DNA from: a virus
DNA: 58,096 nt
Reading direction: 5' to 3' (one strand)
IMG/VR virus record: IMGVR_UViG_3300032731_001278
Span: 1 to 58,096 of that record
Shown here one piece after another: positions 1 to 58,096 of the stretch. Under the pieces are notes generated by a model, which ran no database searches, was not told where the DNA came from, and saw only the letters and a program-made list of their open reading frames with translations. Numbering within the stretch: the first letter of the stretch is position 1; the number at the start of each line of letters is the position of its first letter. Both the position numbers and the translations under genes were made by a program.

Positions 1-45
1 CGAAGAAAGGACTCCATGGATAAATCCAAGGTGTCCACGGGGTGA
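1..45 (+). CDS. 3' end of an upstream gene (partial)
   Basis: The frame beginning at base 1 is open and ends at TGA 43-45, giving a basic tail ending RRKDSMDKSKVSTG. It stops six bases before the tail spike start, the spacing expected inside an operon, so it is probably the end of a virion structural gene. The body lies outside the window and cannot be identified. An independent nine-codon ORF from ATG 16 is possible but less likely. Confidence 0.45.
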   Translation, partial: RRKDSMDKSKVSTG

Positions 46-51
46 AATTTA

Positions 52-3000
52 ATGGGACTTCCCACCGGCCAGTACAGCAAGAATATCTACGACCCCTTCA
101 AGCGTTACTGGGGCGCTCTTCTTCAGGAGAGCAAGCCCACGGATCGTATTCCTTGGGTCGATGCTGATTTCAACGATCACTCGCGAAACATGATCGAGAA
201 TACTCGTCGTTTCCGTCATGAAGTGTTTGAAGACGGTACACCCGGCGCGACTCACTTCTTGATTGATGAATCAACCATCGTGACGAACGTCAATAACTTC
301 GAGATCAACGGTGGCGACGGAACGCAAGAAGGAGCTGGTAGATACTACTTAGGCGGCATGACTGCAGTCATACCGGAACTTTATGAATTCGACGCGGACG
401 CTTCTACAGCTCCCGCTGCGCAGATGGATTTTCTTCATCACCGCAACACGAACCTCACCGACACGGTACTGACCGATGTCGACGCGGATTACAACACTAC
501 CGACAACGGCGGCTTGGGCGAGCTTGCTGGACGAGACCTGATTCCGAAGGTGGATGAGGCCGGGTTGGTTACTCGATTCCTTATCATCTCTAATACAGCG
601 AACACCATCACGACGGCCGGTGGCATGTTCGCGGTCGCTTCGTTGAACGACTACTATATGGTCGCGCCGAGCATGCCCGCTGGCGCTCGTACCGATACGG
701 TCTATCTCGACGTTTACCTCGACGAGGAAAACGCTGTTGAAGATCCCGATTTGCTTCACGCGATGGTCGGCGTGACGGGTGGTGTCGAGGCTTGTCGTCG
801 ACTGAAGCTCATTCAGCAAATCCACGTCTATGAGGGTAATACGTACGCCGCGCCGTTGTTGGAGTACACGGCGTTATCGGGTAACTACCACTATCGAGTT
901 GCGATTGCTCAATTCGATCGTCTAGGTGGCGACAACACCATCACGACAGCGATGATTACAGATCTGCGTCCAACTTGGACGGGGTACGGTTCGTCGCATG
1001 AGGTCATCAACGCGCGTGACAGCACGGTCTACAGCACGGTCTACACCACGCTCGACGATCGGCTCGAGTTCGCGGAAGACGACGCTCTGGACGCCCACCT
1101 CTTCATCGACGAGTGCCGTTCTGACGGAACCATTTCCGGCGGCGTTACCGGCGGTGTCGGGACTCCCAACATAACGTACACCGCTTGGGTTGGGTATGTT
1201 GGCGCGGAGCGCGTCAGTATCGTCGGTGGTAACGTAGCCGTCGGGGTCGCCGCCGACTACTATCTCTCCGTAGATTCGACCGGAACGGTTAGCGCCAACG
1301 CCGCAATCCCGCCTGGAGAAGCTCTCCTGGCTTTTTTTGAAGTTGTGGGCGCTAACATCGCACAAATCCGCGACTGGCGCTTTTGGCTCAATACGCTGGA
1401 TACTCACAACGAAGTGATTGTTTCGGGAACCACGGGCGAAGGAAACGTTAGCGGTCTACAGGCAGCCATCAACTACGCCATCGTACGGAAGCGTGGCGTT
1501 GTTCGTGTGCGACCGGGTACCTACGCACCAGCGATTGCGATCACTATCCAGGACATCGTTACGGCTACAACCACTTTCGCTGCCGAGGATCTTGAAATCA
1601 TCTTCGAGCCCGGCGCGGTCATCGAACCCGCGGGTGACTTCGCGGCCTTGACGCTTACGAACACCGAAAATGTCACGATTCGCGGACTTGAGGTATTGGG
1701 TACGAACTTAACCAACGCAACGGCGATGATTTCGGTTGGCGGCTGCACGGACACCATCTTTACGGAGACCGTGATTGACGGCGTCGGCGCCGCGGGTGAC
1801 GGCTTCTCGCTGTCGGCTTGTACAAGATTGCGTATCGACGGTCTCGTGGCGGACAACCTGTCGGAGACCGGTATCCAGCACACGGCCGGAACAACGACGG
1901 ATCTTCACATCGATCACGCCAACATCACCGCCCTGGTCGACGGAATCACGTTCGGCGCCGGCGTCGTCAAAAGCTCGTCGATCCGAAACACCGAGGTTGA
2001 CGGATTCGCGGGCTTCGGTATCGAGGTTATCGCGGCTGACCTGAACATCCTCATCGAGCGCGTGACGTCTACCGGACAGGTATGCGCTGCCGTCATCAGC
2101 TCAGCCGGTTCCGGTATCCACGTATCGAACGTTGACGTGACGAGCAGCTCGTGCTCGACGGCTGGGGTCGTATTCGGCAGTAGCGCCTTGAACTCGAGCC
2201 TGAAAGATAGCTACCTGTACGACATCACGACGGGACCGGCGGTTCTTCTGGACACCGCGCAGTCGACGATCGTCGCGGATGTGTACATCAACGAGAACGG
2301 TGCGGCCGAGTATCCGATTTCAATCGACAACTCGACGCATTGCACCCTCCAGGACGTGACGGTCATCAACGCGTTAGCGGCCGGTATTCGTGTCTTGACT
2401 TCCAGCTACTGCACGATATCCAACTGTCGGGTCGAGAATACTTTGCGGTACGCCGTCCACGCCGAAGACAGCCCTTACTTGAAAGTCGTCGACTGCAACT
2501 TGGTTGATGTCGTTGCCGGCGGCGGAAACTCCACGTACGTACACCTGGAAGGTTGTTCATACTCGCGTATTGCTCACAACGGGATCACGCACCTCATCGC
2601 CGGTACGGCGTACGGTGTTCAGACCTTAGATTTTGGTGGTGCGGAAAACGTTGGCGTCGGTATCGTCGACAACGTGATCTACTTGGGCGGTGGTGATTAT
2701 GGTATCTACCTAGGCGGCGCGGGCGCCGTGGATGAACAGTGCACCGTTACCGGCAACGAAATCAACTTCTCGGCGCTTGGCTCGACCGGCATTTTCATTG
2801 ACGACCTGATCGAATCCGTAATTTCAGGGAACGTCATCAATAGTGCAGCGACTGGTATCAGTACGTTCGGTAACACGTACGGTGGCGCTGAGGACTTGTC
2901 GATTAGCAACAATGTCATAAAGAGTTGTACGACTGGAATCAACATAACCGGCTTATTAGCTGTTGACGTGAGCGTTAACGGAAACGTCGTCCGTGACTCC

Positions 3001-3765
3001 ACCATATTCGGCATTACCGGCGCGATCACTGGCGGCCCGCTGTCTATCATCAACAACACCCTTGAAAGTTCAGGCAACGACGCGATCTTGTTTACCGCCG
3101 GGACCGCCATTCACGTCGAAAACAACATCATCCTTAACGCTGGTGCTCGCGCGATTCAGTTAGATAACTCGGACAGATCCACTATTGTTGGAAATGGTAT
3201 TACCTCAAGCGGTAGCGACGGAATTTATCTGAATAACTGTGACGACTGCGACGTAACTGGTAACAGAAGCAACCAGAATGGTGGACACGGAATTAACCTG
3301 AATGGCGGCGACAATAACGTATTGACGGGTAATAAGTGTCAAAATAACACGGGTGAAGGAATTAACCTAAACACTTGCATTAAGTGTACGGTAACTGGTA
3401 ATGGTTGTTCGGAAAACAATTCTGGTATTGTAGCAACCGCTACAACAACTTGTGTACTTAGCGGAAATAGTTGTAACGACAACGATATTCATGGCATCCA
3501 CTACGACGGTGATTACGGAAGTATCACGGGTAACGTATGCGCGGTGAACGGAACGCTTGCTGGTCAATACGGAATTTACATCATCGGCGGTGCTGTGTAT
3601 AACGCGTGCTCTGGGAACCAGGCGACAAATAGCGGAGACGTCACGGCTCCAGGCGCGGGTTACGACATCTACAATAACGGCGCGAATAATGGAATAGGTG
3701 TCGCGCAAGCGAATAACTGCGCGTCTTTTAACACGGGTATCGCAGCGAGTATTTTTGACGTGTAG
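52..3765 (+). CDS. Tail spike/tail fibre with parallel beta-helix
   Basis: A 1237-residue virion protein, probably the host-receptor-binding or polysaccharide-degrading tail spike. Residues 1 to about 450 form a non-repetitive head (containing RYYLGGM near 100) that resembles virion-attachment regions. From about 480 to the end the sequence is a long series of short degenerate repeats rich in G, N, T and S (such as VTGNxxxxN, GIxLxxCxxCTVTGN), the signature of a right-handed parallel beta-helix of the pectate-lyase/NosD type. The last quarter has the most regular 20-25 residue coils. No catalytic residues can be assigned, so enzymatic activity is unproven. It is the only structural gene seen complete here. 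Confidence 0.85.
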   Translation: MGLPTGQYSKNIYDPFKRYWGALLQESKPTDRIPWVDADFNDHSRNMIENTRRFRHEVFEDGTPGATHFLIDESTIVTNVNNFEINGGDGTQEGAGRYYLGGMTAVIPELYEFDADASTAPAAQMDFLHHRNTNLTDTVLTDVDADYNTTDNGGLGELAGRDLIPKVDEAGLVTRFLIISNTANTITTAGGMFAVASLNDYYMVAPSMPAGARTDTVYLDVYLDEENAVEDPDLLHAMVGVTGGVEACRRLKLIQQIHVYEGNTYAAPLLEYTALSGNYHYRVAIAQFDRLGGDNTITTAMITDLRPTWTGYGSSHEVINARDSTVYSTVYTTLDDRLEFAEDDALDAHLFIDECRSDGTISGGVTGGVGTPNITYTAWVGYVGAERVSIVGGNVAVGVAADYYLSVDSTGTVSANAAIPPGEALLAFFEVVGANIAQIRDWRFWLNTLDTHNEVIVSGTTGEGNVSGLQAAINYAIVRKRGVVRVRPGTYAPAIAITIQDIVTATTTFAAEDLEIIFEPGAVIEPAGDFAALTLTNTENVTIRGLEVLGTNLTNATAMISVGGCTDTIFTETVIDGVGAAGDGFSLSACTRLRIDGLVADNLSETGIQHTAGTTTDLHIDHANITALVDGITFGAGVVKSSSIRNTEVDGFAGFGIEVIAADLNILIERVTSTGQVCAAVISSAGSGIHVSNVDVTSSSCSTAGVVFGSSALNSSLKDSYLYDITTGPAVLLDTAQSTIVADVYINENGAAEYPISIDNSTHCTLQDVTVINALAAGIRVLTSSYCTISNCRVENTLRYAVHAEDSPYLKVVDCNLVDVVAGGGNSTYVHLEGCSYSRIAHNGITHLIAGTAYGVQTLDFGGAENVGVGIVDNVIYLGGGDYGIYLGGAGAVDEQCTVTGNEINFSALGSTGIFIDDLIESVISGNVINSAATGISTFGNTYGGAEDLSISNNVIKSCTTGINITGLLAVDVSVNGNVVRDSTIFGITGAITGGPLSIINNTLESSGNDAILFTAGTAIHVENNIILNAGARAIQLDNSDRSTIVGNGITSSGSDGIYLNNCDDCDVTGNRSNQNGGHGINLNGGDNNVLTGNKCQNNTGEGINLNTCIKCTVTGNGCSENNSGIVATATTTCVLSGNSCNDNDIHGIHYDGDYGSITGNVCAVNGTLAGQYGIYIIGGAVYNACSGNQATNSGDVTAPGAGYDIYNNGANNGIGVAQANNCASFNTGIAASIFDV

Positions 3766-3768
3766 AAA

Positions 3769-4323
3769 TTAGGTGAAATCTACAAGTGGGATGATCGCCA
3801 CGTCCATTTCGCTCCACGTCGGATTTCCATTTACCTCAATGGCTACGTGAAGCTCTGAATCCACCACCACCAAGCTTCCGACGTTCACGATGTCGTTAGG
3901 TCCAGAAGATACTTCGAAATACGAAACTACCCAGTTGATGTAGCTTTCCGTGTCGTCCGTTAAGATCACTACCCTGTCTGGAATTTCAATGGTCGTGTTC
4001 GCGTATGTGTATTCGACATATCCGTCACTAATTTCAAAGTTGTCGGCATTACCTTCTAAATCAGTGTAATGAACGGTGTAGTGAATAGCTCCCGCGGCCG
4101 TTACCAGCGTCGATTCCACGCTGTCGATACGAATGTCGAGTTCCTCGTCCACGATCGCGAGATCAGCTACGTCACCATTCAAGAGATCGACTTCGAGACG
4201 AAGCTGCAAAACCTCGTCTGACATCTCTTCGAGTGAAGAGTAGGGCGTCGTGTCCATCTCCCCCTCCGTAGCGCATCCGATACCGATCATTCCGACCACA
4301 ATCATCAAAATCCAATTCCTCAT
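3769..4323 (-). CDS. Phage-encoded lipoprotein with coiled coil
   Basis: A 184-residue protein with a short basic N-terminus, a hydrophobic core and a lipobox ending GIGC at Cys17, so it should be exported, lipidated and anchored in a membrane. Residues about 30-75 (LEEMSDEVLQLRLEVDLL) are a heptad-type coiled coil; the rest looks beta-rich. A clear TAGGAGG ribosome site precedes ATG. It converges on the tail spike with a 3-base gap and has its own promoter at 4351-4380. Phage lipoproteins made early can block receptors or superinfection; that role is inference only. Confidence 0.8.
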   Translation of the reverse strand: MRNWILMIVVGMIGIGCATEGEMDTTPYSSLEEMSDEVLQLRLEVDLLNGDVADLAIVDEELDIRIDSVESTLVTAAGAIHYTVHYTDLEGNADNFEISDGYVEYTYANTTIEIPDRVVILTDDTESYINWVVSYFEVSSGPNDIVNVGSLVVVDSELHVAIEVNGNPTWSEMDVAIIPLVDFT

Positions 4324-4350
4324 GATAGCCTCCTAAGCTTTGTTGTCTAA

Positions 4351-4380
4351 CGTTTACCACAACACTTAGCTAACTGTCAA
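4351..4380 (-). promoter_or_regulatory. Sigma70-type promoter with GTTAGCTAA element
   Basis: On the minus strand TTGACA (4375-4380) is followed after 18 bp by TAAACG (4351-4356). Directly after the -35 lies GTTAGCTAAG, which contains the palindrome TTAGCTAA (4366-4373). The same arrangement occurs at 42868-42897 and 45563-45592. It should drive the lipoprotein gene. Confidence 0.65.
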
Positions 4381-4432
4381 GTGTTTGCTTGAGCGGTTTT
4401 GGAGGTTTTCGTAGACGAGTTAGACGCAAAAC

Positions 4433-4459
4433 AAAAAGTTTGCACGGTGCAAACTTTTT
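4433..4459. repeat. Dispersed dyad, copy 1 (divergent intergenic)
   Basis: AAAAAGTTTGC, loop ACGGT, GCAAACTTTTT: an 11-bp perfect inverted repeat with flanking A and T tracts. It is one of nine copies in the window. Unlike most, it lies between two divergently transcribed genes, where a terminator would not be expected. Confidence 0.85.
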
Positions 4460-4498
4460 GTTCATTTGGCTCGGTATATCAAGCTCTACCGAGCTACC

Positions 4499-4518
4499 GC
4501 TATAATCTCTACGAGATA
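4499..4518 (+). promoter_or_regulatory. -10 GCTATAAT with overlapping operator dyad
   Basis: TATAAT at 4501-4506 lies on the plus strand ahead of the small ORF at 4615 and the initiator gene. The operator-like dyad ATCT-N5-AGATA overlaps its downstream half (ATCTC 4505-4509, GAGAT 4513-4517); the same dyad is found at 32586-32600 and 55463-55477. Upstream, CTCGGTA (4470-4476) and TACCGAG (4487-4493) form another inverted repeat where the -35 would lie. No good -35 hexamer is visible. Confidence 0.55.
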
Positions 4519-4614
4519 CCACTTCCAAGAATAGCGTTTGACGAGGAGAATCTTAAGCGGTAAAATTTCTCTATCAATCTTAGCGTGGTAACTAGGTTGA
4601 TGGAAAGCACGGTA

Positions 4615-4749
4615 ATGCACAACACCAGACTTCGACTCGTTAACGGCTTTCAGCGGCATTCTTGCCGCGGCTGTGCTTACGTTTACGAGTTACCCGGTAG
4701 CCCACCACGGGGCTACCGGGACTGGTGGTGTACTCGTGGAACTAGCTGA
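4615..4749 (+). CDS. Small Cys-containing protein, 44 aa
   Basis: ATG at 4615 follows GGAAAG with about 8 bases of spacing and reads 44 codons to TGA 4747-4749. The product has a CRGC pair and a later WWC, a composition typical of small phage zinc-binding proteins. It overlaps the most upstream start proposed for the initiator gene in another frame. If it is real, the initiator probably begins later, for example at GTG 4736. Confidence 0.4.
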   Translation: MHNTRLRLVNGFQRHSCRGCAYVYELPGSPPRGYRDWWCTRGTS

Positions 4750-5749
4750 TATACTCACCGACAAAAGTAGATTAGTCGTACCCCGTAGCCTTTTGCGTAT
4801 GCTTGAAGTGCCCGGTAAACCGTCAAAAATTGCAGCGATAATCTTGAAAGTTCTACAGGAAACGCAATACCGTGACGGCTTGCGTTGTTGCGGTGATTTT
4901 GACGTTGACCTAAAGATTGGTGACTGTCTAATAACGCTCTCAACGCTTCAAAAAGTTAGCGGCGCTAGCCAAAAACACACCGCCAAGAAGTGGCTAATGG
5001 AGGCGGCGAATGGTCTAGACTGGACGGTTGAACCGCTTGGGAAAAACGATCCTCGGGTAACAAAAAGTGGTATCCCTTCGCTTACCCCTTCGCGTATCCC
5101 TTACGGTACCCCTCCACGTACCCCTTCTGGCGCTCATCTTGGAATTCTCGTAACCGTAAGTAACTACAAGGAATTAACGTTTATTCCGAGCGCTTGTAAA
5201 ATCAACGGAAGTATCCCTTCCGGTATCCCTTCCGGTATCCCTTCATGTACCCCTTCCGTACCACAGAACCAACACCGTTCTACCGACACCGCTTTAACTA
5301 ACACCAAGAACCAACACAAGAAGAGAGAAGAAAGCACTATCTCTCAAAGATACAATAAAGAAAATGCCGTAGGGAAGGATAGCGTGACTATCAAAACCTT
5401 AAAATCCGATGATACCCACCGCGATCTTTTAAGCGAAGAATCAGATCATGGAGAGGTTGCTAGGATCTTCATGCGCTGGGGAAAAGTTTGGAATGTAGAC
5501 GGTAACACTCACCTCGATGAAGATGTCGAATCAATCGTTCGGAAAGCTCGCCAAAACTTTTCGACGGAAGAACTCTACGAAGCTATCGACGGTTCGAAGC
5601 TGGATGATTGGGAATTTCGTCCGACTCGTTGTGATTTAACAGATCTTTTTAAATCCAACAAACGTATTCGAATCTATCGGGAGCTAGCGCGGTCAACGCC
5701 TCAAGGGTGTCAAACCCTACAGCAACAACTTGAAGTATTAGCGGATTGA
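4673..5749 (+). CDS. Replication initiator paralogue with internal iterons
   Basis: A 358-residue DnaD/O-like replisome organiser. Residues about 20-120 look like a winged-helix DNA-binding domain; 130-200 is a Pro/Ser linker encoded by 12-bp repeats; 240-345 is a C-terminal domain containing RWGKVW and AIDGSK, shared with the gene at 56763-57842. The protein ends QLEVLAD, a tail shared with three other proteins in the window. The start is uncertain: GTG 4673 is the longest choice, and GTG 4736 avoids most of the overlap with the small ORF. The stop codon's last base lies in a dyad terminator. The role is analogous to lambda O, by inference from architecture. Confidence 0.75.
   Translation: MLTFTSYPVAHHGATGTGGVLVELADILTDKSRLVVPRSLLRMLEVPGKPSKIAAIILKVLQETQYRDGLRCCGDFDVDLKIGDCLITLSTLQKVSGASQKHTAKKWLMEAANGLDWTVEPLGKNDPRVTKSGIPSLTPSRIPYGTPPRTPSGAHLGILVTVSNYKELTFIPSACKINGSIPSGIPSGIPSCTPSVPQNQHRSTDTALTNTKNQHKKREESTISQRYNKENAVGKDSVTIKTLKSDDTHRDLLSEESDHGEVARIFMRWGKVWNVDGNTHLDEDVESIVRKARQNFSTEELYEAIDGSKLDDWEFRPTRCDLTDLFKSNKRIRIYRELARSTPQGCQTLQQQLEVLAD
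5069..5257 (+). repeat. 12-bp iteron arrays inside the initiator gene
   Basis: Five perfectly phased 12-bp units cover 5069-5128 and four cover 5210-5257, with consensus GGTATCCCTTCC (T/C alternation at position 5). Each unit encodes four residues of the form GIPS or CTPS. The CCC proline codon and most third positions are constant, which suggests DNA-level constraint. Iterons inside an initiator gene are the arrangement of the lambda origin, so this is a candidate replication origin. Confidence 0.75.
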
Positions 5750-5775
5750 AAAAGTTTGCAACTCGCAAACTTTTT
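5749..5775. terminator. Dyad copy 2, terminator-like after initiator
   Basis: AAAAAGTTTGC, loop AACTC, GCAAACTTTTT. It starts at the last base of the initiator stop codon and ends 14 bases before the next start. An 11-bp stem with an A tract before and a T tract after fits a bidirectional intrinsic terminator. Confidence 0.65.
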
Positions 5776-5789
5776 GAAAGCGACAAAAA

Positions 5790-6275
5790 ATGAGAACTTT
5801 TGACTCGAAAAATCCGCCTAAAACAATTCTACGGAAACGTCGCCCAACAAATCCGAAAGCGACAACGGTAGAAACGTCCGCGGAAACGATCGTTCCGAAA
5901 CCACACACCAAACCAGATCCGTTACCGATTCCGCCAACGTTAAAAGAAACCGACGCGTGGATCTTAGACGCGCGCAAAGCTGATCTGATTGAGGTAGCGC
6001 AGCGGCTAGGTTATACGGTAACAAACCCGAAAGATAGAAGTCGGCGTATAGTACCGTGCCCACGGTGTGGAAGGGAAAAGGGCGCTTGGATCGTAAACCA
6101 TCAACGCTGGAAAAAACCAGTGTGGGGTTGTTCGTGCGACGCGTTGTGGTGGGGCAACTTAGATCTTGTCGCCGTGACGCTTTGGCGTGACAGGTTAGGT
6201 AATTTAAATGAAGATGGGAAAGCTGAAGTTCGCGCGTGGTACGCCCGCAGCGGATGGTGCTCAGACGCGCCCTAA
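5790..6275 (+). CDS. Zinc-ribbon protein resembling a primase zinc domain
   Basis: A 161-residue protein. The first 60 residues are Pro/Lys/Thr rich and probably disordered. Residues about 60-140 contain CPRC and CSC metal ligands around WIVNHQRWKK and a following GNLDLVAV. This resembles the CHC2-type zinc domain of primases, here without any catalytic TOPRIM part. It follows the initiator, which supports a replication role. No strong ribosome site is visible; ATG lies 14 bases after the dyad. Function is inference. Confidence 0.6.
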   Translation: MRTFDSKNPPKTILRKRRPTNPKATTVETSAETIVPKPHTKPDPLPIPPTLKETDAWILDARKADLIEVAQRLGYTVTNPKDRSRRIVPCPRCGREKGAWIVNHQRWKKPVWGCSCDALWWGNLDLVAVTLWRDRLGNLNEDGKAEVRAWYARSGWCSDAP

Positions 6276-6381
6276 ACCACGCCAACTTCCTACGGTACCC
6301 ATGATATTCTAACGCCACCTAACACTCCCCACGCAGCCGCTCAGATACTCTACGAGCCGGAAACCTGCTATCCTAAGTCCT

Positions 6382-6930
6382 ATGAAAATCAAAAATGCCA
6401 TACACGTCCTTCTTCTCGCGCTCTTCTTATCCGCCGGGCAAGCCTTTGCGGTAGAAGAACCTGCAAACGAAACCCAAGCCGTAGAGGTCGTCGAGACAGC
6501 GCCAGCACCCGCCGAAACCGTTCCGACTCCTTCGGTAACCCCCACAACCGACCTAGTTACCCACGAGCAACCCCAAGCGGACGTGGGAACTGCCGTAGTA
6601 AAGCTCATGGAGGGCGTCCAGAACAAAAACTGGTTACTCGTGAGCTGCGCAGTTTTGATGATTTTGATTTGGGTGTGGAATATCTTCATCATGCCGCGTC
6701 TATTCTCGAGCGAAAAGCATCCGAAGTGGCGCGCCGCTTCGCCGTGGATTTCTATCGGAGTAGCCGTTGCGGCTCAGTTTGCGTCAGCTATCATCGCCGG
6801 CAACAGTTGGGTGGACGCTTTGAACACCGCCGCTATGATGGGGTTCACCACAAGCGGCATGTGGAGCGCTGGTGGCAAGAAAGCACTCGGCGTAGTCGAA
6901 CAAAAGTTGCGACCCGCCCCCAAGAAGTAA
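6382..6930 (+). CDS. Membrane protein with signal peptide, holin-like
   Basis: A 182-residue protein with a cleavable-type signal (MKIKNAIHVLLLALFLSAG, cleavage expected after AFA), an acidic Pro/Thr/Glu-rich segment to about residue 70, then two hydrophobic segments (about 88-106 and 120-140) and a Gly/Ser-rich segment ending in a basic tail. Two membrane spans next to a coiled-coil membrane protein, and close to the endolysin, suggest a holin. No Shine-Dalgarno sequence is seen; TATCCT ends 7 bases before ATG, so the mRNA may be nearly leaderless. Confidence 0.6.
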   Translation: MKIKNAIHVLLLALFLSAGQAFAVEEPANETQAVEVVETAPAPAETVPTPSVTPTTDLVTHEQPQADVGTAVVKLMEGVQNKNWLLVSCAVLMILIWVWNIFIMPRLFSSEKHPKWRAASPWISIGVAVAAQFASAIIAGNSWVDALNTAAMMGFTTSGMWSAGGKKALGVVEQKLRPAPKK

Positions 6931-7077
6931 ACCGCTTCCTTCTCGAATCACCAGAATCCAAATTGAAACCATGGTACTGTTGAACCTGTGTGGAGAGCTA
7001 AACAATACTTGGTCAAGGCAGTTGAAGTGGCCTGGATCATTTTTTCTCTTACCTTCGTCTCGAAGTGAAATCGTGAC

Positions 7078-7584
7078 ATGTCAGACGACCTTGGCGATTT
7101 CATGGACGACGCGGATGATTCGTGGATTCGGCCGCTTATTCGAGCTGACGACGATCGTTTTCGAGAAAATGAGAACGTCGCGATAGACCGACTCAAGGAA
7201 TTGGCGCGGTACCCCCATGGGCGTCATGAAGGAACTGTAATGGCTGAAACTAGCGACGGAAGTTCCCCGGTAAGCCAACGCCAACTTAGAGATCATGAAA
7301 AGTTAGACGAAGCAAACCGTAAGGGTGATTTAGCTCTAGCTGAACAACGACATAAAGAAATTCGCGGTGACCTCAAAGAATTAAAGGGTGTTGTTAAAGA
7401 TACGAATCAATCAATAAAAGACACGAACGAAGCACTTCAAGATCATGCTATCAATTGTCCGGCGAAAGATGATGTAAAGACAATCAGTAAAAAAGTTTGG
7501 TATATCGCTGGTGTGATAGCGGCGGCCGGTGGTAGTGGCGGAGCTGGAATTGCCGTGGTTTTAAGTAAAGTGCTGAACGGGTGA
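7078..7584 (+). CDS. Coiled-coil protein with C-terminal membrane anchor
   Basis: 168 residues if ATG 7078 is used. An internal ATG at 7240, preceded by GAAGGA at ideal spacing, would give 114 residues and may be the true start. Residues about 75-140 are a coiled coil (KELKGVVKDTNQSIKDTNEALQDH), followed by one hydrophobic helix and a Gly-rich turn. This layout recalls XhlA-type lysis accessory proteins and holin partners. It converges on the minus-strand endolysin operon with a 3-base gap. Confidence 0.6.
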   Translation: MSDDLGDFMDDADDSWIRPLIRADDDRFRENENVAIDRLKELARYPHGRHEGTVMAETSDGSSPVSQRQLRDHEKLDEANRKGDLALAEQRHKEIRGDLKELKGVVKDTNQSIKDTNEALQDHAINCPAKDDVKTISKKVWYIAGVIAAAGGSGGAGIAVVLSKVLNG

Positions 7585-7587
7585 ACG

Positions 7588-7932
7588 TCAATCCTTCCAC
7601 CCACCTTCGACGCCAAACGCTTCCAGAAAACTGAAGGCTTTATCGATCTTCATCCACGCAACGACGCGATCGTTATCGAGGTGAATGGTTTTGTCTTTGT
7701 GGTCAACCCATCGATCGCCGTCTGTCCAACCATACAGAAGTTCGTCTGAGTCGAGATCTTTAGCTGTGTAGGGGAAGAGAACTTCAATCCGACACTGATG
7801 AGAAAAACGTTCGTCGACAATTACACAAACGAACGGAACGTTACAGTCGTGAACTTCGGGTTCGTGTACGTTTTCGATGGTACAAAGCTCTTCGGGAAAC
7901 TGCTTGGTTTCGAAATTGTCGAATAACAGCAT
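7588..7932 (-). CDS. Hypothetical protein, 114 aa
   Basis: Not recognised. The protein is acidic and rich in aromatic residues (WTDGDRWVDHKD), without a signal or membrane segment. The ATG overlaps the stop of the endolysin gene as TAATG and is preceded by GGAG, so the two are translationally coupled. It is the last gene of the leftward lysis-region operon. Confidence 0.7.
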   Translation of the reverse strand: MLLFDNFETKQFPEELCTIENVHEPEVHDCNVPFVCVIVDERFSHQCRIEVLFPYTAKDLDSDELLYGWTDGDRWVDHKDKTIHLDNDRVVAWMKIDKAFSFLEAFGVEGGWKD

Positions 7933-8627
7933 TACAACTCCACCTTCAATCCACGCATCGTGAACGGCGTGCTCAACTCCCAGTTTCCAGCTTCAATCAA
8001 AATCGTGAAGGCGTCAGGCCGGTAGACGCAATTTTTCAGTAACTTGTTCGAGTGCCCAGCAAACCATTCTCGTCGAGCCTTCAGGTAGGCCACAACCCAA
8101 GTTTTTTCGTCGCCACCCTTGTTAGGGGGTACCTCATCAAACCTTCGCCGACAAGTTGAGAACCCACCCTGGATGTAAGAGTCATACAGTACGGCGTACG
8201 ACAGCGCTTCCTTCATACCCATCGCGACGCCTTGTCGGAATGCCGGCTCCCAGTAGTTCTCGTCGAAGATCTCGTCCTGAGCTTGCTGCATGATAGGATC
8301 GCTACCAGCCTGGTGGAGTAACTCCATCAGTTGGGTAACCCACGGCGGAAGATTCTTGGGGTCGAACTTCGAAGTCTCGTGGTTAGCCAGTTCATCCAGA
8401 AATGGGCGTAGCGAGAAGGCGTACTCACCCTTGCGGTCAATGTACCGCCACAAGATGTCGTCCAGGCTGTCGGCCCGGTCTGTGGATTGGTGCTTTCCAT
8501 ACGTGACGCCGGCACCGTCTTCCAAAACCGTCACCATGCCGTAGGCAGCTGGTGACGGCAGCTTGCAGGTCTCGAGAACGCACAGGATGATGTCGATGAC
8601 TTGTCGTTGGTCGGATGAGATGGACAT
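7932..8627 (-). CDS. Endolysin, chitosanase (GH46)-like
   Basis: A 231-residue predicted cell-wall hydrolase. The pattern VLEDGAGVTYGKHQST (about residues 32-47), QDEIFDENYW (about 120-130), SYAVLYDSYIQGG (about 147-160) and ARREWFAGH follows the GH46 chitosanase-like/lysozyme-superfamily fold found in phage and proteobacterial murein hydrolases. Glu34 and the acidic residues after it are catalytic candidates. There is no signal peptide, so release would depend on a holin. It lies downstream of several membrane proteins on the same strand and converges with the holin-like pair. Confidence 0.7.
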   Translation of the reverse strand: MSISSDQRQVIDIILCVLETCKLPSPAAYGMVTVLEDGAGVTYGKHQSTDRADSLDDILWRYIDRKGEYAFSLRPFLDELANHETSKFDPKNLPPWVTQLMELLHQAGSDPIMQQAQDEIFDENYWEPAFRQGVAMGMKEALSYAVLYDSYIQGGFSTCRRRFDEVPPNKGGDEKTWVVAYLKARREWFAGHSNKLLKNCVYRPDAFTILIEAGNWELSTPFTMRGLKVEL

Positions 8628-8630
8628 GGG

Positions 8631-8735
8631 TTAACCCTTTTTCTTCTTCTTTTTGTCGCTGCGAGCCTTCTTATCAAGGCGTATTTTACGAGCTTCTTTA
8701 CGGGCTTTCAAACCTTTACGCCGATAGTTCTGCAC
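8631..8735 (-). CDS. Small very basic protein, 34 aa
   Basis: GTG at 8735-8733 overlaps the TAG of the preceding gene and follows GAAGGA at about 9 bases. The product is 34 residues, about half Lys or Arg, ending in a run of six lysines. It could bind nucleic acid. The function is unknown. It fills what would otherwise be an empty 100-base gap in a compact operon. Confidence 0.5.
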   Translation of the reverse strand: MQNYRRKGLKARKEARKIRLDKKARSDKKKKKKG

Positions 8736-8737
8736 TA

Positions 8738-8980
8738 CTACTTTTCCTTCTTGAGGGATTCAAGTTCTTTGAGTATGGCGGCTTTAGCGCCTACTTTTTG
8801 TTGGATCGTGACGGGTTCGAAAGCCGCGTCGTTGTCGTCTGGCACGAGCGCGTTGTCTTTAAGCGGTTCGAAGACGTAGTCCGATATCTGCTGAACCGAC
8901 GTATCGTCGGGGCAACCATTGCGATCCAGGTATCGGTTGATGGCTTGTTCACCCACGTTTATTAAATCAGCCGCTATCAT
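8738..8980 (-). CDS. Hypothetical protein, 80 aa
   Basis: Not recognised. A small acidic protein that opens with MIAADLINVGEQAINRYLDR and ends in a short Lys/Glu coiled coil (ELESLKKEK). No membrane segment or metal site is present. It is cotranscribed with the genes on both sides. Confidence 0.65.
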   Translation of the reverse strand: MIAADLINVGEQAINRYLDRNGCPDDTSVQQISDYVFEPLKDNALVPDDNDAAFEPVTIQQKVGAKAAILKELESLKKEK

Positions 8981-9017
8981 AAGTCAACGGCTTCGTTTCG
9001 ATGGATACGGTTTCTCA

Positions 9018-9311
9018 TTAGCTAGCGTCAGGCGGCGCTCCCTTACCGTCCCACTCGATCATCGGGATCCAGTAGCATTGCTTCTCATCTGCCTTGCACC
9101 ACTTGTTCCACGTCTTACCGGTCCGCGGGCTATACTTTGTGGTGTCGATATCGCTAGCGATGACCTGGATGTAGGAGTCATAGGGGTTGGTGTACTCAAG
9201 GGGTTCAGCTAGAGCCGGAACGGCATTTATCCAGACAATTGCCGCGCCAAGCAAGAACATCGTGATACATACGGCCGGTACGACAACGACACCCCAATTA
9301 AACTTCTTCAT
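9018..9311 (-). CDS. Membrane-anchored or secreted protein, 97 aa
   Basis: ATG 9311 is chosen because GGAGGT lies 5 bases upstream; longer frames upstream lack a ribosome site. The protein has a signal/anchor (FNWGVVVVPAVCITMFLLG) ending near AEP, then a short polar domain with two cysteines (KWCKADEKQC). The start overlaps the stop of the gene at 9308 by four bases. Its position in the lysis region suggests an envelope role, but it is not a recognised spanin. Confidence 0.65.
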   Translation of the reverse strand: MKKFNWGVVVVPAVCITMFLLGAAIVWINAVPALAEPLEYTNPYDSYIQVIASDIDTTKYSPRTGKTWNKWCKADEKQCYWIPMIEWDGKGAPPDAS

Positions 9312-9895
9312 GGAAACCTCCAGCCTAGAACCGGCCGCTGGGCCTGAATACCACTCTCGCCCGACACCGTATCTTCGATGCCGTTCCGTGTCTTGTATAT
9401 GATAGCAGTCAACGCAACAGTTAGGGCGGTAAACACGATGGCGCCCGCCACGAACGCAACCGTTGAGTTCCAACGCATGACCTTGCTCATGGTGTTCAGG
9501 TCAGTTCGTAGCTTGACCACCTCGCCCTTGTAGAGGTCGACGTTTCCTTGTAGCAATTCCTTGGTGGTGGCCAGCAGCTCAAAGTTTAGCTCATATTTGG
9601 TTTGCCACTTATTGGAGGAAGCGTGCGCTCCAATCCAGTCATCGTAGTCCGAGCTGCCAATCAGCGAACCGAAGTACCACAAGCCCGGTACACACGTTTG
9701 AGCCTCGTGTGGCACGTCAGGGCAGCGGAACGCGACGGGGAAGGTTTCGTACCCATCCATGACGGGTTCAGCTTCGCTATCGCCGGGCGCAGCAAACGCA
9801 TTCGTAACGAAGGCGAAGACGATCGTTAGAACAAGCGAGATAAGAAAAACGGATACGAAGATACTTCGTTGGCGTCGTTCGCGGTAGAGATCCAT
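9308..9895 (-). CDS. Envelope protein with signal and second membrane span
   Basis: 195 residues: an N-terminal signal or anchor (about 12-35, ending AFAAPG), a periplasmic part with a Cys pair (FRCPDVPHEAQTC), a coiled-coil stretch (about 100-135, LLQGNVDLYKGEVVKLRTDL), a second hydrophobic helix (about 145-165), and a polar tail. This could bridge membrane and periplasm in a spanin-like or holin-associated way. No family is recognised. Confidence 0.65.
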   Translation of the reverse strand: MDLYRERRQRSIFVSVFLISLVLTIVFAFVTNAFAAPGDSEAEPVMDGYETFPVAFRCPDVPHEAQTCVPGLWYFGSLIGSSDYDDWIGAHASSNKWQTKYELNFELLATTKELLQGNVDLYKGEVVKLRTDLNTMSKVMRWNSTVAFVAGAIVFTALTVALTAIIYKTRNGIEDTVSGESGIQAQRPVLGWRFP

Positions 9896-9896
9896 G

Positions 9897-10286
9897 CTAT
9901 TCGCCTCGTACGTGGTCGAGCAACCGCTTCTTGGCGGTAAATTGCTCGTACGGATCTTGGATTTGGTTAATGCGCGTCAGCTCGTCGCTGACGTACTCTT
10001 CTTTCACATCCGCCGCGGTGCTTGCGGCTTCTGTCTTGATCTGCGCTTCGACAAGCTTGCTTTTGGCGGCTTTGGCATATTCATCAAGCGAGCCGGTTTC
10101 ATTGCCACGGATTTCAGCCGGCTTGCGTCTAAACAACAACGCAATCAGGATGGTGACCACCACAATGACGCTCACGGGCCACCACTTGCGGATGTAAGGC
10201 CTGGTCTTCGGAATGATGAACAACACGCCTGTAGCCGCTCCCACGAGCAGTACGACAACGATTCCGGCGATGTAGATAGGATCCAT
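9897..10286 (-). CDS. Two-span membrane protein with coiled-coil tail
   Basis: ATG 10286 is preferred over a start 13 codons upstream because it follows the stop of the YggL-like gene by 14 bases with GGACGG before it. The 129-residue product has two N-terminal membrane helices (about 5-25 and 34-50) joined by a short basic loop, then a long charged helical tail. It resembles small phage membrane proteins of lysis cassettes. Function is unassigned. Confidence 0.6.
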   Translation of the reverse strand: MDPIYIAGIVVVLLVGAATGVLFIIPKTRPYIRKWWPVSVIVVVTILIALLFRRKPAEIRGNETGSLDEYAKAAKSKLVEAQIKTEAASTAADVKEEYVSDELTRINQIQDPYEQFTAKKRLLDHVRGE

Positions 10287-10299
10287 GGTTACCGTCCAG

Positions 10300-10608
10300 T
10301 TAGTTCCAACCGTGCCATGCGTCAATCAACGGACCGACTTCGATATTTTTTACAGTTCCTCTGTTTTCCAGCCAGTCACGAATTGTCTGCTGGTGTGACC
10401 GTGTCATCGTTCCTCTTCCGAGGGCCGTTATGAAGCCATTCCAGATGTTCCCGCACGCGCCACCGAATCCGATATTGTGCGACTCGACAAACTCAATGAA
10501 TTCGTCGAAAAAGAGATAGAGATCGGTCTCTTCATGCTCGAACTTCAGGTTGAAGCCGTCTTCTCGAAACTCTTTGAATCGCAGCTTTTTTCGGAGTCGC
10601 TTCTTCAT
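10300..10608 (-). CDS. yggL: YggL-like (DUF469) 50S-associated protein
   Basis: 102 residues matching the YggL family over its full length: the basic RLRKKLRFKEFREDGF opening, FFDEFIEFVESHNIGFGG, a W-x-GFI segment, the RDWLENRG motif and a final Trp-rich end. In Escherichia coli YggL binds the large ribosomal subunit. A phage copy may adjust host ribosomes or assembly, which is inference. ATG 10608 lies 2 bases beyond the preceding stop, so translation is probably coupled. Confidence 0.75.
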   Translation of the reverse strand: MKKRLRKKLRFKEFREDGFNLKFEHEETDLYLFFDEFIEFVESHNIGFGGACGNIWNGFITALGRGTMTRSHQQTIRDWLENRGTVKNIEVGPLIDAWHGWN

Positions 10609-10610
10609 GG

Positions 10611-11342
10611 TTAGGTCAAAACCTTCCCGTACTCTTGAACAACAGGTAAGAAAATCAATAGCCACATCCACCAAATGAATCTGTCGTTGATGTCACGCCC
10701 GCGGGCGACGTTCGTACGCTGCCACGTTTCTTTCGTGACGAAAACTTCTTCGTACGAATCACCCGCGAACGCTCTAGCCCAGACTTCGAAGGGGTTGTTG
10801 TAGTAGCTATGCTTGTTCTTCATAAACAACCAAATGAACGCAATGCACAACACATACATAACTGGTTGCATGAACAACACCAGCGGAATTACTGGCCACC
10901 ACGGCATACTCCATGCCGGATTAAACCACGACAGAATCAACGGGATGGCGTAAGCTACCAGCGGCGAACTACCGAAAATGTACTGTTGAAGTGTATGGCA
11001 CTGTTCGTGGAGTATCGTCTTAGCGAACGTTTCACGTTCAACTTGACGGTCTACCCTTCGAGCCGTCACGAAAGCACCCATCGACATCGCACTCCAGAAA
11101 GCCCGCTTCTCGAGATCGCTACCTTCAACCACCTCCATCGGGATGCTGAACGTGACGATCTTGACATGTGGGTCGTCTTCGCGAAACTTTGCGAACTTCA
11201 ACTGCTTCATGAATAACATGGGCACCATGTAGAAGATGAAGACGAGAATTGTGGATGGTAAACAGTTAAGGAAACCCAGTAGACTGGGGAACCACAACGT
11301 TTTCATCGTTGGAAGATCGAATCCGGTTTTTGGTTCAGTCAT
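10611..11342 (-). CDS. Membrane zinc metalloprotease-like protein (HEQCH)
   Basis: 243 residues with hydrophobic segments at about 18-45, 128-150 and 155-175 and near the C-terminus. A zincin motif HEQCHTLQQ sits just before the second hydrophobic block, and NPFEVWARAF later provides a Glu in the context where many HExxH enzymes have their third ligand. GGAGGTG precedes ATG. The target could be an envelope protein. Activity is inferred only from the motif pair. Confidence 0.6.
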   Translation of the reverse strand: MTEPKTGFDLPTMKTLWFPSLLGFLNCLPSTILVFIFYMVPMLFMKQLKFAKFREDDPHVKIVTFSIPMEVVEGSDLEKRAFWSAMSMGAFVTARRVDRQVERETFAKTILHEQCHTLQQYIFGSSPLVAYAIPLILSWFNPAWSMPWWPVIPLVLFMQPVMYVLCIAFIWLFMKNKHSYYNNPFEVWARAFAGDSYEEVFVTKETWQRTNVARGRDINDRFIWWMWLLIFLPVVQEYGKVLT

Positions 11343-11375
11343 AGCACCTCCAAAGGTGCGTGTATCATAGTCTAC

Positions 11376-11975
11376 TCAACCTTGGAATTCATCGCTGACT
11401 GGAAACGGAACTAACTGTTTATCTTCGCTCGTTTCTTCGACGACGTCAATTAGCCAAGGTCGAATGGCACCAACCCTACTGAAGTCTTCGCCGAGCCAAA
11501 CCCTGTCGTCGTGAAATACAACTTCTCGAGGCATATGTTCGAATCGGATACGGCTATCTTTGAGAAGCTGAAAATACTCGGGCTGTTCAGCCTGGTTATG
11601 TTCTCCTACGTACATTTCAGAGAAGATCACCCGCTTGATTCCAGTTGCAGCCAGGAGCTTCAGGCAATCTTTACAGGGTTGTAGGATGCAGTACGCCGTT
11701 CCGCCGTCGATAGAGACGCCCTTCCGAGCGGCATCCGCCACGGCGTTAGATTCCGCGTGGATAGTTCGAATGCAATGGTTGTCCAGCAAAAGGTGGCCAA
11801 CGTCGCTGCAATGAGGCGCGCCGGGGATGCTGCCGTTGTACCCGGTAGAAGCGACGCGATCGTTCTTATCGGTGATGATACAACCCGTACCATCGACGGT
11901 TTTCTTGCAAGTCGAACGTAACGCGGCGACGTACGCCATCCGCATGTAGTATTGAGTCCAGTTAGGTCTACTCAT
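11376..11975 (-). CDS. dCMP deaminase
   Basis: 199 residues of the cytidine/deoxycytidylate deaminase family, converting dCMP to dUMP for thymidylate synthesis. The zinc and catalytic motif HAESNA lies near residue 75 and PCKDC near 99-103; TGYNGSIPGAPHC matches the substrate loop typical of dCMP deaminases. A C-terminal extension of about 50 residues is not recognised. No thymidylate synthase is seen in the window. The stop of the gene and the start of its upstream neighbour overlap in the usual manner of this operon. Confidence 0.9.
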   Translation of the reverse strand: MSRPNWTQYYMRMAYVAALRSTCKKTVDGTGCIITDKNDRVASTGYNGSIPGAPHCSDVGHLLLDNHCIRTIHAESNAVADAARKGVSIDGGTAYCILQPCKDCLKLLAATGIKRVIFSEMYVGEHNQAEQPEYFQLLKDSRIRFEHMPREVVFHDDRVWLGEDFSRVGAIRPWLIDVVEETSEDKQLVPFPVSDEFQG

Positions 11976-12451
11976 GATGGTTTCCTATCTACCAATTCAG
12001 CTTCGGCTATCACGGCGTCAGCAAACGCGCGGTAGCCATCGAAGTAAGCTACCTCATCGAATTCGGTGATGTAGTACGGTCGTTCGTATTTATCGTAGGC
12101 AAGCTTGGTGACGGGCCACTCATCACCCGCAACGCTGGCGAAGAGTTTCCCTTGACGCTCATCTTGGCGAGCGTCTCCGCGACCGCGCTTCTTGACGTAC
12201 TCGTAAACTTGAGCTTCCTTCCAAGCTTTGTTCAACTTCTTGAACGCCGCTTCCATTCGCAAAGCTGCGGATCGACTATCCACGCTTTCATACATTACGA
12301 GGTCGAAGGGTTTGTGACTGTGAACGTACTTGGAACCTTTGGGTGGTCCATCGTCGTGAGCGTTTAACCGTTTCCCCAAGTCATTGGTTACGCCGCAGTA
12401 AAGCGAATTCCCCTTGGAACATCTCAACACGTATACGAACCACGTTTTCAT
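11972..12451 (-). CDS. GIY-YIG domain protein (YhbQ-like) with extension
   Basis: 159 residues from ATG 12451, supported by GGAAGGT upstream and ATGA overlap with the previous gene. Residues 1-80 carry the GIY-YIG fold: WFVYVLRC, YCGVTNDLGKRLNAH, with the catalytic Arg and a later Glu in MEAAFKKL. This matches the small stand-alone YhbQ/URI type rather than a typical homing endonuclease. About 75 residues of unknown function follow. It may cut DNA during repair or recombination. Confidence 0.75.
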   Translation of the reverse strand: MKTWFVYVLRCSKGNSLYCGVTNDLGKRLNAHDDGPPKGSKYVHSHKPFDLVMYESVDSRSAALRMEAAFKKLNKAWKEAQVYEYVKKRGRGDARQDERQGKLFASVAGDEWPVTKLAYDKYERPYYITEFDEVAYFDGYRAFADAVIAEAELVDRKPS

Positions 12452-12720
12452 GGGGTACCTTCCTCCAGCCGTTTTCCAACCAACTTCTTGACGAGTTTTG
12501 TGCTGGAGTTGACGCACACGTTGCAGATACCGACGAGGGTGTGACGCGCATTTCCGCGAAGTTCCAGGACGTTCTCGGCTCGTCTACCGCAGTTCCAGCA
12601 CTTCAGCTCTGGGTCGTCGTTGAACAGCAACGGGAAGGTGGCGATTCGTGCGTTAGCCCTGGGGTGTAGGTTATAACCACCGCATGAAGGGAATAGGGAA
12701 CCGGTTGTGGGTTTAGGCAT
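12448..12720 (-). CDS. Zinc-ribbon protein, 90 aa
   Basis: Two CxxC pairs (CWNC near 41 and CNVC near 67) spaced about 25 residues apart form a treble-clef or zinc-ribbon site. The remainder is basic. No family can be named. It starts inside the end of the preceding gene, as part of a run of five overlapping genes. Confidence 0.65.
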   Translation of the reverse strand: MPKPTTGSLFPSCGGYNLHPRANARIATFPLLFNDDPELKCWNCGRRAENVLELRGNARHTLVGICNVCVNSSTKLVKKLVGKRLEEGTP

Positions 12721-12955
12721 TGACTCGTTCTTTCACGGCCTTGTTGAGGGCCTTCAGTCCGGTCACGCAGCTGTCAGCGGCCTTTACGATAGCCTGACCC
12801 ATCTCGGTGTGGTGTGGCGTGAATTGCATATGTAAGATTGCGTTGCTGCCCGCGACGTATTTGACGTGACACCGGCAAGCCGGACATCTAGCCGGCAACT
12901 TGCGGGTTAACTTCAGGCCACACATACACTTGAAAGATATGGGTTCGTTTTTCAT
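12713..12955 (-). CDS. Zinc-ribbon protein, 80 aa
   Basis: Residues 8-29 contain CMC and CPACRC, a compact zinc ribbon, followed by a helical region. Not recognised beyond that. It overlaps both neighbours by a few bases, so coupled translation is likely. Confidence 0.65.
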   Translation of the reverse strand: MKNEPISFKCMCGLKLTRKLPARCPACRCHVKYVAGSNAILHMQFTPHHTEMGQAIVKAADSCVTGLKALNKAVKERVNA

Positions 12956-13314
12956 GACGGGTCCTCATCTACCAAAATTAACTTGGGGTTTGCCCGTAGG
13001 ATTTCGTCACACTTGGCCTTGGCTTCGTCGAGGGTGAGTGCCTCACCCTCGACCTTGGTTTTTTCGCGCCCTACACGCCACTTCCAGCGGTCGCCGTTCT
13101 TCCCAGCTGAGCACTTATCGAAACCGTCTCCATATATCCGTGAGCTAAATACGGTGATTTCGTCTGGGCACGGCCTGGGGCAGGTTTCTATTTCACAGTC
13201 GTCGTAGCAATCCGCGACGTCATACCACCGGCTGACAATCGTTAGGTCGTTGAACAGCCTTTCAGCATCCTTCGGGTTGGCACGCAGGTGCGCTTTGATG
13301 TCGTCGAGATTCAT
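12952..13314 (-). CDS. Hypothetical Cys-rich protein, 120 aa
   Basis: Unrecognised. It opens with a helical segment (DDIKAHLRANPKDAERLFND) and has a cysteine cluster (CYDDCEIETCPRPC) near residues 36-49 that may bind metal. It ends with an alpha-helical KAKCDEIL segment. ATGA overlap with the previous stop. Confidence 0.65.
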   Translation of the reverse strand: MNLDDIKAHLRANPKDAERLFNDLTIVSRWYDVADCYDDCEIETCPRPCPDEITVFSSRIYGDGFDKCSAGKNGDRWKWRVGREKTKVEGEALTLDEAKAKCDEILRANPKLILVDEDPS

Positions 13315-13625
13315 GGTAGCTGTCCATACTTACGTTGTTCCTCGATCCACGAGATCCATTTCTCGCCGCCGAGTTCAGCCGCTGTGAAGATGACGTCACC
13401 ATACCATGGGATGAAATACGGCACCTCATGTCCAGGTCCGTATGGACTACCGTACTCAACCCCGCGGGTCCAACCGACATGCTCGCGGACGTCACCGTTT
13501 TTCAGAACGCAAACGATCTCGTTCCTGAACCTTTCGGCGATGTACAGTAGGTTGTGGTCGTGTTGAAGGAAGTACTCGAACAAAAGCTCGTTCTTCACCA
13601 AAAACCAGATGTTGTCGTTGATCAT
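13311..13625 (-). CDS. Hypothetical protein, 104 aa
   Basis: Unrecognised. Rich in aromatic residues and glycine, with the central segment GVEYGSPYGPGHEVPYFIP, probably a compact beta domain. No membrane span or metal ligands. The start overlaps the stop of the 48-residue gene upstream as ATGA. Confidence 0.65.
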   Translation of the reverse strand: MINDNIWFLVKNELLFEYFLQHDHNLLYIAERFRNEIVCVLKNGDVREHVGWTRGVEYGSPYGPGHEVPYFIPWYGDVIFTAAELGGEKWISWIEEQRKYGQLP

Positions 13626-13768
13626 GCCAACCTCGCTGTTATCACCATGCCGTCACGGAACTGAATGACCGTCGTGTTGTCACTGTTTCGTCGAACCACC
13701 TTGTAGTGCGAGTACCGTCGGTTGTTGATGACGAAAGCTTGGTGAGGATGTAGGCGTTTCCAGATCAC
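13622..13768 (-). CDS. Small basic protein, 48 aa
   Basis: GTG 13768-13766 overlaps the previous TGA as GTGA and has GGAAG 5 bases upstream; the stop overlaps the next ATG. The product begins MIWKRLHPHQAFVI and has a YKVVRRN segment. Tight overlaps on both sides support it as a real gene. Function unknown. Confidence 0.6.
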   Translation of the reverse strand: MIWKRLHPHQAFVINNRRYSHYKVVRRNSDNTTVIQFRDGMVITARLA

Positions 13769-13971
13769 CGATTCTTCCGCCGTGAAGCTTGCTGTTGCTT
13801 TCGCCTGTTTTGTTTCTTGACCTTCGCCCGCACGCGGTTTGGTTTCGTACGAAAAACGCGAACTTCACGAACGTCGGGGTCATCCAATAACTCAGCCATA
13901 CGCTTAGATTCAAATGGTTCAGTTGCGCCAGCTTCGATAGAACCGTCCGGCATTTCACGCATCGGTTGCAT
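13765..13971 (-). CDS. Small protein with basic tail, 68 aa
   Basis: ATG 13971 gives 68 residues; a TTG 16 codons earlier is possible but has no ribosome site. The N-terminal half (KRMAELLDDPDVREVRVFRT) is helical and acidic, and the last 30 residues are strongly basic (RRKQQQASRRKNR), which suggests nucleic-acid binding. Not recognised. Confidence 0.55.
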   Translation of the reverse strand: MQPMREMPDGSIEAGATEPFESKRMAELLDDPDVREVRVFRTKPNRVRAKVKKQNRRKQQQASRRKNR

Positions 13972-13973
13972 AG

Positions 13974-14069
13974 CTACTTTTTCTCGCAAGCGATGGAGGC
14001 ATTGGAAGTCATCACACAAATTCGCAGCTGCCGAAGTGCTGCGTCTTGGTCAAAGCCAGCCGGCGTCAT
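13974..14069 (-). CDS. Possible 31-aa ORF
   Basis: ATG 14069 (or GTG 14075) reads to TAG 13976-13974, which ends 2 bases before the next ATG. The frame stays open back to the stop of the upstream gene. No convincing ribosome site is present, so this is only a candidate filling a 130-base gap. Confidence 0.3.
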   Translation of the reverse strand: MTPAGFDQDAALRQLRICVMTSNASIACEKK

Positions 14070-14105
14070 TCGCACAATTACTTCGGCGAAGACCTTTGCG
14101 GCGTT

Positions 14106-14456
14106 TCAGATCTCCTTGTACTTAGGGAGTTGATCTGGCGTCGGCGAGTGGTAGGTAAACCAGTTCTCGACTTTGCGCATGGTTTCTTCACTGATATCGG
14201 GGTCTGTATTGTGGTCGCTCATGATTCGAACCTTTCTTTCTGGACATGTGTCGTACGGATCTTCCAGCGCGAGAATTTCAAGATTAAACTCGCCAGCCAT
14301 CACGGATTTAGCCCACTTCATAACGATTGTGAAATCACCACCGCACGCGTAGTTGTCCCACGGTCCGTGATGGCCGCCGTTGTAATTTGAACAGCTGCCG
14401 CAATGGGATAGCATCGCTTCGGCACGTCTTTGCTTGATTGGGTCTTGGTTTGTCAT
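14106..14456 (-). CDS. Hypothetical Cys-containing protein, 116 aa
   Basis: ATG 14456 is chosen because the TATAAT at 14463-14468 lies just upstream; a longer frame would run through the dyad terminator. The protein has CGSCSNY near residue 20, then a Cys near 38 and another later (TCPERK), a possible metal site. The function is unknown. With -10 only six bases from ATG, the transcript may be leaderless. Confidence 0.6.
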   Translation of the reverse strand: MTNQDPIKQRRAEAMLSHCGSCSNYNGGHHGPWDNYACGGDFTIVMKWAKSVMAGEFNLEILALEDPYDTCPERKVRIMSDHNTDPDISEETMRKVENWFTYHSPTPDQLPKYKEI

Positions 14457-14462
14457 GATGGA

Positions 14463-14468
14463 ATTATA
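14463..14468 (-). promoter_or_regulatory. -10 box (GCTATAAT), possibly leaderless
   Basis: TATAAT with GC before it, six bases from ATG 14456. A start site 7 bases after the -10 would fall on the initiation codon. The best -35 is a poor TTTTGA 16 bp upstream. Confidence 0.5.
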
Positions 14469-14486
14469 GCGGTTGGGAAGTTTTTC

Positions 14487-14511
14487 AAAAGTTTGCAACT
14501 CGCAAACTTTT
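14487..14511 (-). terminator. Dyad copy 3, terminator-like
   Basis: AAAAGTTTGC, loop AACTC, GCAAACTTTT. It lies 17 bases beyond the stop of the gene at 14528 and before the next promoter, the position of an operon terminator. Confidence 0.65.
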
Positions 14512-14527
14512 TGGTTTTTGATATTTT

Positions 14528-14818
14528 TCAGCTAGGCATCTTGACGCTACGTACGCTAGCCCAGTCGTTGTGATGAATCACGTCAAGAAGTACTTTACAC
14601 CCAATGGCGTCAGCTACGGTTTCAGCGTTCATGCACGACATCATGATGGAACGGGCTTTTTCGCTCGCCCCGGTATGGTGCGTTACTCGGTGGTCGTCTT
14701 CGGTGTCGAACACCCAGATTAGAGACGGTTGCGGATTGATTTCGAAATCCACGCATACGAAAGTTCCGCGGTATTCACCCACCGGTAGATTCACGGCGTA
14801 GTCAGTGTGTTGACGCAT
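14528..14818 (-). CDS. Hypothetical protein, 96 aa
   Basis: ATG 14818 starts 4 bases after the stop of the gene at 14823; longer upstream frames lack a ribosome site. The protein appears to be a small alpha/beta domain (GTFVCVDFEI, SLIWVFDTEDDHRV). Not recognised. It is the last gene of the unit ended by the dyad terminator. Confidence 0.6.
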   Translation of the reverse strand: MRQHTDYAVNLPVGEYRGTFVCVDFEINPQPSLIWVFDTEDDHRVTHHTGASEKARSIMMSCMNAETVADAIGCKVLLDVIHHNDWASVRSVKMPS

Positions 14819-14822
14819 GGCT

Positions 14823-15110
14823 TTAACCCAGCGACTTGAAGGCGGGGCGACCCTGTTCATCCATGCCGATCTGGATACCAGGCACGAAACACAAGGCTTC
14901 GGCCACCTGATCACCCTGTTGGGTGGTTACCTGTACGACGCAACCGCCGGGTACCTCGCACGCCTTGGTAGATTTCATCCAGCCCTGTTCGGCGTGGCTC
15001 GCTTTACTCATCAGCTGAAATAAATCGGGGTCGCCGGTCACCTTGACCGCGGGGATCTTGTCCTTGAAATCCTTACTGCTCGTTACGTCTAGGGTTTTTG
15101 ATTCAGTCAT
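14823..15110 (-). CDS. Hypothetical protein, 95 aa
   Basis: AAAGGA precedes ATG. The 95-residue product has no recognisable motif; its C-terminal half (GGCVVQVTTQQGDQVAEALCF) looks beta-rich. It is the first gene after the tRNA and its dyad terminator. Confidence 0.65.
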   Translation of the reverse strand: MTESKTLDVTSSKDFKDKIPAVKVTGDPDLFQLMSKASHAEQGWMKSTKACEVPGGCVVQVTTQQGDQVAEALCFVPGIQIGMDEQGRPAFKSLG

Positions 15111-15147
15111 GTTTCAATCCTTTTTGCTCACGTTTTGAGCAATTTTG

Positions 15148-15172
15148 AAAAGTTTGCACCGTGCAAACTTTT
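15148..15172 (-). terminator. Dyad copy 4, terminator of the tRNA
   Basis: AAAAGTTTGC, loop ACCGT, GCAAACTTTT, beginning six bases after the tRNA CCA end. This is the clearest case for a terminator function of the dyad. Confidence 0.7.
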
Positions 15173-15178
15173 TGGTTT

Positions 15179-15265
15179 TGGTGGGAGAGGAGGGGCTCGA
15201 ACCCTCAATCTCATCGAGCGCGAGTTCTTAAAACTCGAGTGTATCTCCAGTTCCACCACTCTCCC
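15179..15265 (-). tRNA. tRNA-Leu (anticodon UAA)
   Basis: The minus strand folds as a complete class II tRNA: acceptor GGGAGAG/CTCTCCC, anticodon stem CGAGT/ACTCG with loop TTTAAGA giving anticodon TAA, a long variable arm, T stem GAGGG/CCCTC with loop TTCGAGC, discriminator A and an encoded CCA. It reads UUA/UUG leucine codons. A promoter at 15293-15320 and a dyad terminator at 15148-15172 make it a separate unit. Confidence 0.95.
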
Positions 15266-15292
15266 TGTTATCAATCATCTAATTCTGTATGT

Positions 15293-15320
15293 ATCGTACC
15301 ATGAGGGCTAAATAAGTCAA
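15293..15320 (-). promoter_or_regulatory. Promoter for tRNA-Leu
   Basis: TTGACT (15315-15320), 16-bp spacer, TACGAT (15293-15298) on the minus strand, about 28 bases from the tRNA 5' end. Confidence 0.55.
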
Positions 15321-15341
15321 GCAGTTAACTGAGCGGTAACG

Positions 15342-15560
15342 TTAGCTTTCCCACCGAGAAACACCACGCCCGATATTGTCGATTGCGGTCTTCATCGGAT
15401 CCGTGATGTGCTCGTTGGTTTCGACCCAAGCCGCCATGCTGCCGACCTTGTCCTGGACGCCGCTTGCAAAGCTCTCGGCTCGTTCGGGCAAGTCTTCGAT
15501 TCGACCGACGAGATCATTTATGTCTTCGAGCCACGTTTCCCAGCCACATTGTGTGCACAT
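15342..15560 (-). CDS. Hypothetical helical protein, 72 aa
   Basis: ATG has AGGAGAT upstream. It opens MCTQCGWETW, so a CxxC pair is present at the N-terminus, followed by amphipathic helices (DLVGRIEDLPERAESF). Unrecognised. Last gene of the SbcCD-containing operon. Confidence 0.65.
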   Translation of the reverse strand: MCTQCGWETWLEDINDLVGRIEDLPERAESFASGVQDKVGSMAAWVETNEHITDPMKTAIDNIGRGVSRWES

Positions 15561-15562
15561 GA

Positions 15563-15847
15563 TTACATCTCCTTCAGTTTTTGCGCAACGAGTCGCGCCG
15601 CATAGCCTACCAAATCAATGATAGCTTCTTTGCCGTCCTTACGGTCGGCTAGACACTCCTTACCGTCCCAAACCGAAGTTGCCATACCTGAGCGGGTATG
15701 TAGACCGAAGCGGTAAGCGCGACCGCCATGCAAAACGGAACCGGTAACGTACTCCGAACCCCGCTCTTTGTAGTACGCCAGCGGGTGTTCCATCTGCACA
15801 AGAATCTCGTCGGGCTCGCCGATGAATACGGTTGGTTCATCAACCAT
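15563..15847 (-). CDS. Hypothetical protein, 94 aa
   Basis: Unrecognised. The first two thirds look like a beta domain (VTGSVLHGGRAYRFGLH), ending with a helix rich in Leu and Lys. Start overlaps the end of the next upstream gene by 8 bases. Confidence 0.65.
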   Translation of the reverse strand: MVDEPTVFIGEPDEILVQMEHPLAYYKERGSEYVTGSVLHGGRAYRFGLHTRSGMATSVWDGKECLADRKDGKEAIIDLVGYAARLVAQKLKEM

Positions 15848-16097
15848 TGTCGGCTGCCTGACTAGCTTCCACCGTCTTCTCAGCTTCGCTCAGCCAACCG
15901 ACGATTTCCGCCTCGAGTTCGTCGCGCTTCGCCTTGGCTTCCTGCGGCTTGACGCCGATCTTCTCGAAGCCAGCAAGGATTCGCCCCTTCTCCTTGTCCA
16001 ACTCTTCGAGCTTACCCTTGATGCGGGACTCGCGATCTTTGGCGTTGGCAATTTCCTGGTCGATGGCATTCAGTCGTTCTTCGATGGTATCGGTCAT
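15840..16097 (-). CDS. Coiled-coil protein, 85 aa
   Basis: Almost entirely a charged helix (ERLNAIDQEIANAKDRESRI onward) with a break near VKPQEA. It overlaps the SbcD stop by ATGA. A small coiled coil next to SbcCD could be an accessory subunit, which is inference from position only. Confidence 0.65.
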   Translation of the reverse strand: MTDTIEERLNAIDQEIANAKDRESRIKGKLEELDKEKGRILAGFEKIGVKPQEAKAKRDELEAEIVGWLSEAEKTVEASQAADNG

Positions 16098-17254
16098 CTC
16101 GCTCCTTCAGCGATGAAACGATCGAGCCGTTCCAAGGCGTTATCTCGGATTTTTGCCGGTGCTTTTTGCTCTTGTGCGATTTCAACCACGCGTTCGCGAA
16201 CGTCCACCTTATCGGTGGTGACAGTCGTCAACTCTTGCATGAACGAGTTGAGTTCTTTCTCTTTTTCCTTGGCGACTTTCGACGCTTTCAGATCGAAAAC
16301 TTCTTCGACAGGTTTCATACACGTGATGGGTAGGAATTCCACGTCGAGATTGTATCGAACCAAGACAACGCGTACCTGGCGCATGCAATCGGAATCGGAT
16401 ACGGTTCGCCTAGCAAACGCACCCGGATTCACGAACCGTCGCAAGTCCATTCGTTCGTAAACATCCTCCCAGCCGGGGTGGTAGTCGCCAGAAAGAATGA
16501 GCTGCGCCTGCGTCTTGTAGTCATCCGGATCGATCTGGCGAGCGTTGGGATGCATTCCACCCGGAACGACCATAGCGTGAACCACTTCGATCAACTTCTT
16601 GGCGATCTTTTTGTGGTCGTACTCGCCGGTTGACTTTCCTTCTGGATCGAAGAGTTCGTCGTCTTGGTAGAACAACTCTGAAGAACTCGTGCTGTGTTCG
16701 CGATCCGCCAGCTCTTCCTCAATGCCGGTGTTGAAGTGAACGCCCCAAATACACACGTCGCCGACGTAGATTTTATCGAGCTGATGGATGACATTGGAGC
16801 GTCGGAAAACGTGGCCCAACCACGAGCTATCCAACGTCTTGAGCTGGTTACCAAACACGTCGTGATTCCCGACGGTGACGTAGATCGGTACGCCCCACGA
16901 TTCCAGCTCGTCCAGGACGCGGTCGCCCATCTCGAGACTGACCATCGGCCCTTCGGTGAGGTCGCCACCAATGACGACCAAAGGAACCTTGTGGCGTTTG
17001 ATCAGTTTCCCAACTTCTTGAAGCTTCAGTAACAGGTCGCCGACGAAATCGCCGATACGATACCTGGAACTTTCTTTCGAAAAGTGCAGGTCCGTCAGGT
17101 ACAGGAGGAGAGGGTCAGCGTCGTCGTGTCCTGCCGACACCTTGGGCACCGGGCGGCTTGTTGCAGCGCCTTTAGCAGGCTTTCCTCGGCGTCCGCCACC
17201 TCTTGGCTCGTCTTCGACAAACGTGACTTTTCGTCCGCCTCGTTTTGCTGCCAT
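16094..17254 (-). CDS. sbcD: SbcD/Mre11-like nuclease subunit
   Basis: 386 residues. Metallophosphoesterase motifs are in order: TDLHFS, GGDLTEG, VGNHDVFG, a later His, GDYHPGW and the VNPGAF segment typical of SbcD. It forms the nuclease of the SbcCD DNA end-processing complex. A C-terminal helical region of about 100 residues follows the catalytic domain. ATG 17254 has AAAGGG upstream and makes the first 53 codons overlap the end of the SbcC N-terminal gene in another frame; the 45 residues before TDLHF are basic and low-complexity. A later start is possible. Confidence 0.85.
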   Translation of the reverse strand: MAAKRGGRKVTFVEDEPRGGGRRGKPAKGAATSRPVPKVSAGHDDADPLLLYLTDLHFSKESSRYRIGDFVGDLLLKLQEVGKLIKRHKVPLVVIGGDLTEGPMVSLEMGDRVLDELESWGVPIYVTVGNHDVFGNQLKTLDSSWLGHVFRRSNVIHQLDKIYVGDVCIWGVHFNTGIEEELADREHSTSSSELFYQDDELFDPEGKSTGEYDHKKIAKKLIEVVHAMVVPGGMHPNARQIDPDDYKTQAQLILSGDYHPGWEDVYERMDLRRFVNPGAFARRTVSDSDCMRQVRVVLVRYNLDVEFLPITCMKPVEEVFDLKASKVAKEKEKELNSFMQELTTVTTDKVDVRERVVEIAQEQKAPAKIRDNALERLDRFIAEGAR

Positions 17255-18423
17255 TGTTTTCCCTTTTCCGTTAACGTGCAAAGCTGGTGAAAGAGTTCGA
17301 CGTCTGGTTTTGTTTCGTTGAGTTCGACGATGGCGCTAGCGCTCTTCAACGCGAGACCCGTGTCATCACCACGTTCGATAACGGATTGGTAACGATTGAG
17401 TAAATCATCAATCCGACGCTTTTGGATGATAGGTAGCGTGGGCGATTCCAAAGCCGCTACCGGTCTCAAAGTTTGTCGCTCAGCCGTCAGCGCGGTTATA
17501 GCTCGATCCGTTTGTTCGTAACTGCTACTGAGCCGCCCAAGCGCCTGCCACGTTTCCAGTGCTGTTTGCGCCTTCTTCTGTGAAACTACGAGCGCTTCTG
17601 CGTACTCACGTTCCTTGGCGACGCGTACTCGATTCGCTTGCAACTCCTGGTTGACGCGCATCCCGTTCTGGATGCCGTCATCGATGGCGTCGCGAAGCTC
17701 TTGTGCTTTTTTGACCTTGTCGCGTAACGCCGCGAGTTGATCATGAAGGGTTTCCACCTTCGCGAGCGCTGTCTTTTCAGTAGATAGCTCAACGCGATCG
17801 GATTCGACGCTCTTCGTTTTGGCTTTGATCTCACGGCCGGCGATGTGGATTTCTGAGTTGAACGAGTAGACCGTTTTGTCGGCCGCTTCAGTTCCCGCTA
17901 GATGGGAAAATGCGCGCCACCGTGCGGGCGCGCTGATGCCGCCAATGAGGAAGGGTGCGTCGTGCTGGTCCTGGATCTGAACGCAAACGTTTTTGGTTTC
18001 ACCCAGCGTGATGGTACCTACACCAGTAGCGTTGAGTACGAGATCAGGTACGAGCTGACCCTTACGAAGAGACTTTCGGAAGTTGGCGAGAACGGTCTTC
18101 TCGCCCTTCGGGTCAACCACTTCGTAGTTGTTGGTCTTGGGCGTGCGAATCCGTCGAATGATGTAACCGGTCGACAGTTCAAGCTCTACGCACGTTCGCT
18201 TCGACAGCAGCTTCTTCTCGTTGCCGTCCTTGTCGGTTTCATACCAGAAGCGTACGAAATCATCACCGTCTGGCTGGTTGGTCAGACACCACTTGATCGC
18301 ACGGATAATCGCGCTCTTCCCCTTGTCACCCGATCCGATGATTGCATTCGTATCGGGTGATAGGGAAAGCTCAAGCCGTTTGTGCTTTTGGAAGTCTTCG
18401 ATGAGTGCGCGAACAATGTGCAT
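17095..18423 (-). CDS. SbcC/Rad50 N-terminal half (Walker A to zinc hook)
   Basis: 442 residues. It begins with the Rad50-type ATPase N-lobe (Walker A GSGDKGKS near 30-37), runs into a coiled coil of about 230 residues, and ends 13 residues after the zinc-hook motif CPRC (about 426-429). The signature motif, Walker B and C-lobe are absent. These occur in a separate gene at 37578-38180. Alone it should not form a complete ATPase. It overlaps SbcD and has its own promoter at 18430-18458. Confidence 0.8.
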   Translation of the reverse strand: MHIVRALIEDFQKHKRLELSLSPDTNAIIGSGDKGKSAIIRAIKWCLTNQPDGDDFVRFWYETDKDGNEKKLLSKRTCVELELSTGYIIRRIRTPKTNNYEVVDPKGEKTVLANFRKSLRKGQLVPDLVLNATGVGTITLGETKNVCVQIQDQHDAPFLIGGISAPARWRAFSHLAGTEAADKTVYSFNSEIHIAGREIKAKTKSVESDRVELSTEKTALAKVETLHDQLAALRDKVKKAQELRDAIDDGIQNGMRVNQELQANRVRVAKEREYAEALVVSQKKAQTALETWQALGRLSSSYEQTDRAITALTAERQTLRPVAALESPTLPIIQKRRIDDLLNRYQSVIERGDDTGLALKSASAIVELNETKPDVELFHQLCTLTEKGKQWQQNEADEKSRLSKTSQEVADAEESLLKALQQAARCPRCRQDTTTLTLSSCT

Positions 18424-18429
18424 GGTGGG

Positions 18430-18458
18430 AATTTACCAGGTATGAGCTAACTCGTCAA
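18430..18458 (-). promoter_or_regulatory. Promoter of the SbcC-N/SbcD operon
   Basis: TTGACG (18453-18458), 17-bp spacer, TAAATT (18430-18435). The spacer begins AGTTAGCTC, a near match to the GTTAGCTAA element seen at other promoters. Confidence 0.6.
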
Positions 18459-18490
18459 GTAGGTCGTGACGAGTATTTACAGAAAGAGAG

Positions 18491-19171
18491 CTAGGCGAGA
18501 TTGAAATCACCGCGGAAGAACTCTCCGGGGGGACTTAGCTGAGCGAAGAATGGGATGTCGGATGCTGGGTCACTAACCGGGTTGGTTGGTGCAGCAGCCG
18601 GCTCAGCCTTCTTCTCTTCCTTCTTCTCTTCCTTCTTCTCTTCCTTCTTCTCTTCCTCAACAGGGGGCGCGGCTTCTTCCTTCGGCGGCGGCTCAGGCTT
18701 CTCGTCCTTGGGCGGCGCAGCCTTCTTCTCGCCATCCTTACCGCCCCAATCGGAAGCGGGGGTGGCGACGGTGCGGCCAGTGGGCGTACGGACCGACGTG
18801 ACGTTGGCGAACTTACCGCCCTGCGTCGAATCCTTGTGGGTCGTCTTGATCTCGCAAGGCATGCCGATCAACTCATCGACGTCAATGGACTTACCGAGCG
18901 ATTCGTCCGTACCCAGTTCTTCCAGGGCGCGAATGATACGGCCGCAGAAATTCTTCAGCGACGGGGCGGCACTCGTCAGAGCGTTGAGCTTCAAGCCGTT
19001 GAGCTTGTCGGCTTCCTCTTCGTCGGGCGCGACCGACAACTCGAAAATCCACTTCCAGTTGGCGCCGTACTTGGACGTGCCGTCTTGGATCTCGGTCAGC
19101 GTGGCGCAATACCACTCATCTTCGATCGGAAGGGTGAAATCAGATTCTACGATAGTGACTTTGCGACCCAT
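18491..19171 (-). CDS. SSB-like/DUF669-type DNA-binding protein
   Basis: 226 residues. An N-terminal OB-like domain (about 1-135; WKWIFELSV, PCEIKTTHKDS, ANVTSVRTPTG) is followed by a Glu/Lys/Pro-rich linker made of a 12-bp tandem repeat and by SDIPFF, which resembles the DDDIPF tip of single-stranded DNA-binding proteins, except that about 20 residues follow it. It is placed between SbcCD and DNA polymerase. A role in ssDNA coating is inferred from architecture. Confidence 0.6.
   Translation of the reverse strand: MGRKVTIVESDFTLPIEDEWYCATLTEIQDGTSKYGANWKWIFELSVAPDEEEADKLNGLKLNALTSAAPSLKNFCGRIIRALEELGTDESLGKSIDVDELIGMPCEIKTTHKDSTQGGKFANVTSVRTPTGRTVATPASDWGGKDGEKKAAPPKDEKPEPPPKEEAAPPVEEEKKEEKKEEKKEEKKAEPAAAPTNPVSDPASDIPFFAQLSPPGEFFRGDFNLA
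18608..18655 (-). repeat. Four tandem 12-bp units in the SSB-like gene
   Basis: The unit cttcttctcttc (plus strand) is repeated four times without interruption, encoding Glu/Lys tetrapeptides in the flexible linker. Copy number may vary by slippage without changing frame. Confidence 0.85.
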
Positions 19172-19174
19172 GGA

Positions 19175-19492
19175 TTACTCCTTCGCCTTTTCAGCGACTT
19201 CTTTTTCAAGCTCAGCTTCCCACATGTTGACGAGCTTGCACGTTGCGTCTTTGAGGTTATTGTATTCGGCGAACCACTGCGCCTTGTCGATGTCGTCGGG
19301 GAGTTCCCGACCGAGCTGAACCGACAGAATGGCATCCTTGGTTCCGAAAGCCACCTTGTCAGAATAGCCGGTACGAATCGACCGGACGCGGCTACGGCCA
19401 ACGAGACCTTTTACCTCACCAGTGAGGTCTTTGATACCTGAAGCCAGGTCGGTCAAAAGGGTCAGCAAGCCGTCAGTTTGTTCCTTGTTCAT
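19175..19492 (-). CDS. Hypothetical protein, 105 aa
   Basis: ATG 19492 has GGAG upstream; an earlier in-frame start would pass through the -10 box at 19520. Helical at both ends (LLTLLTDLASGIKDLTGEV; MWEAELEKEVAEK) with a basic centre (GRSRVRSIRTGYS). Unrecognised. It sits in the replication operon. Confidence 0.65.
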   Translation of the reverse strand: MNKEQTDGLLTLLTDLASGIKDLTGEVKGLVGRSRVRSIRTGYSDKVAFGTKDAILSVQLGRELPDDIDKAQWFAEYNNLKDATCKLVNMWEAELEKEVAEKAKE

Positions 19493-19519
19493 TGAATTTT
19501 CTCCTTGGTTGCGGTGAAG

Positions 19520-19525
19520 ATTATA
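19520..19525 (-). promoter_or_regulatory. -10 box (GCTATAAT)
   Basis: TATAAT preceded by GC, 28 bases upstream of ATG 19492. No convincing -35. It matches the GCTATAAT boxes at 4499, 14463 and 23777. Confidence 0.45.
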
Positions 19526-19535
19526 GCGACCCAAC

Positions 19536-20096
19536 TTAATGAGTCATTGTGTATTCTCGCATTTGGCGATCGTGAACGCGTTTAAGTACCTGACACAGAC
19601 CGTCGGAGTCAGAAACGATTTGCGCCAAGCATTCAGCTTTCATCTCAGCTTCAGCCGCTTTCATCTCATATCCGCCCTTGATCTTGTTCTTGATATATTC
19701 GCCATGCGCCGCGACGAATTTTTGTTGCACGCCTTCCAGTCGGCTCTTTTCCTTCAAAACCGCTTGCGAGCTTTCGCGTCGGCCGCGTCCTTGAAGGTAC
19801 TTGACGGCGGTCTTCGCCTTGATACCCGCGATACCAATCGGGGGCGCCCAAGCCTTGAGCTGCGCCATGTCGTATTCGATCTCTTGCGGGTGCGCGCCGC
19901 CGAGTTCCGCCTCGCTGATGGTCTGGTATTTCGCCAAGATTCCTAAGATGGCTTGCAGCGCTTCAACGAGGTATTCATCTTGAGGATCGGGCTCTTCGTC
20001 TTCAGCTGTGCGTGTCAGAATATCTGACAACATGTTCATCATCAGATCGACGCGGATTTCAGTCGTGTCGGTTACCATTTCTACGGTTCGCCCCAT
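19536..20096 (-). CDS. Hypothetical protein, 186 aa
   Basis: Unrecognised. Mostly helical with a basic middle (GIKAKTAVKYLQGRGRRESS), which could bind DNA or the polymerase. Its first base is the last base of the polymerase stop codon, so it follows DnaE in the same operon. Confidence 0.65.
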   Translation of the reverse strand: MGRTVEMVTDTTEIRVDLMMNMLSDILTRTAEDEEPDPQDEYLVEALQAILGILAKYQTISEAELGGAHPQEIEYDMAQLKAWAPPIGIAGIKAKTAVKYLQGRGRRESSQAVLKEKSRLEGVQQKFVAAHGEYIKNKIKGGYEMKAAEAEMKAECLAQIVSDSDGLCQVLKRVHDRQMREYTMTH

Positions 20097-23000
20097 CAGT
20101 TTTCCTTATCTTCGTAGAAGACAGTCATGTACTTCACATATCCCTTGTCGCCTACCGCTACGGTGTTTTGATCGTCGCTGAGTATGTAGCACTTGACGAA
20201 AACGAAATCGCCAACTTTCAGTTCCATCGGTTTTATCTCAGGCCACTTCGATGACCAGATCAAAACCTCGCCGCCGCCTTCACCGTCGTCGATGTCGAGC
20301 TTGCACATTTCGGTCTTGGGATTGCCGTGTTTGTCTTCACCCTGGGGCGTCCAGACACGTATAGCGCGAATCATGCCGCCGGTAAGCTTGTCGCCCTTGG
20401 ATGGCGACAGAAGCCGTATGGGGCGCCACCCCTTCCCCTTCAGCTCTTTGATGTGTTCGCTCATCGGGTTCGTGAGCGTGAAGCCGAAAGCCTCAGCTTC
20501 GGCACGAACCTTTTCCGCGAGCGTCCATTCCTTGGGGGCGACGTAGTTGACGAACTCTTCTTCGTCCCACGTCTTTTTTCGTTCTAGCTGTTCCTCGAAG
20601 ACGTGAACAGCAGCGCGGGGATTCGTCCAGCAACTGAAGGTACCAGCCAACGCCAACGATTTCTTGGCGCGTTTGTTGGCGTACCGGCCAGCCACGCGTT
20701 CGTGGAAGTCTTTGAATCCCTGGAAACCTTCTGGGTAGACGTGCTGCGCCAGGAATTCTTTTTGCTCGTCGTCCGTCATCTTGGCGAGCTTTTTCTCTAG
20801 CGTTTTCGTCAACGGTTTCTTGTGTTCCTTGACCGCTTCGTGAACCGCGTCGATTGTCTTTTCGCTCACGTAGGGCAAGCAGCCGACGCCCAGTCGAATG
20901 GTTTTGTCGTCAACGACGCGGAATTCGTATCGCAAATCATTGAGATCGGGCGGTAGAAGCTCGACGCCGTTGTAATGAATGGACTCGAGACCGGTCAGGA
21001 TCTGGTCCTTCTTATGGAGGTAGGCGTTCAGATACGCGGCGATGTAGTGGGCGGGATAATGAACGTATAAGTACAACGTCCAGAAAGCTAATAGGGCGTA
21101 GCTAGCTGAGTGGGATTTATTGAACGAATAGTTGGCTCCAGCACGAAGTGCCTCGAAAATGTTCTTGGCTGAATCTTCGGTGATTCCGTTTTTGATACAA
21201 CCCTCTACGAATTGCCCTTCAAGCGTCCGCATTAGTTCGGGTAATTTTTTCCCGATGGCTTTTCTCAGTGAGTCAGATGACGCTAAATCGAAACCAGCTA
21301 ACTCAGCAGTAGTTCGTATGGCTTGTTCTTGGTATAGGATAACTCCGCGCGTTTCCTCGACGATAGGCCATAGAGCTTTCTCTGACGGTTTATAATCACC
21401 TTTAGCGTATGAGTCGATAAACGCAGCAGCGCCAGGACGGACGATAGCGTTGAGCGCTACCGCGTCATTAAAACCCTTTACCCCAATCGTTTGTGCCGTT
21501 TGACGCATAACGTGGCTATTGAATTGAAATGATAATTTCGTATCACCGCGAGCAAGAGCTTTGATAACGCCCTCGTCTTCAAGCGAGATGTTACACAACC
21601 ACTCGTGCTGTTCCAAAAAAGTGAGTTCAGGCTTCAGCGTCTTCATTGCTTTACCGACGGCCGTTACAGTAGACGAACCAAGAAGGTCCATCTTGATGTA
21701 ATTCATCTTGTCGGTATCGCCCATGTCCGCTTGGACAAGCGTGACTACCTCACCCTTTTTTCGAACCGTCATCAGTCCGATATTGGACTCGAGCGGGATA
21801 GGGCTAATCACAACGCCAGCGGGATGCTTACCCTGCGCGAAGATACACCCTTCAAGCCGCATCGCCATGTCGAAGATTACAGGCTCTTGCTTCATGAATT
21901 CAATCATGCCTTGAGCTGTTTGTAGACTTCCGACGAGACTATTGGGTGGAGCGTTTTGAATTTGATCGGGGATTTCTTTCGAGAGAATTTCAGCCTTACG
22001 AAGTGGAAGGTTCATCGCGCGGAATACGCACTTGATTGAACTCTTACCCTTCATTGTCAAGACGGTTGGGATATTAGCGGTGTGAGGGTACTGTTCTGTA
22101 ATAAACCTGTACACCTCTTCTCTACGGTCATGTTGTAAATCTAGGTCAATATCTGGAAGTCCGATTCTGCCCTTATTAACGAAGCGTTCGAAGTAAAGAC
22201 CATGCTCTATTGGGTCAAGGTCCGTGATACCCAAACCGTAAACAATCAAGCTTCCCGCTGCACTACCACGACCAGGACCGCGGAAGATTTCTTCCTTGTT
22301 CATGAAAGTCATTAGCGTATTCAACAACGCGAAATAGGGTACGTACCCAAGTTCCGTTAAGACTTTCGCTTCCATCTCGAAACGTTCACGATAGACGTCG
22401 TCGTCCAGCAACCCCTTCGCTTCCAGGTGTTTACGCGACTGTTTGATCGGATCGATTCCAGACGTGTCATCCGGGAACTTGAAGCTCTTGTCCAGCTCGT
22501 ACTCTTCACATAGGTCGCGAATCTCGAGCGTGGCGGCAATCCCCTTGTCGATAATATTGAAGTCGATACCGGGGTGGTGCTTTTCAAACAGGTCGCGTAA
22601 TTCAGCTGCTGTGGTGAAGTGATGCGTCGGTGACTGCTCCGGTTCGACGCGATCAATCGCCAACTCCATCGCCTTTTTGTATTCGTCGGGGTCGGTATTT
22701 TTGAGCGCTGGATCAACCAAGCTTTCCGGATCTACAACGAGTCGCTTTTGCCTTCCATCCGCACGAACCAATCTAGCGATGTCGGTGTCGTACTCGTTGA
22801 GCCACTGAACATCACCGGTTACCACCACATTCAAGTCGTTTTCAATGGCGTACTCGGCCATCGCGGCCATGCCTTGCGCCGCGAAACCATCGTCGTCAAG
22901 CCACGGCGCGAACTCAAGGTATAACCGCTCACCGTAGATCTTCCGAAGACGTCGAATCTCTCCTTCCGCGTCGATCTCATCGCCGACCGCGAAGCTCTGT

Positions 23001-23749
23001 AAGACACGTCCTTGAAGACCGGCGGTCAAACAAACGAGCCCTTCGCTATGCTCAGCGAGCATTGCGTGGTCAACGCGCGGAACGTAGTAGAACCCCTCCT
23101 GCCAAGCCTTACTCAGCAGCTCCAGGAGGTTCTTCCAACCCGTCTCGTTGATGGCGAGTAAAACTAATTCGTGGTTGTCGGTGAGCTTCTTTTCAACGGC
23201 GTCGGGCGAAACGTTTACGGTTGCGCCGCAAATTCCGAAAAGTTTGCGGCTCGCAAACTCTCGACGAAAACCCCACGTTCCAAGGATGTGATTTCGATCT
23301 GTAATCGCTACGCCGGGCTGCCCAAGCCGCATCGCTTTTTCGCAGTAGTTACGAATTTTGGTAGGCGACTCGTGGTAGGAGTAGTCGGAACGAACGTGAA
23401 GGTGAACGAACTCTTCGTCTTTTGCGCGGAACTCGAGCGGGTTCCTTGTCCAAGCAAACTGCGGAACAACCTCAGCCTTGGGGCGACTAATCGCTACTTT
23501 GACGGCGCGTTCAGGCGTCGTCCAGATACGGCGGTTGAAATCCTTGACGAACAGCGAGATGAACTCGACGTTCGCTTCTTCAAAACCGCTCAGCGCACCA
23601 ACCGGGAAGCTCCACCCATCTTCCGGCGCTGCGAAATCGAACTGAACGGTGACCGCGCGATCGACGTACCGGACGCCGTTTTGTTCTTTGATACGAACAC
23701 CGTTGTCGACGGCCCACGCCCGCAGCTTTTGTTTATCGATGTCGTCCAT
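20096..23749 (-). CDS. dnaE: DNA polymerase III alpha subunit (DnaE type)
   Basis: 1217 residues. Order: an N-terminal extension of about 112 residues unlike standard DnaE, a PHP domain from about 115 (HLHVRSDYSYHES, VAITDRNHILG), the palm with GPGRGSAAGS near 493 and the catalytic PDIDLDLQ near 530, thumb and fingers, helix-hairpin-helix and a C-terminal OB-fold to the end. It is a cellular-type C-family replicase, less common in phages than A- or B-family enzymes. ATG 23749 is chosen because a -10 box and AAGG lie just upstream; the frame remains open for another 186 codons into a Mom-like sequence. Dyad copy 5 lies inside the PHP coding region. Confidence 0.92.
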   Translation of the reverse strand: MDDIDKQKLRAWAVDNGVRIKEQNGVRYVDRAVTVQFDFAAPEDGWSFPVGALSGFEEANVEFISLFVKDFNRRIWTTPERAVKVAISRPKAEVVPQFAWTRNPLEFRAKDEEFVHLHVRSDYSYHESPTKIRNYCEKAMRLGQPGVAITDRNHILGTWGFRREFASRKLFGICGATVNVSPDAVEKKLTDNHELVLLAINETGWKNLLELLSKAWQEGFYYVPRVDHAMLAEHSEGLVCLTAGLQGRVLQSFAVGDEIDAEGEIRRLRKIYGERLYLEFAPWLDDDGFAAQGMAAMAEYAIENDLNVVVTGDVQWLNEYDTDIARLVRADGRQKRLVVDPESLVDPALKNTDPDEYKKAMELAIDRVEPEQSPTHHFTTAAELRDLFEKHHPGIDFNIIDKGIAATLEIRDLCEEYELDKSFKFPDDTSGIDPIKQSRKHLEAKGLLDDDVYRERFEMEAKVLTELGYVPYFALLNTLMTFMNKEEIFRGPGRGSAAGSLIVYGLGITDLDPIEHGLYFERFVNKGRIGLPDIDLDLQHDRREEVYRFITEQYPHTANIPTVLTMKGKSSIKCVFRAMNLPLRKAEILSKEIPDQIQNAPPNSLVGSLQTAQGMIEFMKQEPVIFDMAMRLEGCIFAQGKHPAGVVISPIPLESNIGLMTVRKKGEVVTLVQADMGDTDKMNYIKMDLLGSSTVTAVGKAMKTLKPELTFLEQHEWLCNISLEDEGVIKALARGDTKLSFQFNSHVMRQTAQTIGVKGFNDAVALNAIVRPGAAAFIDSYAKGDYKPSEKALWPIVEETRGVILYQEQAIRTTAELAGFDLASSDSLRKAIGKKLPELMRTLEGQFVEGCIKNGITEDSAKNIFEALRAGANYSFNKSHSASYALLAFWTLYLYVHYPAHYIAAYLNAYLHKKDQILTGLESIHYNGVELLPPDLNDLRYEFRVVDDKTIRLGVGCLPYVSEKTIDAVHEAVKEHKKPLTKTLEKKLAKMTDDEQKEFLAQHVYPEGFQGFKDFHERVAGRYANKRAKKSLALAGTFSCWTNPRAAVHVFEEQLERKKTWDEEEFVNYVAPKEWTLAEKVRAEAEAFGFTLTNPMSEHIKELKGKGWRPIRLLSPSKGDKLTGGMIRAIRVWTPQGEDKHGNPKTEMCKLDIDDGEGGGEVLIWSSKWPEIKPMELKVGDFVFVKCYILSDDQNTVAVGDKGYVKYMTVFYEDKEN
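23238..23262. repeat. Dyad copy 5, inside the polymerase gene
   Basis: AAAAGTTTGC, loop GGCTC, GCAAACT then C, so the outer three pairs are lost. It encodes EFASRKLF of the PHP domain, a position that aligns in length with other DnaE proteins, so it is not an insertion. Confidence 0.7.
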
Positions 23750-24307
23750 TCCGTGAACCTTTTTTCTAGATGGAGAATTATAGCTGTTCGAATCGTTTGT
23801 TGGAACAAATTGATAGGTATAAGCTTGATTTCCAGACTTCCAAACTTTCCCCGGAATCGGTACTCGTGCCCACCCCGATTGTTCCATGTGAATTTTTGCG
23901 TTACCGCGTTCACAAACCCAGTGTTCCCACCTGTGTAGAAATGTATGCCCGACCCGAATCAAGTCTCGACCGCCATGACGCCCGTTGCTGTACGACGAAG
24001 CTCTAGCTCCATCTAACGTCTCGTAAATTGGTCTACGATTCCGTTTGGTGCATTCCCAACCTGAACATTTATAAACGTGCCCGGTGTGCCCTTGTCCTTC
24101 GTCATGATACGTAACGAGTACCGGCCAACGTCCGCGATTAATCAGCACTTTCATTTGCCGTCGTAGTGGTTTACTGATGTGATTCAATTGTCGTTCCGTC
24201 TTTGGGACAGCCACCATTCTACTTAATGCCAATACCCCCCCGGGGCGCTTCGGGGCATACGGCGCGGGCGGCGCCGGGTGGAGGAGGTTGCCATACATAA
24301 CCCGCAA
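23750..24307 (-). pseudogene. Mom-like acyltransferase, C-terminal part (shifted frame)
   Basis: This frame is in phase with DnaE but carries the downstream half of a Mom-like GNAT protein: VLALSRMVAVP, then VLVTYHDEGQGHTGHVYKCSG, a pattern of Mom-type DNA-modification acyltransferases. The N-terminal half is in the other frame at 24219-24449. The switch lies at a run of seven G (plus-strand C 24235-24241). Removing one G would join both halves into about 230 residues, near normal Mom length. No stop separates this part from DnaE. Confidence 0.55.
23777..23782 (-). promoter_or_regulatory. -10 box upstream of DnaE
   Basis: TATAAT preceded by GC, 27 bases upstream of the DnaE ATG, with AAAAAAGG between them as ribosome site. 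It supports the start at 23749. A -35 is weak (TTCCAA). Confidence 0.5.
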
Positions 24308-24449
24308 CTATTTTGTCGTTTTCGTACACCCCGAAGGCATAGGTGGCGTTATTCCCCGCGGAGTGGTAGCCATGAAAACGCTCGCATAAGTCTCTTACTT
24401 CTTCTAAACCGCACGGGCGGATGTCGTATTTCGGAGACAAGTTTGTCAT
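24219..24449 (-). CDS. Mom-like acyltransferase, N-terminal part
   Basis: 76 residues. YDIRPCGLEEVRDLCERFHGYH, then YAFGVYENDKIVAGYVWQPP, match the start of Mom-like GNAT proteins that modify phage DNA adenines to escape restriction. The frame ends with GGIGIK soon after the seven-G run, where the family would continue into the core strands. ATG overlaps the previous stop as TAATG. Truncated unless a +1 shift restores the frame or the extra G is an assembly error. Confidence 0.6.
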   Translation of the reverse strand: MTNLSPKYDIRPCGLEEVRDLCERFHGYHSAGNNATYAFGVYENDKIVAGYVWQPPPPGAARAVCPEAPRGGIGIK

Positions 24450-24760
24450 TAGAGCGAGCCCGTACCGCCAAGCCGTTGCTTCCGTCGTTCAAGGCCTTTG
24501 AGGACCGCGGCGCGGGTAGCCGCGTTTGCTTTCCACTTGATGCCGGAAGGCCGGTGCGCTGCGTTCCAGTCCTCTTGGCTCATGTGGTAGACGCCACCGG
24601 GGATCGTGGTCATCGGCGTTTTGCACTCGGGGCAGCTTGGCGGCCCTTCGCTACGACGCCACAATTCTTCCAGGTACATCTCACCACATTCCGAACAGAT
24701 GAAATCATCGTACCGCAACATGTTGGGGGATTCGTGGACGACGACCTTTACGTTTTCCAT
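24449..24760 (-). CDS. Zinc-ribbon protein, FmdB-like, 103 aa
   Basis: Residues 20-48 hold CSEC and CPEC flanking a Trp-Arg loop, as in the FmdB/CxxC_CxxC regulatory zinc ribbon. The C-terminal half is basic (KANAATRAAVLKGLERRKQR). AGAGG lies upstream of ATG, and the first 56 bases overlap the end of the sigma-like gene. Confidence 0.7.
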   Translation of the reverse strand: MENVKVVVHESPNMLRYDDFICSECGEMYLEELWRRSEGPPSCPECKTPMTTIPGGVYHMSQEDWNAAHRPSGIKWKANAATRAAVLKGLERRKQRLGGTGSL

Positions 24761-25952
24761 TCGTTAGCCTCTCGCGCCAAGTTTCAATGGCGCCGTCAAA
24801 CGCCGGGCCGTTCAACAATCCTTGATTTTGTAGGTTCCAAACCAACATGGCAAAATCATTCTGCGTTGGCTTGTACTTCGCTGAGCCGCGAATCTTTTCA
24901 GTTCGCCGAATGCTCTCGGTAACTGTAAGACCCATGAGAACATCGGCAACCGCTTCTTCTTTTGGAAGAACGCCGATGAGTCGATTCGGTGCCGCTTCGT
25001 CGTCTACTGAAATACTCGAGCATCGCGCGATCAACTTGCCGTACTTCTCCCAAAACTCGCACGCAATCTTTTGCCGTTGCGTTGGAATTTCGATCTCGAA
25101 ATTCAGGCGTTCACGAAGCGTCGTTGCGCCGTAGTTGAGTGCAATTGCTTCTTGTACGCCATGAATGCCGTTCAGATTCTTGGTACCTTGGCTTGGCGCC
25201 GAAAGTTTGAACGAGGTGTTATTGAAGGGTATCTTTCGCTCGATGTGTAGTCGAACCATCGCTTCGACAGGCTCGTTCGGTTTCGTAATGCCGTTGGCCA
25301 TAGCTCGCGCGGCCTTGAGCTTCCGACGAGCGCTGGAAATAACGCGTCGCGCTTCAGCTAACAATTCGTCCGGCACTTGATCGCACAGGGGTACTGCGTA
25401 CCTTCCACCGGAAGAGATCTTGGCGTAGCGATTAGGCGATAACTCAGCCAACTCGTCGATTTCGATATCGGGAACGCCGTGTAGCGTCAGCGCGATTTCA
25501 GCGAGCGTTCGATTATCTAGTTTCATTTCTAGGACAAGCAGCTCGTCTTCTGAAAACGGAATCATCTTACGAAGGAGTTGGACGCCCTTGTCCTTGTCGA
25601 TCATTCCGTCTTCTTTGTAGAACGACTCCGGGGCGCGGTAGAAGAGCCAGTTTTCGTTTTTGGCGCCAACTTCTACGTCGTCGTTGTCGAACTCGAAGTT
25701 GGTTTGCTTGTACTTCCGATGGTTAACGATCCGCCTGAACGTGGTGTAACAACCCCGAGCGCGCCAGGTGATCCAGTTGGACATCGCGCCACGCTCCGGA
25801 TCGAACTCGTGCCACCTAGAGAAAATCTCGAGGAGTAGCTCTTGCTTGAAATCTTCTTGGTCTTCGAGATCAAGTCGGCGCGTGAACAGGTTACCTAGCG
25901 CCAAGACTTGAGCGTACAGATCTGGTGGTTGCGCCACCCAAAGTTCCGGCAT
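24705..25952 (-). CDS. Sigma-70-like protein
   Basis: 415 residues. Residues 30-80 (DQEDFKQELLLEIFSRWHEF, DPERGAMSNWITWRARG) fit sigma-70 region 2, with the acidic core-binding helix and the DPERG turn. FSEDELLVLEMKLDNRTLAEIALTL near 132-156 resembles the start of sigma region 4, but the HTH is interrupted by a long insertion. The last 200 residues are not recognised. It may direct RNA polymerase to phage promoters. A promoter lies at 25979-26005. Confidence 0.6.
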   Translation of the reverse strand: MPELWVAQPPDLYAQVLALGNLFTRRLDLEDQEDFKQELLLEIFSRWHEFDPERGAMSNWITWRARGCYTTFRRIVNHRKYKQTNFEFDNDDVEVGAKNENWLFYRAPESFYKEDGMIDKDKGVQLLRKMIPFSEDELLVLEMKLDNRTLAEIALTLHGVPDIEIDELAELSPNRYAKISSGGRYAVPLCDQVPDELLAEARRVISSARRKLKAARAMANGITKPNEPVEAMVRLHIERKIPFNNTSFKLSAPSQGTKNLNGIHGVQEAIALNYGATTLRERLNFEIEIPTQRQKIACEFWEKYGKLIARCSSISVDDEAAPNRLIGVLPKEEAVADVLMGLTVTESIRRTEKIRGSAKYKPTQNDFAMLVWNLQNQGLLNGPAFDGAIETWRERLTNGKRKGRRPRIPQHVAVR

Positions 25953-25978
25953 GTTTCATCGTCTCCCTGGAGAAGTAA

Positions 25979-26005
25979 TCTATATCTTTCAGGGATAGTA
26001 GTCAA
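25979..26005 (-). promoter_or_regulatory. Promoter of the sigma-like gene
   Basis: TTGACT (26000-26005) and TATAGA (25979-25984) separated by 15 bp, or ATAGAT with 16 bp. Confidence 0.5.
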
Positions 26006-26048
26006 GAACGTAATCGAGAAAGTTTTCGCGTTATTTTGAGCGGTTTTT

Positions 26049-26071
26049 AAAGTTTGCGGCTCGCAAACTTT
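26049..26071 (-). terminator. Dyad copy 6, terminator-like after primase
   Basis: AAAGTTTGC, loop GGCTC, GCAAACTTT, 7 bases beyond the primase stop and before the promoter of the sigma-like gene. Confidence 0.6.
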
Positions 26072-26078
26072 TCAGAAT

Positions 26079-27203
26079 TCACCGCCGCAGCTTCTTTTTC
26101 AAATCATCTTCGGTTGGGGCGTGCCGAAGCTCGTAATAGTTTGATTTTGTTCGTAAAATTTGACGCGCCGCTTCGTTACTTCCGAGTTCATCGGGGTCGA
26201 TTCCTGCTGGTCCAACCACGTTCCAAGCCTGAACCGACCGGGTTGTCAGTCGCCGACAAGCTTTTTTGGCGTTGATTTGGCCGGCGTTGATTTTCTTCTT
26301 GACGTCGTTGTCAAACCAAACAAAAACCTTCCTGAAGTGTTCGACCAAAAGTGAAGTTTGCGCGGGCGACAACCGAGCTTGTCCAGCCATGATGGTTGGG
26401 ACGCCCCAGTAGTCCAGCGCCGCCATATCCCAAAAGCCTTCGACCACCACGACGTAATCTCCACTTATATTGTGGATGTTGTGAACGTGGAAGGGCGTCG
26501 GCGATTTTGCCGGGAAGAGCTTCTTCTTGTTTTGCGGCGGCGGTAGGTGTTCAACCAACGACATGTCGACCGCTTGCGCTTGGTAGTAGACCTGTTTCCC
26601 AGCTTTATCCCAGATCGGAACGATGAGCCGGTTGGCGTAGTAGCCGCTGTCAGCGAACTTCAGTCCCCACTTGTTGATGATACGTACGATCTCATCGCGG
26701 TTGTACCCCATCTTCATTCGAGTGGGATCCGTCATGACGTATTTGATGATCGGTTCGATGTCGTCGCACGTACGTGGCAAAGGAATGCGGGGTATTGAAT
26801 CAACCGTTCGAACTTTCTTTTCCTTCAGGCGGTTAAGTAGTTCGTCAATATCTGGCGCGGGAACTCGGTAAAGCTTGAACCACCGAACGAGCAAATCTTT
26901 GGCGGACTCTCGATTGATCTCCTTCAGTTCCGCGACAAAATCAAACAGGTCGCCCGCGCTACCGTGGAAGCAATTCCACCGGCCGATTTTCTGGGGGTCG
27001 CCTTGATTCTGAATAGCAAACGAAGGACTACGATCGGGCGGGTGGAACGGACACGCCGTAACGTAACCGGCGCTCTTGCGCCACGTCAGTACTTCGACTT
27101 CGAGCCGCTCAAGGAGCCTGTCGATCGGTACGTTTCGAACGATGTCAAGCTCTTCCGGCGTGTACTTCCGGTTGGAGCTTTTGATGGAAACGACACGCGC
27201 CAT
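26079..27203 (-). CDS. DnaG-type DNA primase
   Basis: 374 residues from ATG 27203, which lies 1 base after the upstream stop. A CHC2-type zinc finger (CPFHPPDRSPSF at about 51, NCFHGSAGD at about 75-83) recognises template DNA; a TOPRIM fold follows (VVVVEGFWD near 251, VWFDND near 297). It is shorter than host DnaG and lacks an obvious C-terminal helicase-binding domain. A replication initiator paralogue is just upstream, DnaE a few genes downstream. Confidence 0.88.
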   Translation of the reverse strand: MARVVSIKSSNRKYTPEELDIVRNVPIDRLLERLEVEVLTWRKSAGYVTACPFHPPDRSPSFAIQNQGDPQKIGRWNCFHGSAGDLFDFVAELKEINRESAKDLLVRWFKLYRVPAPDIDELLNRLKEKKVRTVDSIPRIPLPRTCDDIEPIIKYVMTDPTRMKMGYNRDEIVRIINKWGLKFADSGYYANRLIVPIWDKAGKQVYYQAQAVDMSLVEHLPPPQNKKKLFPAKSPTPFHVHNIHNISGDYVVVVEGFWDMAALDYWGVPTIMAGQARLSPAQTSLLVEHFRKVFVWFDNDVKKKINAGQINAKKACRRLTTRSVQAWNVVGPAGIDPDELGSNEAARQILRTKSNYYELRHAPTEDDLKKKLRR

Positions 27204-27204
27204 T

Positions 27205-27861
27205 TTAATCCGCCAACCCGTCGAGTTGCTGCTGCAAAGTTTGGGGCTTGTCGGAATTTTCGAATTCAGGCGCGTTTTCAGTGGTAAACGTTTCCATCGC
27301 AAGCTTGTCGCGAAGGATTCGATCGCCCAAAAATGGCTTGTTCCTGACCGCCCAGATCAGATATTTGCGGTACCGAATATTCGGATTGACACTGGAACGA
27401 TCGTACCGGCGTAACTTCTGAACGCCATCTTGCATGAGGCGACGGCCCAGCATCGCCCGTGAAAGATTCATGATCTCGCCGCGTTCTTCCATCAGGTCTA
27501 CGAAGAATGAAACGAAGTGTTTTGCGCCCCACTTACGAACCGGCGCGTCTTCGTAGTTTGGTTGGTCGATTTTAACGATTCGTTTGGGTTTTTTGGGCTC
27601 AACTTTTGGCTCCGTAAGAACGCCCGCTACCCTTGGGACGCCCGGTTTAGAGAACAGCCAACCGCGGTCCGTAGCCTCGAGCACCTGTTCGGAGACCCGT
27701 TCTTCCGAAAGGTTGCGTAGCGTCGCGAGTTGCTTGTACGTAATCTTGATTTGATCGTCGTCGGTACCGTTGAGCACGGCTGCGATCAGCGTGAGCTTCG
27801 CGCCGTCCGAAATCAAAGGATCTCGAACGAGCTTGTCAAGCCAAGAGCGGTTAAAAATCAA
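27205..27861 (-). CDS. Replication initiator/loader paralogue (short form)
   Basis: 218 residues. An N-terminal helical DNA-binding region (QLATLRNLSEERVSEQVLEA) and a C-terminal domain (RKYLIWAVRNKPFLGDRIL) are joined by a short Lys/Pro linker without iterons. It ends TLQQQLDGLAD, the tail shared with the initiators at 4673, 38211 and 56763. Direct coupling to primase suggests a role in helicase or primase loading, by inference. Confidence 0.65.
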   Translation of the reverse strand: MIFNRSWLDKLVRDPLISDGAKLTLIAAVLNGTDDDQIKITYKQLATLRNLSEERVSEQVLEATDRGWLFSKPGVPRVAGVLTEPKVEPKKPKRIVKIDQPNYEDAPVRKWGAKHFVSFFVDLMEERGEIMNLSRAMLGRRLMQDGVQKLRRYDRSSVNPNIRYRKYLIWAVRNKPFLGDRILRDKLAMETFTTENAPEFENSDKPQTLQQQLDGLAD

Positions 27862-28379
27862 GGTTTCGAAAACACGAACGGGTGGGAAACTACTTGCTGA
27901 AGAAGCCGCGTCTTTGTCGTTGCAATGAAAACTCGTCCCTGATCCACGCAGCTCGACGCCACCACGCAGAGCGTAGCGTTGACGGACCTGCTCTTTTTCA
28001 GCAATATACTACCGCCGAACTGCCCCGATTCATTCGTGAGCGCGACGATCTTAGGTCCCTTTTGCTGGATGATCTCACCGATAATAGCCGTCTTATCGAA
28101 GGTAGCACGTTCCGATACGGGATAGACGTTCTCGTCGTTTAGGTCGTGGATGGTGAGGTTGATCAAGTACCGGCCAGGCAGATCGCCGGAGCCGAACGGA
28201 CACTGCGCCTTGAACAGAAAATCGATCGTCGGCTTGGCGTCGTCTACCGAAATAACGCCGTCGAAAAACCCGCGATTGACCGCGTTGAGTAGGTTGATGA
28301 GCGAAGGGTTTTTACCAGCCCCGACGTTGGCGCCGCCGTTGAAATAACTCTTCGGGAAATCGTTAGGCTGTCTACTCAT
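27858..28379 (-). CDS. Hypothetical protein, 173 aa
   Basis: Unrecognised. Mixed alpha/beta (RYLINLTIHDLND; GGSILLKKS) without membrane or metal motifs. It overlaps both neighbours by a few bases, so it belongs to the replication operon. Confidence 0.65.
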   Translation of the reverse strand: MSRQPNDFPKSYFNGGANVGAGKNPSLINLLNAVNRGFFDGVISVDDAKPTIDFLFKAQCPFGSGDLPGRYLINLTIHDLNDENVYPVSERATFDKTAIIGEIIQQKGPKIVALTNESGQFGGSILLKKSRSVNATLCVVASSCVDQGRVFIATTKTRLLQQVVSHPFVFSKP

Positions 28380-28788
28380 CGGTAGCTACTTCTTTCTTCG
28401 TATCGCCGAAGATAATCGGGAAATCAGACGCGTTGAAACCCATCTGCTGGCACTGCTGCTTCATGATGTCGCTATTGACGCCCATTCCCTTGAGCTGATT
28501 CAACCGATGAAGCGCGTCGCTACGTTTCATAGCCCGTAAATTATCGGCGAGTTCTTCGTCGGTGACGCCGAGTTTCGTACAGAGCACGTACTTCACGAGC
28601 GCTAGGGCTTGCCCTTGCTCAGCCAAGCGCATGTTGGTTGTTCGCAACTCATCATTGACCTTCTTGAGATCGGTCATTGTTGCATGACGATTTTTCGCGG
28701 CGGCTTCGGCGGCGCGCTGGTCTTGCTTTTGTTTGTCGATCTTTTTACCGGCTCGCTTCATCAGCGTCTTGGAACTTTTACTAGACAC
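28372..28788 (-). CDS. Hypothetical coiled-coil protein, 138 aa
   Basis: GTG 28788 follows AGGAG at 6 bases. Basic N-terminus (SKTLMKRAGKKIDKQKQDQR) and a coiled coil to about residue 60, then a helical C-terminal part. Could be a nucleic-acid binding or bridging protein. No family recognised. Confidence 0.65.
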   Translation of the reverse strand: MSSKSSKTLMKRAGKKIDKQKQDQRAAEAAAKNRHATMTDLKKVNDELRTTNMRLAEQGQALALVKYVLCTKLGVTDEELADNLRAMKRSDALHRLNQLKGMGVNSDIMKQQCQQMGFNASDFPIIFGDTKKEVATDE

Positions 28789-28797
28789 GATCAACTC

Positions 28798-29376
28798 CTA
28801 CAGCTTTGCGAATTTGACTGCCATCTGAATTTCGGTTGCGTTTTTACAAGCTTCCCACACAGCGCACGCGTCGGCAGCTTCGTCGAGAAGATACTTCGGA
28901 AAGCGACTCCAATGCAGATGCGGGTGTAGCTCCATCATAGCGGTCCACACCTGCTCCTTGGAGGCGTTCTTTCGCCCCGTAGCCGCTTTCTTGCACGCTT
29001 GCGGACTCGAGGTCAAGAAGGGGACTCCTTTCGCCAAAGCAAAGTCGCCAGCTTGAGCTTTGGCGTAGGACATGACCTTGACGGCGGAAGCGCTTTGGCC
29101 GCCAGCGCCCGTTTCGGCGCACACGGCAACCAGCGTTCCGATCTGTTGGTACACCGCGTCCCACCAACGCCAGATCCCGGCGCCGCGTTGGAAATCATCG
29201 TCCGCCACGAGAATCTTTTTCTTCTTGGCTTGTTTTTCCATTTTCAAGGCGTCGACGTAGACGATTTTCGGTTCCGCTCCATCGAGCGATACAACGGCTA
29301 GACCAGCTTCGAAGCCGGGGTCGATACACATGACGCCAAGACGGCAGATCTGCTCGGGTGGAATCCAAGGTTTCAT
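28798..29376 (-). CDS. RuvC-like Holliday junction resolvase
   Basis: 192 residues with the RuvC catalytic acids in order: Asp in CIDPGFEAG (about 19), Glu in CAETGAGGQ (about 88), and the paired Asp in LDEAADACAVW (about 164-167). It would resolve recombination and replication junctions, which suits packaging of branched DNA. ATG is preceded by AAGGA. A -10 TACAAT lies at 29396-29401. Confidence 0.8.
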   Translation of the reverse strand: MKPWIPPEQICRLGVMCIDPGFEAGLAVVSLDGAEPKIVYVDALKMEKQAKKKKILVADDDFQRGAGIWRWWDAVYQQIGTLVAVCAETGAGGQSASAVKVMSYAKAQAGDFALAKGVPFLTSSPQACKKAATGRKNASKEQVWTAMMELHPHLHWSRFPKYLLDEAADACAVWEACKNATEIQMAVKFAKL

Positions 29377-29409
29377 GGAGTGTTCCTTCGTGGATATTGT
29401 AGCGTTCGT

Positions 29410-29868
29410 TCAGACGTCGCCGACGTTGAATGTCTCATCATCGCGTTCGGCGAGATCTAGCGACGCGTCGCCCTTCGGCGCTTGGTGTTTTCGATGTGAT
29501 GCTTTTGCCTTGTAAACCTTGCGTCGCAACCTTGGCTTTTGAGCAAAGCGTGGGTTGTAGTACAAACCTTTTCTATTGCAGAACAACCACTCTTCCATGC
29601 ATTCAGCCGCTGTCAAGCCGTGTTTGGGGATGAACCCAAGCGCGCTGGGCCAAAACTCTTGTGGAATCTTTTGCCGACGTAATCGTAGGTACTTCTTCCA
29701 TCGAATCGCAGGGAGTAGGTATCCTGATTTAAGTCTTTCTTGACGATAGGATTGGATACCTAAAGCGCCGCGTACACCTGCAATATGAGCTATCGGAACG
29801 TCGAGTTCTTTAGCGAGCGTCTTGTCGTACTTAGACCCTAGAAGCTCGAACCAATAGGGAACCTTCAT
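29410..29868 (-). CDS. HTH protein downstream of IscB
   Basis: 152 residues. LAKELDVPIAHIAGVRGALG near residues 20-40 is a helix-turn-helix, similar in pattern to a segment of the protein at 50275 (RISSVRNTLGIKAFRR). The remainder is basic. ATG 29868 has no clear ribosome site; TTG 29886 is an alternative. It may be the gene next to which the IscB unit inserted. Confidence 0.55.
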   Translation of the reverse strand: MKVPYWFELLGSKYDKTLAKELDVPIAHIAGVRGALGIQSYRQERLKSGYLLPAIRWKKYLRLRRQKIPQEFWPSALGFIPKHGLTAAECMEEWLFCNRKGLYYNPRFAQKPRLRRKVYKAKASHRKHQAPKGDASLDLAERDDETFNVGDV

Positions 29869-29903
29869 TGTAACTTTTTTTAACAAATCTTTGACGTAGA
29901 CCC

Positions 29904-29920
29904 CTAATTTTTTAAATTAG
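29904..29920 (-). terminator. AT-rich hairpin at the IscB 3' end
   Basis: CTAATTT, three bases, AAATTAG: a 7-bp AU stem spanning the IscB stop codon and its downstream A/T tract. A weak terminator or an element boundary. Confidence 0.35.
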
Positions 29921-31147
29921 AGATGAAACGTCCTTCCTTTCTTCGATCAGAGTTGTGGTTCTAGCAGCTAATCTACAACAATCTTTCTTGATATTCACAG
30001 AAGCGTGGATAACGTTCCCGTCTAGATCTGAAATCATGAAGTACCCGCTTGATCTCTTCCCCTTCACGAATCCAATTCCTTTAGCCGTACTTATCAAGTC
30101 GAACTTTCGTATACCAAAAAGTTTGCCGGTAGGGATTCGAAGATGAGATCGTTTACCCTTGGTCTGCTGATAGTCGCCAGCTGCTACGTGTTTTTTGAAG
30201 TAGGTATTTCGTCTAGGTGTAACCAATTCACCTTCTGCGCAGCAAATGGCTACGGCATCATTCACGTGGGACTTGGGAAGTTCAAGAACTTGCTCCCGCT
30301 TCCACTTCGTCATGTAGCCAAAAGTCTCTTCGAATTCCCAATCACCCTTCCTGAGTTGCGATTTGATAATTCCAATCTCAGTTGCATGCTTAGTTTTCGA
30401 CCGTCTACCTTTAAGTTCGAATACACCATCGTGGAGTTCACTGTGACATTCCGAACATAACGTTATCAAATTCTTTGGTTCGTTGGTTCCGCCTTTGGAC
30501 TTCCAGATGATGTGGTGAACGTGCAACTTACGATCACCTGACTTACAACCACGTCGTTGACATTTATAACCATCACGGTGAAGAACGTAAGCTTTTACGT
30601 TGTAATAGCCCTTTTGGTTTCCGTCTTGGTAACTTACACCGTTTACTTCTGGATTCACGATCTTGTGAATGTCGAAGCTTGCGAGTTCGAGTATCCATTT
30701 CGAAACAGGTAAGATCGATTCGACGAAGCGTTGTTCTCGACGGTGCGATTCGATTTTACTTCGGATGGAAGGTGCTAGCCTACCCTCTTTCCTCATCGAA
30801 GCGCGATTTAACCATCTAGCTGGACGGTACCGGCACTTCCTACTACGACGAGTTCGGCGATACATAGATTTTTGCACCATCTTCTTACTTACGTCGGTCC
30901 GTAGCTGAACTTCGGACTGGTAAACCACTTGCCCGTTAGTGACGACGGCGCATCCAACCGTCTTAGATCCGGCATCCATTCCAGCGGTTACCGGTTGCTT
31001 GTAACCGCTGGATCCGTACATCAGCTGGATAGTGAAAGGTGTTCTACTAACTACTCTAGCTTTCCCTTCAGTGAGTAACTTTCTCGCTTTTTGAGGTTTG
31101 CATGGCATCAACGGCTTACCGTTATGGTTGCGTACGTAAGCTAACAT
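29912..31147 (-). CDS. iscB: IscB RNA-guided nuclease
   Basis: 411 residues with every hallmark of IscB. The PLMP motif (KPLMPC, about 11-16) opens the protein; RuvC-I GMDAGS has Asp58; an Arg-rich bridge helix spans about 94-112; RuvC-II has the Glu in ESHRREQ; the HNH domain has CQRRGC, VHHIIWKSKGG, NLITLCSECH; RuvC-III has SHVNDAVA. All catalytic residues are present, so it should be able to cut both strands under guidance of an omega RNA encoded directly upstream. The C-terminal 100 residues fit the target-adjacent-motif recognition part. No TnpA transposase is nearby. Start codon lies in a perfect hairpin. Confidence 0.92.
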   Translation of the reverse strand: MLAYVRNHNGKPLMPCKPQKARKLLTEGKARVVSRTPFTIQLMYGSSGYKQPVTAGMDAGSKTVGCAVVTNGQVVYQSEVQLRTDVSKKMVQKSMYRRTRRSRKCRYRPARWLNRASMRKEGRLAPSIRSKIESHRREQRFVESILPVSKWILELASFDIHKIVNPEVNGVSYQDGNQKGYYNVKAYVLHRDGYKCQRRGCKSGDRKLHVHHIIWKSKGGTNEPKNLITLCSECHSELHDGVFELKGRRSKTKHATEIGIIKSQLRKGDWEFEETFGYMTKWKREQVLELPKSHVNDAVAICCAEGELVTPRRNTYFKKHVAAGDYQQTKGKRSHLRIPTGKLFGIRKFDLISTAKGIGFVKGKRSSGYFMISDLDGNVIHASVNIKKDCCRLAARTTTLIEERKDVSSLI

Positions 31148-31156
31148 TTAGCTTAC
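31136..31156 (-). promoter_or_regulatory. Hairpin with the IscB start codon in its loop
   Basis: GTAAGCTAA, ATG, TTAGCTTAC: a perfect 9-bp inverted repeat whose three-base loop is the initiation codon. The GGAGGT ribosome site runs into its 5' arm. It could limit IscB translation or define the 3' end of the omega RNA. Confidence 0.6.
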
Positions 31157-31415
31157 CTCCGCCGAGTTGTGCGTATCACTAAGACTGGAGAACTTAGCGA
31201 ATCCGACTTCCCCTCGCAGAGATAAAACAGCTTTGTGCAAGAGGTTGTCCGCGTCTTTACCTACCGACGCGTCTGCTTCCCCTCGATAGAGCTTAGGACT
31301 GGGACGGCATCCTAAGGTATCTGTATCTGTTCTATCGGCTACCAAAATTTTTTCATCTCCTTTTGGTCTGCTGGTAAACCTAAGCCTTTGACGGCTTCAT
31401 CCACGAATGGATGGG
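31148..31415 (-). ncRNA. Omega RNA (HEARO) of IscB
   Basis: About 270 bases without a convincing ORF, directly 5' of iscB, where IscB guide RNAs are encoded. The 5' part has the conserved GGTAAGCCACCCC, the hairpin CATCCA-TTCG-TGGATG, then GAAGCCGTCAAAGGCTTAG, a block characteristic of HEARO RNAs. A further stem CTTAGGA/TCCTAAG and GC-rich helices follow up to the iscB start. In IscB the guide is at the RNA 5' end, so it would derive from the left flank, the end of the gene at 31421. Exact ends are estimates. Confidence 0.75.
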
Positions 31416-31420
31416 GTGGC

Positions 31421-32125
31421 TTACCCAAGAACCTCCAAATCCCCAACTAGCACAACTTCTTCTTCGAACTCGTCGCCATGTTCAAACTCTACCACAACCG
31501 CGTTCCCGTCAACCTCACGTACGACCCAACCCGGTTCGCCGAAAACATGAACGATAGCGCCCGGGAAAGGTTTTTCAAACGCTTTAGAGATCAGCGGCAT
31601 ACTCAGATCGTCTCTAGCTCTGTACGATAACAACTTGTTGTATTTAGTTATCACGCCTAATGATTTTAACCGTACCTGTACGCGCACGCATTTGTTTTGG
31701 TAAAGACGTATCTCATCGGTGCTAAACAACGGTTCTGGACTATGCGAACTGTAGAAATCACTATCCCACAAAGAACGACAAAGCCGAAGCGCGGGTGCTT
31801 GAATGTTTCTGTGTACGCTAATCCCTTTTCGCGGCCACGCGTCTATCTTGAGTGCGGCCCAGGGATCAAACCGCAACTGTTCACCCTTCACGCGCCACCT
31901 TGCGCCGCGTGTGATTGAATGATTGAGCACCGCCGGATCGAATACGTTGACGAGCAACATGCGCCATTGATGATAGGACGTTACCTCGATGGGAAACAGC
32001 TCGATGGCATAGCATCGAATAATCGCGCGGTAGATATTCGCCGGAATCTCGCGAACGTCGATATCATTAACGCGAAAAACATCCTCTGACCAGTAGTCCA
32101 CGAGCGGTAGCTCGGGGCCTGGCAT
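31421..32125 (-). CDS. Hypothetical protein upstream of the IscB unit
   Basis: 234 residues from ATG 32125; a TTG at 32149 overlapping the previous stop is an alternative. Unrecognised; rich in Trp, Arg and Pro, with a C-terminal SH3-like segment (GAIVHVFGEPGWVVREVDGN). Its last codons abut the omega RNA, so they may be the source of the IscB guide, or the gene may be the insertion site. Confidence 0.6.
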   Translation of the reverse strand: MPGPELPLVDYWSEDVFRVNDIDVREIPANIYRAIIRCYAIELFPIEVTSYHQWRMLLVNVFDPAVLNHSITRGARWRVKGEQLRFDPWAALKIDAWPRKGISVHRNIQAPALRLCRSLWDSDFYSSHSPEPLFSTDEIRLYQNKCVRVQVRLKSLGVITKYNKLLSYRARDDLSMPLISKAFEKPFPGAIVHVFGEPGWVVREVDGNAVVVEFEHGDEFEEEVVLVGDLEVLG

Positions 32126-32145
32126 GGTAGCTGTGCACGGTCCGA

Positions 32146-32511
32146 TCAAACCTGCGTGACCTTAAATTGGATGGGTCCAGGTTCACGCTTAAGCAAGCTT
32201 TTGTACGGTTGTTTGGTTCGTTTTGCGTACTGAATAAGCACCTTTTCCCAGCGAGCTTTTACGTCAAACGAATCGGTGTCTGAAACCATCTCTTCGATAA
32301 TCGCTTGAACCCCGAAAAGATCGGCGTACGAAATCCCGAGCGCTTGGCAATACCGCTGAAGGTGACGTTGGTGTGGGATGCTACCGCGCTTCTCAACGCG
32401 ATACCACTGCGCCGCGGGAATCATCGTGTCGTTTCTTGTTGGCGGAACGCGTTGGCGAATTGGGTCTATCGTCATCCCGCTCGCCTTCCGCCAGACGTAA
32501 AGTGCTTCCAT
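32146..32511 (-). CDS. XRE-type HTH regulator
   Basis: 121 residues. Residues 1-68 fit a Cro/CI-type helix-turn-helix domain with an elongated first loop (WRKASGMT, WYRVEKRGSIPHQRHLQRYC, LGISYADLFGV). GGAGG precedes ATG. It is divergent from the SNF2 helicase; the promoter between them carries the dyad TATCT-N5-AGATA, a candidate operator for this protein. A phage switch or early-gene repressor is likely. Confidence 0.65.
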   Translation of the reverse strand: MEALYVWRKASGMTIDPIRQRVPPTRNDTMIPAAQWYRVEKRGSIPHQRHLQRYCQALGISYADLFGVQAIIEEMVSDTDSFDVKARWEKVLIQYAKRTKQPYKSLLKREPGPIQFKVTQV

Positions 32512-32575
32512 ATCTTCGGCCTCCTGGAGGTACTACCTTAGCAGAACAGTATCGCCATGTCATACCCTTTCTTGC

Positions 32576-32604
32576 TTGACATAGGTATCTCTTAGAGATA
32601 TGTT
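32576..32604 (+). promoter_or_regulatory. Strong promoter of SNF2 helicase with operator
   Basis: TTGACA (32576-32581), exact 17-bp spacer, TATGTT (32599-32604). The dyad TATCT-CTTAG-AGATA (32586-32600) fills the spacer and touches the -10, so a bound repressor would block polymerase. Confidence 0.8.
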
Positions 32605-32631
32605 GGTATCGCACTTAAGGAGACGACGTAG

Positions 32632-34599
32632 ATGATTTTTTTGGACATTGGCCCGAAGGCGCGACACGGATGCTTCAGCGTCTACTTCCGCAACGATGCG
32701 GCTTGGGCCGCCAAGGAAACCGTGCGCGAGATGGCTTCTAGTCGATACGTTCGCCGGCAGGGCGAAGATAACCACCACGAAATCTCGTTTCCTGATTACG
32801 CCCTGTTGATGCGCGCTCTTCGCGCTAACGGTTTCGAGGATCAGGTTCGTTGTAGCTCGACATTCAGCAAGAGCCTTGCTCGGTACAACGAGTGGATCAA
32901 GTACCTCATGTGGTTGCGTGCCCAAACAGAAACCGACTTTGACGTTCCCGGGCTTACGATGCCGATGCGAATGCACCAGCGAACCGGTGCGGATTTCTTG
33001 ATCAAGCGGCGATACGCTGTCGCCGCCGACGAGATGGGTGTTGGGAAGAGTCTCGAAGCCGCCGCTGCTGGGTGGTATCTTATCCAGCAAGGTTTAGCTA
33101 GCCGTGTTCTGATCGTTTGCCCGGCGTCGGTTAAATTACAATGGGCTATCGACACGCTCGAGAAGTTCATCCCGGAAGCCACGTACACCGTTGTGGGTTC
33201 CGACCAGACGATCAAGCAAGAGGTGGTTTGCCCCAAGGGCGGCCAGAACATCATCGCCAAAGTGGGGAAGAAGCAAGTTGAACGACGAATTCTGAAAGAT
33301 CACAAGTTCAACCCGCGAAAGAATCCTTGCCGCGGTTGCACGCACGCTTCTGGTTGCAAGGAACAGCGCGGCGATAACAAGTCCGGCGCCGAAATTCGAG
33401 CCGCGCAGTATGCACGGCCGACCGATTTCACCATCGTCAACTACGAACTGATTCGGATCGACAATCTTGGTGACCGCAAGAAAAACAAACGTGGTTACCT
33501 CATCGGCGGCCGGCACCCTTCCGTCATCGACCGCGTTGAAGCCAAGTGGGACATTATCATCGCCGACGAAGCGCACCGCCTTCGTAACGCGCGTACGGAA
33601 ACCTTCGAAGGAATGTGGAAGCTGGCAAAGGGTGCGTATTGTCGCTGGGCGTTGACTGGTACACCCATCCAGACTCGACTCGAAGACGCTTGGGGAATCA
33701 TGCGGTTCATCAACCCCGCGGTCTTCGGGACGCATCGCAGTAGCTTCGTAGACCGGTATGCTGAGAAGGATTACTGGAACAAAATCGTCCGGTACGTTCG
33801 CGTAGACGAGGCGCACCAGAAGTTGCTGCCTAACATGATCCGACGACGCAAGAAGGACGTGCTGAAGGACCTTCCGCCAGTCATCGAGGCGCAGCGATAC
33901 GTTACACTCACGGCGAAAGAAGCGAAGCTGTACTCAGCCGTTAAGAATCAGCAGGTAACCAGCGCGCTGGTCGCCGACGAAGAGATGCGAAATCACCTCA
34001 ACGAGTGCGAAGAGATCGTGGTGTCGACCCGCTGTCGGCAAGTGGCGTTATCAGGCAATCTTCTCGCCGATGAATTCAAATTCGAAAGCTCGGCGAAGGT
34101 CAAAGAAATCAAGGCTCTGTTGAAGGACCACTCGCAAGATCATAAGATCATCATCTTCAGCGAATCGCGCGAGTTCTTGAAGCGCCTCAGTAAGGCGATG
34201 GAGAGCTGGGGCGACAACCACGTCTACCTACACGGCGGCGTGGCGGCTGGGAAGGCTAGACAGGCGCTCCAGGACAAGTTCTGGAAGGATGATGCGTGTC
34301 GTTGCTTCCTGACGACGACGGCCGGCGGTGAAGGGCTCAACCTTCAGGTGGCCGATATCATCGTGTTGTGTAACTTGTGTTGGAATCCGATGCTGGTTGA
34401 ACAGGTCAAGGGTCGAGCGCATAGGATGGGACAGGTAAATCCGGTCAACGTGATCACGTTGCTGACCAAGGATACAGTTGAAGAGAAAGTGTTTAGGGAC
34501 GCAAGGTACCGGCGCGCTATTGCGGGCCAGGCTATCGACGGGTCTTCGGATCAGGGTCAGCCGCCGATTCCGCTGGCTGAGCTGTTGACGATGCTGTAA
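32632..34599 (+). CDS. SNF2-family DNA helicase/translocase
   Basis: 655 residues. RecA-like lobe 1 has DEMGVGKS (about 133), a zinc-like insertion (CRGCTHASGC), DEAH (about 312) and LTGTPIQ (about 341); lobe 2 has HGGV, TTAGGEGLNLQ and QVKGRAHRMGQ (about 592). It moves on duplex DNA using ATP; phage members assist recombination, replication restart or protein removal. The N-terminal 100 residues are not recognised. AAGGAGA is upstream. It is one of the few rightward genes and is controlled by the regulated promoter at 32576. Confidence 0.9.
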   Translation: MIFLDIGPKARHGCFSVYFRNDAAWAAKETVREMASSRYVRRQGEDNHHEISFPDYALLMRALRANGFEDQVRCSSTFSKSLARYNEWIKYLMWLRAQTETDFDVPGLTMPMRMHQRTGADFLIKRRYAVAADEMGVGKSLEAAAAGWYLIQQGLASRVLIVCPASVKLQWAIDTLEKFIPEATYTVVGSDQTIKQEVVCPKGGQNIIAKVGKKQVERRILKDHKFNPRKNPCRGCTHASGCKEQRGDNKSGAEIRAAQYARPTDFTIVNYELIRIDNLGDRKKNKRGYLIGGRHPSVIDRVEAKWDIIIADEAHRLRNARTETFEGMWKLAKGAYCRWALTGTPIQTRLEDAWGIMRFINPAVFGTHRSSFVDRYAEKDYWNKIVRYVRVDEAHQKLLPNMIRRRKKDVLKDLPPVIEAQRYVTLTAKEAKLYSAVKNQQVTSALVADEEMRNHLNECEEIVVSTRCRQVALSGNLLADEFKFESSAKVKEIKALLKDHSQDHKIIIFSESREFLKRLSKAMESWGDNHVYLHGGVAAGKARQALQDKFWKDDACRCFLTTTAGGEGLNLQVADIIVLCNLCWNPMLVEQVKGRAHRMGQVNPVNVITLLTKDTVEEKVFRDARYRRAIAGQAIDGSSDQGQPPIPLAELLTML

Positions 34600-34621
34600 T
34601 CATCGGTTCGCCCTAATATCG

Positions 34622-34649
34622 TTTACGCTACACCACATTGGTGTATACT
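34622..34649 (+). promoter_or_regulatory. Promoter with operator dyad for the RHH gene
   Basis: TTTACG (34622-34627), 16-bp spacer, TATACT (34644-34649). TACACCA-CAT-TGGTGTA (34629-34645) is a perfect 7-bp inverted repeat that fills the spacer, a typical autoregulatory operator of ribbon-helix-helix proteins. Confidence 0.7.
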
Positions 34650-34670
34650 CCTTCTGTAAGGAGTTACGCC

Positions 34671-35171
34671 ATGAAACGCACAAACTACATCCTTTCGGAA
34701 GATCAGCACGAAGCTCTCCAAAAAGAAGCGGAGGGTCGAGGGGTTTCTGTATCTGAAGCGTTACGTAGAATCGTAGATGAGTGGAAATCCGCAAAGTTGG
34801 CTTTAGTTGGTATGGAGTTGATTTCAGTCGAACGAATTGACGTCGAGGAAGATAACGGCGAGTACGCTTGTACCGTACCGGCCCGGGTTGTTAGTCGCGA
34901 AGGATGTAAGGGTCGCGTAATCGAAAAAATTCCCGGCATTCGTTTCAAGGGTTCGTTTCATGGATTCCATCTCGTTTTTGGCGATTTGTTTAAACGGATC
35001 TGCGTGTTGACTCGAGAAGAAGAGGTTTTGGAAATCGATTTGGATAGTGGCGACGCGCCACCGTTGAGTAAAACTTGGGATAAAGAAGAGTTCTTTACTC
35101 CTGAAGACATCCGTGCCGCGCTAATAAAAAAGCAACCTTGGGAGTCACTCAAAGACAAGAAGTTCTGGTAG
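34671..35171 (+). CDS. Ribbon-helix-helix regulator
   Basis: 166 residues from ATG 34671 (AAGGAG 7 bases upstream). Residues 1-45 (KRTNYILSEDQHEALQKEA, VSVSEALRRIVDEW) are a CopG/Arc-type ribbon-helix-helix. The C-terminal 120 residues form an unrecognised domain that could sense a ligand or protein. The palindromic site in its promoter suggests autoregulation. Confidence 0.75.
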   Translation: MKRTNYILSEDQHEALQKEAEGRGVSVSEALRRIVDEWKSAKLALVGMELISVERIDVEEDNGEYACTVPARVVSREGCKGRVIEKIPGIRFKGSFHGFHLVFGDLFKRICVLTREEEVLEIDLDSGDAPPLSKTWDKEEFFTPEDIRAALIKKQPWESLKDKKFW

Positions 35172-35180
35172 GAATTTGAG

Positions 35181-35209
35181 TTCAGGCGTCACGTTCGAAC
35201 GCCACTGAA
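35181..35209. terminator. Hairpin between convergent genes
   Basis: TTCAGGCGT pairs with ACGCC-A-CTGAA (one bulge), a 9-bp stem between the stop of the RHH gene and overlapping the end of the minus gene at 35189. No long T tract, so efficiency is uncertain. Confidence 0.4.
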
Positions 35210-35407
35210 TTCACTTAAAAATTCATAACTTCGTTGAGCTTCTTTTAATCTACGTTCGTAGGAACTTGCGACGTGAGACATGAGAAGGATCAAATCTTCC
35301 TTGTCGAACTGATCGATGGGTATGCCTAGATAACTCGCGACGCTTGTCTGCGGATCGTGATTCTCACGTAGAATTTGTTGGACTGTTTTTAGGTTGGACT
35401 CAGTCAT
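35189..35407 (-). CDS. Hypothetical helical protein, 72 aa
   Basis: ATG 35407 overlaps the previous stop as ATGA. Two helical segments ([34 protein letters not shown]). Not recognised. Last gene of the operon downstream of the ClpX-type zinc protein. Confidence 0.6.
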
Positions 35408-35595
35408 GGTCGACAGTCTCGGATCGCGTCGTTTCTTTTTATTGATTTCATGGCGTCCTCTTCGTCGATGATGTCTAAGACTAACCGCGCGCACTCTTCG
35501 CAGATATAAGCGGTTGGACCAGCAACGAGGTAACGTACATCCTTTTTGTTTTTACCGCAGAATGAGCAACTAAGATTTTCGGTTCGATCGTTCAT
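35404..35595 (-). CDS. Stand-alone ClpX-type zinc-binding domain
   Basis: 63 residues (70 if the ATG at 35616 is used). [18 protein letters not shown] followed by [15 protein letters not shown] reproduces the N-terminal zinc-binding domain of ClpX, which binds substrates and adaptors such as SspB. No AAA+ domain follows. A free domain could compete for ClpX partners or present clients; this is inference. Translation is coupled to genes on both sides. Confidence 0.8.
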
Positions 35596-35734
35596 CTTCT
35601 CTTCGCCACCGCTCATAATTTATCCATTCGACATACAACGATCCGCACTTCTTACACGTAACTGGTTTAGGTGGTTGCTTCCATGTTAAACCGCACTGGC
35701 AACACCGATACTTAGCTAGGTTCTTGTAACTCAC
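35570..35734 (-). CDS. Zinc-ribbon protein, 54 aa
   Basis: GTG 35734 overlaps the preceding TGA as GTGA. CCQC and CKKC, spaced about 15 residues, make a compact zinc ribbon ([23 protein letters not shown]), followed by a charged helix. Similar small ribbons often bind nucleic acid. Confidence 0.65.
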
Positions 35735-35835
35735 TTCATCGTCAACCACATCACGAAAGCGCCAAGTACAAACCCGAAAGCCCAACTAAACACAAAGTCT
35801 AGAATCTTTGTTACAACTCTCTCAAGCCTACCCAC
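35731..35835 (-). CDS. Small single-span membrane protein, 34 aa
   Basis: GTG 35835-35833 lies inside the end of the previous gene with GGAG upstream, and its stop overlaps the next start. The product is MGRLERVVTK, then a hydrophobic helix (FVFSWAFGFVLGAFVMWL) and a short tail. Overlap on both sides supports it as a real gene. Function unknown. Confidence 0.6.
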   Translation of the reverse strand: MGRLERVVTKILDFVFSWAFGFVLGAFVMWLTMK

Positions 35836-36157
35836 TTCGATACTTCTCCGGAAACGGACAATCAGCGCCCCGTCGAATGAACGGGTGTTGACCACCTTCG
35901 ACGCAGCACTCTACGGCAAACGTGGTTCCAGCCGATACCGGAATGGCGTGAACTTCCCCTGCGTTCGAGCACGTTTCGCACTTCTTTTGTTTCGCGCTAG
36001 ACTCTTTTTTCTTTAACCTATTACGCTTCGCTATCTCATCATCCAACGCGTCGGCTAGTAACGACACGTAGTCGTGATCTTCCGGCTCTACGCACACCTC
36101 GTCGCGTAGGAAATAGTAAGCTTCTTTTTGTTCATCCGTTAAGTTGTTGAGCGCCAT
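35828..36157 (-). CDS. Hypothetical protein with CxxC, 109 aa
   Basis: ATG 36157 has GGAGG 4 bases upstream. N-terminal helical part (TDEQKEAYYFLRDEV), then CETC and later CC and C residues that may bind zinc. Not recognised. Confidence 0.65.
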   Translation of the reverse strand: MALNNLTDEQKEAYYFLRDEVCVEPEDHDYVSLLADALDDEIAKRNRLKKKESSAKQKKCETCSNAGEVHAIPVSAGTTFAVECCVEGGQHPFIRRGADCPFPEKYRSG

Positions 36158-37368
36158 TGTTCCTCCCGATACTTCTCGATCAACTGTTCTACTCGGTCTT
36201 CGTTGAATTCGACGTTTGCCCACGCCTCGAGTACGTGAATCACCTCGTGCATGATGTTCTCGGCGACGAAGTACGGAACCTCATCCTTTTCGATTCCACC
36301 TTGTTCGACAACCGCGAGCGTCGATCCAAGATTCAAGACGACGTGAGCCGGCGCCCCTTCTTTGAGACTACCGTCGTCGAGGTACGCGGCGAGCCCAGGG
36401 ATCCAATCTTGTTGGAATACTTCGATGGAGATTTCTTTAAGCTGAATCGGACGCCATAATGAACGTGTTCCGTCGGGTGATTCCCAACAAGCTTCCAGCG
36501 AATGACAACCTGGATACCCTTCGCCAGGAATGCTCCTTCCGCAATTTTCGCATCGTTGCTGTTTGACTACTTTAGCGGGCTGGGCTGCGCGTGGGGCAAG
36601 CGTCGTGCCACAGTCGAGGCACATGTCCATCTCTGCGCGTCCATCGTCCTGGAATCCGCCGCTTGCGATGTGCCCACCGCACCCACAACGCTCCACGTCC
36701 TCCTTCGTCGGCGTGATGGCGACGTAAAGGTTTGGTGTATCGCACCTGAAGTCAGGCGAGCCTATGAGACCGTCCGGGTTGCAGGCGCATTTCATTCCGA
36801 GAGTTGGTTCGCTAGCCTCGGCAATTGACTCCACACCAGCCGCGTAAACCTCGCACGTGGAACACTGCGGGGCTTTGTCTCGCGTGGCTTTAATGCCCGG
36901 TATAGCGGGCATGATGAGTAAGTAACTTGAGTGGCACTCCCAGCACAGAAGGCGCACAACGCCGCCTCTATCCTGTCTGTGAAGCTCGGAACCGCATCGC
37001 CAACACTTCTCGCACGTCGCCCCATGAAGAATCTCCAGTAACGCAGCTTCGTTACAAAGATCTTGATAAGGAATGAGTTTGCGGATCACAGCCTCTAGTT
37101 GCTCCACGCGCACTCGTAGTTTTTTAGATTCAACACGGAGCCCCGCCGCTCTTTCGATCAGTACACCTTCCGCTCTTGCGCCACGCTCGATTTCTTTCAT
37201 TAGTTGCAGTTGCGCTTCTTCAAAACCGGCGACAACTTGTTCGTACCGTTCCAGCACCGCTTTCTTAAGCTCTACGATACGTTCGAGTTGATCGTCGGCG
37301 TCGTTGTTGTTGTACGCAAGACCAAGTTCACCAAGTAGGCCATCGAATGACATTTCGGATTCAGTCAT
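36139..37368 (-). CDS. Multi-zinc protein with zincin-like HEVIH domain
   Basis: 409 residues. Residues 20-100 are a coiled coil; about 118-300 carry many Cys pairs (CEKCWRC, CWEC, CSTC, CGCGG, CLDC, CENC), probably several zinc ribbons; the C-terminal part ends with NIMHEVIHVLEAW, an HExxH metal site with a following Glu. It could be a metalloprotease or a structural zinc-binding protein. No known phage family is recognised. Confidence 0.6.
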   Translation of the reverse strand: MTESEMSFDGLLGELGLAYNNNDADDQLERIVELKKAVLERYEQVVAGFEEAQLQLMKEIERGARAEGVLIERAAGLRVESKKLRVRVEQLEAVIRKLIPYQDLCNEAALLEILHGATCEKCWRCGSELHRQDRGGVVRLLCWECHSSYLLIMPAIPGIKATRDKAPQCSTCEVYAAGVESIAEASEPTLGMKCACNPDGLIGSPDFRCDTPNLYVAITPTKEDVERCGCGGHIASGGFQDDGRAEMDMCLDCGTTLAPRAAQPAKVVKQQRCENCGRSIPGEGYPGCHSLEACWESPDGTRSLWRPIQLKEISIEVFQQDWIPGLAAYLDDGSLKEGAPAHVVLNLGSTLAVVEQGGIEKDEVPYFVAENIMHEVIHVLEAWANVEFNEDRVEQLIEKYREEQWRSTT

Positions 37369-37571
37369 GAACTTTTCTTCCTAAGTATCGTTCGCGCCGG
37401 CCACTTACGCTCTACGAGCAAACCTGTTGTGTAGGCTATGCAAGCAAGTACACCTAGTATTGCATGTTGCCACGTGGCGTTGGGCGTTACCGCAACAAAT
37501 AGAATACCCGATAACAGCGCGGACCCGATCCCAAAGCATACGGTCAACACGTTATGGATTAGTAAGCTCAC
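37365..37571 (-). CDS. Small two-span membrane protein, 68 aa
   Basis: Two hydrophobic helices (about 6-28 and 35-52) with a basic C-terminal end (ERKWPARTILRKK). ATGA overlap with the next gene. It sits between the SbcC C-terminal half and the multi-zinc protein. Unrecognised. Confidence 0.65.
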   Translation of the reverse strand: MSLLIHNVLTVCFGIGSALLSGILFVAVTPNATWQHAILGVLACIAYTTGLLVERKWPARTILRKKSS

Positions 37572-37577
37572 GTTATC

Positions 37578-38180
37578 TCAGATCTCGTCGAGATTAAGCG
37601 CGGCGGGAAATACAGACTTGAAGACGGGGTGGTGCGTCACCATGATGATCTGCCGTCCCGTCAACTTCTGAAGCGTGTCGATCGTCCAGGCCGTCGCTTC
37701 AATCTGCTGTTGCGACACCATTCGAGTCGGCTCGTCGAGCACCAACGGCCCACTAGCACCCGACTCCTCGAGATACGCCATCCGCAAAGCAAGCGCCGCC
37801 ACGTCGACGGTACTACCACCCTTGCTGAACAACGGGTCGAGCGCTTCGTGGTTTTCTTCGTTGGTGATAGCGCAGTAAGCAAACGTGCCGTTCTTCTTCT
37901 CCTCGATGACGATCTCGAAGCCGTAGTCATCACCGAAGACGGGTCGAAGGGCTGCGCCAGCCACGCCTTCAAAACGTGCCTTCACACCTTGCCTAGCCTC
38001 GTTGGCGGCTTGCTCAACCAGCATCGAAGACATCCGCGCTTCTTTCTGCTGTAGTTGAAGCCTTTCAACTTCTGCGGTTTGCTCTTCGATTCGGTCGCTG
38101 ATCAACTCGCACCGACCCTGGCCAGCTGCCACCTGACCGTGTAGTTCGTAAACCGTGTCGTTTAGTTCTGTAAGATTCAT
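37578..38180 (-). CDS. SbcC/Rad50 C-terminal half (signature and Walker B)
   Basis: 200 residues from ATG 38180 (GAAGGAAG upstream). About 65 residues of coiled coil lead into the C-lobe of a Rad50-type ATPase: FSKGGSTVDVAALALR is the signature helix, PLVLDEPTRMVS is Walker B and D-loop, and VTHHP the switch. There is no Walker A. The matching N-lobe is at 17095-18423, about 19 kb away on the same strand. Its coil is much shorter than that of the N half, so the pair would not fold back symmetrically. Confidence 0.75.
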   Translation of the reverse strand: MNLTELNDTVYELHGQVAAGQGRCELISDRIEEQTAEVERLQLQQKEARMSSMLVEQAANEARQGVKARFEGVAGAALRPVFGDDYGFEIVIEEKKNGTFAYCAITNEENHEALDPLFSKGGSTVDVAALALRMAYLEESGASGPLVLDEPTRMVSQQQIEATAWTIDTLQKLTGRQIIMVTHHPVFKSVFPAALNLDEI

Positions 38181-38210
38181 GGTTACTTCCTTCATGTAGA
38201 TTCTAGCAGC

Positions 38211-39449
38211 TTAGCAGAACAAATGCCCCGGTTCACCAGCATAACCACCAACCTCTGGCAACTTTTCAAAAGTTTGCAAGCCGCAAACTTTCAAATCCGC
38301 TGAAAGTTCTTCAAGCTGTTCAAACAAAGTCGTCGGTTGGTCCGGATCTAGGAACTGGCCACCAAACCGTTTACGTACGAAATTCCCCGCCGCCGTTACG
38401 TTTCCTGGATTCTCCAACCACTTCCGCAAGAAGGGTACGACGTTCCGAAGGTGCGGCGCTTTAGTCACCGCCCAACGTAAAGCGTTCTTGACCGCTTCGA
38501 TGATTACCAACCGACCGAGGTGGCTAAACTCCTTGAAGATTCTTCGAACCTCTTTGCCGTGATGGTTGATGGTTGGGCATTTGATGAGGAATTCGTCGAT
38601 GGTCCGTACGTCTTTGAGGTTTTCGCCGATGGATTGAGTAGTCAAACTTCTTCCTACCGGCCTCCTTGAAACTTTGACGGAAGATTTTGGGGAACCCATT
38701 TCTTTTTGCTGGCGCGAGCCAGCAAGACGAAGAAGACCAAGAAAGTAACTGTTCTTCAACTTAGTTTTAGTTCTACTACATCTGAAGAAGTTAGAAGAGG
38801 ATACAGAAGTAGAAGTATCTTCCCCCGCGTGCGGAACTATATGACGCCCCTCTGGAATGGGGCCTTTGTCGTCGTCGAGGGGTATGCCGCTTGCTACGTT
38901 TTTTGGGAGACCGGTAGGGGTGTAGAAACGTCCCTCGTGCCGGATAACTAACCCTAAACTAAGCAGTCCGCGACCATCTTTTCGATCGTTGAGGGCGCGG
39001 GCAACTGAGGTACGATGCATCCCAACCACCTTAGCGAATCGGGTGGTGTTGGCTTGAACGCCTTCGTAGAGTTTGAAAAACAACCACACGCGGATTTGTT
39101 CTTGGCTGCAATTTTGTATGTGATTGATTTCCCAACGGTAAGCGAACAGCATTTCACCGCGCATGTTGGGTAGGTAGCTACCGTTACCGATCTTTCGAAG
39201 AATCTTCTTGTTGGTGAGCGTTCGAAGAACCGACATAGCTTGTGGGCGGCTGTAACCTGACTCAGCCATAAGCTTCTTGTAGTGTAGTCGGTATTTTTGT
39301 TTGAAGTTACTGAAGGCAAGTAGTGCAAGTACGATGGCTGACTTGGGTAACTTTTTGATGTTTTCAAAAAGTGTGACGTTGATTTCGACGATACCGTTTT
39401 CAGGTAACTCGCCACCGGTAATCGTGACTACGTGATTAGGATTTGACAA
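38211..39449 (-). CDS. Replication initiator paralogue with read-through tail
   Basis: 412 residues starting at TTG 39449 in a structured leader. Two winged-helix-like regions (about 20-100 and 115-175; VVGMHRTSVARALND), a Ser/Lys-rich linker, and a C-terminal helical domain lead to TTLFEQLEELSAD. In three paralogues the protein stops here; here the frame continues through dyad copy 7 for 27 more residues, apparently because the stop was lost. No iteron array is present. Function by analogy with O/DnaD-type initiators. Confidence 0.65.
   Translation of the reverse strand: MSNPNHVVTITGGELPENGIVEINVTLFENIKKLPKSAIVLALLAFSNFKQKYRLHYKKLMAESGYSRPQAMSVLRTLTNKKILRKIGNGSYLPNMRGEMLFAYRWEINHIQNCSQEQIRVWLFFKLYEGVQANTTRFAKVVGMHRTSVARALNDRKDGRGLLSLGLVIRHEGRFYTPTGLPKNVASGIPLDDDKGPIPEGRHIVPHAGEDTSTSVSSSNFFRCSRTKTKLKNSYFLGLLRLAGSRQQKEMGSPKSSVKVSRRPVGRSLTTQSIGENLKDVRTIDEFLIKCPTINHHGKEVRRIFKEFSHLGRLVIIEAVKNALRWAVTKAPHLRNVVPFLRKWLENPGNVTAAGNFVRKRFGGQFLDPDQPTTLFEQLEELSADLKVCGLQTFEKLPEVGGYAGEPGHLFC
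38268..38292. repeat. Dyad copy 7, inside a coding 3' end
   Basis: AAAAGTTTGC, loop AAGCC, GCAAACTTT. It is translated as KVCGLQTFEK after the conserved SAD tail of the initiator. Confidence 0.8.
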
Positions 39450-39568
39450 GAGAACAGACCTACCTCTGAGGTAAACGATCAGAGGTGGTCGGTGTGCGTC
39501 TTGCGACGCGAGGTAGGACTTACCCGAACGGGTATGATTTATCCTAACTCGTCTTTACGTGGACGTCA
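39447..39568 (-). promoter_or_regulatory. Promoter and structured 5' leader of initiator
   Basis: TTGACG (39563-39568), 17-bp spacer, TAGGAT (39540-39545). Downstream the transcript can form ACCCG-TT-CGGGT, GCGTC-GCAA-GACGC (a GNRA tetraloop) and ACCTCTGA-N9-TCAGAGGT, the last ending 14 bases before the TTG start and containing AGAGGTAGG as ribosome site. The leader is about 85 bases and seems designed to control initiation. Confidence 0.6.
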
Positions 39569-39729
39569 ACCCCGTAAATGAACGCACCTATCCACCAGAA
39601 ATTCGTTTAATCATCGTTGCTTGGAAATCATTTCCCCGTATGGGATCTCGCTAGCGCGGGACGTGTTTACCGAATGATCGCCAAGAAGAATCGTAGATCA
39701 ATTTCGATCTAAAAGTCAATCAAAAGAAA

Positions 39730-39779
39730 CCTCCCCGAACCTTAAATCGCTGAGGGAGGCAACGACGGATTCGGGGAGG
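39730..39779 (-). terminator. Terminator of the RNase HI operon
   Basis: CCTCCCCGAA (39730-39739) pairs with TTCGGGGAGG (39770-39779) around a 30-base loop; on the minus strand TTTCTTTT follows. It lies 24 bases after the RNase HI stop. From here to the promoter at 39568 I see no gene. Confidence 0.6.
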
Positions 39780-39802
39780 CGCCTGCTCGGACTGATTTGA
39801 TT

Positions 39803-40309
39803 CTAACACTTCGCCGTAACCGACGGCAGTAACTCCTCTTCGTACTCCCCACAACCATCCCGCCACGCGCTAGCCCAACTGTCAGCTAAGTCGTTCAAAT
39901 TATGTGCTCCTCCTTGATGTCCTTTTACGTGAGTAAACTTTACAGTGTGACGGTCCACCGCCGCTATCAACTTCATCCACAAATCCGAATTCTTGACGTC
40001 TTCACCCTCTTGCGTCTTCCAATCCCACCGCTCCCACTTCCACACCCATTGTGTAATCCCCATCACGACGTATTGGGAGTCGCTGTAGACCCGGACGCGA
40101 CAGCCGGTCTTTAGCGCGTTCAGACCCATGATCGCGGCGGTCAGCTCGGCTCGGCTACTCGATGTCTCCTGTAGGGAGCCGTAGACGACCTTACGGATGT
40201 CTATAGGGCCCTGTTCGAACACCAAGATCGCCGCCCAGCCACCTGGCTTACCTTTGGTGGTTCCTGAACCGTCGGTCCAGATAGCAACTTCGGGGAGTTT
40301 GTTTGGCAC
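39803..40309 (-). CDS. rnhA: Ribonuclease HI
   Basis: 168 residues from GTG 40309; normal length for RNase HI. Catalytic residues: Asp in IWTDGSG, Glu in SRAELTAAIMG, Asp in VYSDSQYVV, His in VKGHQGG and Asp in LADSWA. It removes RNA primers during phage replication, fitting the primase and DnaE in the window. An earlier in-frame ATG would run into the small membrane-protein gene and is unlikely. Confidence 0.9.
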   Translation of the reverse strand: MPNKLPEVAIWTDGSGTTKGKPGGWAAILVFEQGPIDIRKVVYGSLQETSSSRAELTAAIMGLNALKTGCRVRVYSDSQYVVMGITQWVWKWERWDWKTQEGEDVKNSDLWMKLIAAVDRHTVKFTHVKGHQGGAHNLNDLADSWASAWRDGCGEYEEELLPSVTAKC

Positions 40310-40319
40310 GATTAGAGAG

Positions 40320-40433
40320 TTACCATTTCTTAGAGAGCCAGCGCATACCGAACCACGCGATAGAAAAGGAGATAGGAATCGCAAGTACGAGTCCGATTAA
40401 CCACCCAACAGAGAACGCTACCAGGACTTCCAT
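40320..40433 (-). CDS. Small membrane protein, 37 aa
   Basis: ATG 40433 overlaps the TGA of the phosphoesterase gene as TGATG, with GGTGGG upstream. The product is one long hydrophobic helix (MEVLVAFSVGWLIGLVLAIP onward) ending RWLSKKW. It lies between the phosphoesterase and RNase HI. Function unknown. Confidence 0.6.
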   Translation of the reverse strand: MEVLVAFSVGWLIGLVLAIPISFSIAWFGMRWLSKKW

Positions 40434-41254
40434 CAGTAGCCCACCAACGTTGGTTTGTGGTGGTACGGTTCGCCGGGTCGGTCGTTTACGAATGCTGCGC
40501 CGTCATAATTCACCTCGATCAAACATTTCTCGGCGTAGTGACCGCGAACGTGCGGTCCTTCTTCTTGTGGGTATCCTAACGGATTGCAAGCCATCAGCGT
40601 TCTACCGATTCTTCGGTGAGTACGGTCGTGGCTATGACCACACAGCCAAGCCTTCGGTCGCCACCTGTAAATCTCGTTCGTTAGGTCCGTCACGAAATAG
40701 TGGTTGATTGAGCTTGTCTTAAACCGCGGTGACGCACAAAGCGCGGACGGAACGTGGTGCGTAACGATCGCGTCAGCCTTCGGTCCTTCTTCACGTAGGA
40801 ATTTCATAGCTTTGTAGTGTTCATCGTACACCCACGGCTCAAAATCCTTGATGAGGTGAAAGTCGTTGATGTGGAACCGGTCCACCATCACGAGCGGGTC
40901 AGTGGGTTTTGGGAACCACAGCGGCGTACCGGCGAATCGGACGCCGTTCAGCTCGATGGTGCTGTTATGTAACCAATGAAAGTTGTTGATGTCTTGATCT
41001 AGATCGTAAAGTAACGCGTGGATTTGCGTGGGCGAAGACCCGTAAAAATCGTGGTTACCACATACGAAAATGACCTGTGGATACACAGAGCAGAATGAAA
41101 GTAGCGAGTTGACTAGTCCGCGTTGGTCGCTATGGAGATCTCCGGCGACGACGAGAACATCAACGCCTGAAGGATCGAGTGATTCCAAGAAAGCTTGACC
41201 GCCGTCAGCGTGAAACTCGAGATGGAGATCACTGAGGAGTTGAACGACTGTCAC
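40433..41254 (-). CDS. Calcineurin-like metallophosphoesterase
   Basis: 273 residues from GTG 41254, which overlaps the previous stop as GTGA. Motifs: LSDLHLEF, VAGDLHSD, CGNHDFYG, THHVPSA and CGHSHDRTH, a complete dimetal site. Unlike the SbcD protein it has no partner ATPase next to it. It may act on nucleotides, RNA 2',3'-cyclic ends or phosphoproteins; the substrate cannot be told. Confidence 0.85.
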   Translation of the reverse strand: MTVVQLLSDLHLEFHADGGQAFLESLDPSGVDVLVVAGDLHSDQRGLVNSLLSFCSVYPQVIFVCGNHDFYGSSPTQIHALLYDLDQDINNFHWLHNSTIELNGVRFAGTPLWFPKPTDPLVMVDRFHINDFHLIKDFEPWVYDEHYKAMKFLREEGPKADAIVTHHVPSALCASPRFKTSSINHYFVTDLTNEIYRWRPKAWLCGHSHDRTHRRIGRTLMACNPLGYPQEEGPHVRGHYAEKCLIEVNYDGAAFVNDRPGEPYHHKPTLVGY

Positions 41255-41547
41255 GGTTTGTCCCCGTAACCCAAGCTTTTCCTGTTTCGTCCGAAAGTTT
41301 CCCGATCGATCTCGGCGTACCAAAGCAATCGATAATACCGCCAGTGAGCATCCGGACCGTTGATGGGCGAACCGTTGTCTACCCAAGCGTCATGACCGTG
41401 TTTTTCGTTCAGTTTTCGTAAACGATCGATAGGATGGTCTGCGCAAATAACCGCGTTTTCTCTGTGGTTGTAGTCATTCGCCACGCCGGTAGCGCTGATG
41501 AGATCCGCCTCGAAAACAACAAACCAGTATTTCTGAACGTTACTCAT
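41251..41547 (-). CDS. Hypothetical protein, 98 aa
   Basis: Unrecognised small alpha/beta protein (YWFVVFEADLISATG; YRLLWYAEIDRETFG). Overlaps both neighbours by a few bases. Confidence 0.6.
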   Translation of the reverse strand: MSNVQKYWFVVFEADLISATGVANDYNHRENAVICADHPIDRLRKLNEKHGHDAWVDNGSPINGPDAHWRYYRLLWYAEIDRETFGRNRKSLGYGDKP

Positions 41548-41717
41548 GATTTTTCCTCGTCTTCCTTCTCATCTTCGTCGGGCGTTACGGTGACGTGTTT
41601 GACGGACACGAGCGGCTCCCATCCGACGCTCACCCAGAACACCGTCCAGGCGGCGACAGTGAATAGGCTACCAGCCCAGAAGGGATACTCTGCACAAGCT
41701 TTGAAGAATTCATTCAC
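41544..41717 (-). CDS. Single-span membrane protein with acidic tail, 57 aa
   Basis: GTG 41717 has AGGAG 6 bases upstream. A hydrophobic helix (about 12-33) is followed by an acidic C-terminus (TPDEDEKEDEEKS). A longer frame upstream has no ribosome site. Function unknown. Confidence 0.6.
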   Translation of the reverse strand: MNEFFKACAEYPFWAGSLFTVAAWTVFWVSVGWEPLVSVKHVTVTPDEDEKEDEEKS

Positions 41718-41727
41718 GATCTTCTCC

Positions 41728-42114
41728 TCACCACTCGAAGTGGAATTCAGTCTCGAGCGTGTAGCGAATATCTTCTCCAAGCTCCTTGAGGATTGCTTCA
41801 ACCACGATCAGCTTGCGATGTAGATGCATCCGGTGACGAATCTTACGCCGCTTCAGGCCGTACAGCGCCTCATCCTTGGTGGCCGCGACGAAGATACAGG
41901 TGAAGGGGTACCAGGTTAGACCCTCCTTCTCGTCGGGATATCGCATGTCGATGTTGCCCGAAGGATGTCGGTTGACCCAAGCACCCTTTGGGGTAAGCCG
42001 TACCACTATATACTCGGCGTAGTTGATCCGCGGCACGCTAGACCCGCCGTAGTAGTGACCAGCGTAGGCGCGGTACAGGAGGGTGCCTGGAATGGCGTTG
42101 GTTGGGATGGTCAT
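41728..42114 (-). CDS. Hypothetical protein, 128 aa
   Basis: ATG 42114 overlaps the previous stop as ATGA. Aromatic N-terminal half (YRAYAGHYYGGSS), then a basic segment (LKRRKIRHRMHLHRK) and a helix. Unrecognised. Confidence 0.6.
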   Translation of the reverse strand: MTIPTNAIPGTLLYRAYAGHYYGGSSVPRINYAEYIVVRLTPKGAWVNRHPSGNIDMRYPDEKEGLTWYPFTCIFVAATKDEALYGLKRRKIRHRMHLHRKLIVVEAILKELGEDIRYTLETEFHFEW

Positions 42115-42293
42115 GGCTTCTCCGGACGCTCGAGATTTTCTAGGAACTCTAACCATTGTTGGTCTGTGGATTCCGAGCAACGTCTCTCGTCGCCGAGGTA
42201 GTCGAACCACAACTCACCGGATTTATGGAACATTGCCCAAAAGGCCGCCTTGATCTGCTCGATGGTGTAGATCTTGCCCTCGTTATTCTTCAT
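42111..42293 (-). CDS. Hypothetical protein, 60 aa
   Basis: Small acidic helical protein (YTIEQIKAAFWAMFHKSGE; DQQWLEFLENLERPEK). Unrecognised. Overlapping starts and stops on both sides. Confidence 0.6.
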   Translation of the reverse strand: MKNNEGKIYTIEQIKAAFWAMFHKSGELWFDYLGDERRCSESTDQQWLEFLENLERPEKP

Positions 42294-42598
42294 CTTCGAT
42301 TCCTTCGTTGATGTCGTCGCTGGATGTCGTCCAGGAAATCCTGATTGGACAACTCCTTGCGTGGCTTCTCTTCGGCTGTGTTGTCCTCACCCTCGCTGAT
42401 GGAGTAGGTGGCGTCGACGATGGCGCTCTTGTTGACCGTGACCAGGTACGTGGGCTCACCGTCGTCCCCCACGCGGAACTCGCATGTGACGGTCTTGTCG
42501 TTGCAAGTGTGCGGGCAACCGGGGTGTTCTTCGTCGATTATGAGGCCGCCGCATTGGCCGTCTTGCTCGTGCGGGCAGTTGGTGCCGTAGTAGTTCAT
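42290..42598 (-). CDS. Cys-rich hypothetical protein, 102 aa
   Basis: Five or more Cys with His in the first 40 residues (NCPHEQDGQC, GCPHTCNDK) could form a zinc cluster. A beta segment and an acidic/basic tail follow. Unrecognised. Confidence 0.6.
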   Translation of the reverse strand: MNYYGTNCPHEQDGQCGGLIIDEEHPGCPHTCNDKTVTCEFRVGDDGEPTYLVTVNKSAIVDATYSISEGEDNTAEEKPRKELSNQDFLDDIQRRHQRRNRR

Positions 42599-42840
42599 GT
42601 CCCAGACCCTCTTTGTTTACGATTGAGTACCCACGGACAGCTTTTGCGCTGGTGCTGTATGGTTCCGAAGATGTCACCGAGATCTATTTGGACGACCACT
42701 TTACCGCACTCAGGACATAGAACCCCGCCCGGTGCGTAAATGCGGTTTGATATTCGGCCGGCAGCTTCTAGCTGTACCTCGGATCGTTTATCCAAAACTA
42801 GACGCAGTAAGTCGCTCTTGAAAAGTTCTTGTTGGTTCAT
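42595..42840 (-). CDS. Hypothetical protein with CPEC, 81 aa
   Basis: Helical N-terminal half (ELFKSDLLRLVLDKRSEVQL), then CPECGK and a later C; possible zinc finger. First gene of an operon driven by the promoter at 42868. Confidence 0.6.
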   Translation of the reverse strand: MNQQELFKSDLLRLVLDKRSEVQLEAAGRISNRIYAPGGVLCPECGKVVVQIDLGDIFGTIQHQRKSCPWVLNRKQRGSGT

Positions 42841-42867
42841 TACATAACTTCCTCGTTGTTGTTTAAC

Positions 42868-42897
42868 GGTGTATCACAACGGTTAGCTAACTGTCAA
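42868..42897 (-). promoter_or_regulatory. Promoter with GTTAGCTAAC element
   Basis: TTGACA (42892-42897), 18-bp spacer, TACACC (42868-42873). The spacer starts GTTAGCTAACCGTTGTG, nearly identical to the promoter at 4351-4380 (GTTAGCTAAGTGTTGTG). Confidence 0.65.
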
Positions 42898-42907
42898 GTA
42901 CTACCTA

Positions 42908-43516
42908 CTACTCTTCTTCCGGTCCGTCTACGCCGAACTGATCCTTCATGATTTCCACCGCTTCCTCGAAGGCAGCCGCCCCGTCGTTTCGGCGCTCCTT
43001 CAACGTGGTCTTTTCGGGCCACCCGAGCGCACGGCGTGTGGTTCTATCGGCCTCGTCGGCCACGTATTTATTAATGCCTTCCTGAAGCTCACTTGCAATG
43101 ACGGGCGCGGGCTTGAGCTTTCTCCAGTCAGCCGCTTCTCGAATCTTTTTAGACCACGACCGAAGCGTTCGCCTGGTTTCTAGATCGAGATGGCCGCAAC
43201 CATCAATCATTTCATCGCATTCAGCGAGCACGTTTCGCAGCGCTGCTTCAGTAGCAAACAGCCGCTTCTCGATGTAGTTAATGAGCGCTTCCATGTTGTG
43301 CGGCAATCCTTCGTCGTACGTGACGAACGCGCCGTCTTCATCGGCGGAAACGTATCCCTCGAAGCCGCACTCTTGACAGTTGGCGGGGTCGCCATCACCA
43401 GCGTACCAACCCGGTTCTTCGTCAACGTTTTGATCGGCGTTCGTGTAGATCGTCAGTTCCGATCCGCAAACCGGACAATCTTCGAAGCTTGGTAGCTCGT
43501 GCTTGAAATTTTTCAT
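42908..43516 (-). CDS. Lar-like zinc-ribbon protein, 202 aa
   Basis: ATG 43516 overlaps the previous stop. N-terminal CPVC and CQEC surround a 35-residue loop, as in Lar-type restriction-alleviation proteins and related phage ribbons; the rest is helical (EKRLFATEAALRNVLAECDE). The Lar link is a weak pattern match. Confidence 0.6.
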   Translation of the reverse strand: MKNFKHELPSFEDCPVCGSELTIYTNADQNVDEEPGWYAGDGDPANCQECGFEGYVSADEDGAFVTYDEGLPHNMEALINYIEKRLFATEAALRNVLAECDEMIDGCGHLDLETRRTLRSWSKKIREAADWRKLKPAPVIASELQEGINKYVADEADRTTRRALGWPEKTTLKERRNDGAAAFEEAVEIMKDQFGVDGPEEE

Positions 43517-43776
43517 TGTTCCATTGCCACGCGAAGACTTCGCTTCGCTTTTGCGAACTTGCAAGCCACAGCGTGCGTGGTAGAAGCTGGCGCCCCACAA
43601 AAGATACACCCCATGTACAACCCGTGTTCTTTTTCACCCCAGCGGTCGTCAACGGGGATGGATAACCAATTGATAGACGCCTCTCCGTGATCGATCCAGG
43701 CGCAACCGTCCCAGTTTCCGATAACGTTGTAAGAGTTGATTAGCGCTTTTTCGATTTTAGAAATAGCTGATGACAT
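43513..43776 (-). CDS. Hypothetical protein with CxxC, 87 aa
   Basis: GCIFCGA and a later HAVACKFAKAK may bind a metal ion. Unrecognised. It lies directly after RtcB with a 3-base gap. Confidence 0.6.
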   Translation of the reverse strand: MSSAISKIEKALINSYNVIGNWDGCAWIDHGEASINWLSIPVDDRWGEKEHGLYMGCIFCGAPASTTHAVACKFAKAKRSLRVAMEQ

Positions 43777-43779
43777 GGT

Positions 43780-44955
43780 TTATCCCTTCACGACCGCCAA
43801 AGGCGTAAGCCGATGCTTGATTTTTACGAGATCCTTCTGTAGTCCCATCACGTGTTCGATGTCTTTGTAGGCACCGGGCGCTTCGTCTAGATCCTTCTCG
43901 CTACGAATGGAGTGAAGAATACCGGCGTCGTCGAGCGCTTTCGTTTCCTCTTCGAAATCAAGCTCTCGAATCGCTTGCTTTCGACCCATAACCCGACCGG
44001 CGCCGTGGCTACACGACTTGAAGGAGTGGATATTACCAAGCCCTTCAACGATGTAGGACGCCGTTCCCTGCGATCCGGGGATGATACCTTGTTCACCTTC
44101 CTTAGCCGACGTCGCGCCTTTGCGATGGACGATCACGTTGTGGCCGAAGTGATGTTCGATCGCCGCGTAGTTGTGGGCGATGTTGATCGGTTCGCTAAAC
44201 AGGATGGGGCCGAGAACGTCGGTGAGAATACCTCGAATCACTTCCATCATCATGAGGCGATTTTGAAGCGCGAATTCTACGCAATAATTCATTTCCGCTA
44301 GGTAGTCGTGCGCCTGTTTGCTTTCCATGGACAGGAAAGCTAGATCCCACTTGATCGGAACCGTGGAATAGTACCTGGCATTGAGCACCTTCGCTACGTT
44401 GTTGTGGTGTTTTGCTACTTGCAAACCAAGGTTTCGACTTCCGCTATGGATCATGACCCAAAGGAAGCCGTTTTCGTCTTCTTGCAATTCGATAAAATGG
44501 TTTCCGCCGCCGAGTGTTCCGAGCTGGTAGCGGGCCTTTTCGAACTCGCGAACCACGATACCGTCGTCGTTAATTCCACCCGGCGCTGGCATCTGATCCC
44601 ACGGGCATTGTTCTTTTTGGTGATTGAAACCGACGGGCACCGCTTTGCAAATCAACGACAAGATTTTCTTCAGCAAGATCCGACCGTCGACGGTCTTCAA
44701 CGTATCGGCTTGCACGTTTGCGCGAACAGCAGCCATTCCGCAGCCGATGTCGACGCCGACGCAATTCGGAATTACGACACCCAGGGTTGCTAGAACGCCG
44801 CCGATAGGCATCCCGTAGCCCATATGGCAATCAGGCATGAGCGCGACGTGGTGGAACGCGAACGGAAGCTTCGTGAGGTTTTGCGCTTGCGCCATGGCGT
44901 TGTCGTCAACTTCGTGGAGCCAAAAGCTGATAGGGATGGGCATAGTTTCTGACAT
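43780..44955 (-). CDS. rtcB: RtcB RNA ligase
   Basis: 391 residues, close to the length of Escherichia coli RtcB. Metal and guanylate-binding motifs are present: MPDCHMGYGMPIG, GVDIGCGMAAV, GGGNHFIEL, MIHSGSRNLG, NIAHNYA, HRKGATSA, IIPGSQGTASY and SCSHGAGR with its nucleophile His. It joins 2',3'-cyclic phosphate or 3'-phosphate RNA to 5'-OH RNA. In a phage the likely use is repair of tRNAs cut by host anticodon nucleases. Confidence 0.93.
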   Translation of the reverse strand: MSETMPIPISFWLHEVDDNAMAQAQNLTKLPFAFHHVALMPDCHMGYGMPIGGVLATLGVVIPNCVGVDIGCGMAAVRANVQADTLKTVDGRILLKKILSLICKAVPVGFNHQKEQCPWDQMPAPGGINDDGIVVREFEKARYQLGTLGGGNHFIELQEDENGFLWVMIHSGSRNLGLQVAKHHNNVAKVLNARYYSTVPIKWDLAFLSMESKQAHDYLAEMNYCVEFALQNRLMMMEVIRGILTDVLGPILFSEPINIAHNYAAIEHHFGHNVIVHRKGATSAKEGEQGIIPGSQGTASYIVEGLGNIHSFKSCSHGAGRVMGRKQAIRELDFEEETKALDDAGILHSIRSEKDLDEAPGAYKDIEHVMGLQKDLVKIKHRLTPLAVVKG

Positions 44956-44956
44956 T

Positions 44957-45298
44957 TTAGTAGAGATCCTCGCTGTCCAAACTTTCCGTTTTGCTGGCGA
45001 TCTGACCAGCGTTTCGGGCGATCATAGCCGCTTCCACCCGGTCAACGAATCGTCCCGTCGACGTCAAGAAGCCCTGAAGCTTGCCGGCGATCTGTTCGCA
45101 ACCGATTCGACGAATCTCTTCCGCAGTCAAGCCGTGCATCCAAGCCCGCAGCGTGGTGAAACAATCGCTATGACGCCAACCGCAAAAGACCAAACCGGTT
45201 TCTGGATAGCTGTATGACATGCGCTGGTGATCTAGTCCGTCGTCGACGTAGATGGCGGCGCATCGAATGGTCTCTTGATCTGAGCGGTTATTTGTCAT
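44957..45298 (-). CDS. Hypothetical protein next to RtcB, 113 aa
   Basis: ATG 45298 overlaps the previous stop as ATGA. The segment GLVFCGWRHSDCFTTLRAW is followed by helices (EEIRRIGCEQIAGKLQGF) and matches no named family I can give. It is immediately upstream of rtcB in the same operon. Confidence 0.6.
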   Translation of the reverse strand: MTNNRSDQETIRCAAIYVDDGLDHQRMSYSYPETGLVFCGWRHSDCFTTLRAWMHGLTAEEIRRIGCEQIAGKLQGFLTSTGRFVDRVEAAMIARNAGQIASKTESLDSEDLY

Positions 45299-45543
45299 CG
45301 TTTTCTCGGCCAGATATCGGTTACGGGCAAGTCGTACGTTTCGCAAAAACGTTCCGCTTCTTGGAGCGTCGGAAAAGAGTCAAGCCAAAGCTCCTCTTCT
45401 TCAATCAAGACGCTCCATTGCCACGGACCAGCCTCGTTGTTTTCGTGGATTACGACGCGTTCGTGGGTAGCGAACGCTTCAGCGGCACGGGTGTGAACGT
45501 CGGACGGAAGCTTCTTGTCAAGAAGGATGGGCGGCGTCTTCAT
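45295..45543 (-). CDS. Hypothetical protein, 82 aa
   Basis: Acidic small domain with EAFATHERVVIHENNEAGPW and LDSFPTLQEAERFCETY. Unrecognised. First gene of the RtcB operon, with a promoter at 45563-45592. Confidence 0.6.
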   Translation of the reverse strand: MKTPPILLDKKLPSDVHTRAAEAFATHERVVIHENNEAGPWQWSVLIEEEELWLDSFPTLQEAERFCETYDLPVTDIWPRKR

Positions 45544-45562
45544 TTCTCAACCTTTCAGGAAG

Positions 45563-45592
45563 TTTATAGCACGTCTTAGCTAAGTGGGTCAA
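45563..45592 (-). promoter_or_regulatory. Promoter of the RtcB operon
   Basis: TTGACC (45587-45592), 18-bp spacer, TATAAA (45563-45568). The spacer has CTTAGCTAAG (palindrome TTAGCTAA at 45576-45583). The -35 overlaps the stop of the upstream gene. Confidence 0.65.
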
Positions 45593-45861
45593 GTATCGTT
45601 ATCGGTTAGCTTGACCCAAGGATCGTTGTAGACGCATGTGTAGCTGTTTTTGATGGCTTCTTTCATCGTTAAATCAGGACGGTGGTTCGGATCAAATTCT
45701 GTTCGTCGATGAAGAATTTCAACCAACCCACGCCGTTTGAGTGCGTTCAACGTGTTGTGGGTGTAGTACCCACCGACGTCGATCTGTACCCACAGCTCAT
45801 CGGCGTCATGCTCGAGTAGGTATCGCAGACAATCTTTCATGGTTCGTGAGAGAGGTTTCAT
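45589..45861 (-). CDS. Small winged-helix-like protein, 90 aa
   Basis: KDCLRYLLEHDADELWVQI then THNTLNALKRRGLVEILHRR resembles a winged helix (helix, recognition helix, wing). Could be a transcriptional regulator. ATGA-type overlap with the nucleotidyltransferase upstream. Confidence 0.6.
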   Translation of the reverse strand: MKPLSRTMKDCLRYLLEHDADELWVQIDVGGYYTHNTLNALKRRGLVEILHRRTEFDPNHRPDLTMKEAIKNSYTCVYNDPWVKLTDNDT

Positions 45862-46889
45862 AACACCTCCTTAAATAATAGCGTTTCAGAATCGTTGTTG
45901 TAGAAGCTTTTGACGATAGCTCCATATAGCTTATTGATGGCTTTGAAATTCGGTTTCTTCGGAAGAGTGCAGCGATCTACTTCAGCTTCGATGTCATCTA
46001 TCATTCGCTCAGCCCATTCGATCAACTTTTCGTAGTTCCACCCGCCATCTCTGATGTTAAGGAGGAAGTCTCGATCGTCCCGCCACACAACAACCTCGCC
46101 GCTTTTTATGATGTCGAGACCAACAAGTAAAAGTCTGGCTAAATGCATCCCATGTTTCGAATCGAAGTGTGCTTTAGCTTCCAGAGCCGCTCGTGCTGGG
46201 TTCCTGTTCTTACGCCAGGTTTCGAATTGCTTCCACGTTTCCATGAGTCGAGCGTAGTTTTTCTCTTGGCGAATGGCGTCTATGAGGTAGTCCGAAAGCC
46301 CTAGTTCCTGAAGTTTTTCCGCGTTCATGGTGTTGAATGCTGAGAGCTGTTCTTTATTCAGAAGCTTACGATGTTCAGGTAAACCCATCGCAAATCGATC
46401 AGGCTTCGTTGGCGGGTTATCCAACCATTTCTTATGGCTTTTGATTCTCTTGAGCTGAGCGATGGCGTAGCCAACGTAGGCATGTCGTGCCTGTTGGGTA
46501 ACAAAGAGCTGGGCGTTCTCGCGCAACGCTTCGCCTTCGGGCGTGGTATAGAGCACGTCTTCGTCTCGGCAGAAGATGGTTTGCCATATGGTTGGGTTGC
46601 ATTTGGCCGCTAGGCTCATGTACTTGCGGAGGTTGTAGACGGTGCCCTCGCAACCGTTCTGTTCACCGATGAGCCGTAGCTCGGTATCCATGTAGCCCAT
46701 AGCGGTCTTAGCTACTTGAGTACCTTCGGTTTGTTCCCACTCTTTATCCAAGGTGTAGAGCGAAGATTGAGGCGGAATACCGACGCCCATAACGTCGATA
46801 TCCGAATCTTCGCGAGCTAGGCCGCAGACTCGGGAGCCGCCTAGCGTTAGAAGAATGAGCCCGTTTTTGAGGTTGTTTGAAGAGTTCAT
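45858..46889 (-). CDS. Predicted nucleotidyltransferase (COG3541-like)
   Basis: 343 residues. GGSRVCGLAREDSDIDVMGV (about 18-37) is the nucleotidyltransferase-fold active site with GS, then D-x-D. The long helical C-terminal part fits the COG3541/YcgL-type family seen in phages. The substrate is unknown; the nearby RtcB suggests RNA, and DNA or protein nucleotidylation are alternatives. Confidence 0.75.
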   Translation of the reverse strand: MNSSNNLKNGLILLTLGGSRVCGLAREDSDIDVMGVGIPPQSSLYTLDKEWEQTEGTQVAKTAMGYMDTELRLIGEQNGCEGTVYNLRKYMSLAAKCNPTIWQTIFCRDEDVLYTTPEGEALRENAQLFVTQQARHAYVGYAIAQLKRIKSHKKWLDNPPTKPDRFAMGLPEHRKLLNKEQLSAFNTMNAEKLQELGLSDYLIDAIRQEKNYARLMETWKQFETWRKNRNPARAALEAKAHFDSKHGMHLARLLLVGLDIIKSGEVVVWRDDRDFLLNIRDGGWNYEKLIEWAERMIDDIEAEVDRCTLPKKPNFKAINKLYGAIVKSFYNNDSETLLFKEVL

Positions 46890-47290
46890 CTCAATCCTCG
46901 ATCTTCGTCAAGGTGTAGCCCAACGCTTCTGCCTTCCGCTTCTGCCTTCCGCTTCAGCTCAGCGAGCCGCCAGGTGTGGATTGATTTATCTTCTTCTTCG
47001 CGCCACCACTGTGAGAACGCGTCACGTTCCACTGGCGAGATTCTGTTGAGTCGAAGTAACGTATTGGCGACAAACAACGCGCCCGTGCTATACAAGCCGC
47101 CATGGACGCCGTCGATGTTTTCTGGAACGCCGTTGTACAAGTAGATCAACTTCCCACTTTTGAACTCGAGTAACGCGTTTCCGTTTTCGAAGGTGAACGA
47201 TCGGATCTTGTCGAAAGCGCCTTGTCTTCCAAGGTATTCAGACTCGACTCTCGAAAGGAGATGGTGAACTTCAGCTATCGGTTCGGTCAT
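46886..47290 (-). CDS. Hypothetical protein with altered C-terminus
   Basis: 134 residues from ATG 47290 (GGAGGA upstream). Unrecognised (LLSRVESEYLGRQGAFDKIR; WREEEDKSIHTWRLAELKRK). Near its end two tandem copies of a 13-bp unit shift the frame. With one copy the protein would end KRKAEALGYTLTKIED and stop just before the next ATG. The present tail EGRSVGLHLDEDRGLR is probably recent. Confidence 0.6.
   Translation of the reverse strand: MTEPIAEVHHLLSRVESEYLGRQGAFDKIRSFTFENGNALLEFKSGKLIYLYNGVPENIDGVHGGLYSTGALFVANTLLRLNRISPVERDAFSQWWREEEDKSIHTWRLAELKRKAEAEGRSVGLHLDEDRGLR
46925..46950 (-). repeat. 13-bp tandem duplication
   Basis: gcttctgccttcc (plus strand) occurs twice in tandem in the 3' end of the gene at 46886. 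Thirteen is not a multiple of three, so the duplication changes frame. Confidence 0.85.
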
Positions 47291-47652
47291 TACTTCCTCC
47301 AAGTGTACTGGGGCGGTTCATTCATAGATGGTAACCCTTCGATTTCTACGTCGATAGCGTCGGGTACCAAACCCCGCCGAACGCGTCCAATCCAGGCGAT
47401 GACGGCATCGTTATACTGGTATGGTTCGGCTGAGTTGTGGTCGAGCACGATCGTCCCGAAACTTTCGCATCGAACAACCAACCTGTTACCGCTCGTGCCC
47501 TTACCCTTCTTGACGACGTGTTTGACAAAATGATCTCGTCGACCGCTTAGAATTTTGTGGTCGCCGCTGTAGTACCCAAGGACTATGTCGGCGCGATACC
47601 CATCCAGGGTTTCGTTGATCTCGCGGGCTAGAGTTGGTAGGCGCTTACTCAT
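47290..47652 (-). CDS. Hypothetical protein, 120 aa
   Basis: Unrecognised. Basic centre (RRDHFVKHVVKKGKGTSGNR) and beta strands after it (LVVRCESFGTIVL). Stop overlaps the next ATG. Confidence 0.6.
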   Translation of the reverse strand: MSKRLPTLAREINETLDGYRADIVLGYYSGDHKILSGRRDHFVKHVVKKGKGTSGNRLVVRCESFGTIVLDHNSAEPYQYNDAVIAWIGRVRRGLVPDAIDVEIEGLPSMNEPPQYTWRK

Positions 47653-47662
47653 CGTCAGTTTC

Positions 47663-47971
47663 CTATTCCACCTCTTCGACCATCAGGTTCGCACGCCGGC
47701 CGTCACCAGCTTCTTCAGCCGCTTTGCATCCGTATGGAAACTGCATGTTGAACTGTCCCCAGCTCGGCTGAATCATGTGGTATTCGCCGTCGTCTTCGAG
47801 AAATCCCCAGTAATCGGATTCTTCGCTGGGTAGACACTCGCGAACAATGACGGTGCAACATTCGTCAGGTTTGAGGCCGCACATACTCATCTGCGCATAG
47901 TTGCGGTAGAAGTAAAAATACATACCGCCGTCGAATAGCTTGGTGTAGAAGTGGTGAATTGGTAGCGTCAT
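47663..47971 (-). CDS. Hypothetical protein, 102 aa
   Basis: Rich in Tyr and Phe (MYFYFYRNYAQMSMCGL) with a GYCK-type Cys near 80; no membrane helix. Unrecognised. Confidence 0.6.
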   Translation of the reverse strand: MTLPIHHFYTKLFDGGMYFYFYRNYAQMSMCGLKPDECCTVIVRECLPSEESDYWGFLEDDGEYHMIQPSWGQFNMQFPYGCKAAEEAGDGRRANLMVEEVE

Positions 47972-47974
47972 GAT

Positions 47975-48643
47975 TCACTCCTCTTCTTGACCTTCAGGCG
48001 CTTCCAACGCTTTCAACTCTTCCAAACGACGCAGACCCAAGCGTGTAAGCGTGCCGCTAATGAAAGCATCCGCCTCAGCTTTGATGGACGTTACCGTTCG
48101 CTCAGCAGCGCGACGAAATTGATCGAGGTAAAATGGCTGGTTGCTTTCGACTTCTTGGAAGATGCGATGCAACATTTTTTTGATTTTCACCTTGTCCACC
48201 GCGCTCACTCGTCCAGATAGCAGCTCTTCGATTTCATCTCTGTAGTCATGGATTTCGCTCGATAACTTCGCAGCCTGCTCCTCGAAATATTCGGCGGCAT
48301 GCTCCACGTCACTAGGGAGATCGGGCGGGTCGTCGACCGACTTCAATTCGCCGTTCTCGCGGAGGCGTATCATGGTCCCTGGCGTCCCGTAGCCAACGTT
48401 CATGGTGGTAAGCAACGTTGCGAACTGGGCGGCGGAAAGACGGACGCGAATCAACTCGCCGAGTCCGTGGTAATGCGCTTCGCCGTAATCGTCAACCTGT
48501 TCCGCTCGGCAAATCGATAATTCGACGATTTCGGGATGTCGATCTAACGGTGAGCCAAAAAGCTTCGTAGCGCCACCGCAATGGACGCGATGAAACCCAA
48601 CCGTGACGTAGCTTTCATGCGTATGGCTCTTCTTTTCATTCAT
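47975..48643 (-). CDS. Hypothetical coiled-coil protein, 222 aa
   Basis: The first 110 residues form a beta-rich domain (SYVTVGFHRVHCGGATKLFG; LIRVRLSAAQFATLL), followed by about 80 residues of coiled coil (VEHAAEYFEEQAAKLSSEI onward). Not recognised. First gene after the promoter at 48669-48698. Confidence 0.65.
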   Translation of the reverse strand: MNEKKSHTHESYVTVGFHRVHCGGATKLFGSPLDRHPEIVELSICRAEQVDDYGEAHYHGLGELIRVRLSAAQFATLLTTMNVGYGTPGTMIRLRENGELKSVDDPPDLPSDVEHAAEYFEEQAAKLSSEIHDYRDEIEELLSGRVSAVDKVKIKKMLHRIFQEVESNQPFYLDQFRRAAERTVTSIKAEADAFISGTLTRLGLRRLEELKALEAPEGQEEE

Positions 48644-48668
48644 CGTTCATCTCCTAACTTCTGGAGAC

Positions 48669-48698
48669 AAACTACCACGACGTTAACGTAGGAGTCAA
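48669..48698 (-). promoter_or_regulatory. Promoter with ACGTTAACGT palindrome
   Basis: TTGACT (48693-48698), 18-bp spacer, TAGTTT (48669-48674). The perfect palindrome ACGTTAACGT (48680-48689) lies in the spacer and may bind a regulator. Confidence 0.5.
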
Positions 48699-48743
48699 CA
48701 GGTTTGTTCAGCAGTTAGCTAGAAGGGAACGGAAGGTGGGGAA

Positions 48744-49448
48744 TCACTCAGCGGAGTCGTCGTCCGCAGCTGGTTCTTCGACGGGTTCTTCGGGCGTCGT
48801 GAAGTCCAAGCCGCACCCGGCGTAGTCGACATCGAACTCAGGAATCTCGGTACCGTCCTTGCCGTTCACACCGTCAATGACGGTGGTTGTCACCAGCACG
48901 GAAATGGAGTCCATCATCGACATAGCGATCTGACCTTCGATGCATTTCTGGCCAGAGGTAGGAAGGTTCGGTTCGATGGAGGCCTTCACCAGCAGCGCGC
49001 CGGCAGGTACGAAGGTCTTGATGGCGGCTTCAACCTGGACGTTGGGCTTGGTGGGCGGCCACGGGTCGGGCTTGCCTTCCATGGTCATGCAACGGTCGAA
49101 TACCACCGGCCCACCCATCAGATGGATTTTACCGTCGGGGTCGGCGGCTTCCGCAACAATCGCGTCGACATTGCTTTCAGCGATGGCGATACCGGCTTTG
49201 GAACCGTCCGCGATCATGCACGGGTCGAACTGCGGCTGTTCGTTCAGCGTGGCGGCAGCCTCGATCACATCGATGATTCCGATGGCTACGGCACCACCAG
49301 CCTTGATGAGCGTACCGATGTCCGCTGGTTCAGCGGTCACGGGTGCGTCATCGTCAGCGGGTTCGTCGTTGCAGCTGTCGATGCCCATCAGGGTCGGGGT
49401 GATGGCGATCATCAAGATAGCCAGGGTTAGGTTCAAGTAATTACGCAT
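48744..49448 (-). CDS. Exported protein, possible lipoprotein, 234 aa
   Basis: ATG 49448 has AGGAG upstream; the longer frame has none. Signal peptide MRNYLNLTLAILMIAITPTL, then MGIDSC, an imperfect lipobox (Asp at -2). The mature part is acidic at both ends with Cys spaced through it (FDPCMIADG, DRCMTMEG, GQKCIEG), probably disulfide-bonded in the periplasm. A phage envelope-modifying role is possible. The start overlaps the dNMP kinase stop. Confidence 0.7.
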   Translation of the reverse strand: MRNYLNLTLAILMIAITPTLMGIDSCNDEPADDDAPVTAEPADIGTLIKAGGAVAIGIIDVIEAAATLNEQPQFDPCMIADGSKAGIAIAESNVDAIVAEAADPDGKIHLMGGPVVFDRCMTMEGKPDPWPPTKPNVQVEAAIKTFVPAGALLVKASIEPNLPTSGQKCIEGQIAMSMMDSISVLVTTTVIDGVNGKDGTEIPEFDVDYAGCGLDFTTPEEPVEEPAADDDSAE

Positions 49449-50202
49449 TCGTTTTCTCCTTTTGCAGTTCTGAAAGCAACTCTTTCGTGTGTACTTCAAG
49501 ATCTGCGATGGTTCCAGAGTTGGAAAGTGTTGCACTGTACCACGAATCGGGAATTCGTTCTTGTTCCACCTCACTGGCGTGGTTTGCGATTCCCGTAGAA
49601 ACCTTATCGGTATTGGGACGAACGACATGGACAAGTTCCCCGCCGTTGACTTTGATTGCTTTAGCTTCGTTGATGAAGCGGACGTCGGAAATCACCACCC
49701 CTGGAATCAGATGGTGTATTCCACCGTACTTAATGCTTTTGGCGAATGGAATTGGCGTAACGACGTCCGCTAGGATTAGCCCGGCTCGTTGAAGGGCTAG
49801 ATCAACCCAGATATCCGGGTAAATAGCGCGGCCGTAGTTGGTCCCGATTAGCTGAAGAAAAATACGCGGGGAAAGCGGCGCCGTCGTTACGCTAGGTTCG
49901 TGGCAAGCTGGGCAATGCGGGGTGTCGCGTGAGAATTCTGGTGGTTCGCCGTCGCGAGTAAGGCAATCATCCAACTGACCAAACCAATCGCAATTTAAAC
50001 AGGTGGATACGTTACTTCTTGAGTCGGGCGTGGAACGTAGTTCGCTCGCGCCCCAAAGTTGCTCGTCACTCCACCCCATAACGTCTTGAGCGAATTGCTT
50101 CATAGGATCCGCCAGCGCGATAGCTGCGTACCCCTGTTCAATCATGAACTTGGTAACCTCACCCTTGCCGCTCCCGGCCTTACCTACTAACCCGATCAGC
50201 AT
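49441..50202 (-). CDS. Deoxynucleoside monophosphate kinase
   Basis: 253 residues of the T4 gp1-like dNMP kinase family. P-loop GKAGSGKGE (about 7-15), then DPMKQFAQDVMGW and later ISDVRFINEA, a typical region of this family. A zinc-like insertion (CLNC, CPAC) occupies about 70-105, absent from the smaller family members. It supplies dNDPs for replication. Confidence 0.85.
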   Translation of the reverse strand: MLIGLVGKAGSGKGEVTKFMIEQGYAAIALADPMKQFAQDVMGWSDEQLWGASELRSTPDSRSNVSTCLNCDWFGQLDDCLTRDGEPPEFSRDTPHCPACHEPSVTTAPLSPRIFLQLIGTNYGRAIYPDIWVDLALQRAGLILADVVTPIPFAKSIKYGGIHHLIPGVVISDVRFINEAKAIKVNGGELVHVVRPNTDKVSTGIANHASEVEQERIPDSWYSATLSNSGTIADLEVHTKELLSELQKEKTNA

Positions 50203-50222
50203 GTCTATCCCTTCAGGCGCAA

Positions 50223-50259
50223 CACCACGTTCCGGGCAAAATCGTCCCGGAACGTGGTG
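50223..50259. terminator. Perfect 14-bp GC-rich hairpin
   Basis: CACCACGTTCCGGG, 9-base loop, CCCGGAACGTGGTG, between the genes at 50275 and 49441. No T tract follows on either strand, so it may be a Rho-limited terminator, RNA-stability or processing element. Confidence 0.6.
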
Positions 50260-50274
50260 CGCGTTGTTGTTGAA

Positions 50275-50760
50275 CTACTTCTTCAGGGTCTTCTCGATGC
50301 GGTCAGCGAGACCCTTGAGACCGTTCTCTTTGGCCCACTCGATGCAGTCGCTAGACTTGCGGAAGCCAAGCCCACCCATGACGGCGGTATTGGAAAACGG
50401 CAGATCTTCAATCTGATTCCAGATCTTGAGCCGGTCTTCGTTGGTGTACTTGCGGGGCTTGCCTTGTCGACGGAACGCCTTGATACCCAGCGTGTTGCGA
50501 ACGGAACTGATGCGGGCTACTGAGCTGGGCGAGTCGTTGTTGAAGTGCTTCTTGCTGATTTCGATATCGAAGTTGGTACCGAGATCATGAAGCCAGCCGG
50601 GACCAAGTAGCCCGCGGTGGTCGGTAATATCTTCGGCTCGGCGAGCTTCCGATACGTCCTTGAGAAACCGCGCGGCAGTCTGGTTGACGCTTTCCTTGCC
50701 GATCGCTAGCGTCTTGAGCGCTGCTTCAACTTCCTTTGAGATCTGAACTTTCAATTCCAT
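50275..50760 (-). CDS. HTH-containing hypothetical protein, 161 aa
   Basis: N-terminal ribbon-like segment (LKVQISKEVEAALKTLA), middle SSVARISSVRNTLGIKAFRR resembling the HTH of the protein at 29410, and a C-terminal LPFSNTAVMGGLGFRKSSD repeat of the same type. Probably DNA-binding. Followed by the 14-bp hairpin. In the 99-base gap upstream I see only GCTAA-ATG-TTAGC (50790-50802), the same core palindrome as at the iscB start. Confidence 0.6.
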   Translation of the reverse strand: MELKVQISKEVEAALKTLAIGKESVNQTAARFLKDVSEARRAEDITDHRGLLGPGWLHDLGTNFDIEISKKHFNNDSPSSVARISSVRNTLGIKAFRRQGKPRKYTNEDRLKIWNQIEDLPFSNTAVMGGLGFRKSSDCIEWAKENGLKGLADRIEKTLKK

Positions 50761-50859
50761 GATAACCCTTTCTTGCGTTCTATGATGATGCTAAATGTTA
50801 GCACCCCGTCCATTACCGCTCATTTTTATACACCATCTTTCATTCTGGCGCAAGCCGCT

Positions 50860-51453
50860 TTAGCGGTTTTCGAGAATCAGGTTACCACCGCTATCAACCG
50901 GTAGTGAATCCCAATCACACTTTTTCCTAGCTATGTCGATAAAATAGGTACGACGGTTTAGCGCGTGGGCGTACTCAAGGCAGTTGGAAGTTCCACCCCG
51001 TTGGCCGCCCCAAGCCCCGCATAGATACGTACAGGCGTTAACCATGCAACGGTTGCGGTGGTTTAGCAACGCGCCGATGGTCTTCCAGTTGTTGGGCGGG
51101 AACGTTTCGGAACAGTCCACCACTAGCGCGGCCTGTTCGAGTAAAGCCGTCCATCTATCACGATCTTTTTCTTGCCACGCCCGGTCCGTAAATCGAATCC
51201 ACTCACCACTTTCCGCTTTCTTCCAACCCGTTTGCGTGTCAGCGGGGATGTAGGCGTGAAGGGGAACGTCGAACTCGAGCGCAACGTCGGCCCACCACGT
51301 ATCCACCTTCAAAGCCATTCCGGAAATGGCAACTACGTCGTCTTTGAGATTCTTGACAGCGCGGCCCAAGAAGGCGCGTAGTTGTTGGTGAACCCAAACC
51401 GAATCGATATCGGTGAGTCGACGCGGACCCGTTACGGCAATAGCAACCGTCAC
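50860..51453 (-). CDS. SLOG-superfamily (YspA-like) protein
   Basis: 197 residues. Rossmann-like pattern AVTGPRRLTD (about 7-16), VVAISGMALKVDTWWADVAL, VPLHAYIPA, then RNRCMVNACTYLCGAWGGQRGGT, the Gly-rich nucleotide site of SLOG/DprA-LOG proteins. Members sense or process nucleotides, often in defence or signalling. The ligand is unknown. Confidence 0.75.
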   Translation of the reverse strand: MTVAIAVTGPRRLTDIDSVWVHQQLRAFLGRAVKNLKDDVVAISGMALKVDTWWADVALEFDVPLHAYIPADTQTGWKKAESGEWIRFTDRAWQEKDRDRWTALLEQAALVVDCSETFPPNNWKTIGALLNHRNRCMVNACTYLCGAWGGQRGGTSNCLEYAHALNRRTYFIDIARKKCDWDSLPVDSGGNLILENR

Positions 51454-51962
51454 TTCTTACCCAGGAAAGTTTTTAGCTGGATGAGTTGCGTTTCGACAGC
51501 GAGTCGTTTGATGGACTCGACGAGGTAGGGCCGTACGCTCTCGAGGGTGGCGCCCCGCTTCGATTTGGGAGTCGTGGCAGCCGCCGCCGCGATTGCGCCG
51601 AGAATGACGCCTGGTACCTCCGGTACGCTGTTGTGGAGCTTCAACTTCTTACGAATGATTAACGCTTGTTCGCGAATGGTTCGTAGTTCCTTTTTGCAGT
51701 TGTCCCAAAACCACGTCTCGAAGTCTTGTAGTGCCGCTAGGACGATTGGGTCAACCGTCTCGCCGGCTTCGCTCGGCGGAGCCGCAACCGGGTGGAACTG
51801 TACGTTTTCGCACTGGCCAACGATCTCGTCGGTGCCGTCCTTCTCGTCAGCTACCGCTTTGACAAGCTGGAAGCCGCTCACGTCGAGATGCCAGCTTCCA
51901 TCTTGAATCTTCTTGATTTGTTCAAGGGGAAGTGTTTCGGGAACTACGATGGTGATTTTCAA
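51450..51962 (-). CDS. Hypothetical protein, 170 aa
   Basis: TTG 51962 is preferred: GGAGG lies 7 bases upstream and it overlaps the previous stop as TTGA. Beta-rich start (KITIVVPETLPLEQI), then a helical part (DFETWFWDNCKKELRTIREQ) and an Ala-rich turn (GAIAAAAATTPKSK). Unrecognised. Confidence 0.6.
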   Translation of the reverse strand: MKITIVVPETLPLEQIKKIQDGSWHLDVSGFQLVKAVADEKDGTDEIVGQCENVQFHPVAAPPSEAGETVDPIVLAALQDFETWFWDNCKKELRTIREQALIIRKKLKLHNSVPEVPGVILGAIAAAAATTPKSKRGATLESVRPYLVESIKRLAVETQLIQLKTFLGKK

Positions 51963-52324
51963 GAGCTTTCCTCCATCATTAAAGAGGTGAGCATGGCCGG
52001 CGCATCGGCGATTTGTTCCGCTTGCTGTTTCAGGAATAGCTGAACGCGCTCGTTGTACATCACCACGCATTTGTCGAATGGAAAGATGTCGATTTCATGT
52101 TCGACAGCTGTTCCGTCTTCAATCGCTTGCTTGAAGATACCCCACTCATTCACGGCTTTCGCGGCATCGCCATCGCTAGGTACAGAGAAGCGATGAATCA
52201 AAGCAACGGAGCGGTAGGTTCCTTCGAACTTGCAAGCGCAGTCAACCAGGATAGCCCACGGGCTTTCGTCGGGTCCTTGGAAGACATCCAGGTATTGATA
52301 TGCAATTTGTTCGGTAGCTGTCAT
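51959..52324 (-). CDS. Hypothetical protein, 121 aa
   Basis: Unrecognised. YRSVALIHRFSVPSDGDAAK, then an acidic middle and a C-terminal helix (ERVQLFLKQQAEQIADAP). Overlaps both neighbours. Confidence 0.6.
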   Translation of the reverse strand: MTATEQIAYQYLDVFQGPDESPWAILVDCACKFEGTYRSVALIHRFSVPSDGDAAKAVNEWGIFKQAIEDGTAVEHEIDIFPFDKCVVMYNERVQLFLKQQAEQIADAPAMLTSLMMEESS

Positions 52325-52650
52325 AGGGTCACCACGGGCGGCGCGTCTTCCAGGTAGATGTGGTCAACGCCAACCGGTCCTTCGCCGCCAAGTACTTCCT
52401 CGAGAAGTTCGTCTTGTTCGACGGCCGCTTTCTTTCGGTTTGGTTTTTCGTCACGCTTGAACATGGCGGCTTGTTCTTCGCGCCATTTTTGCGGGACTGG
52501 AATCTGCGGCGGTCCCAAGCCGTGTAGCCATACCAAGCCTTGGATGCCGTAGTAGACGACCGCGAAGGGGATAGCTACAGCTGCGGCTACGAAGACGACC
52601 ATGAAAACGAGGCCGATAAGACCGCCGAAGATTCCAAGTAAGGTTTCCAT
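52321..52650 (-). CDS. Membrane protein, 109 aa
   Basis: ATG 52650 (AAAGG 12 bases upstream; GTG 52662 is an alternative). One long or two close hydrophobic helices (LLGIFGGLIGLVFMVVFVAA onward, to about residue 43) and an acidic cytoplasmic tail. Own promoter at 52678-52706. Function unknown. Confidence 0.6.
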   Translation of the reverse strand: METLLGIFGGLIGLVFMVVFVAAAVAIPFAVVYYGIQGLVWLHGLGPPQIPVPQKWREEQAAMFKRDEKPNRKKAAVEQDELLEEVLGGEGPVGVDHIYLEDAPPVVTL

Positions 52651-52677
52651 ATTAGCTAACACCTTTCGTTACTGAAG

Positions 52678-52706
52678 AATGTAACACGCTCGGTTAGCTG
52701 AGTCAA
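52678..52706 (-). promoter_or_regulatory. Promoter with partial TTAGCT element
   Basis: TTGACT (52701-52706), 17-bp spacer, TACATT (52678-52683). The spacer begins CAGCTAACC, related to the GTTAGCTAA elements at other promoters. Confidence 0.6.
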
Positions 52707-52718
52707 GAAGGGAGTGGG

Positions 52719-54125
52719 CTAGAAGGGGATCTCACCGAGATCGGGATTCGCGGGCGCTTCTTCAGTCGCCTCTTCGGGCTCGGGCGCCGTCTCCTGGGGC
52801 GGGTCGGGATTGTCGTCGTTGGTGACGACGACTTCGCGCTTGGTCTTCTTGGTAGCCTTCTTTTCCGCAGCCTTGGCCTCCTTCGCCGCGGCCTTCTCGA
52901 CCTTCTTGGCTTCCGCCGCCGCCTTCACTTCAGCCGTTTTCGCGTCCGCAGCAACCTTCTTCTCAGTCGCCTTAGCCTCCTTGGCGGCGGCCTTTTCAGC
53001 AGCCTTTGCTTCTGCTGCTTCCTTCTTCGCGGCTTCTTTCTCCGCCTTCTTCGCTTCGGCAACCTTCTTCTTTTCAGCGGCCTTCGCTTCTTTGGCGGCT
53101 TCCTTCTCAGCGATCTTCGCGGCCTTCTTCGCTTCCTTTTCAGCCTTCTTCTTCTCGGCCGCTTCCGCCTTTTCAATAGCCTTCGCCGCCTTCTTCTCGG
53201 CCGCCTTGTCGTCCCGGATCGGCCCGGTGTAGCCGCCCAAGATCTTGTCGATGTCGACGCCTTCGGGGAGGGTGAAACCGGCATAGGTGAAGGCTTCTTC
53301 GAGGCTCATCTCACCCGCAGCGAAGCGAATACCCGCCTCGAACCCATTGGCTCCGCGCTCCTCGAGTTCGGTCGGCGAGCTTTCGGGAATCAGCTTGGCG
53401 ACTTCCATCAGGACCTTCTTGCCGGGAACGGAAGGCTTGCCCTTCTTGCGGGCGATCTCCTGCGGGGCGGGCTTGCCCTTCTTCTTGGCTTCCTTGGCGA
53501 CCTCAACCTGCCGCTCCTGTTCCTCGGGGTCCGCTTCCGTGGAGATCAGGTGTGCAGCCTGTTCGGTGATTTCCTTCTTCCGAACAGCTTCCTTGACGAC
53601 GGGCTCAGCTTGCTTGGCGAAGCTCAGGACGCGGCTGACCCACGTTTCGCTCTTGCCGAGCCGACGCGCGATGGCGCGGTTGGTGAAGCCGTTGGGATTG
53701 GTCACCTTGTTCTTCGCTAGCTTGAGCAAGCTGTCAGCCATTTCCAGGTTGGAAAGCGGGTCGCGCTGGATGTTGGCGCCGACGATCCGGAACTGAGCTT
53801 CCTGGAGTTCACCTTCCCACTGGACAACCGCGACGGACTCGAAGGCGTCCGGCATGGCGTCGTAGGTTTCGCCGTCGTACTTGAAACCTTCACGGATCAG
53901 CTTGATCGCGGCCATCCGCCGCCAGCCGTCGAGCAAGAAGTACTTGACCTTCTTGCTCTTGCCGACGCTGCGCCAAACGAGCGGGCCGTAGGTCAACCCG
54001 TTTTCACGAATATCGACAGCCAGCTCTTCCACGTTGGTGAGCACGGTACGGGGGTTGACGAGTTCGTCGTGGGTCTCGATGTTGGCGCGAGAGATCTCGG
54101 TCGCCTTCTGTCGCTTCATGGTCAT
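52719..54125 (-). CDS. ParB-like protein with Ala/Lys/Glu coil and IPF tail
   Basis: 468 residues. Residues 10-130 resemble a ParB/Srx domain (ELVNPRTVLTNVEELAVDI; LLDGWRRMAAIKL replaces the usual GERR), 140-185 an HTH (TNRAIARRLGKSETWVSRVL), about 310-430 a long Ala/Lys/Glu helix, and the end is acidic and terminates LGEIPF. The last residues mimic the SSB C-terminal tip. It may bind specific DNA sites and SSB partners, for partition, recombination or regulation. GGAGA precedes ATG. Confidence 0.7.
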   Translation of the reverse strand: MTMKRQKATEISRANIETHDELVNPRTVLTNVEELAVDIRENGLTYGPLVWRSVGKSKKVKYFLLDGWRRMAAIKLIREGFKYDGETYDAMPDAFESVAVVQWEGELQEAQFRIVGANIQRDPLSNLEMADSLLKLAKNKVTNPNGFTNRAIARRLGKSETWVSRVLSFAKQAEPVVKEAVRKKEITEQAAHLISTEADPEEQERQVEVAKEAKKKGKPAPQEIARKKGKPSVPGKKVLMEVAKLIPESSPTELEERGANGFEAGIRFAAGEMSLEEAFTYAGFTLPEGVDIDKILGGYTGPIRDDKAAEKKAAKAIEKAEAAEKKKAEKEAKKAAKIAEKEAAKEAKAAEKKKVAEAKKAEKEAAKKEAAEAKAAEKAAAKEAKATEKKVAADAKTAEVKAAAEAKKVEKAAAKEAKAAEKKATKKTKREVVVTNDDNPDPPQETAPEPEEATEEAPANPDLGEIPF

Positions 54126-54172
54126 GGTAGGGGTTCTCCTTTGGTTTTTGCTAGTAGATAGTAGCGTTCGCT

Positions 54173-55426
54173 CTAGTTGTTAACCAACTGAAGCTTGGGA
54201 ATCAAAACTTTTGCCGCCTGTTCTTCGAGTTCACTTCGCGCTTCGAGGCGGTCCCAGGAATGGTTGTGGGCGGCGTGGGTGACCGCGTTGTAGACGTCCG
54301 CGCGCGTGAAGCCAGGCTCGCTACCCCAGCTCCCGAGAAGAATCTCGGACATCATGTCGGGCTTGACGTGAGGAAGGGTTAGGACGGGCTCTACGCGCGT
54401 CTGCTGGCCGCGTACATCGATTTTCCGGGCGGCGAGTCGATGGAAGATGTCCTTGACGTCATCTTCGGTCCGGGCGACCCGCTCCTGGGCAGCCTGTCCG
54501 TACAGTTCGAAGAAGCGTCCGGTGTTATTGCGGACGTTCCGAATCGCCTTACGAAGAAAATCACGGATAGCGTCGATGGAACCGCGGTGGACCTGGGACA
54601 TGAGCTTGACCACGCGCTTGTTGATGAGATCCATGTTCGAGCACTTGGCGCGGAACGCGACGGCCTGAACGATGATGGAACCGCCGCCGTGGTCCGACGT
54701 GCGAACCTCGATGCCGCTCTTGAAGGTGTCGCCGGTACGCGGGGCGATGTCGGACATCCACAAGGCGCGGAGCGCCATGTCGTAGCCGTTGTAGCTACCC
54801 TCGGCGCGACAACCTTCTTCCCGCAGCGTGTCGATCATCACCTCGGCAACCAGATCGGCGTCGATAGCGGTATAACCCTCGCTGACGGCTGCGTAGGCGC
54901 TCCGACGGCCAACGCCGTTGCGGGTACGCATCACGACGGTACGGTTCTTGTCGAGTTCGGCGAGGTTGGCGATGAGCCAGTTGAAATCGCGAACGCGAAG
55001 ATGGCGGGGCGCATGCATGAGGTTGTTCACGTAGCGGCGGATCGAACCGAATTCACCGTTGCTGTCAGGCATCAGGGCGCACAGTTTGGCGCACAGCTGC
55101 TGGAAGGCGCGAGCCTCAAGATCGATAGCGTTGGATGAATCGAGCTTGCGCTCGTCGGTGACGCGAGCCAGCTGGCCGCGTGTATTGAGGAAGAAATCGC
55201 CCCACGTCATGACGTGATCTTCACGGTTCTCGGCGCGCACCGTCGAAACGATATTTCCGGCGGCATCCAGAATGCGGGGAAGCTTATTGAACTCGTCGCG
55301 CTTGCGCTGGTACTTCTCAATGGAGCGGTCGCCCGTGCCGGCATCCAAGATGGTGGGCGGCGGGCGGAAACCCAAGGCGTCGAGGTTTTCGAAGGTATTG
55401 GGGGCGTTGGTGGTTTCATTAGTCAT
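54173..55426 (-). CDS. DUF932-like phage/plasmid protein
   Basis: 417 residues from ATG 55426 (AGGAA upstream). NGVGRRSAYAAVSEGYTAID, then GGSIIVQAVAFRAKCSNMDL follow the pattern of DUF932/TIGR03299 proteins common in large phages and plasmids, sometimes next to recombination genes. Molecular function is unknown. Its promoter at 55459-55488 carries the TATCT-N5-AGATA dyad, so it is probably a regulated early gene. Confidence 0.6.
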   Translation of the reverse strand: MTNETTNAPNTFENLDALGFRPPPTILDAGTGDRSIEKYQRKRDEFNKLPRILDAAGNIVSTVRAENREDHVMTWGDFFLNTRGQLARVTDERKLDSSNAIDLEARAFQQLCAKLCALMPDSNGEFGSIRRYVNNLMHAPRHLRVRDFNWLIANLAELDKNRTVVMRTRNGVGRRSAYAAVSEGYTAIDADLVAEVMIDTLREEGCRAEGSYNGYDMALRALWMSDIAPRTGDTFKSGIEVRTSDHGGGSIIVQAVAFRAKCSNMDLINKRVVKLMSQVHRGSIDAIRDFLRKAIRNVRNNTGRFFELYGQAAQERVARTEDDVKDIFHRLAARKIDVRGQQTRVEPVLTLPHVKPDMMSEILLGSWGSEPGFTRADVYNAVTHAAHNHSWDRLEARSELEEQAAKVLIPKLQLVNN

Positions 55427-55458
55427 TTTTTTGTTCCTTTCAATCAACCGTTAGATAC

Positions 55459-55488
55459 GTTGTATCTTTTGTAGATACTATCTGTCAA
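55459..55488 (-). promoter_or_regulatory. Promoter with operator GTATCT-N5-AGATAC
   Basis: TTGACA (55483-55488), 18-bp spacer, TACAAC (55459-55464). The perfect dyad GTATCT-TTTGT-AGATAC (55462-55478) fills the spacer and touches the -10, like the site at 32586-32600. Confidence 0.75.
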
Positions 55489-55609
55489 GGATTATTTCCA
55501 AGGTCGATCCGTTTTGGTTGAGAAAGAGTGGACGCGCCCAGAGTGAAATGACCAGCCCGCGAGTCTGGGCGCGTCCTAACGGTTGAAAGAATCCCGCGGA
55601 CGATTTTTG

Positions 55610-55634
55610 AAAAGTTTGCAAGCCGCAAACTTTT
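55610..55634 (-). terminator. Dyad copy 8, terminator-like
   Basis: AAAAGTTTGC, loop AAGCC, GCAAACTTTT, touching the stop codon of the gene at 55634. Confidence 0.65.
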
Positions 55635-56119
55635 TAACCACAGCTCGTTACGAGCCAAAGTTGGGGAGTTGCGTCGATACCGAGCGCGTCAAGGAAGGTT
55701 TTGACTTCGATTCGATCGGCGTCGGTAAGGGTGATAAGATTCGTGTCGTCGTGGTTGCCGCGCGTGACGTCGATTGAGGAGATAAGACCCTTTCCTAGAA
55801 TCGTATCGCCTTCTTCGTAACCACTTTCGTAACCACTTACGTGATAGCCGGCGTCGTAACCCTTCCAGTTCTTAGGTGTTACGGGCTTGACGACGGCATG
55901 CGAATATTCATCCGGGTCGAGGTCGTAGTTTTTGATCTCGTGCGCTTTCTCTTTCATAGCAGCCCCGCACTTCGAGCAGAAAAGATCGTCGGGATCGCCT
56001 GTGCGCTTGCATACAGGGCACTGTGCGTATTTCTCTTCCTCGTGAGTAAGGGATTTGGGGATCATGCTTTCGTCAAGCTTGACGCCGAAAACGACCGATG
56101 CGTAGTAGGAGGTGCTCAT
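55634..56119 (-). CDS. Zinc-ribbon protein, 161 aa
   Basis: ATG 56119 (AAGGAAG upstream). Central double zinc ribbon CPVC, then CSKCGAAMKEK, and an acidic, Gly/Tyr-rich C-terminal half (GYHVSGYESGYEEGD). Unrecognised. It stands alone between two dyad terminators. Confidence 0.65.
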   Translation of the reverse strand: MSTSYYASVVFGVKLDESMIPKSLTHEEEKYAQCPVCKRTGDPDDLFCSKCGAAMKEKAHEIKNYDLDPDEYSHAVVKPVTPKNWKGYDAGYHVSGYESGYEEGDTILGKGLISSIDVTRGNHDDTNLITLTDADRIEVKTFLDALGIDATPQLWLVTSCG

Positions 56120-56136
56120 TTTTTTTCTTCCTTTCG

Positions 56137-56161
56137 AAAAGTTTGCAAGCCGCAAACTTTT
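56137..56161 (-). terminator. Dyad copy 9, terminator-like
   Basis: AAAAGTTTGC, loop AAGCC, GCAAACTTTT, 15 bases beyond the stop of the gene at 56177 and immediately before the next ribosome site. Confidence 0.65.
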
Positions 56162-56176
56162 GATAAGTGAAATTTT

Positions 56177-56680
56177 TTACAGCCAAGCGGCCAACGCGGT
56201 CTTGAATTCGGCCGTCAAAGCGAACGTTGCTGTTTCGCCGTTGAACTTGAATTCGACGACGCTTCCTTTTGCTAACCTCTTGGCGACTTGCTTGTCTACG
56301 CCGTCGTTGATGAACATGTCGGAAGTTATCCCGGTACGCTGTTGTTCCGTAACACCGCCGAGTCCGCCGATAACCTTGTTCATCGCGTGGCTTTCGTAAG
56401 ACGTGAAGGGAATGAAACCAGCGGCCATAAGCATGGAACCGTCAACGTAGAAGTAAGCCCACGCGCTAGGTCCGACGCCGACGTTGTTCGTTCGCTTCCA
56501 GTAGATGAAAATATCCAGGTTCCCGTTGTCGTTCAGGACGATCAGTTCCGGCAACGGTACGTCAAGATCGCCTTTGATCTCGTGGGAAACGGAGGTAGCT
56601 TCCACGGAAATCCGATCCTGGCCGTACGCGGTAGTAGCTAACATACAGATAGCCAGTATCGTGATTGTCAAGTATTTCAT
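56177..56680 (-). CDS. Exported periplasmic protein, 167 aa
   Basis: ATG 56680 has AGGAG upstream. Signal peptide MKYLTITILAICMLATTAYG with AYG-Q cleavage. The mature part looks beta-rich (LIVLNDNGNLDIFIYW; SAWAYFYVDGSMLMAAG) with a helical C-terminal end. Unrecognised. Flanked by its own promoter and dyad terminator, so it is a single-gene unit. Confidence 0.7.
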   Translation of the reverse strand: MKYLTITILAICMLATTAYGQDRISVEATSVSHEIKGDLDVPLPELIVLNDNGNLDIFIYWKRTNNVGVGPSAWAYFYVDGSMLMAAGFIPFTSYESHAMNKVIGGLGGVTEQQRTGITSDMFINDGVDKQVAKRLAKGSVVEFKFNGETATFALTAEFKTALAAWL

Positions 56681-56726
56681 CGTTGTTCTCCTAACCGCCG
56701 TTGTAAAGCGTGACGGTATCTTCTGG

Positions 56727-56755
56727 ATAGTAGTCGGTTGGTTTGTGAAAGTCAA
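56727..56755 (-). promoter_or_regulatory. Promoter of the exported protein gene
   Basis: TTGACT (56750-56755), 17-bp spacer, TACTAT (56727-56732). Confidence 0.6.
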
Positions 56756-56762
56756 GAGCGAT

Positions 56763-57842
56763 TCAATCCGCCAACGCGTCTATCTGATCCGCCATCGTTT
56801 CTCGATTTTCAACTTTCGGCGGGTGAGCTTTGATTTTTCTAAATTTTTGGATCGTCTCTCGGTTTTTCAGAATCAGCAGTAGACCGTTGTTATAGAAACG
56901 TTGAGACCAGCTCTCAGCCTCTACCTTAGAGCCGTCGATAGCGTTTAGCATGTCTTGCTCCGTTGAGTGGTTAGAAGCGTCGTTAACGGCGTCCTGGACC
57001 GCTTCCGTTAGCTGTGTGTCGTCGGGCTCGTCCCACGTCTTGCACCAATAGATGAAAACTCGGGCTGATAACCGCTCATTCAACTCGACGCTCTTGAGTT
57101 CGCCGTAGGTCCTTATCTCGTAAACTTTCGGTTGTTGTCTATTTACCGTAGCGGAGTATCTATTAGAAGTAGTATCTTTTGTTACGCGCGCGATCCCCTC
57201 TTCTTTCTTCATTCTTTCCTTCTTTATACTTCCTTCTTTCTTACCTTCCTTATATGACAGGGGAGTTTTTGACGGGTCACCAGGGACTTCACCGGGGAAG
57301 TCACCAGGGAACTTGTTGTCTAACCTACCGGAATTACAGGTGGTTTCACCAGGGACTTCACCGGGTATTCCACCGGGGAACTTTTTTAACTCCACCGGGG
57401 AAGTTTCAGTTAGCTTATTGCCTGTTAATTCATCGTAATTCAGCACGGAAATAACGTGTCCCTTTGGGACGCCAGGAGCTTTGATTACTTTTCCGTTGTT
57501 GCTAATTTCCCGTGCGCTAGTGGTAGTCAACTTTTCAATTTTCCAACCTTGAGCGGCTACCGTTGCATTCATAAGACTTCTTGTTGTTTTAGTATCGGCG
57601 TCGATTAAATTAGCTAACTCCGGAACGGTGATCCACGCTTCCCCGCGAGACATTACGAATGAAGAATAGTTGCGAGTCTGAACGCTATCGGCGAACCTAG
57701 CTTCTTCGAGAATATAGCAAGCCATTTTAGCGGCGCGACTTTTACTCTTGTCGGGGGATCGTTCTAGTCGTCGCCACTTACGCGGTAAGCTAATTCGTCC
57801 GTCGCCGTACGGATCTTGAGCGAGTATTTCAGACGGTCGCAT
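56763..57842 (-). CDS. Replication initiator paralogue with internal iterons
   Basis: 359 residues from ATG 57842. N-terminal winged-helix-like domain (ITVPELANLIDADTKTTRSL), a linker of four-residue units FPGE/VPGD encoded by 12-bp repeats, a basic stretch (KEGKKEGSIKKERMKK), and a C-terminal domain with FIYWCKTW and AIDGSK shared with the gene at 4673. Ends MADQIDALAD. Architecture equals lambda O: DNA-binding domain, iterons in the middle, partner-binding C-terminus. Confidence 0.75.
   Translation of the reverse strand: MRPSEILAQDPYGDGRISLPRKWRRLERSPDKSKSRAAKMACYILEEARFADSVQTRNYSSFVMSRGEAWITVPELANLIDADTKTTRSLMNATVAAQGWKIEKLTTTSAREISNNGKVIKAPGVPKGHVISVLNYDELTGNKLTETSPVELKKFPGGIPGEVPGETTCNSGRLDNKFPGDFPGEVPGDPSKTPLSYKEGKKEGSIKKERMKKEEGIARVTKDTTSNRYSATVNRQQPKVYEIRTYGELKSVELNERLSARVFIYWCKTWDEPDDTQLTEAVQDAVNDASNHSTEQDMLNAIDGSKVEAESWSQRFYNNGLLLILKNRETIQKFRKIKAHPPKVENRETMADQIDALAD
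57277..57403 (-). repeat. 12-bp iteron-like repeats in the second initiator
   Basis: Plus-strand units TCACCAGGGACT, TCACCGGGGAAG, TCACCAGGGAAC are contiguous at 57277-57312; three more occupy 57346-57381; a seventh is at 57392-57403. Consensus TCACCRGGGAAC. The unit length equals that of the array at 5069-5257 but the sequence differs, so each initiator may own a distinct origin. Confidence 0.7.
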
Positions 57843-57966
57843 AAAAGTACCACCCACCCCAAGGACCCCGCGACGGGTCCTTGGGCAGTTCCTGAGCGCG
57901 ACAACGATCGCAGCAAGATTGCTGCTGGAAAACGCTCTGGAACCGGGTAGTGATACTTTTCATCAT
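57829..57966 (-). CDS. Small CxxC protein, 45 aa
   Basis: Three consecutive ATG codons (57969, 57966, 57963) follow GGTGGAG; the middle one has best spacing. The product contains SCCDRC and a Trp/Gly end (GPWGGWYFYATV). Overlaps the initiator start by 14 bases. Longer starts (TTG 58038) are possible. Confidence 0.45.
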   Translation of the reverse strand: MMKSITTRFQSVFQQQSCCDRCRAQELPKDPSRGPWGGWYFYATV

Positions 57967-58038
57967 CATTGTCTCCACCAACTCAATGTCGCGTTGAAGT
58001 TGATGGAGGTATCTTATCACCTCCCCGCTAAGGATCAA

Positions 58039-58096
58039 CTACTTCTTCAAAAATCCAAACTCATAAACGCCCGGCCGCAACCGCTCAGCTAACACC
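58039..58096 (-). CDS. 3' end of a gene entering the window (partial)
   Basis: The minus-strand frame is open from the window edge to TAG 58041-58039 and ends VLAERLRPGVYEFGFLKK, a plausible protein C-terminus. Identity unknown. Confidence 0.45.
   Translation of the reverse strand, partial: VLAERLRPGVYEFGFLKK

What the first reader, a model, noticed from the sequence alone, without database searches (positions are those of the whole stretch)
29912..31415. Phage-encoded IscB with its omega RNA (HEARO)
All IscB domains (PLMP, RuvC I-III, bridge helix, HNH) and catalytic residues are intact, and a HEARO-type structured RNA of about 270 bases lies directly 5'. No TnpA or IS end is seen. In IscB systems the guide is at the RNA 5' end and comes from the flanking DNA. 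Here that flank is the 3' end of the gene at 31421, so the nuclease may cut related phages that lack the insertion: homing or competition by an RNA-guided enzyme inside a lytic-type genome.
Basis: partly seen in the sequence, partly recalled or inferred. Interest (0 to 1): 0.85.

Follow-up and report, generated by a model that had tools for sequence, protein, structure and literature searches.

The report
IscB RNA-guided nuclease unit in phage
An uncultured phage carries an intact gene for a small RNA-guided DNA-cutting enzyme (IscB, a relative of the ancestor of Cas9) with its guide RNA, apparently docked between the ribosome-binding site and the start codon of a phage gene, from where it could cut and convert related phages that lack the insert.

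Summary
ORF 29912-31147(-) is a complete IscB: NCBIfam guided_IscB 334 bits against a cut-off of 175, all RuvC/HNH residues present, best fold matches are solved IscB structures. HEARO/omega RNA lies directly 5' at 31424-31202(-): 70.6 bits, local E 9e-14, slightly below Rfam's gathering score of 83.

The unit most likely spans 31424-29869. Joining the flanks gives ATTTGGAGGTTCTTGG|ATGAAG: the 16-nt guide carries a perfect Shine-Dalgarno, and the TAM ATGA is the downstream start codon and overlaps the upstream stop. Across 33 insertion sites the junction is ATGA/ATGG. A Shine-Dalgarno lies before the junction in 17/33 (13% of control windows, p=1e-6), and the TAM is start-like in 17/33 (9% of control sites). 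Close relatives (60-68%) occur in phages, plasmids and chromosomes.

No relative of this phage was found, so its own empty site, cleavage and homing remain inferred. Sister elements do have empty sites (Vibrio; staphylococcal Silviavirus phages). A caveat is the 24-nt right tail, against about 7-11 nt in relatives. This is a new member of a known kind; docking at translation starts is the fresh, testable point.

The parts
31421..32149 (-). upstream phage gene (242 aa, no known family); its last codons form the guide; its present stop TAA (31423-31421) is supplied by the first bases of the element
   Evidence: stop at +1 both in the reconstructed empty site and in the occupied state
31425..31440 (-). 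predicted 16-nt guide segment ATTTGGAGGTTCTTGG at the 5' end of the omega RNA
   Evidence: lies directly 5' of the HEARO start; guide position at the omega RNA 5' end from PMC9640706; no other match with 2 or fewer mismatches in the record
31432..31436 (-). Shine-Dalgarno GGAGG inside the guide, 7 nt before the junction
   Evidence: sequence; enrichment over control windows
31202..31424 (-). HEARO / omega RNA scaffold (may run on to about 31148)
   Evidence: Rfam RF02033 70.6 bits, model 1-211 complete; covariation in 19 clade members
31398..31413 (-). left-end hairpin CATCCA-TTCG-TGGATG
29912..31147 (-). iscB, 411 aa: PLMP, RuvC-I (D58), bridge helix, RuvC-II (E154), HNH (H211/H212, N226, H235), RuvC-III (H294, D297), C-terminal WED/TI region
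29893..29932 (-). right-end hairpin GACGT...ACGTC with inner stem ATCTCTAATTT/AAATTAGGGGT, overlapping the iscB stop codon
   Evidence: same layout in relatives
29869..29892 (-). right tail of the element, 24 nt (about 7-11 nt in relatives), with AAAG...AAAG direct repeats that could mark a 15-nt insertion
29865..29868 (-). predicted TAM ATGA = start codon of the downstream gene
   Evidence: all 33 junctions read as ATGA (31) or ATGG (2)
29410..29868 (-). downstream phage gene (152 aa from the ATG, looks like a helix-turn-helix protein by eye; no family hit), cut off from its Shine-Dalgarno by the element

Best explanation
This is an OMEGA unit without a transposase: IscB plus its omega RNA, inserted in a phage operon between the Shine-Dalgarno (inside the end of the upstream gene) and the ATG of the next gene. 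The omega RNA starts with the flanking 16 nt as guide. IscB with this guide should recognise the uninterrupted site ATTTGGAGGTTCTTGG followed by the TAM ATGA in a co-infecting relative and cut it. Repair of the cut from the occupied genome would copy the unit in, that is, RNA-guided homing or drive. The occupied allele is safe because the unit sits between guide match and TAM. Shown here: intact protein, structured RNA, ends, genomic position, presence of the clade in phages, empty sites for sister elements. Inferred: the exact right edge, transcription, cutting, homing.
For: Protein family, residues and fold. HEARO match and covariation. In the relatives the unit begins with G-T-(C/A)-A and its right end abuts ATGA/ATGG. 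Joining the window's flanks gives at once a TAM, an in-frame stop for the upstream gene, a Shine-Dalgarno at 7 nt and the start of a 152-codon ORF. SD before the junction 17/33 against 42/322 control windows, p=1e-6 (8/16 against 21/160, p=0.001, in the clade without the window); TAM start-like 17/33 against 9% of control ATGR sites, p=5e-10. Well-supported clade (98/99) holding 15 viral contigs, 3 plasmids, 3 chromosomes and the window; five of the viral contigs carry TerL. Empty sites: Vibrio relatives align straight through the junction of L010; more than 40 Silviavirus genomes lack the unit that VL10 and six CIFT phages carry. No Y1 transposase in the window or in 11 related viral records. 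Plasmid gene drive by the analogous nuclease TnpB has been shown (PMC11870625).
Against: No relative of this phage and hence no empty allele of its own site. The right tail is 24 nt instead of about 7-11. HEARO is below the gathering score, and the left hairpin loop is TTCG where the nearest relatives have TAAA. No expression or cleavage data. No case of transfer between phages was observed. Control windows and junction choice were made by me; right edges were read from the conserved right end, and few of them are independently fixed by an empty site.
Confidence: 0.6

Rival explanations
1. Ordinary IS200/IS605-type passenger: a non-autonomous IscB element moved in trans by a TnpA from another replicon. 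IscB cuts the empty donor joint to keep the element after excision; phage-to-phage homing plays no part.
For: Hairpins at both ends and a fixed tetranucleotide beside one end, as in that family. The same clade sits in plasmids and chromosomes at unrelated sites. Multi-copy HEARO in chromosomes, and some such genomes encode Y1 transposases.
Against: No Y1 transposase in the window or in 11 related viral records, nor in the draft genome of the Vibrio that carries L010. The window's left loop differs from its nearest relatives and its right tail is longer, so the ends may no longer be substrates.
Confidence: 0.25
2. The right edge is not at ATGA but after an 8-nt tail, with the right flank starting at 29884, so the unit splits one gene: 31421 and the ORF 29410-29886 would be a single protein of about 400 codons joined in frame (...LEVLG-LKKVTMKVPYW...). 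The guide then reads coding sequence and the TAM would be GTTA.
For: A tail of 8 nt matches the relatives; from the sequence, joining at 29884 keeps both ORFs in one open frame.
Against: GTTA is not ATGR, the motif at all 33 junctions as read, and has a pyrimidine at a TAM position where OgeuIscB needs a purine (PMC9640706). It leaves the Shine-Dalgarno and the ATGA overlap unexplained. The AAAG repeats offer a simple source for 15 extra nt.
Confidence: 0.13
3. A phage-encoded weapon or regulator: IscB with a fixed guide used against competing phages or the host (superinfection exclusion, gene silencing) without homing.
For: Phages do domesticate RNA-guided proteins of the TnpB kind as the regulator TldR (abstract of PMC13418256; the TnpB link is from my own knowledge).
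Against: All nuclease residues are intact, so a pure regulator is unlikely. The guide matches the adjacent gene, as expected for a mobile element; no second target was seen in the record.
Confidence: 0.1
4. An inert relic of a past insertion.
For: The HEARO score is the lowest of the close clade.
Against: Intact 411-codon ORF with conserved catalytic residues at 62-64% identity to relatives; P1 helix kept through paired changes.
Confidence: 0.08

Closest known systems
IscB-omega RNA (HEARO) OMEGA systems, e.g. OgeuIscB
   Same: Domain order, catalytic residues, 5' guide followed by HEARO scaffold, TAM on the 3' side of the target; R at TAM positions 3-4 (ATGA fits NNRR).
   Different: Only 411 aa, about a quarter identical in the fold alignment to OgeuIscB; sits in a phage, no TnpA, docked at a translation start.
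IscB units of Silviavirus/Baoshanvirus staphylococcal phages (VL10, CIFT_MFB_MRSA12-32, JDF86, Golestan101-M)
   Same: Phage-borne IscB with a HEARO RNA between phage genes, in Silviavirus at the start of a gene; HEARO already annotated there (PMC13346280).
   Different: Distant (about 31-33% identity), weak HEARO scores of 32-37 bits; in Silviavirus the element brings a recoded copy of the interrupted gene start, which the window does not.
IscB of plasmids and chromosomes: Shewanella aestuarii pPN3F2_1, Pseudoalteromonas pMEGA, Vibrio 10N.286.49.B3, Desulfocicer vacuolatum
   Same: Same clade (98/99 support), 62-66% identical, HEARO, same ends, ATGA junction; in Desulfocicer the unit splits two permease genes exactly as here (GTAA stop / ATGA start).
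   Different: Host replicon; left loop TAAA; shorter right tail.
TnpB gene drive of IS200/IS605 in plasmids
   Same: Guide reads the insertion site, nuclease removes element-free copies.
   Different: TnpB/Cas12 lineage, guide on the 3' side, TnpA present, replicon is a plasmid.
HNH/GIY-YIG homing endonucleases of phages
   Same: Free-standing nuclease gene between phage genes, expected to cut the empty allele.
   Different: Specificity from a guide RNA read out of the flank, not from protein.

Membership tests
IscB (RNA-guided endonuclease) | profile match to guided_IscB above the curated cut-off | tested here: met
   334 bits against 175
IscB (RNA-guided endonuclease) | PLMP motif, three-part RuvC with inserted HNH, catalytic residues | tested here: met
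IscB (RNA-guided endonuclease) | IscB fold | tested here: met
   top ten PDB matches are nine IscB and one IsrB chain, E 4.6e-24 to 1.3e-14; model confidence moderate
IscB (RNA-guided endonuclease) | HEARO/omega RNA directly upstream on the same strand | tested here: met
   70.6 bits over the full model, E 9e-14, but below gathering 83; most relatives above it; covariation
IscB (RNA-guided endonuclease) | RNA-guided cleavage next to a TAM | not testable with these tools
   needs biochemistry
IS200/IS605-type transposon | own Y1 transposase TnpA | tested here: not met
   PF01797 absent from the record
IS200/IS605-type transposon | hairpins near both ends and a fixed tetranucleotide beside one end | tested here: met
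   the loops differ from the nearest relatives in the window
Homing element | clean empty allele in relatives of the same phage | tested here: inconclusive
   no relative found; met for sister elements
Homing element | nuclease-driven transfer into the empty allele | not testable with these tools
   needs co-infection

The most novel reading that the evidence does not exclude
A phage-spread clade of IscB homes without a transposase and lives at translation starts: its guide is a ribosome-binding site and its TAM a start codon (ATGR), so that insertion spares both coding sequences, takes control of translation of the downstream gene, and targets a sequence that phages can change only with difficulty. 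It would be the RNA-guided counterpart of the protein homing endonucleases of phages.
Probability: 0.3. Interest if true: 0.65.

Novelty: new member of a known kind. Interest (0 to 1): 0.45.

Why it matters
Why so many IscB units lack a transposase and how they spread is open. This clade offers compact (about 410 aa) IscBs in phages, where homing can be tested by simple co-infection. The docking rule (guide = ribosome-binding site, TAM = start codon) predicts the target of any such unit from the flanks alone, and predicts an effect on the downstream gene. ATGR-TAM enzymes of this size may also be of use as editors.

Tried and rejected
(1) Empty allele of this phage: flanking proteins, RuvC, DNA polymerase and SNF2 helicase against IMG/VR, flanking proteins against phage records (12, 13), DNA against phages (18), and the 19-nt guide region against IMG/VR (25): no relatives. 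(2) Idea that the element's first bases GTAA are a site-specific replacement stop: fits the window and Desulfocicer L011, but GTAA is spread through the viral part of the clade at sites where it gives no stop, so it is a clade trait with a compensated P1 pair, useful by chance at some sites. (3) Empty site for L003 by DNA and for the plasmid unit L142: nothing clean. (4) A clade-specific covariance model was not built (length limit; Rfam sufficed). (5) In viral contigs L005/L007 the left flanks agree while the right flanks differ; not used in the statistics. (6) Promoter/terminator scan around the unit: no more than in shuffles.

Full report
What is there. The window is a complete IMG/VR record of 58,096 bases, linear, with no end repeats. 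It carries phage-type replication genes, mostly on the minus strand: a DnaE-like DNA polymerase, primase, RuvC-like resolvase, RtcB and others, plus an SNF2 helicase on the plus strand. It has a tail-spike-like protein but no detectable terminase large subunit, so it is probably a fragment; a lytic lifestyle is not established. Its polymerase is less than 30% identical to the best phage matches listed from GenBank, and no flanking protein has a relative in the phage or viral collections.

The nuclease. ORF 29912-31147(-) is an IscB by every test: NCBIfam guided_IscB 334 bits (cut-off 175), Pfam RRXRR and HNH, sequence matches to solved IscB chains, and a predicted fold that finds IscB structures first. 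RuvC residues D58, E154, H294, D297 and HNH residues H211/H212, N226, H235 are conserved over 12 relatives and align with OgeuIscB D61, E193, H340, D343 and H247 (PMC9640706).

The RNA. A default Rfam scan reports nothing, because HEARO scores 70.6 bits against a gathering score of 83. The match is nevertheless full length (model 1-211) with local E 9e-14 at 31424-31202(-), directly before the gene. Clade relatives with a complete RNA score 79-115. In an alignment of 19 clade members, 18 of 25 predicted pairs show changes on both sides; the first six pairs of helix P1 are kept in all 19, with C-G in eight and A-U in eleven at the third pair.

Ends and insertion site. The left end is the first HEARO base, 31424. 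In the relatives the right end lies shortly after a hairpin that overlaps or follows the iscB stop, and directly before ATGA or ATGG. I assembled 33 sites with readable edges: 31 ATGA, 2 ATGG. Joining the flanks to view the empty sites showed that 21 of 33 TAMs open an ORF of at least 60 codons and 17 look like real starts, against 9% of ATGR sites in the same flanks (p=5e-10). A Shine-Dalgarno stretch lies 3-13 nt before the junction in 17 of 33, against 42 of 322 control windows (p=1e-6; 8/16 against 21/160 in the clade without the window, p=0.001). Selection against insertions inside genes may explain much of this, but the outcome is the same: the guide tends to be a ribosome-binding site and the TAM a start codon.

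The window's own site. With the right edge at 29869 the empty site reads ...GATTTGGAGGTTCTTGG|ATGAAGGTT...: TAM ATGA, GGAGG 7 nt before the ATG, the upstream gene ending in TGA within ATGA, and a 152-codon ORF starting at the ATG. The insertion leaves both coding regions intact. The first bases of the element (G-TAA) give the upstream gene a stop at the same place, and the downstream gene keeps its ATG but loses its Shine-Dalgarno. The same layout occurs in Desulfocicer between two peptide-permease genes (L011). The weak point is the tail of 24 nt after the right hairpin, where relatives have about 7-11. An edge after 8 nt would fuse the two flanking genes in frame but would make the TAM GTTA. 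I hold ATGA about five times more likely. The right tail contains AAAG...AAAG repeats that could mark a 15-nt insertion (inference).

Relatives and empty sites. In a tree of 51 IscBs the window falls in a clade (22 rows, 98/99) of 15 viral contigs, 3 plasmids, 3 chromosomes and the window. Five of the viral contigs hold a terminase large subunit. No Y1 transposase is found in the window, in 11 related viral records, or in the draft Vibrio genome that carries L010. Empty sites of sister elements exist. Vibrio genomes align straight through the junction of L010. Seven Silviavirus genomes carry a distant IscB unit while more than 40 lack it. There the occupied copies carry a recoded gene start (TNSKKK encoded by ACAAATTCGAAGAAAAAA instead of ACAAATAGTAAAAAAAAA), as expected of an element that must not cut itself. 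HEARO had already been annotated in those phages without interpretation (PMC13346280).

How it probably works. From known IscB biochemistry the omega RNA carries the guide at its 5' end, and the enzyme cuts matching DNA next to a TAM (PMC9640706). Since the unit separates guide match from TAM, only unit-free copies are targets. In a co-infected cell a cut in a unit-free relative would be repaired from the occupied genome. A comparable drive by TnpB in plasmids has been demonstrated (PMC11870625). For this phage, every step after the presence of intact parts is inference.

Verdict. The unit is a new member of a known kind. The statistically supported docking at translation starts, and the phage-plasmid clade without transposases, are what a specialist would want to follow.

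Noticed in passing
L028/L029 (Staphylococcus phages VL10, CIFT_MFB_MRSA13) 2720-4300: IscB/HEARO unit at the start of the RusA-like resolvase gene; the occupied copies carry a recoded, protein-identical gene start, more than 40 Silviavirus genomes have the empty site. Looks like a ready-made homing test system.
   Followed up: partly
L037, L038, L039 (Baoshanvirus phages): Related IscB units sit beside different genes in three Baoshanvirus genomes, before a PhoH-related gene in one of them.
   Followed up: no
L115 (IMGVR 3300018517_000001): A clade member sits in what looks like a Mu-like tail operon; the first base of the element turns the upstream stop TAA into TAG.
   Followed up: partly
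L143 (Pseudoalteromonas pPsKG3_1) 523-2500: A group II intron reverse transcriptase gene lies where the HEARO RNA should be, next to an iscB otherwise like that of pMEGA; the intron may have landed in the omega RNA.
   Followed up: no
G004 (Selenomonadaceae MAG, L013 and others): 24 HEARO matches in one 2.3-Mb draft genome, most without an iscB beside them and with no Y1 transposase found in the assembly.
   Followed up: partly
L005 and L007 (IMGVR 3300023714/3300023713, 3300028454): Two IscB loci share the same left flank with tRNA genes but have different right flanks; both occur in one 235-kb contig. Rearrangement or assembly effect.
   Followed up: no
window 43780-46889: RtcB-type RNA ligase and a nucleotidyltransferase close together, with a tRNA-Leu elsewhere (15179-15265): a possible tRNA repair set of the phage.
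   Followed up: no
window 20096-24307: DnaE-like polymerase with a PHP domain and an extra N-terminal part resembling Mom-type modification proteins.
   Followed up: no
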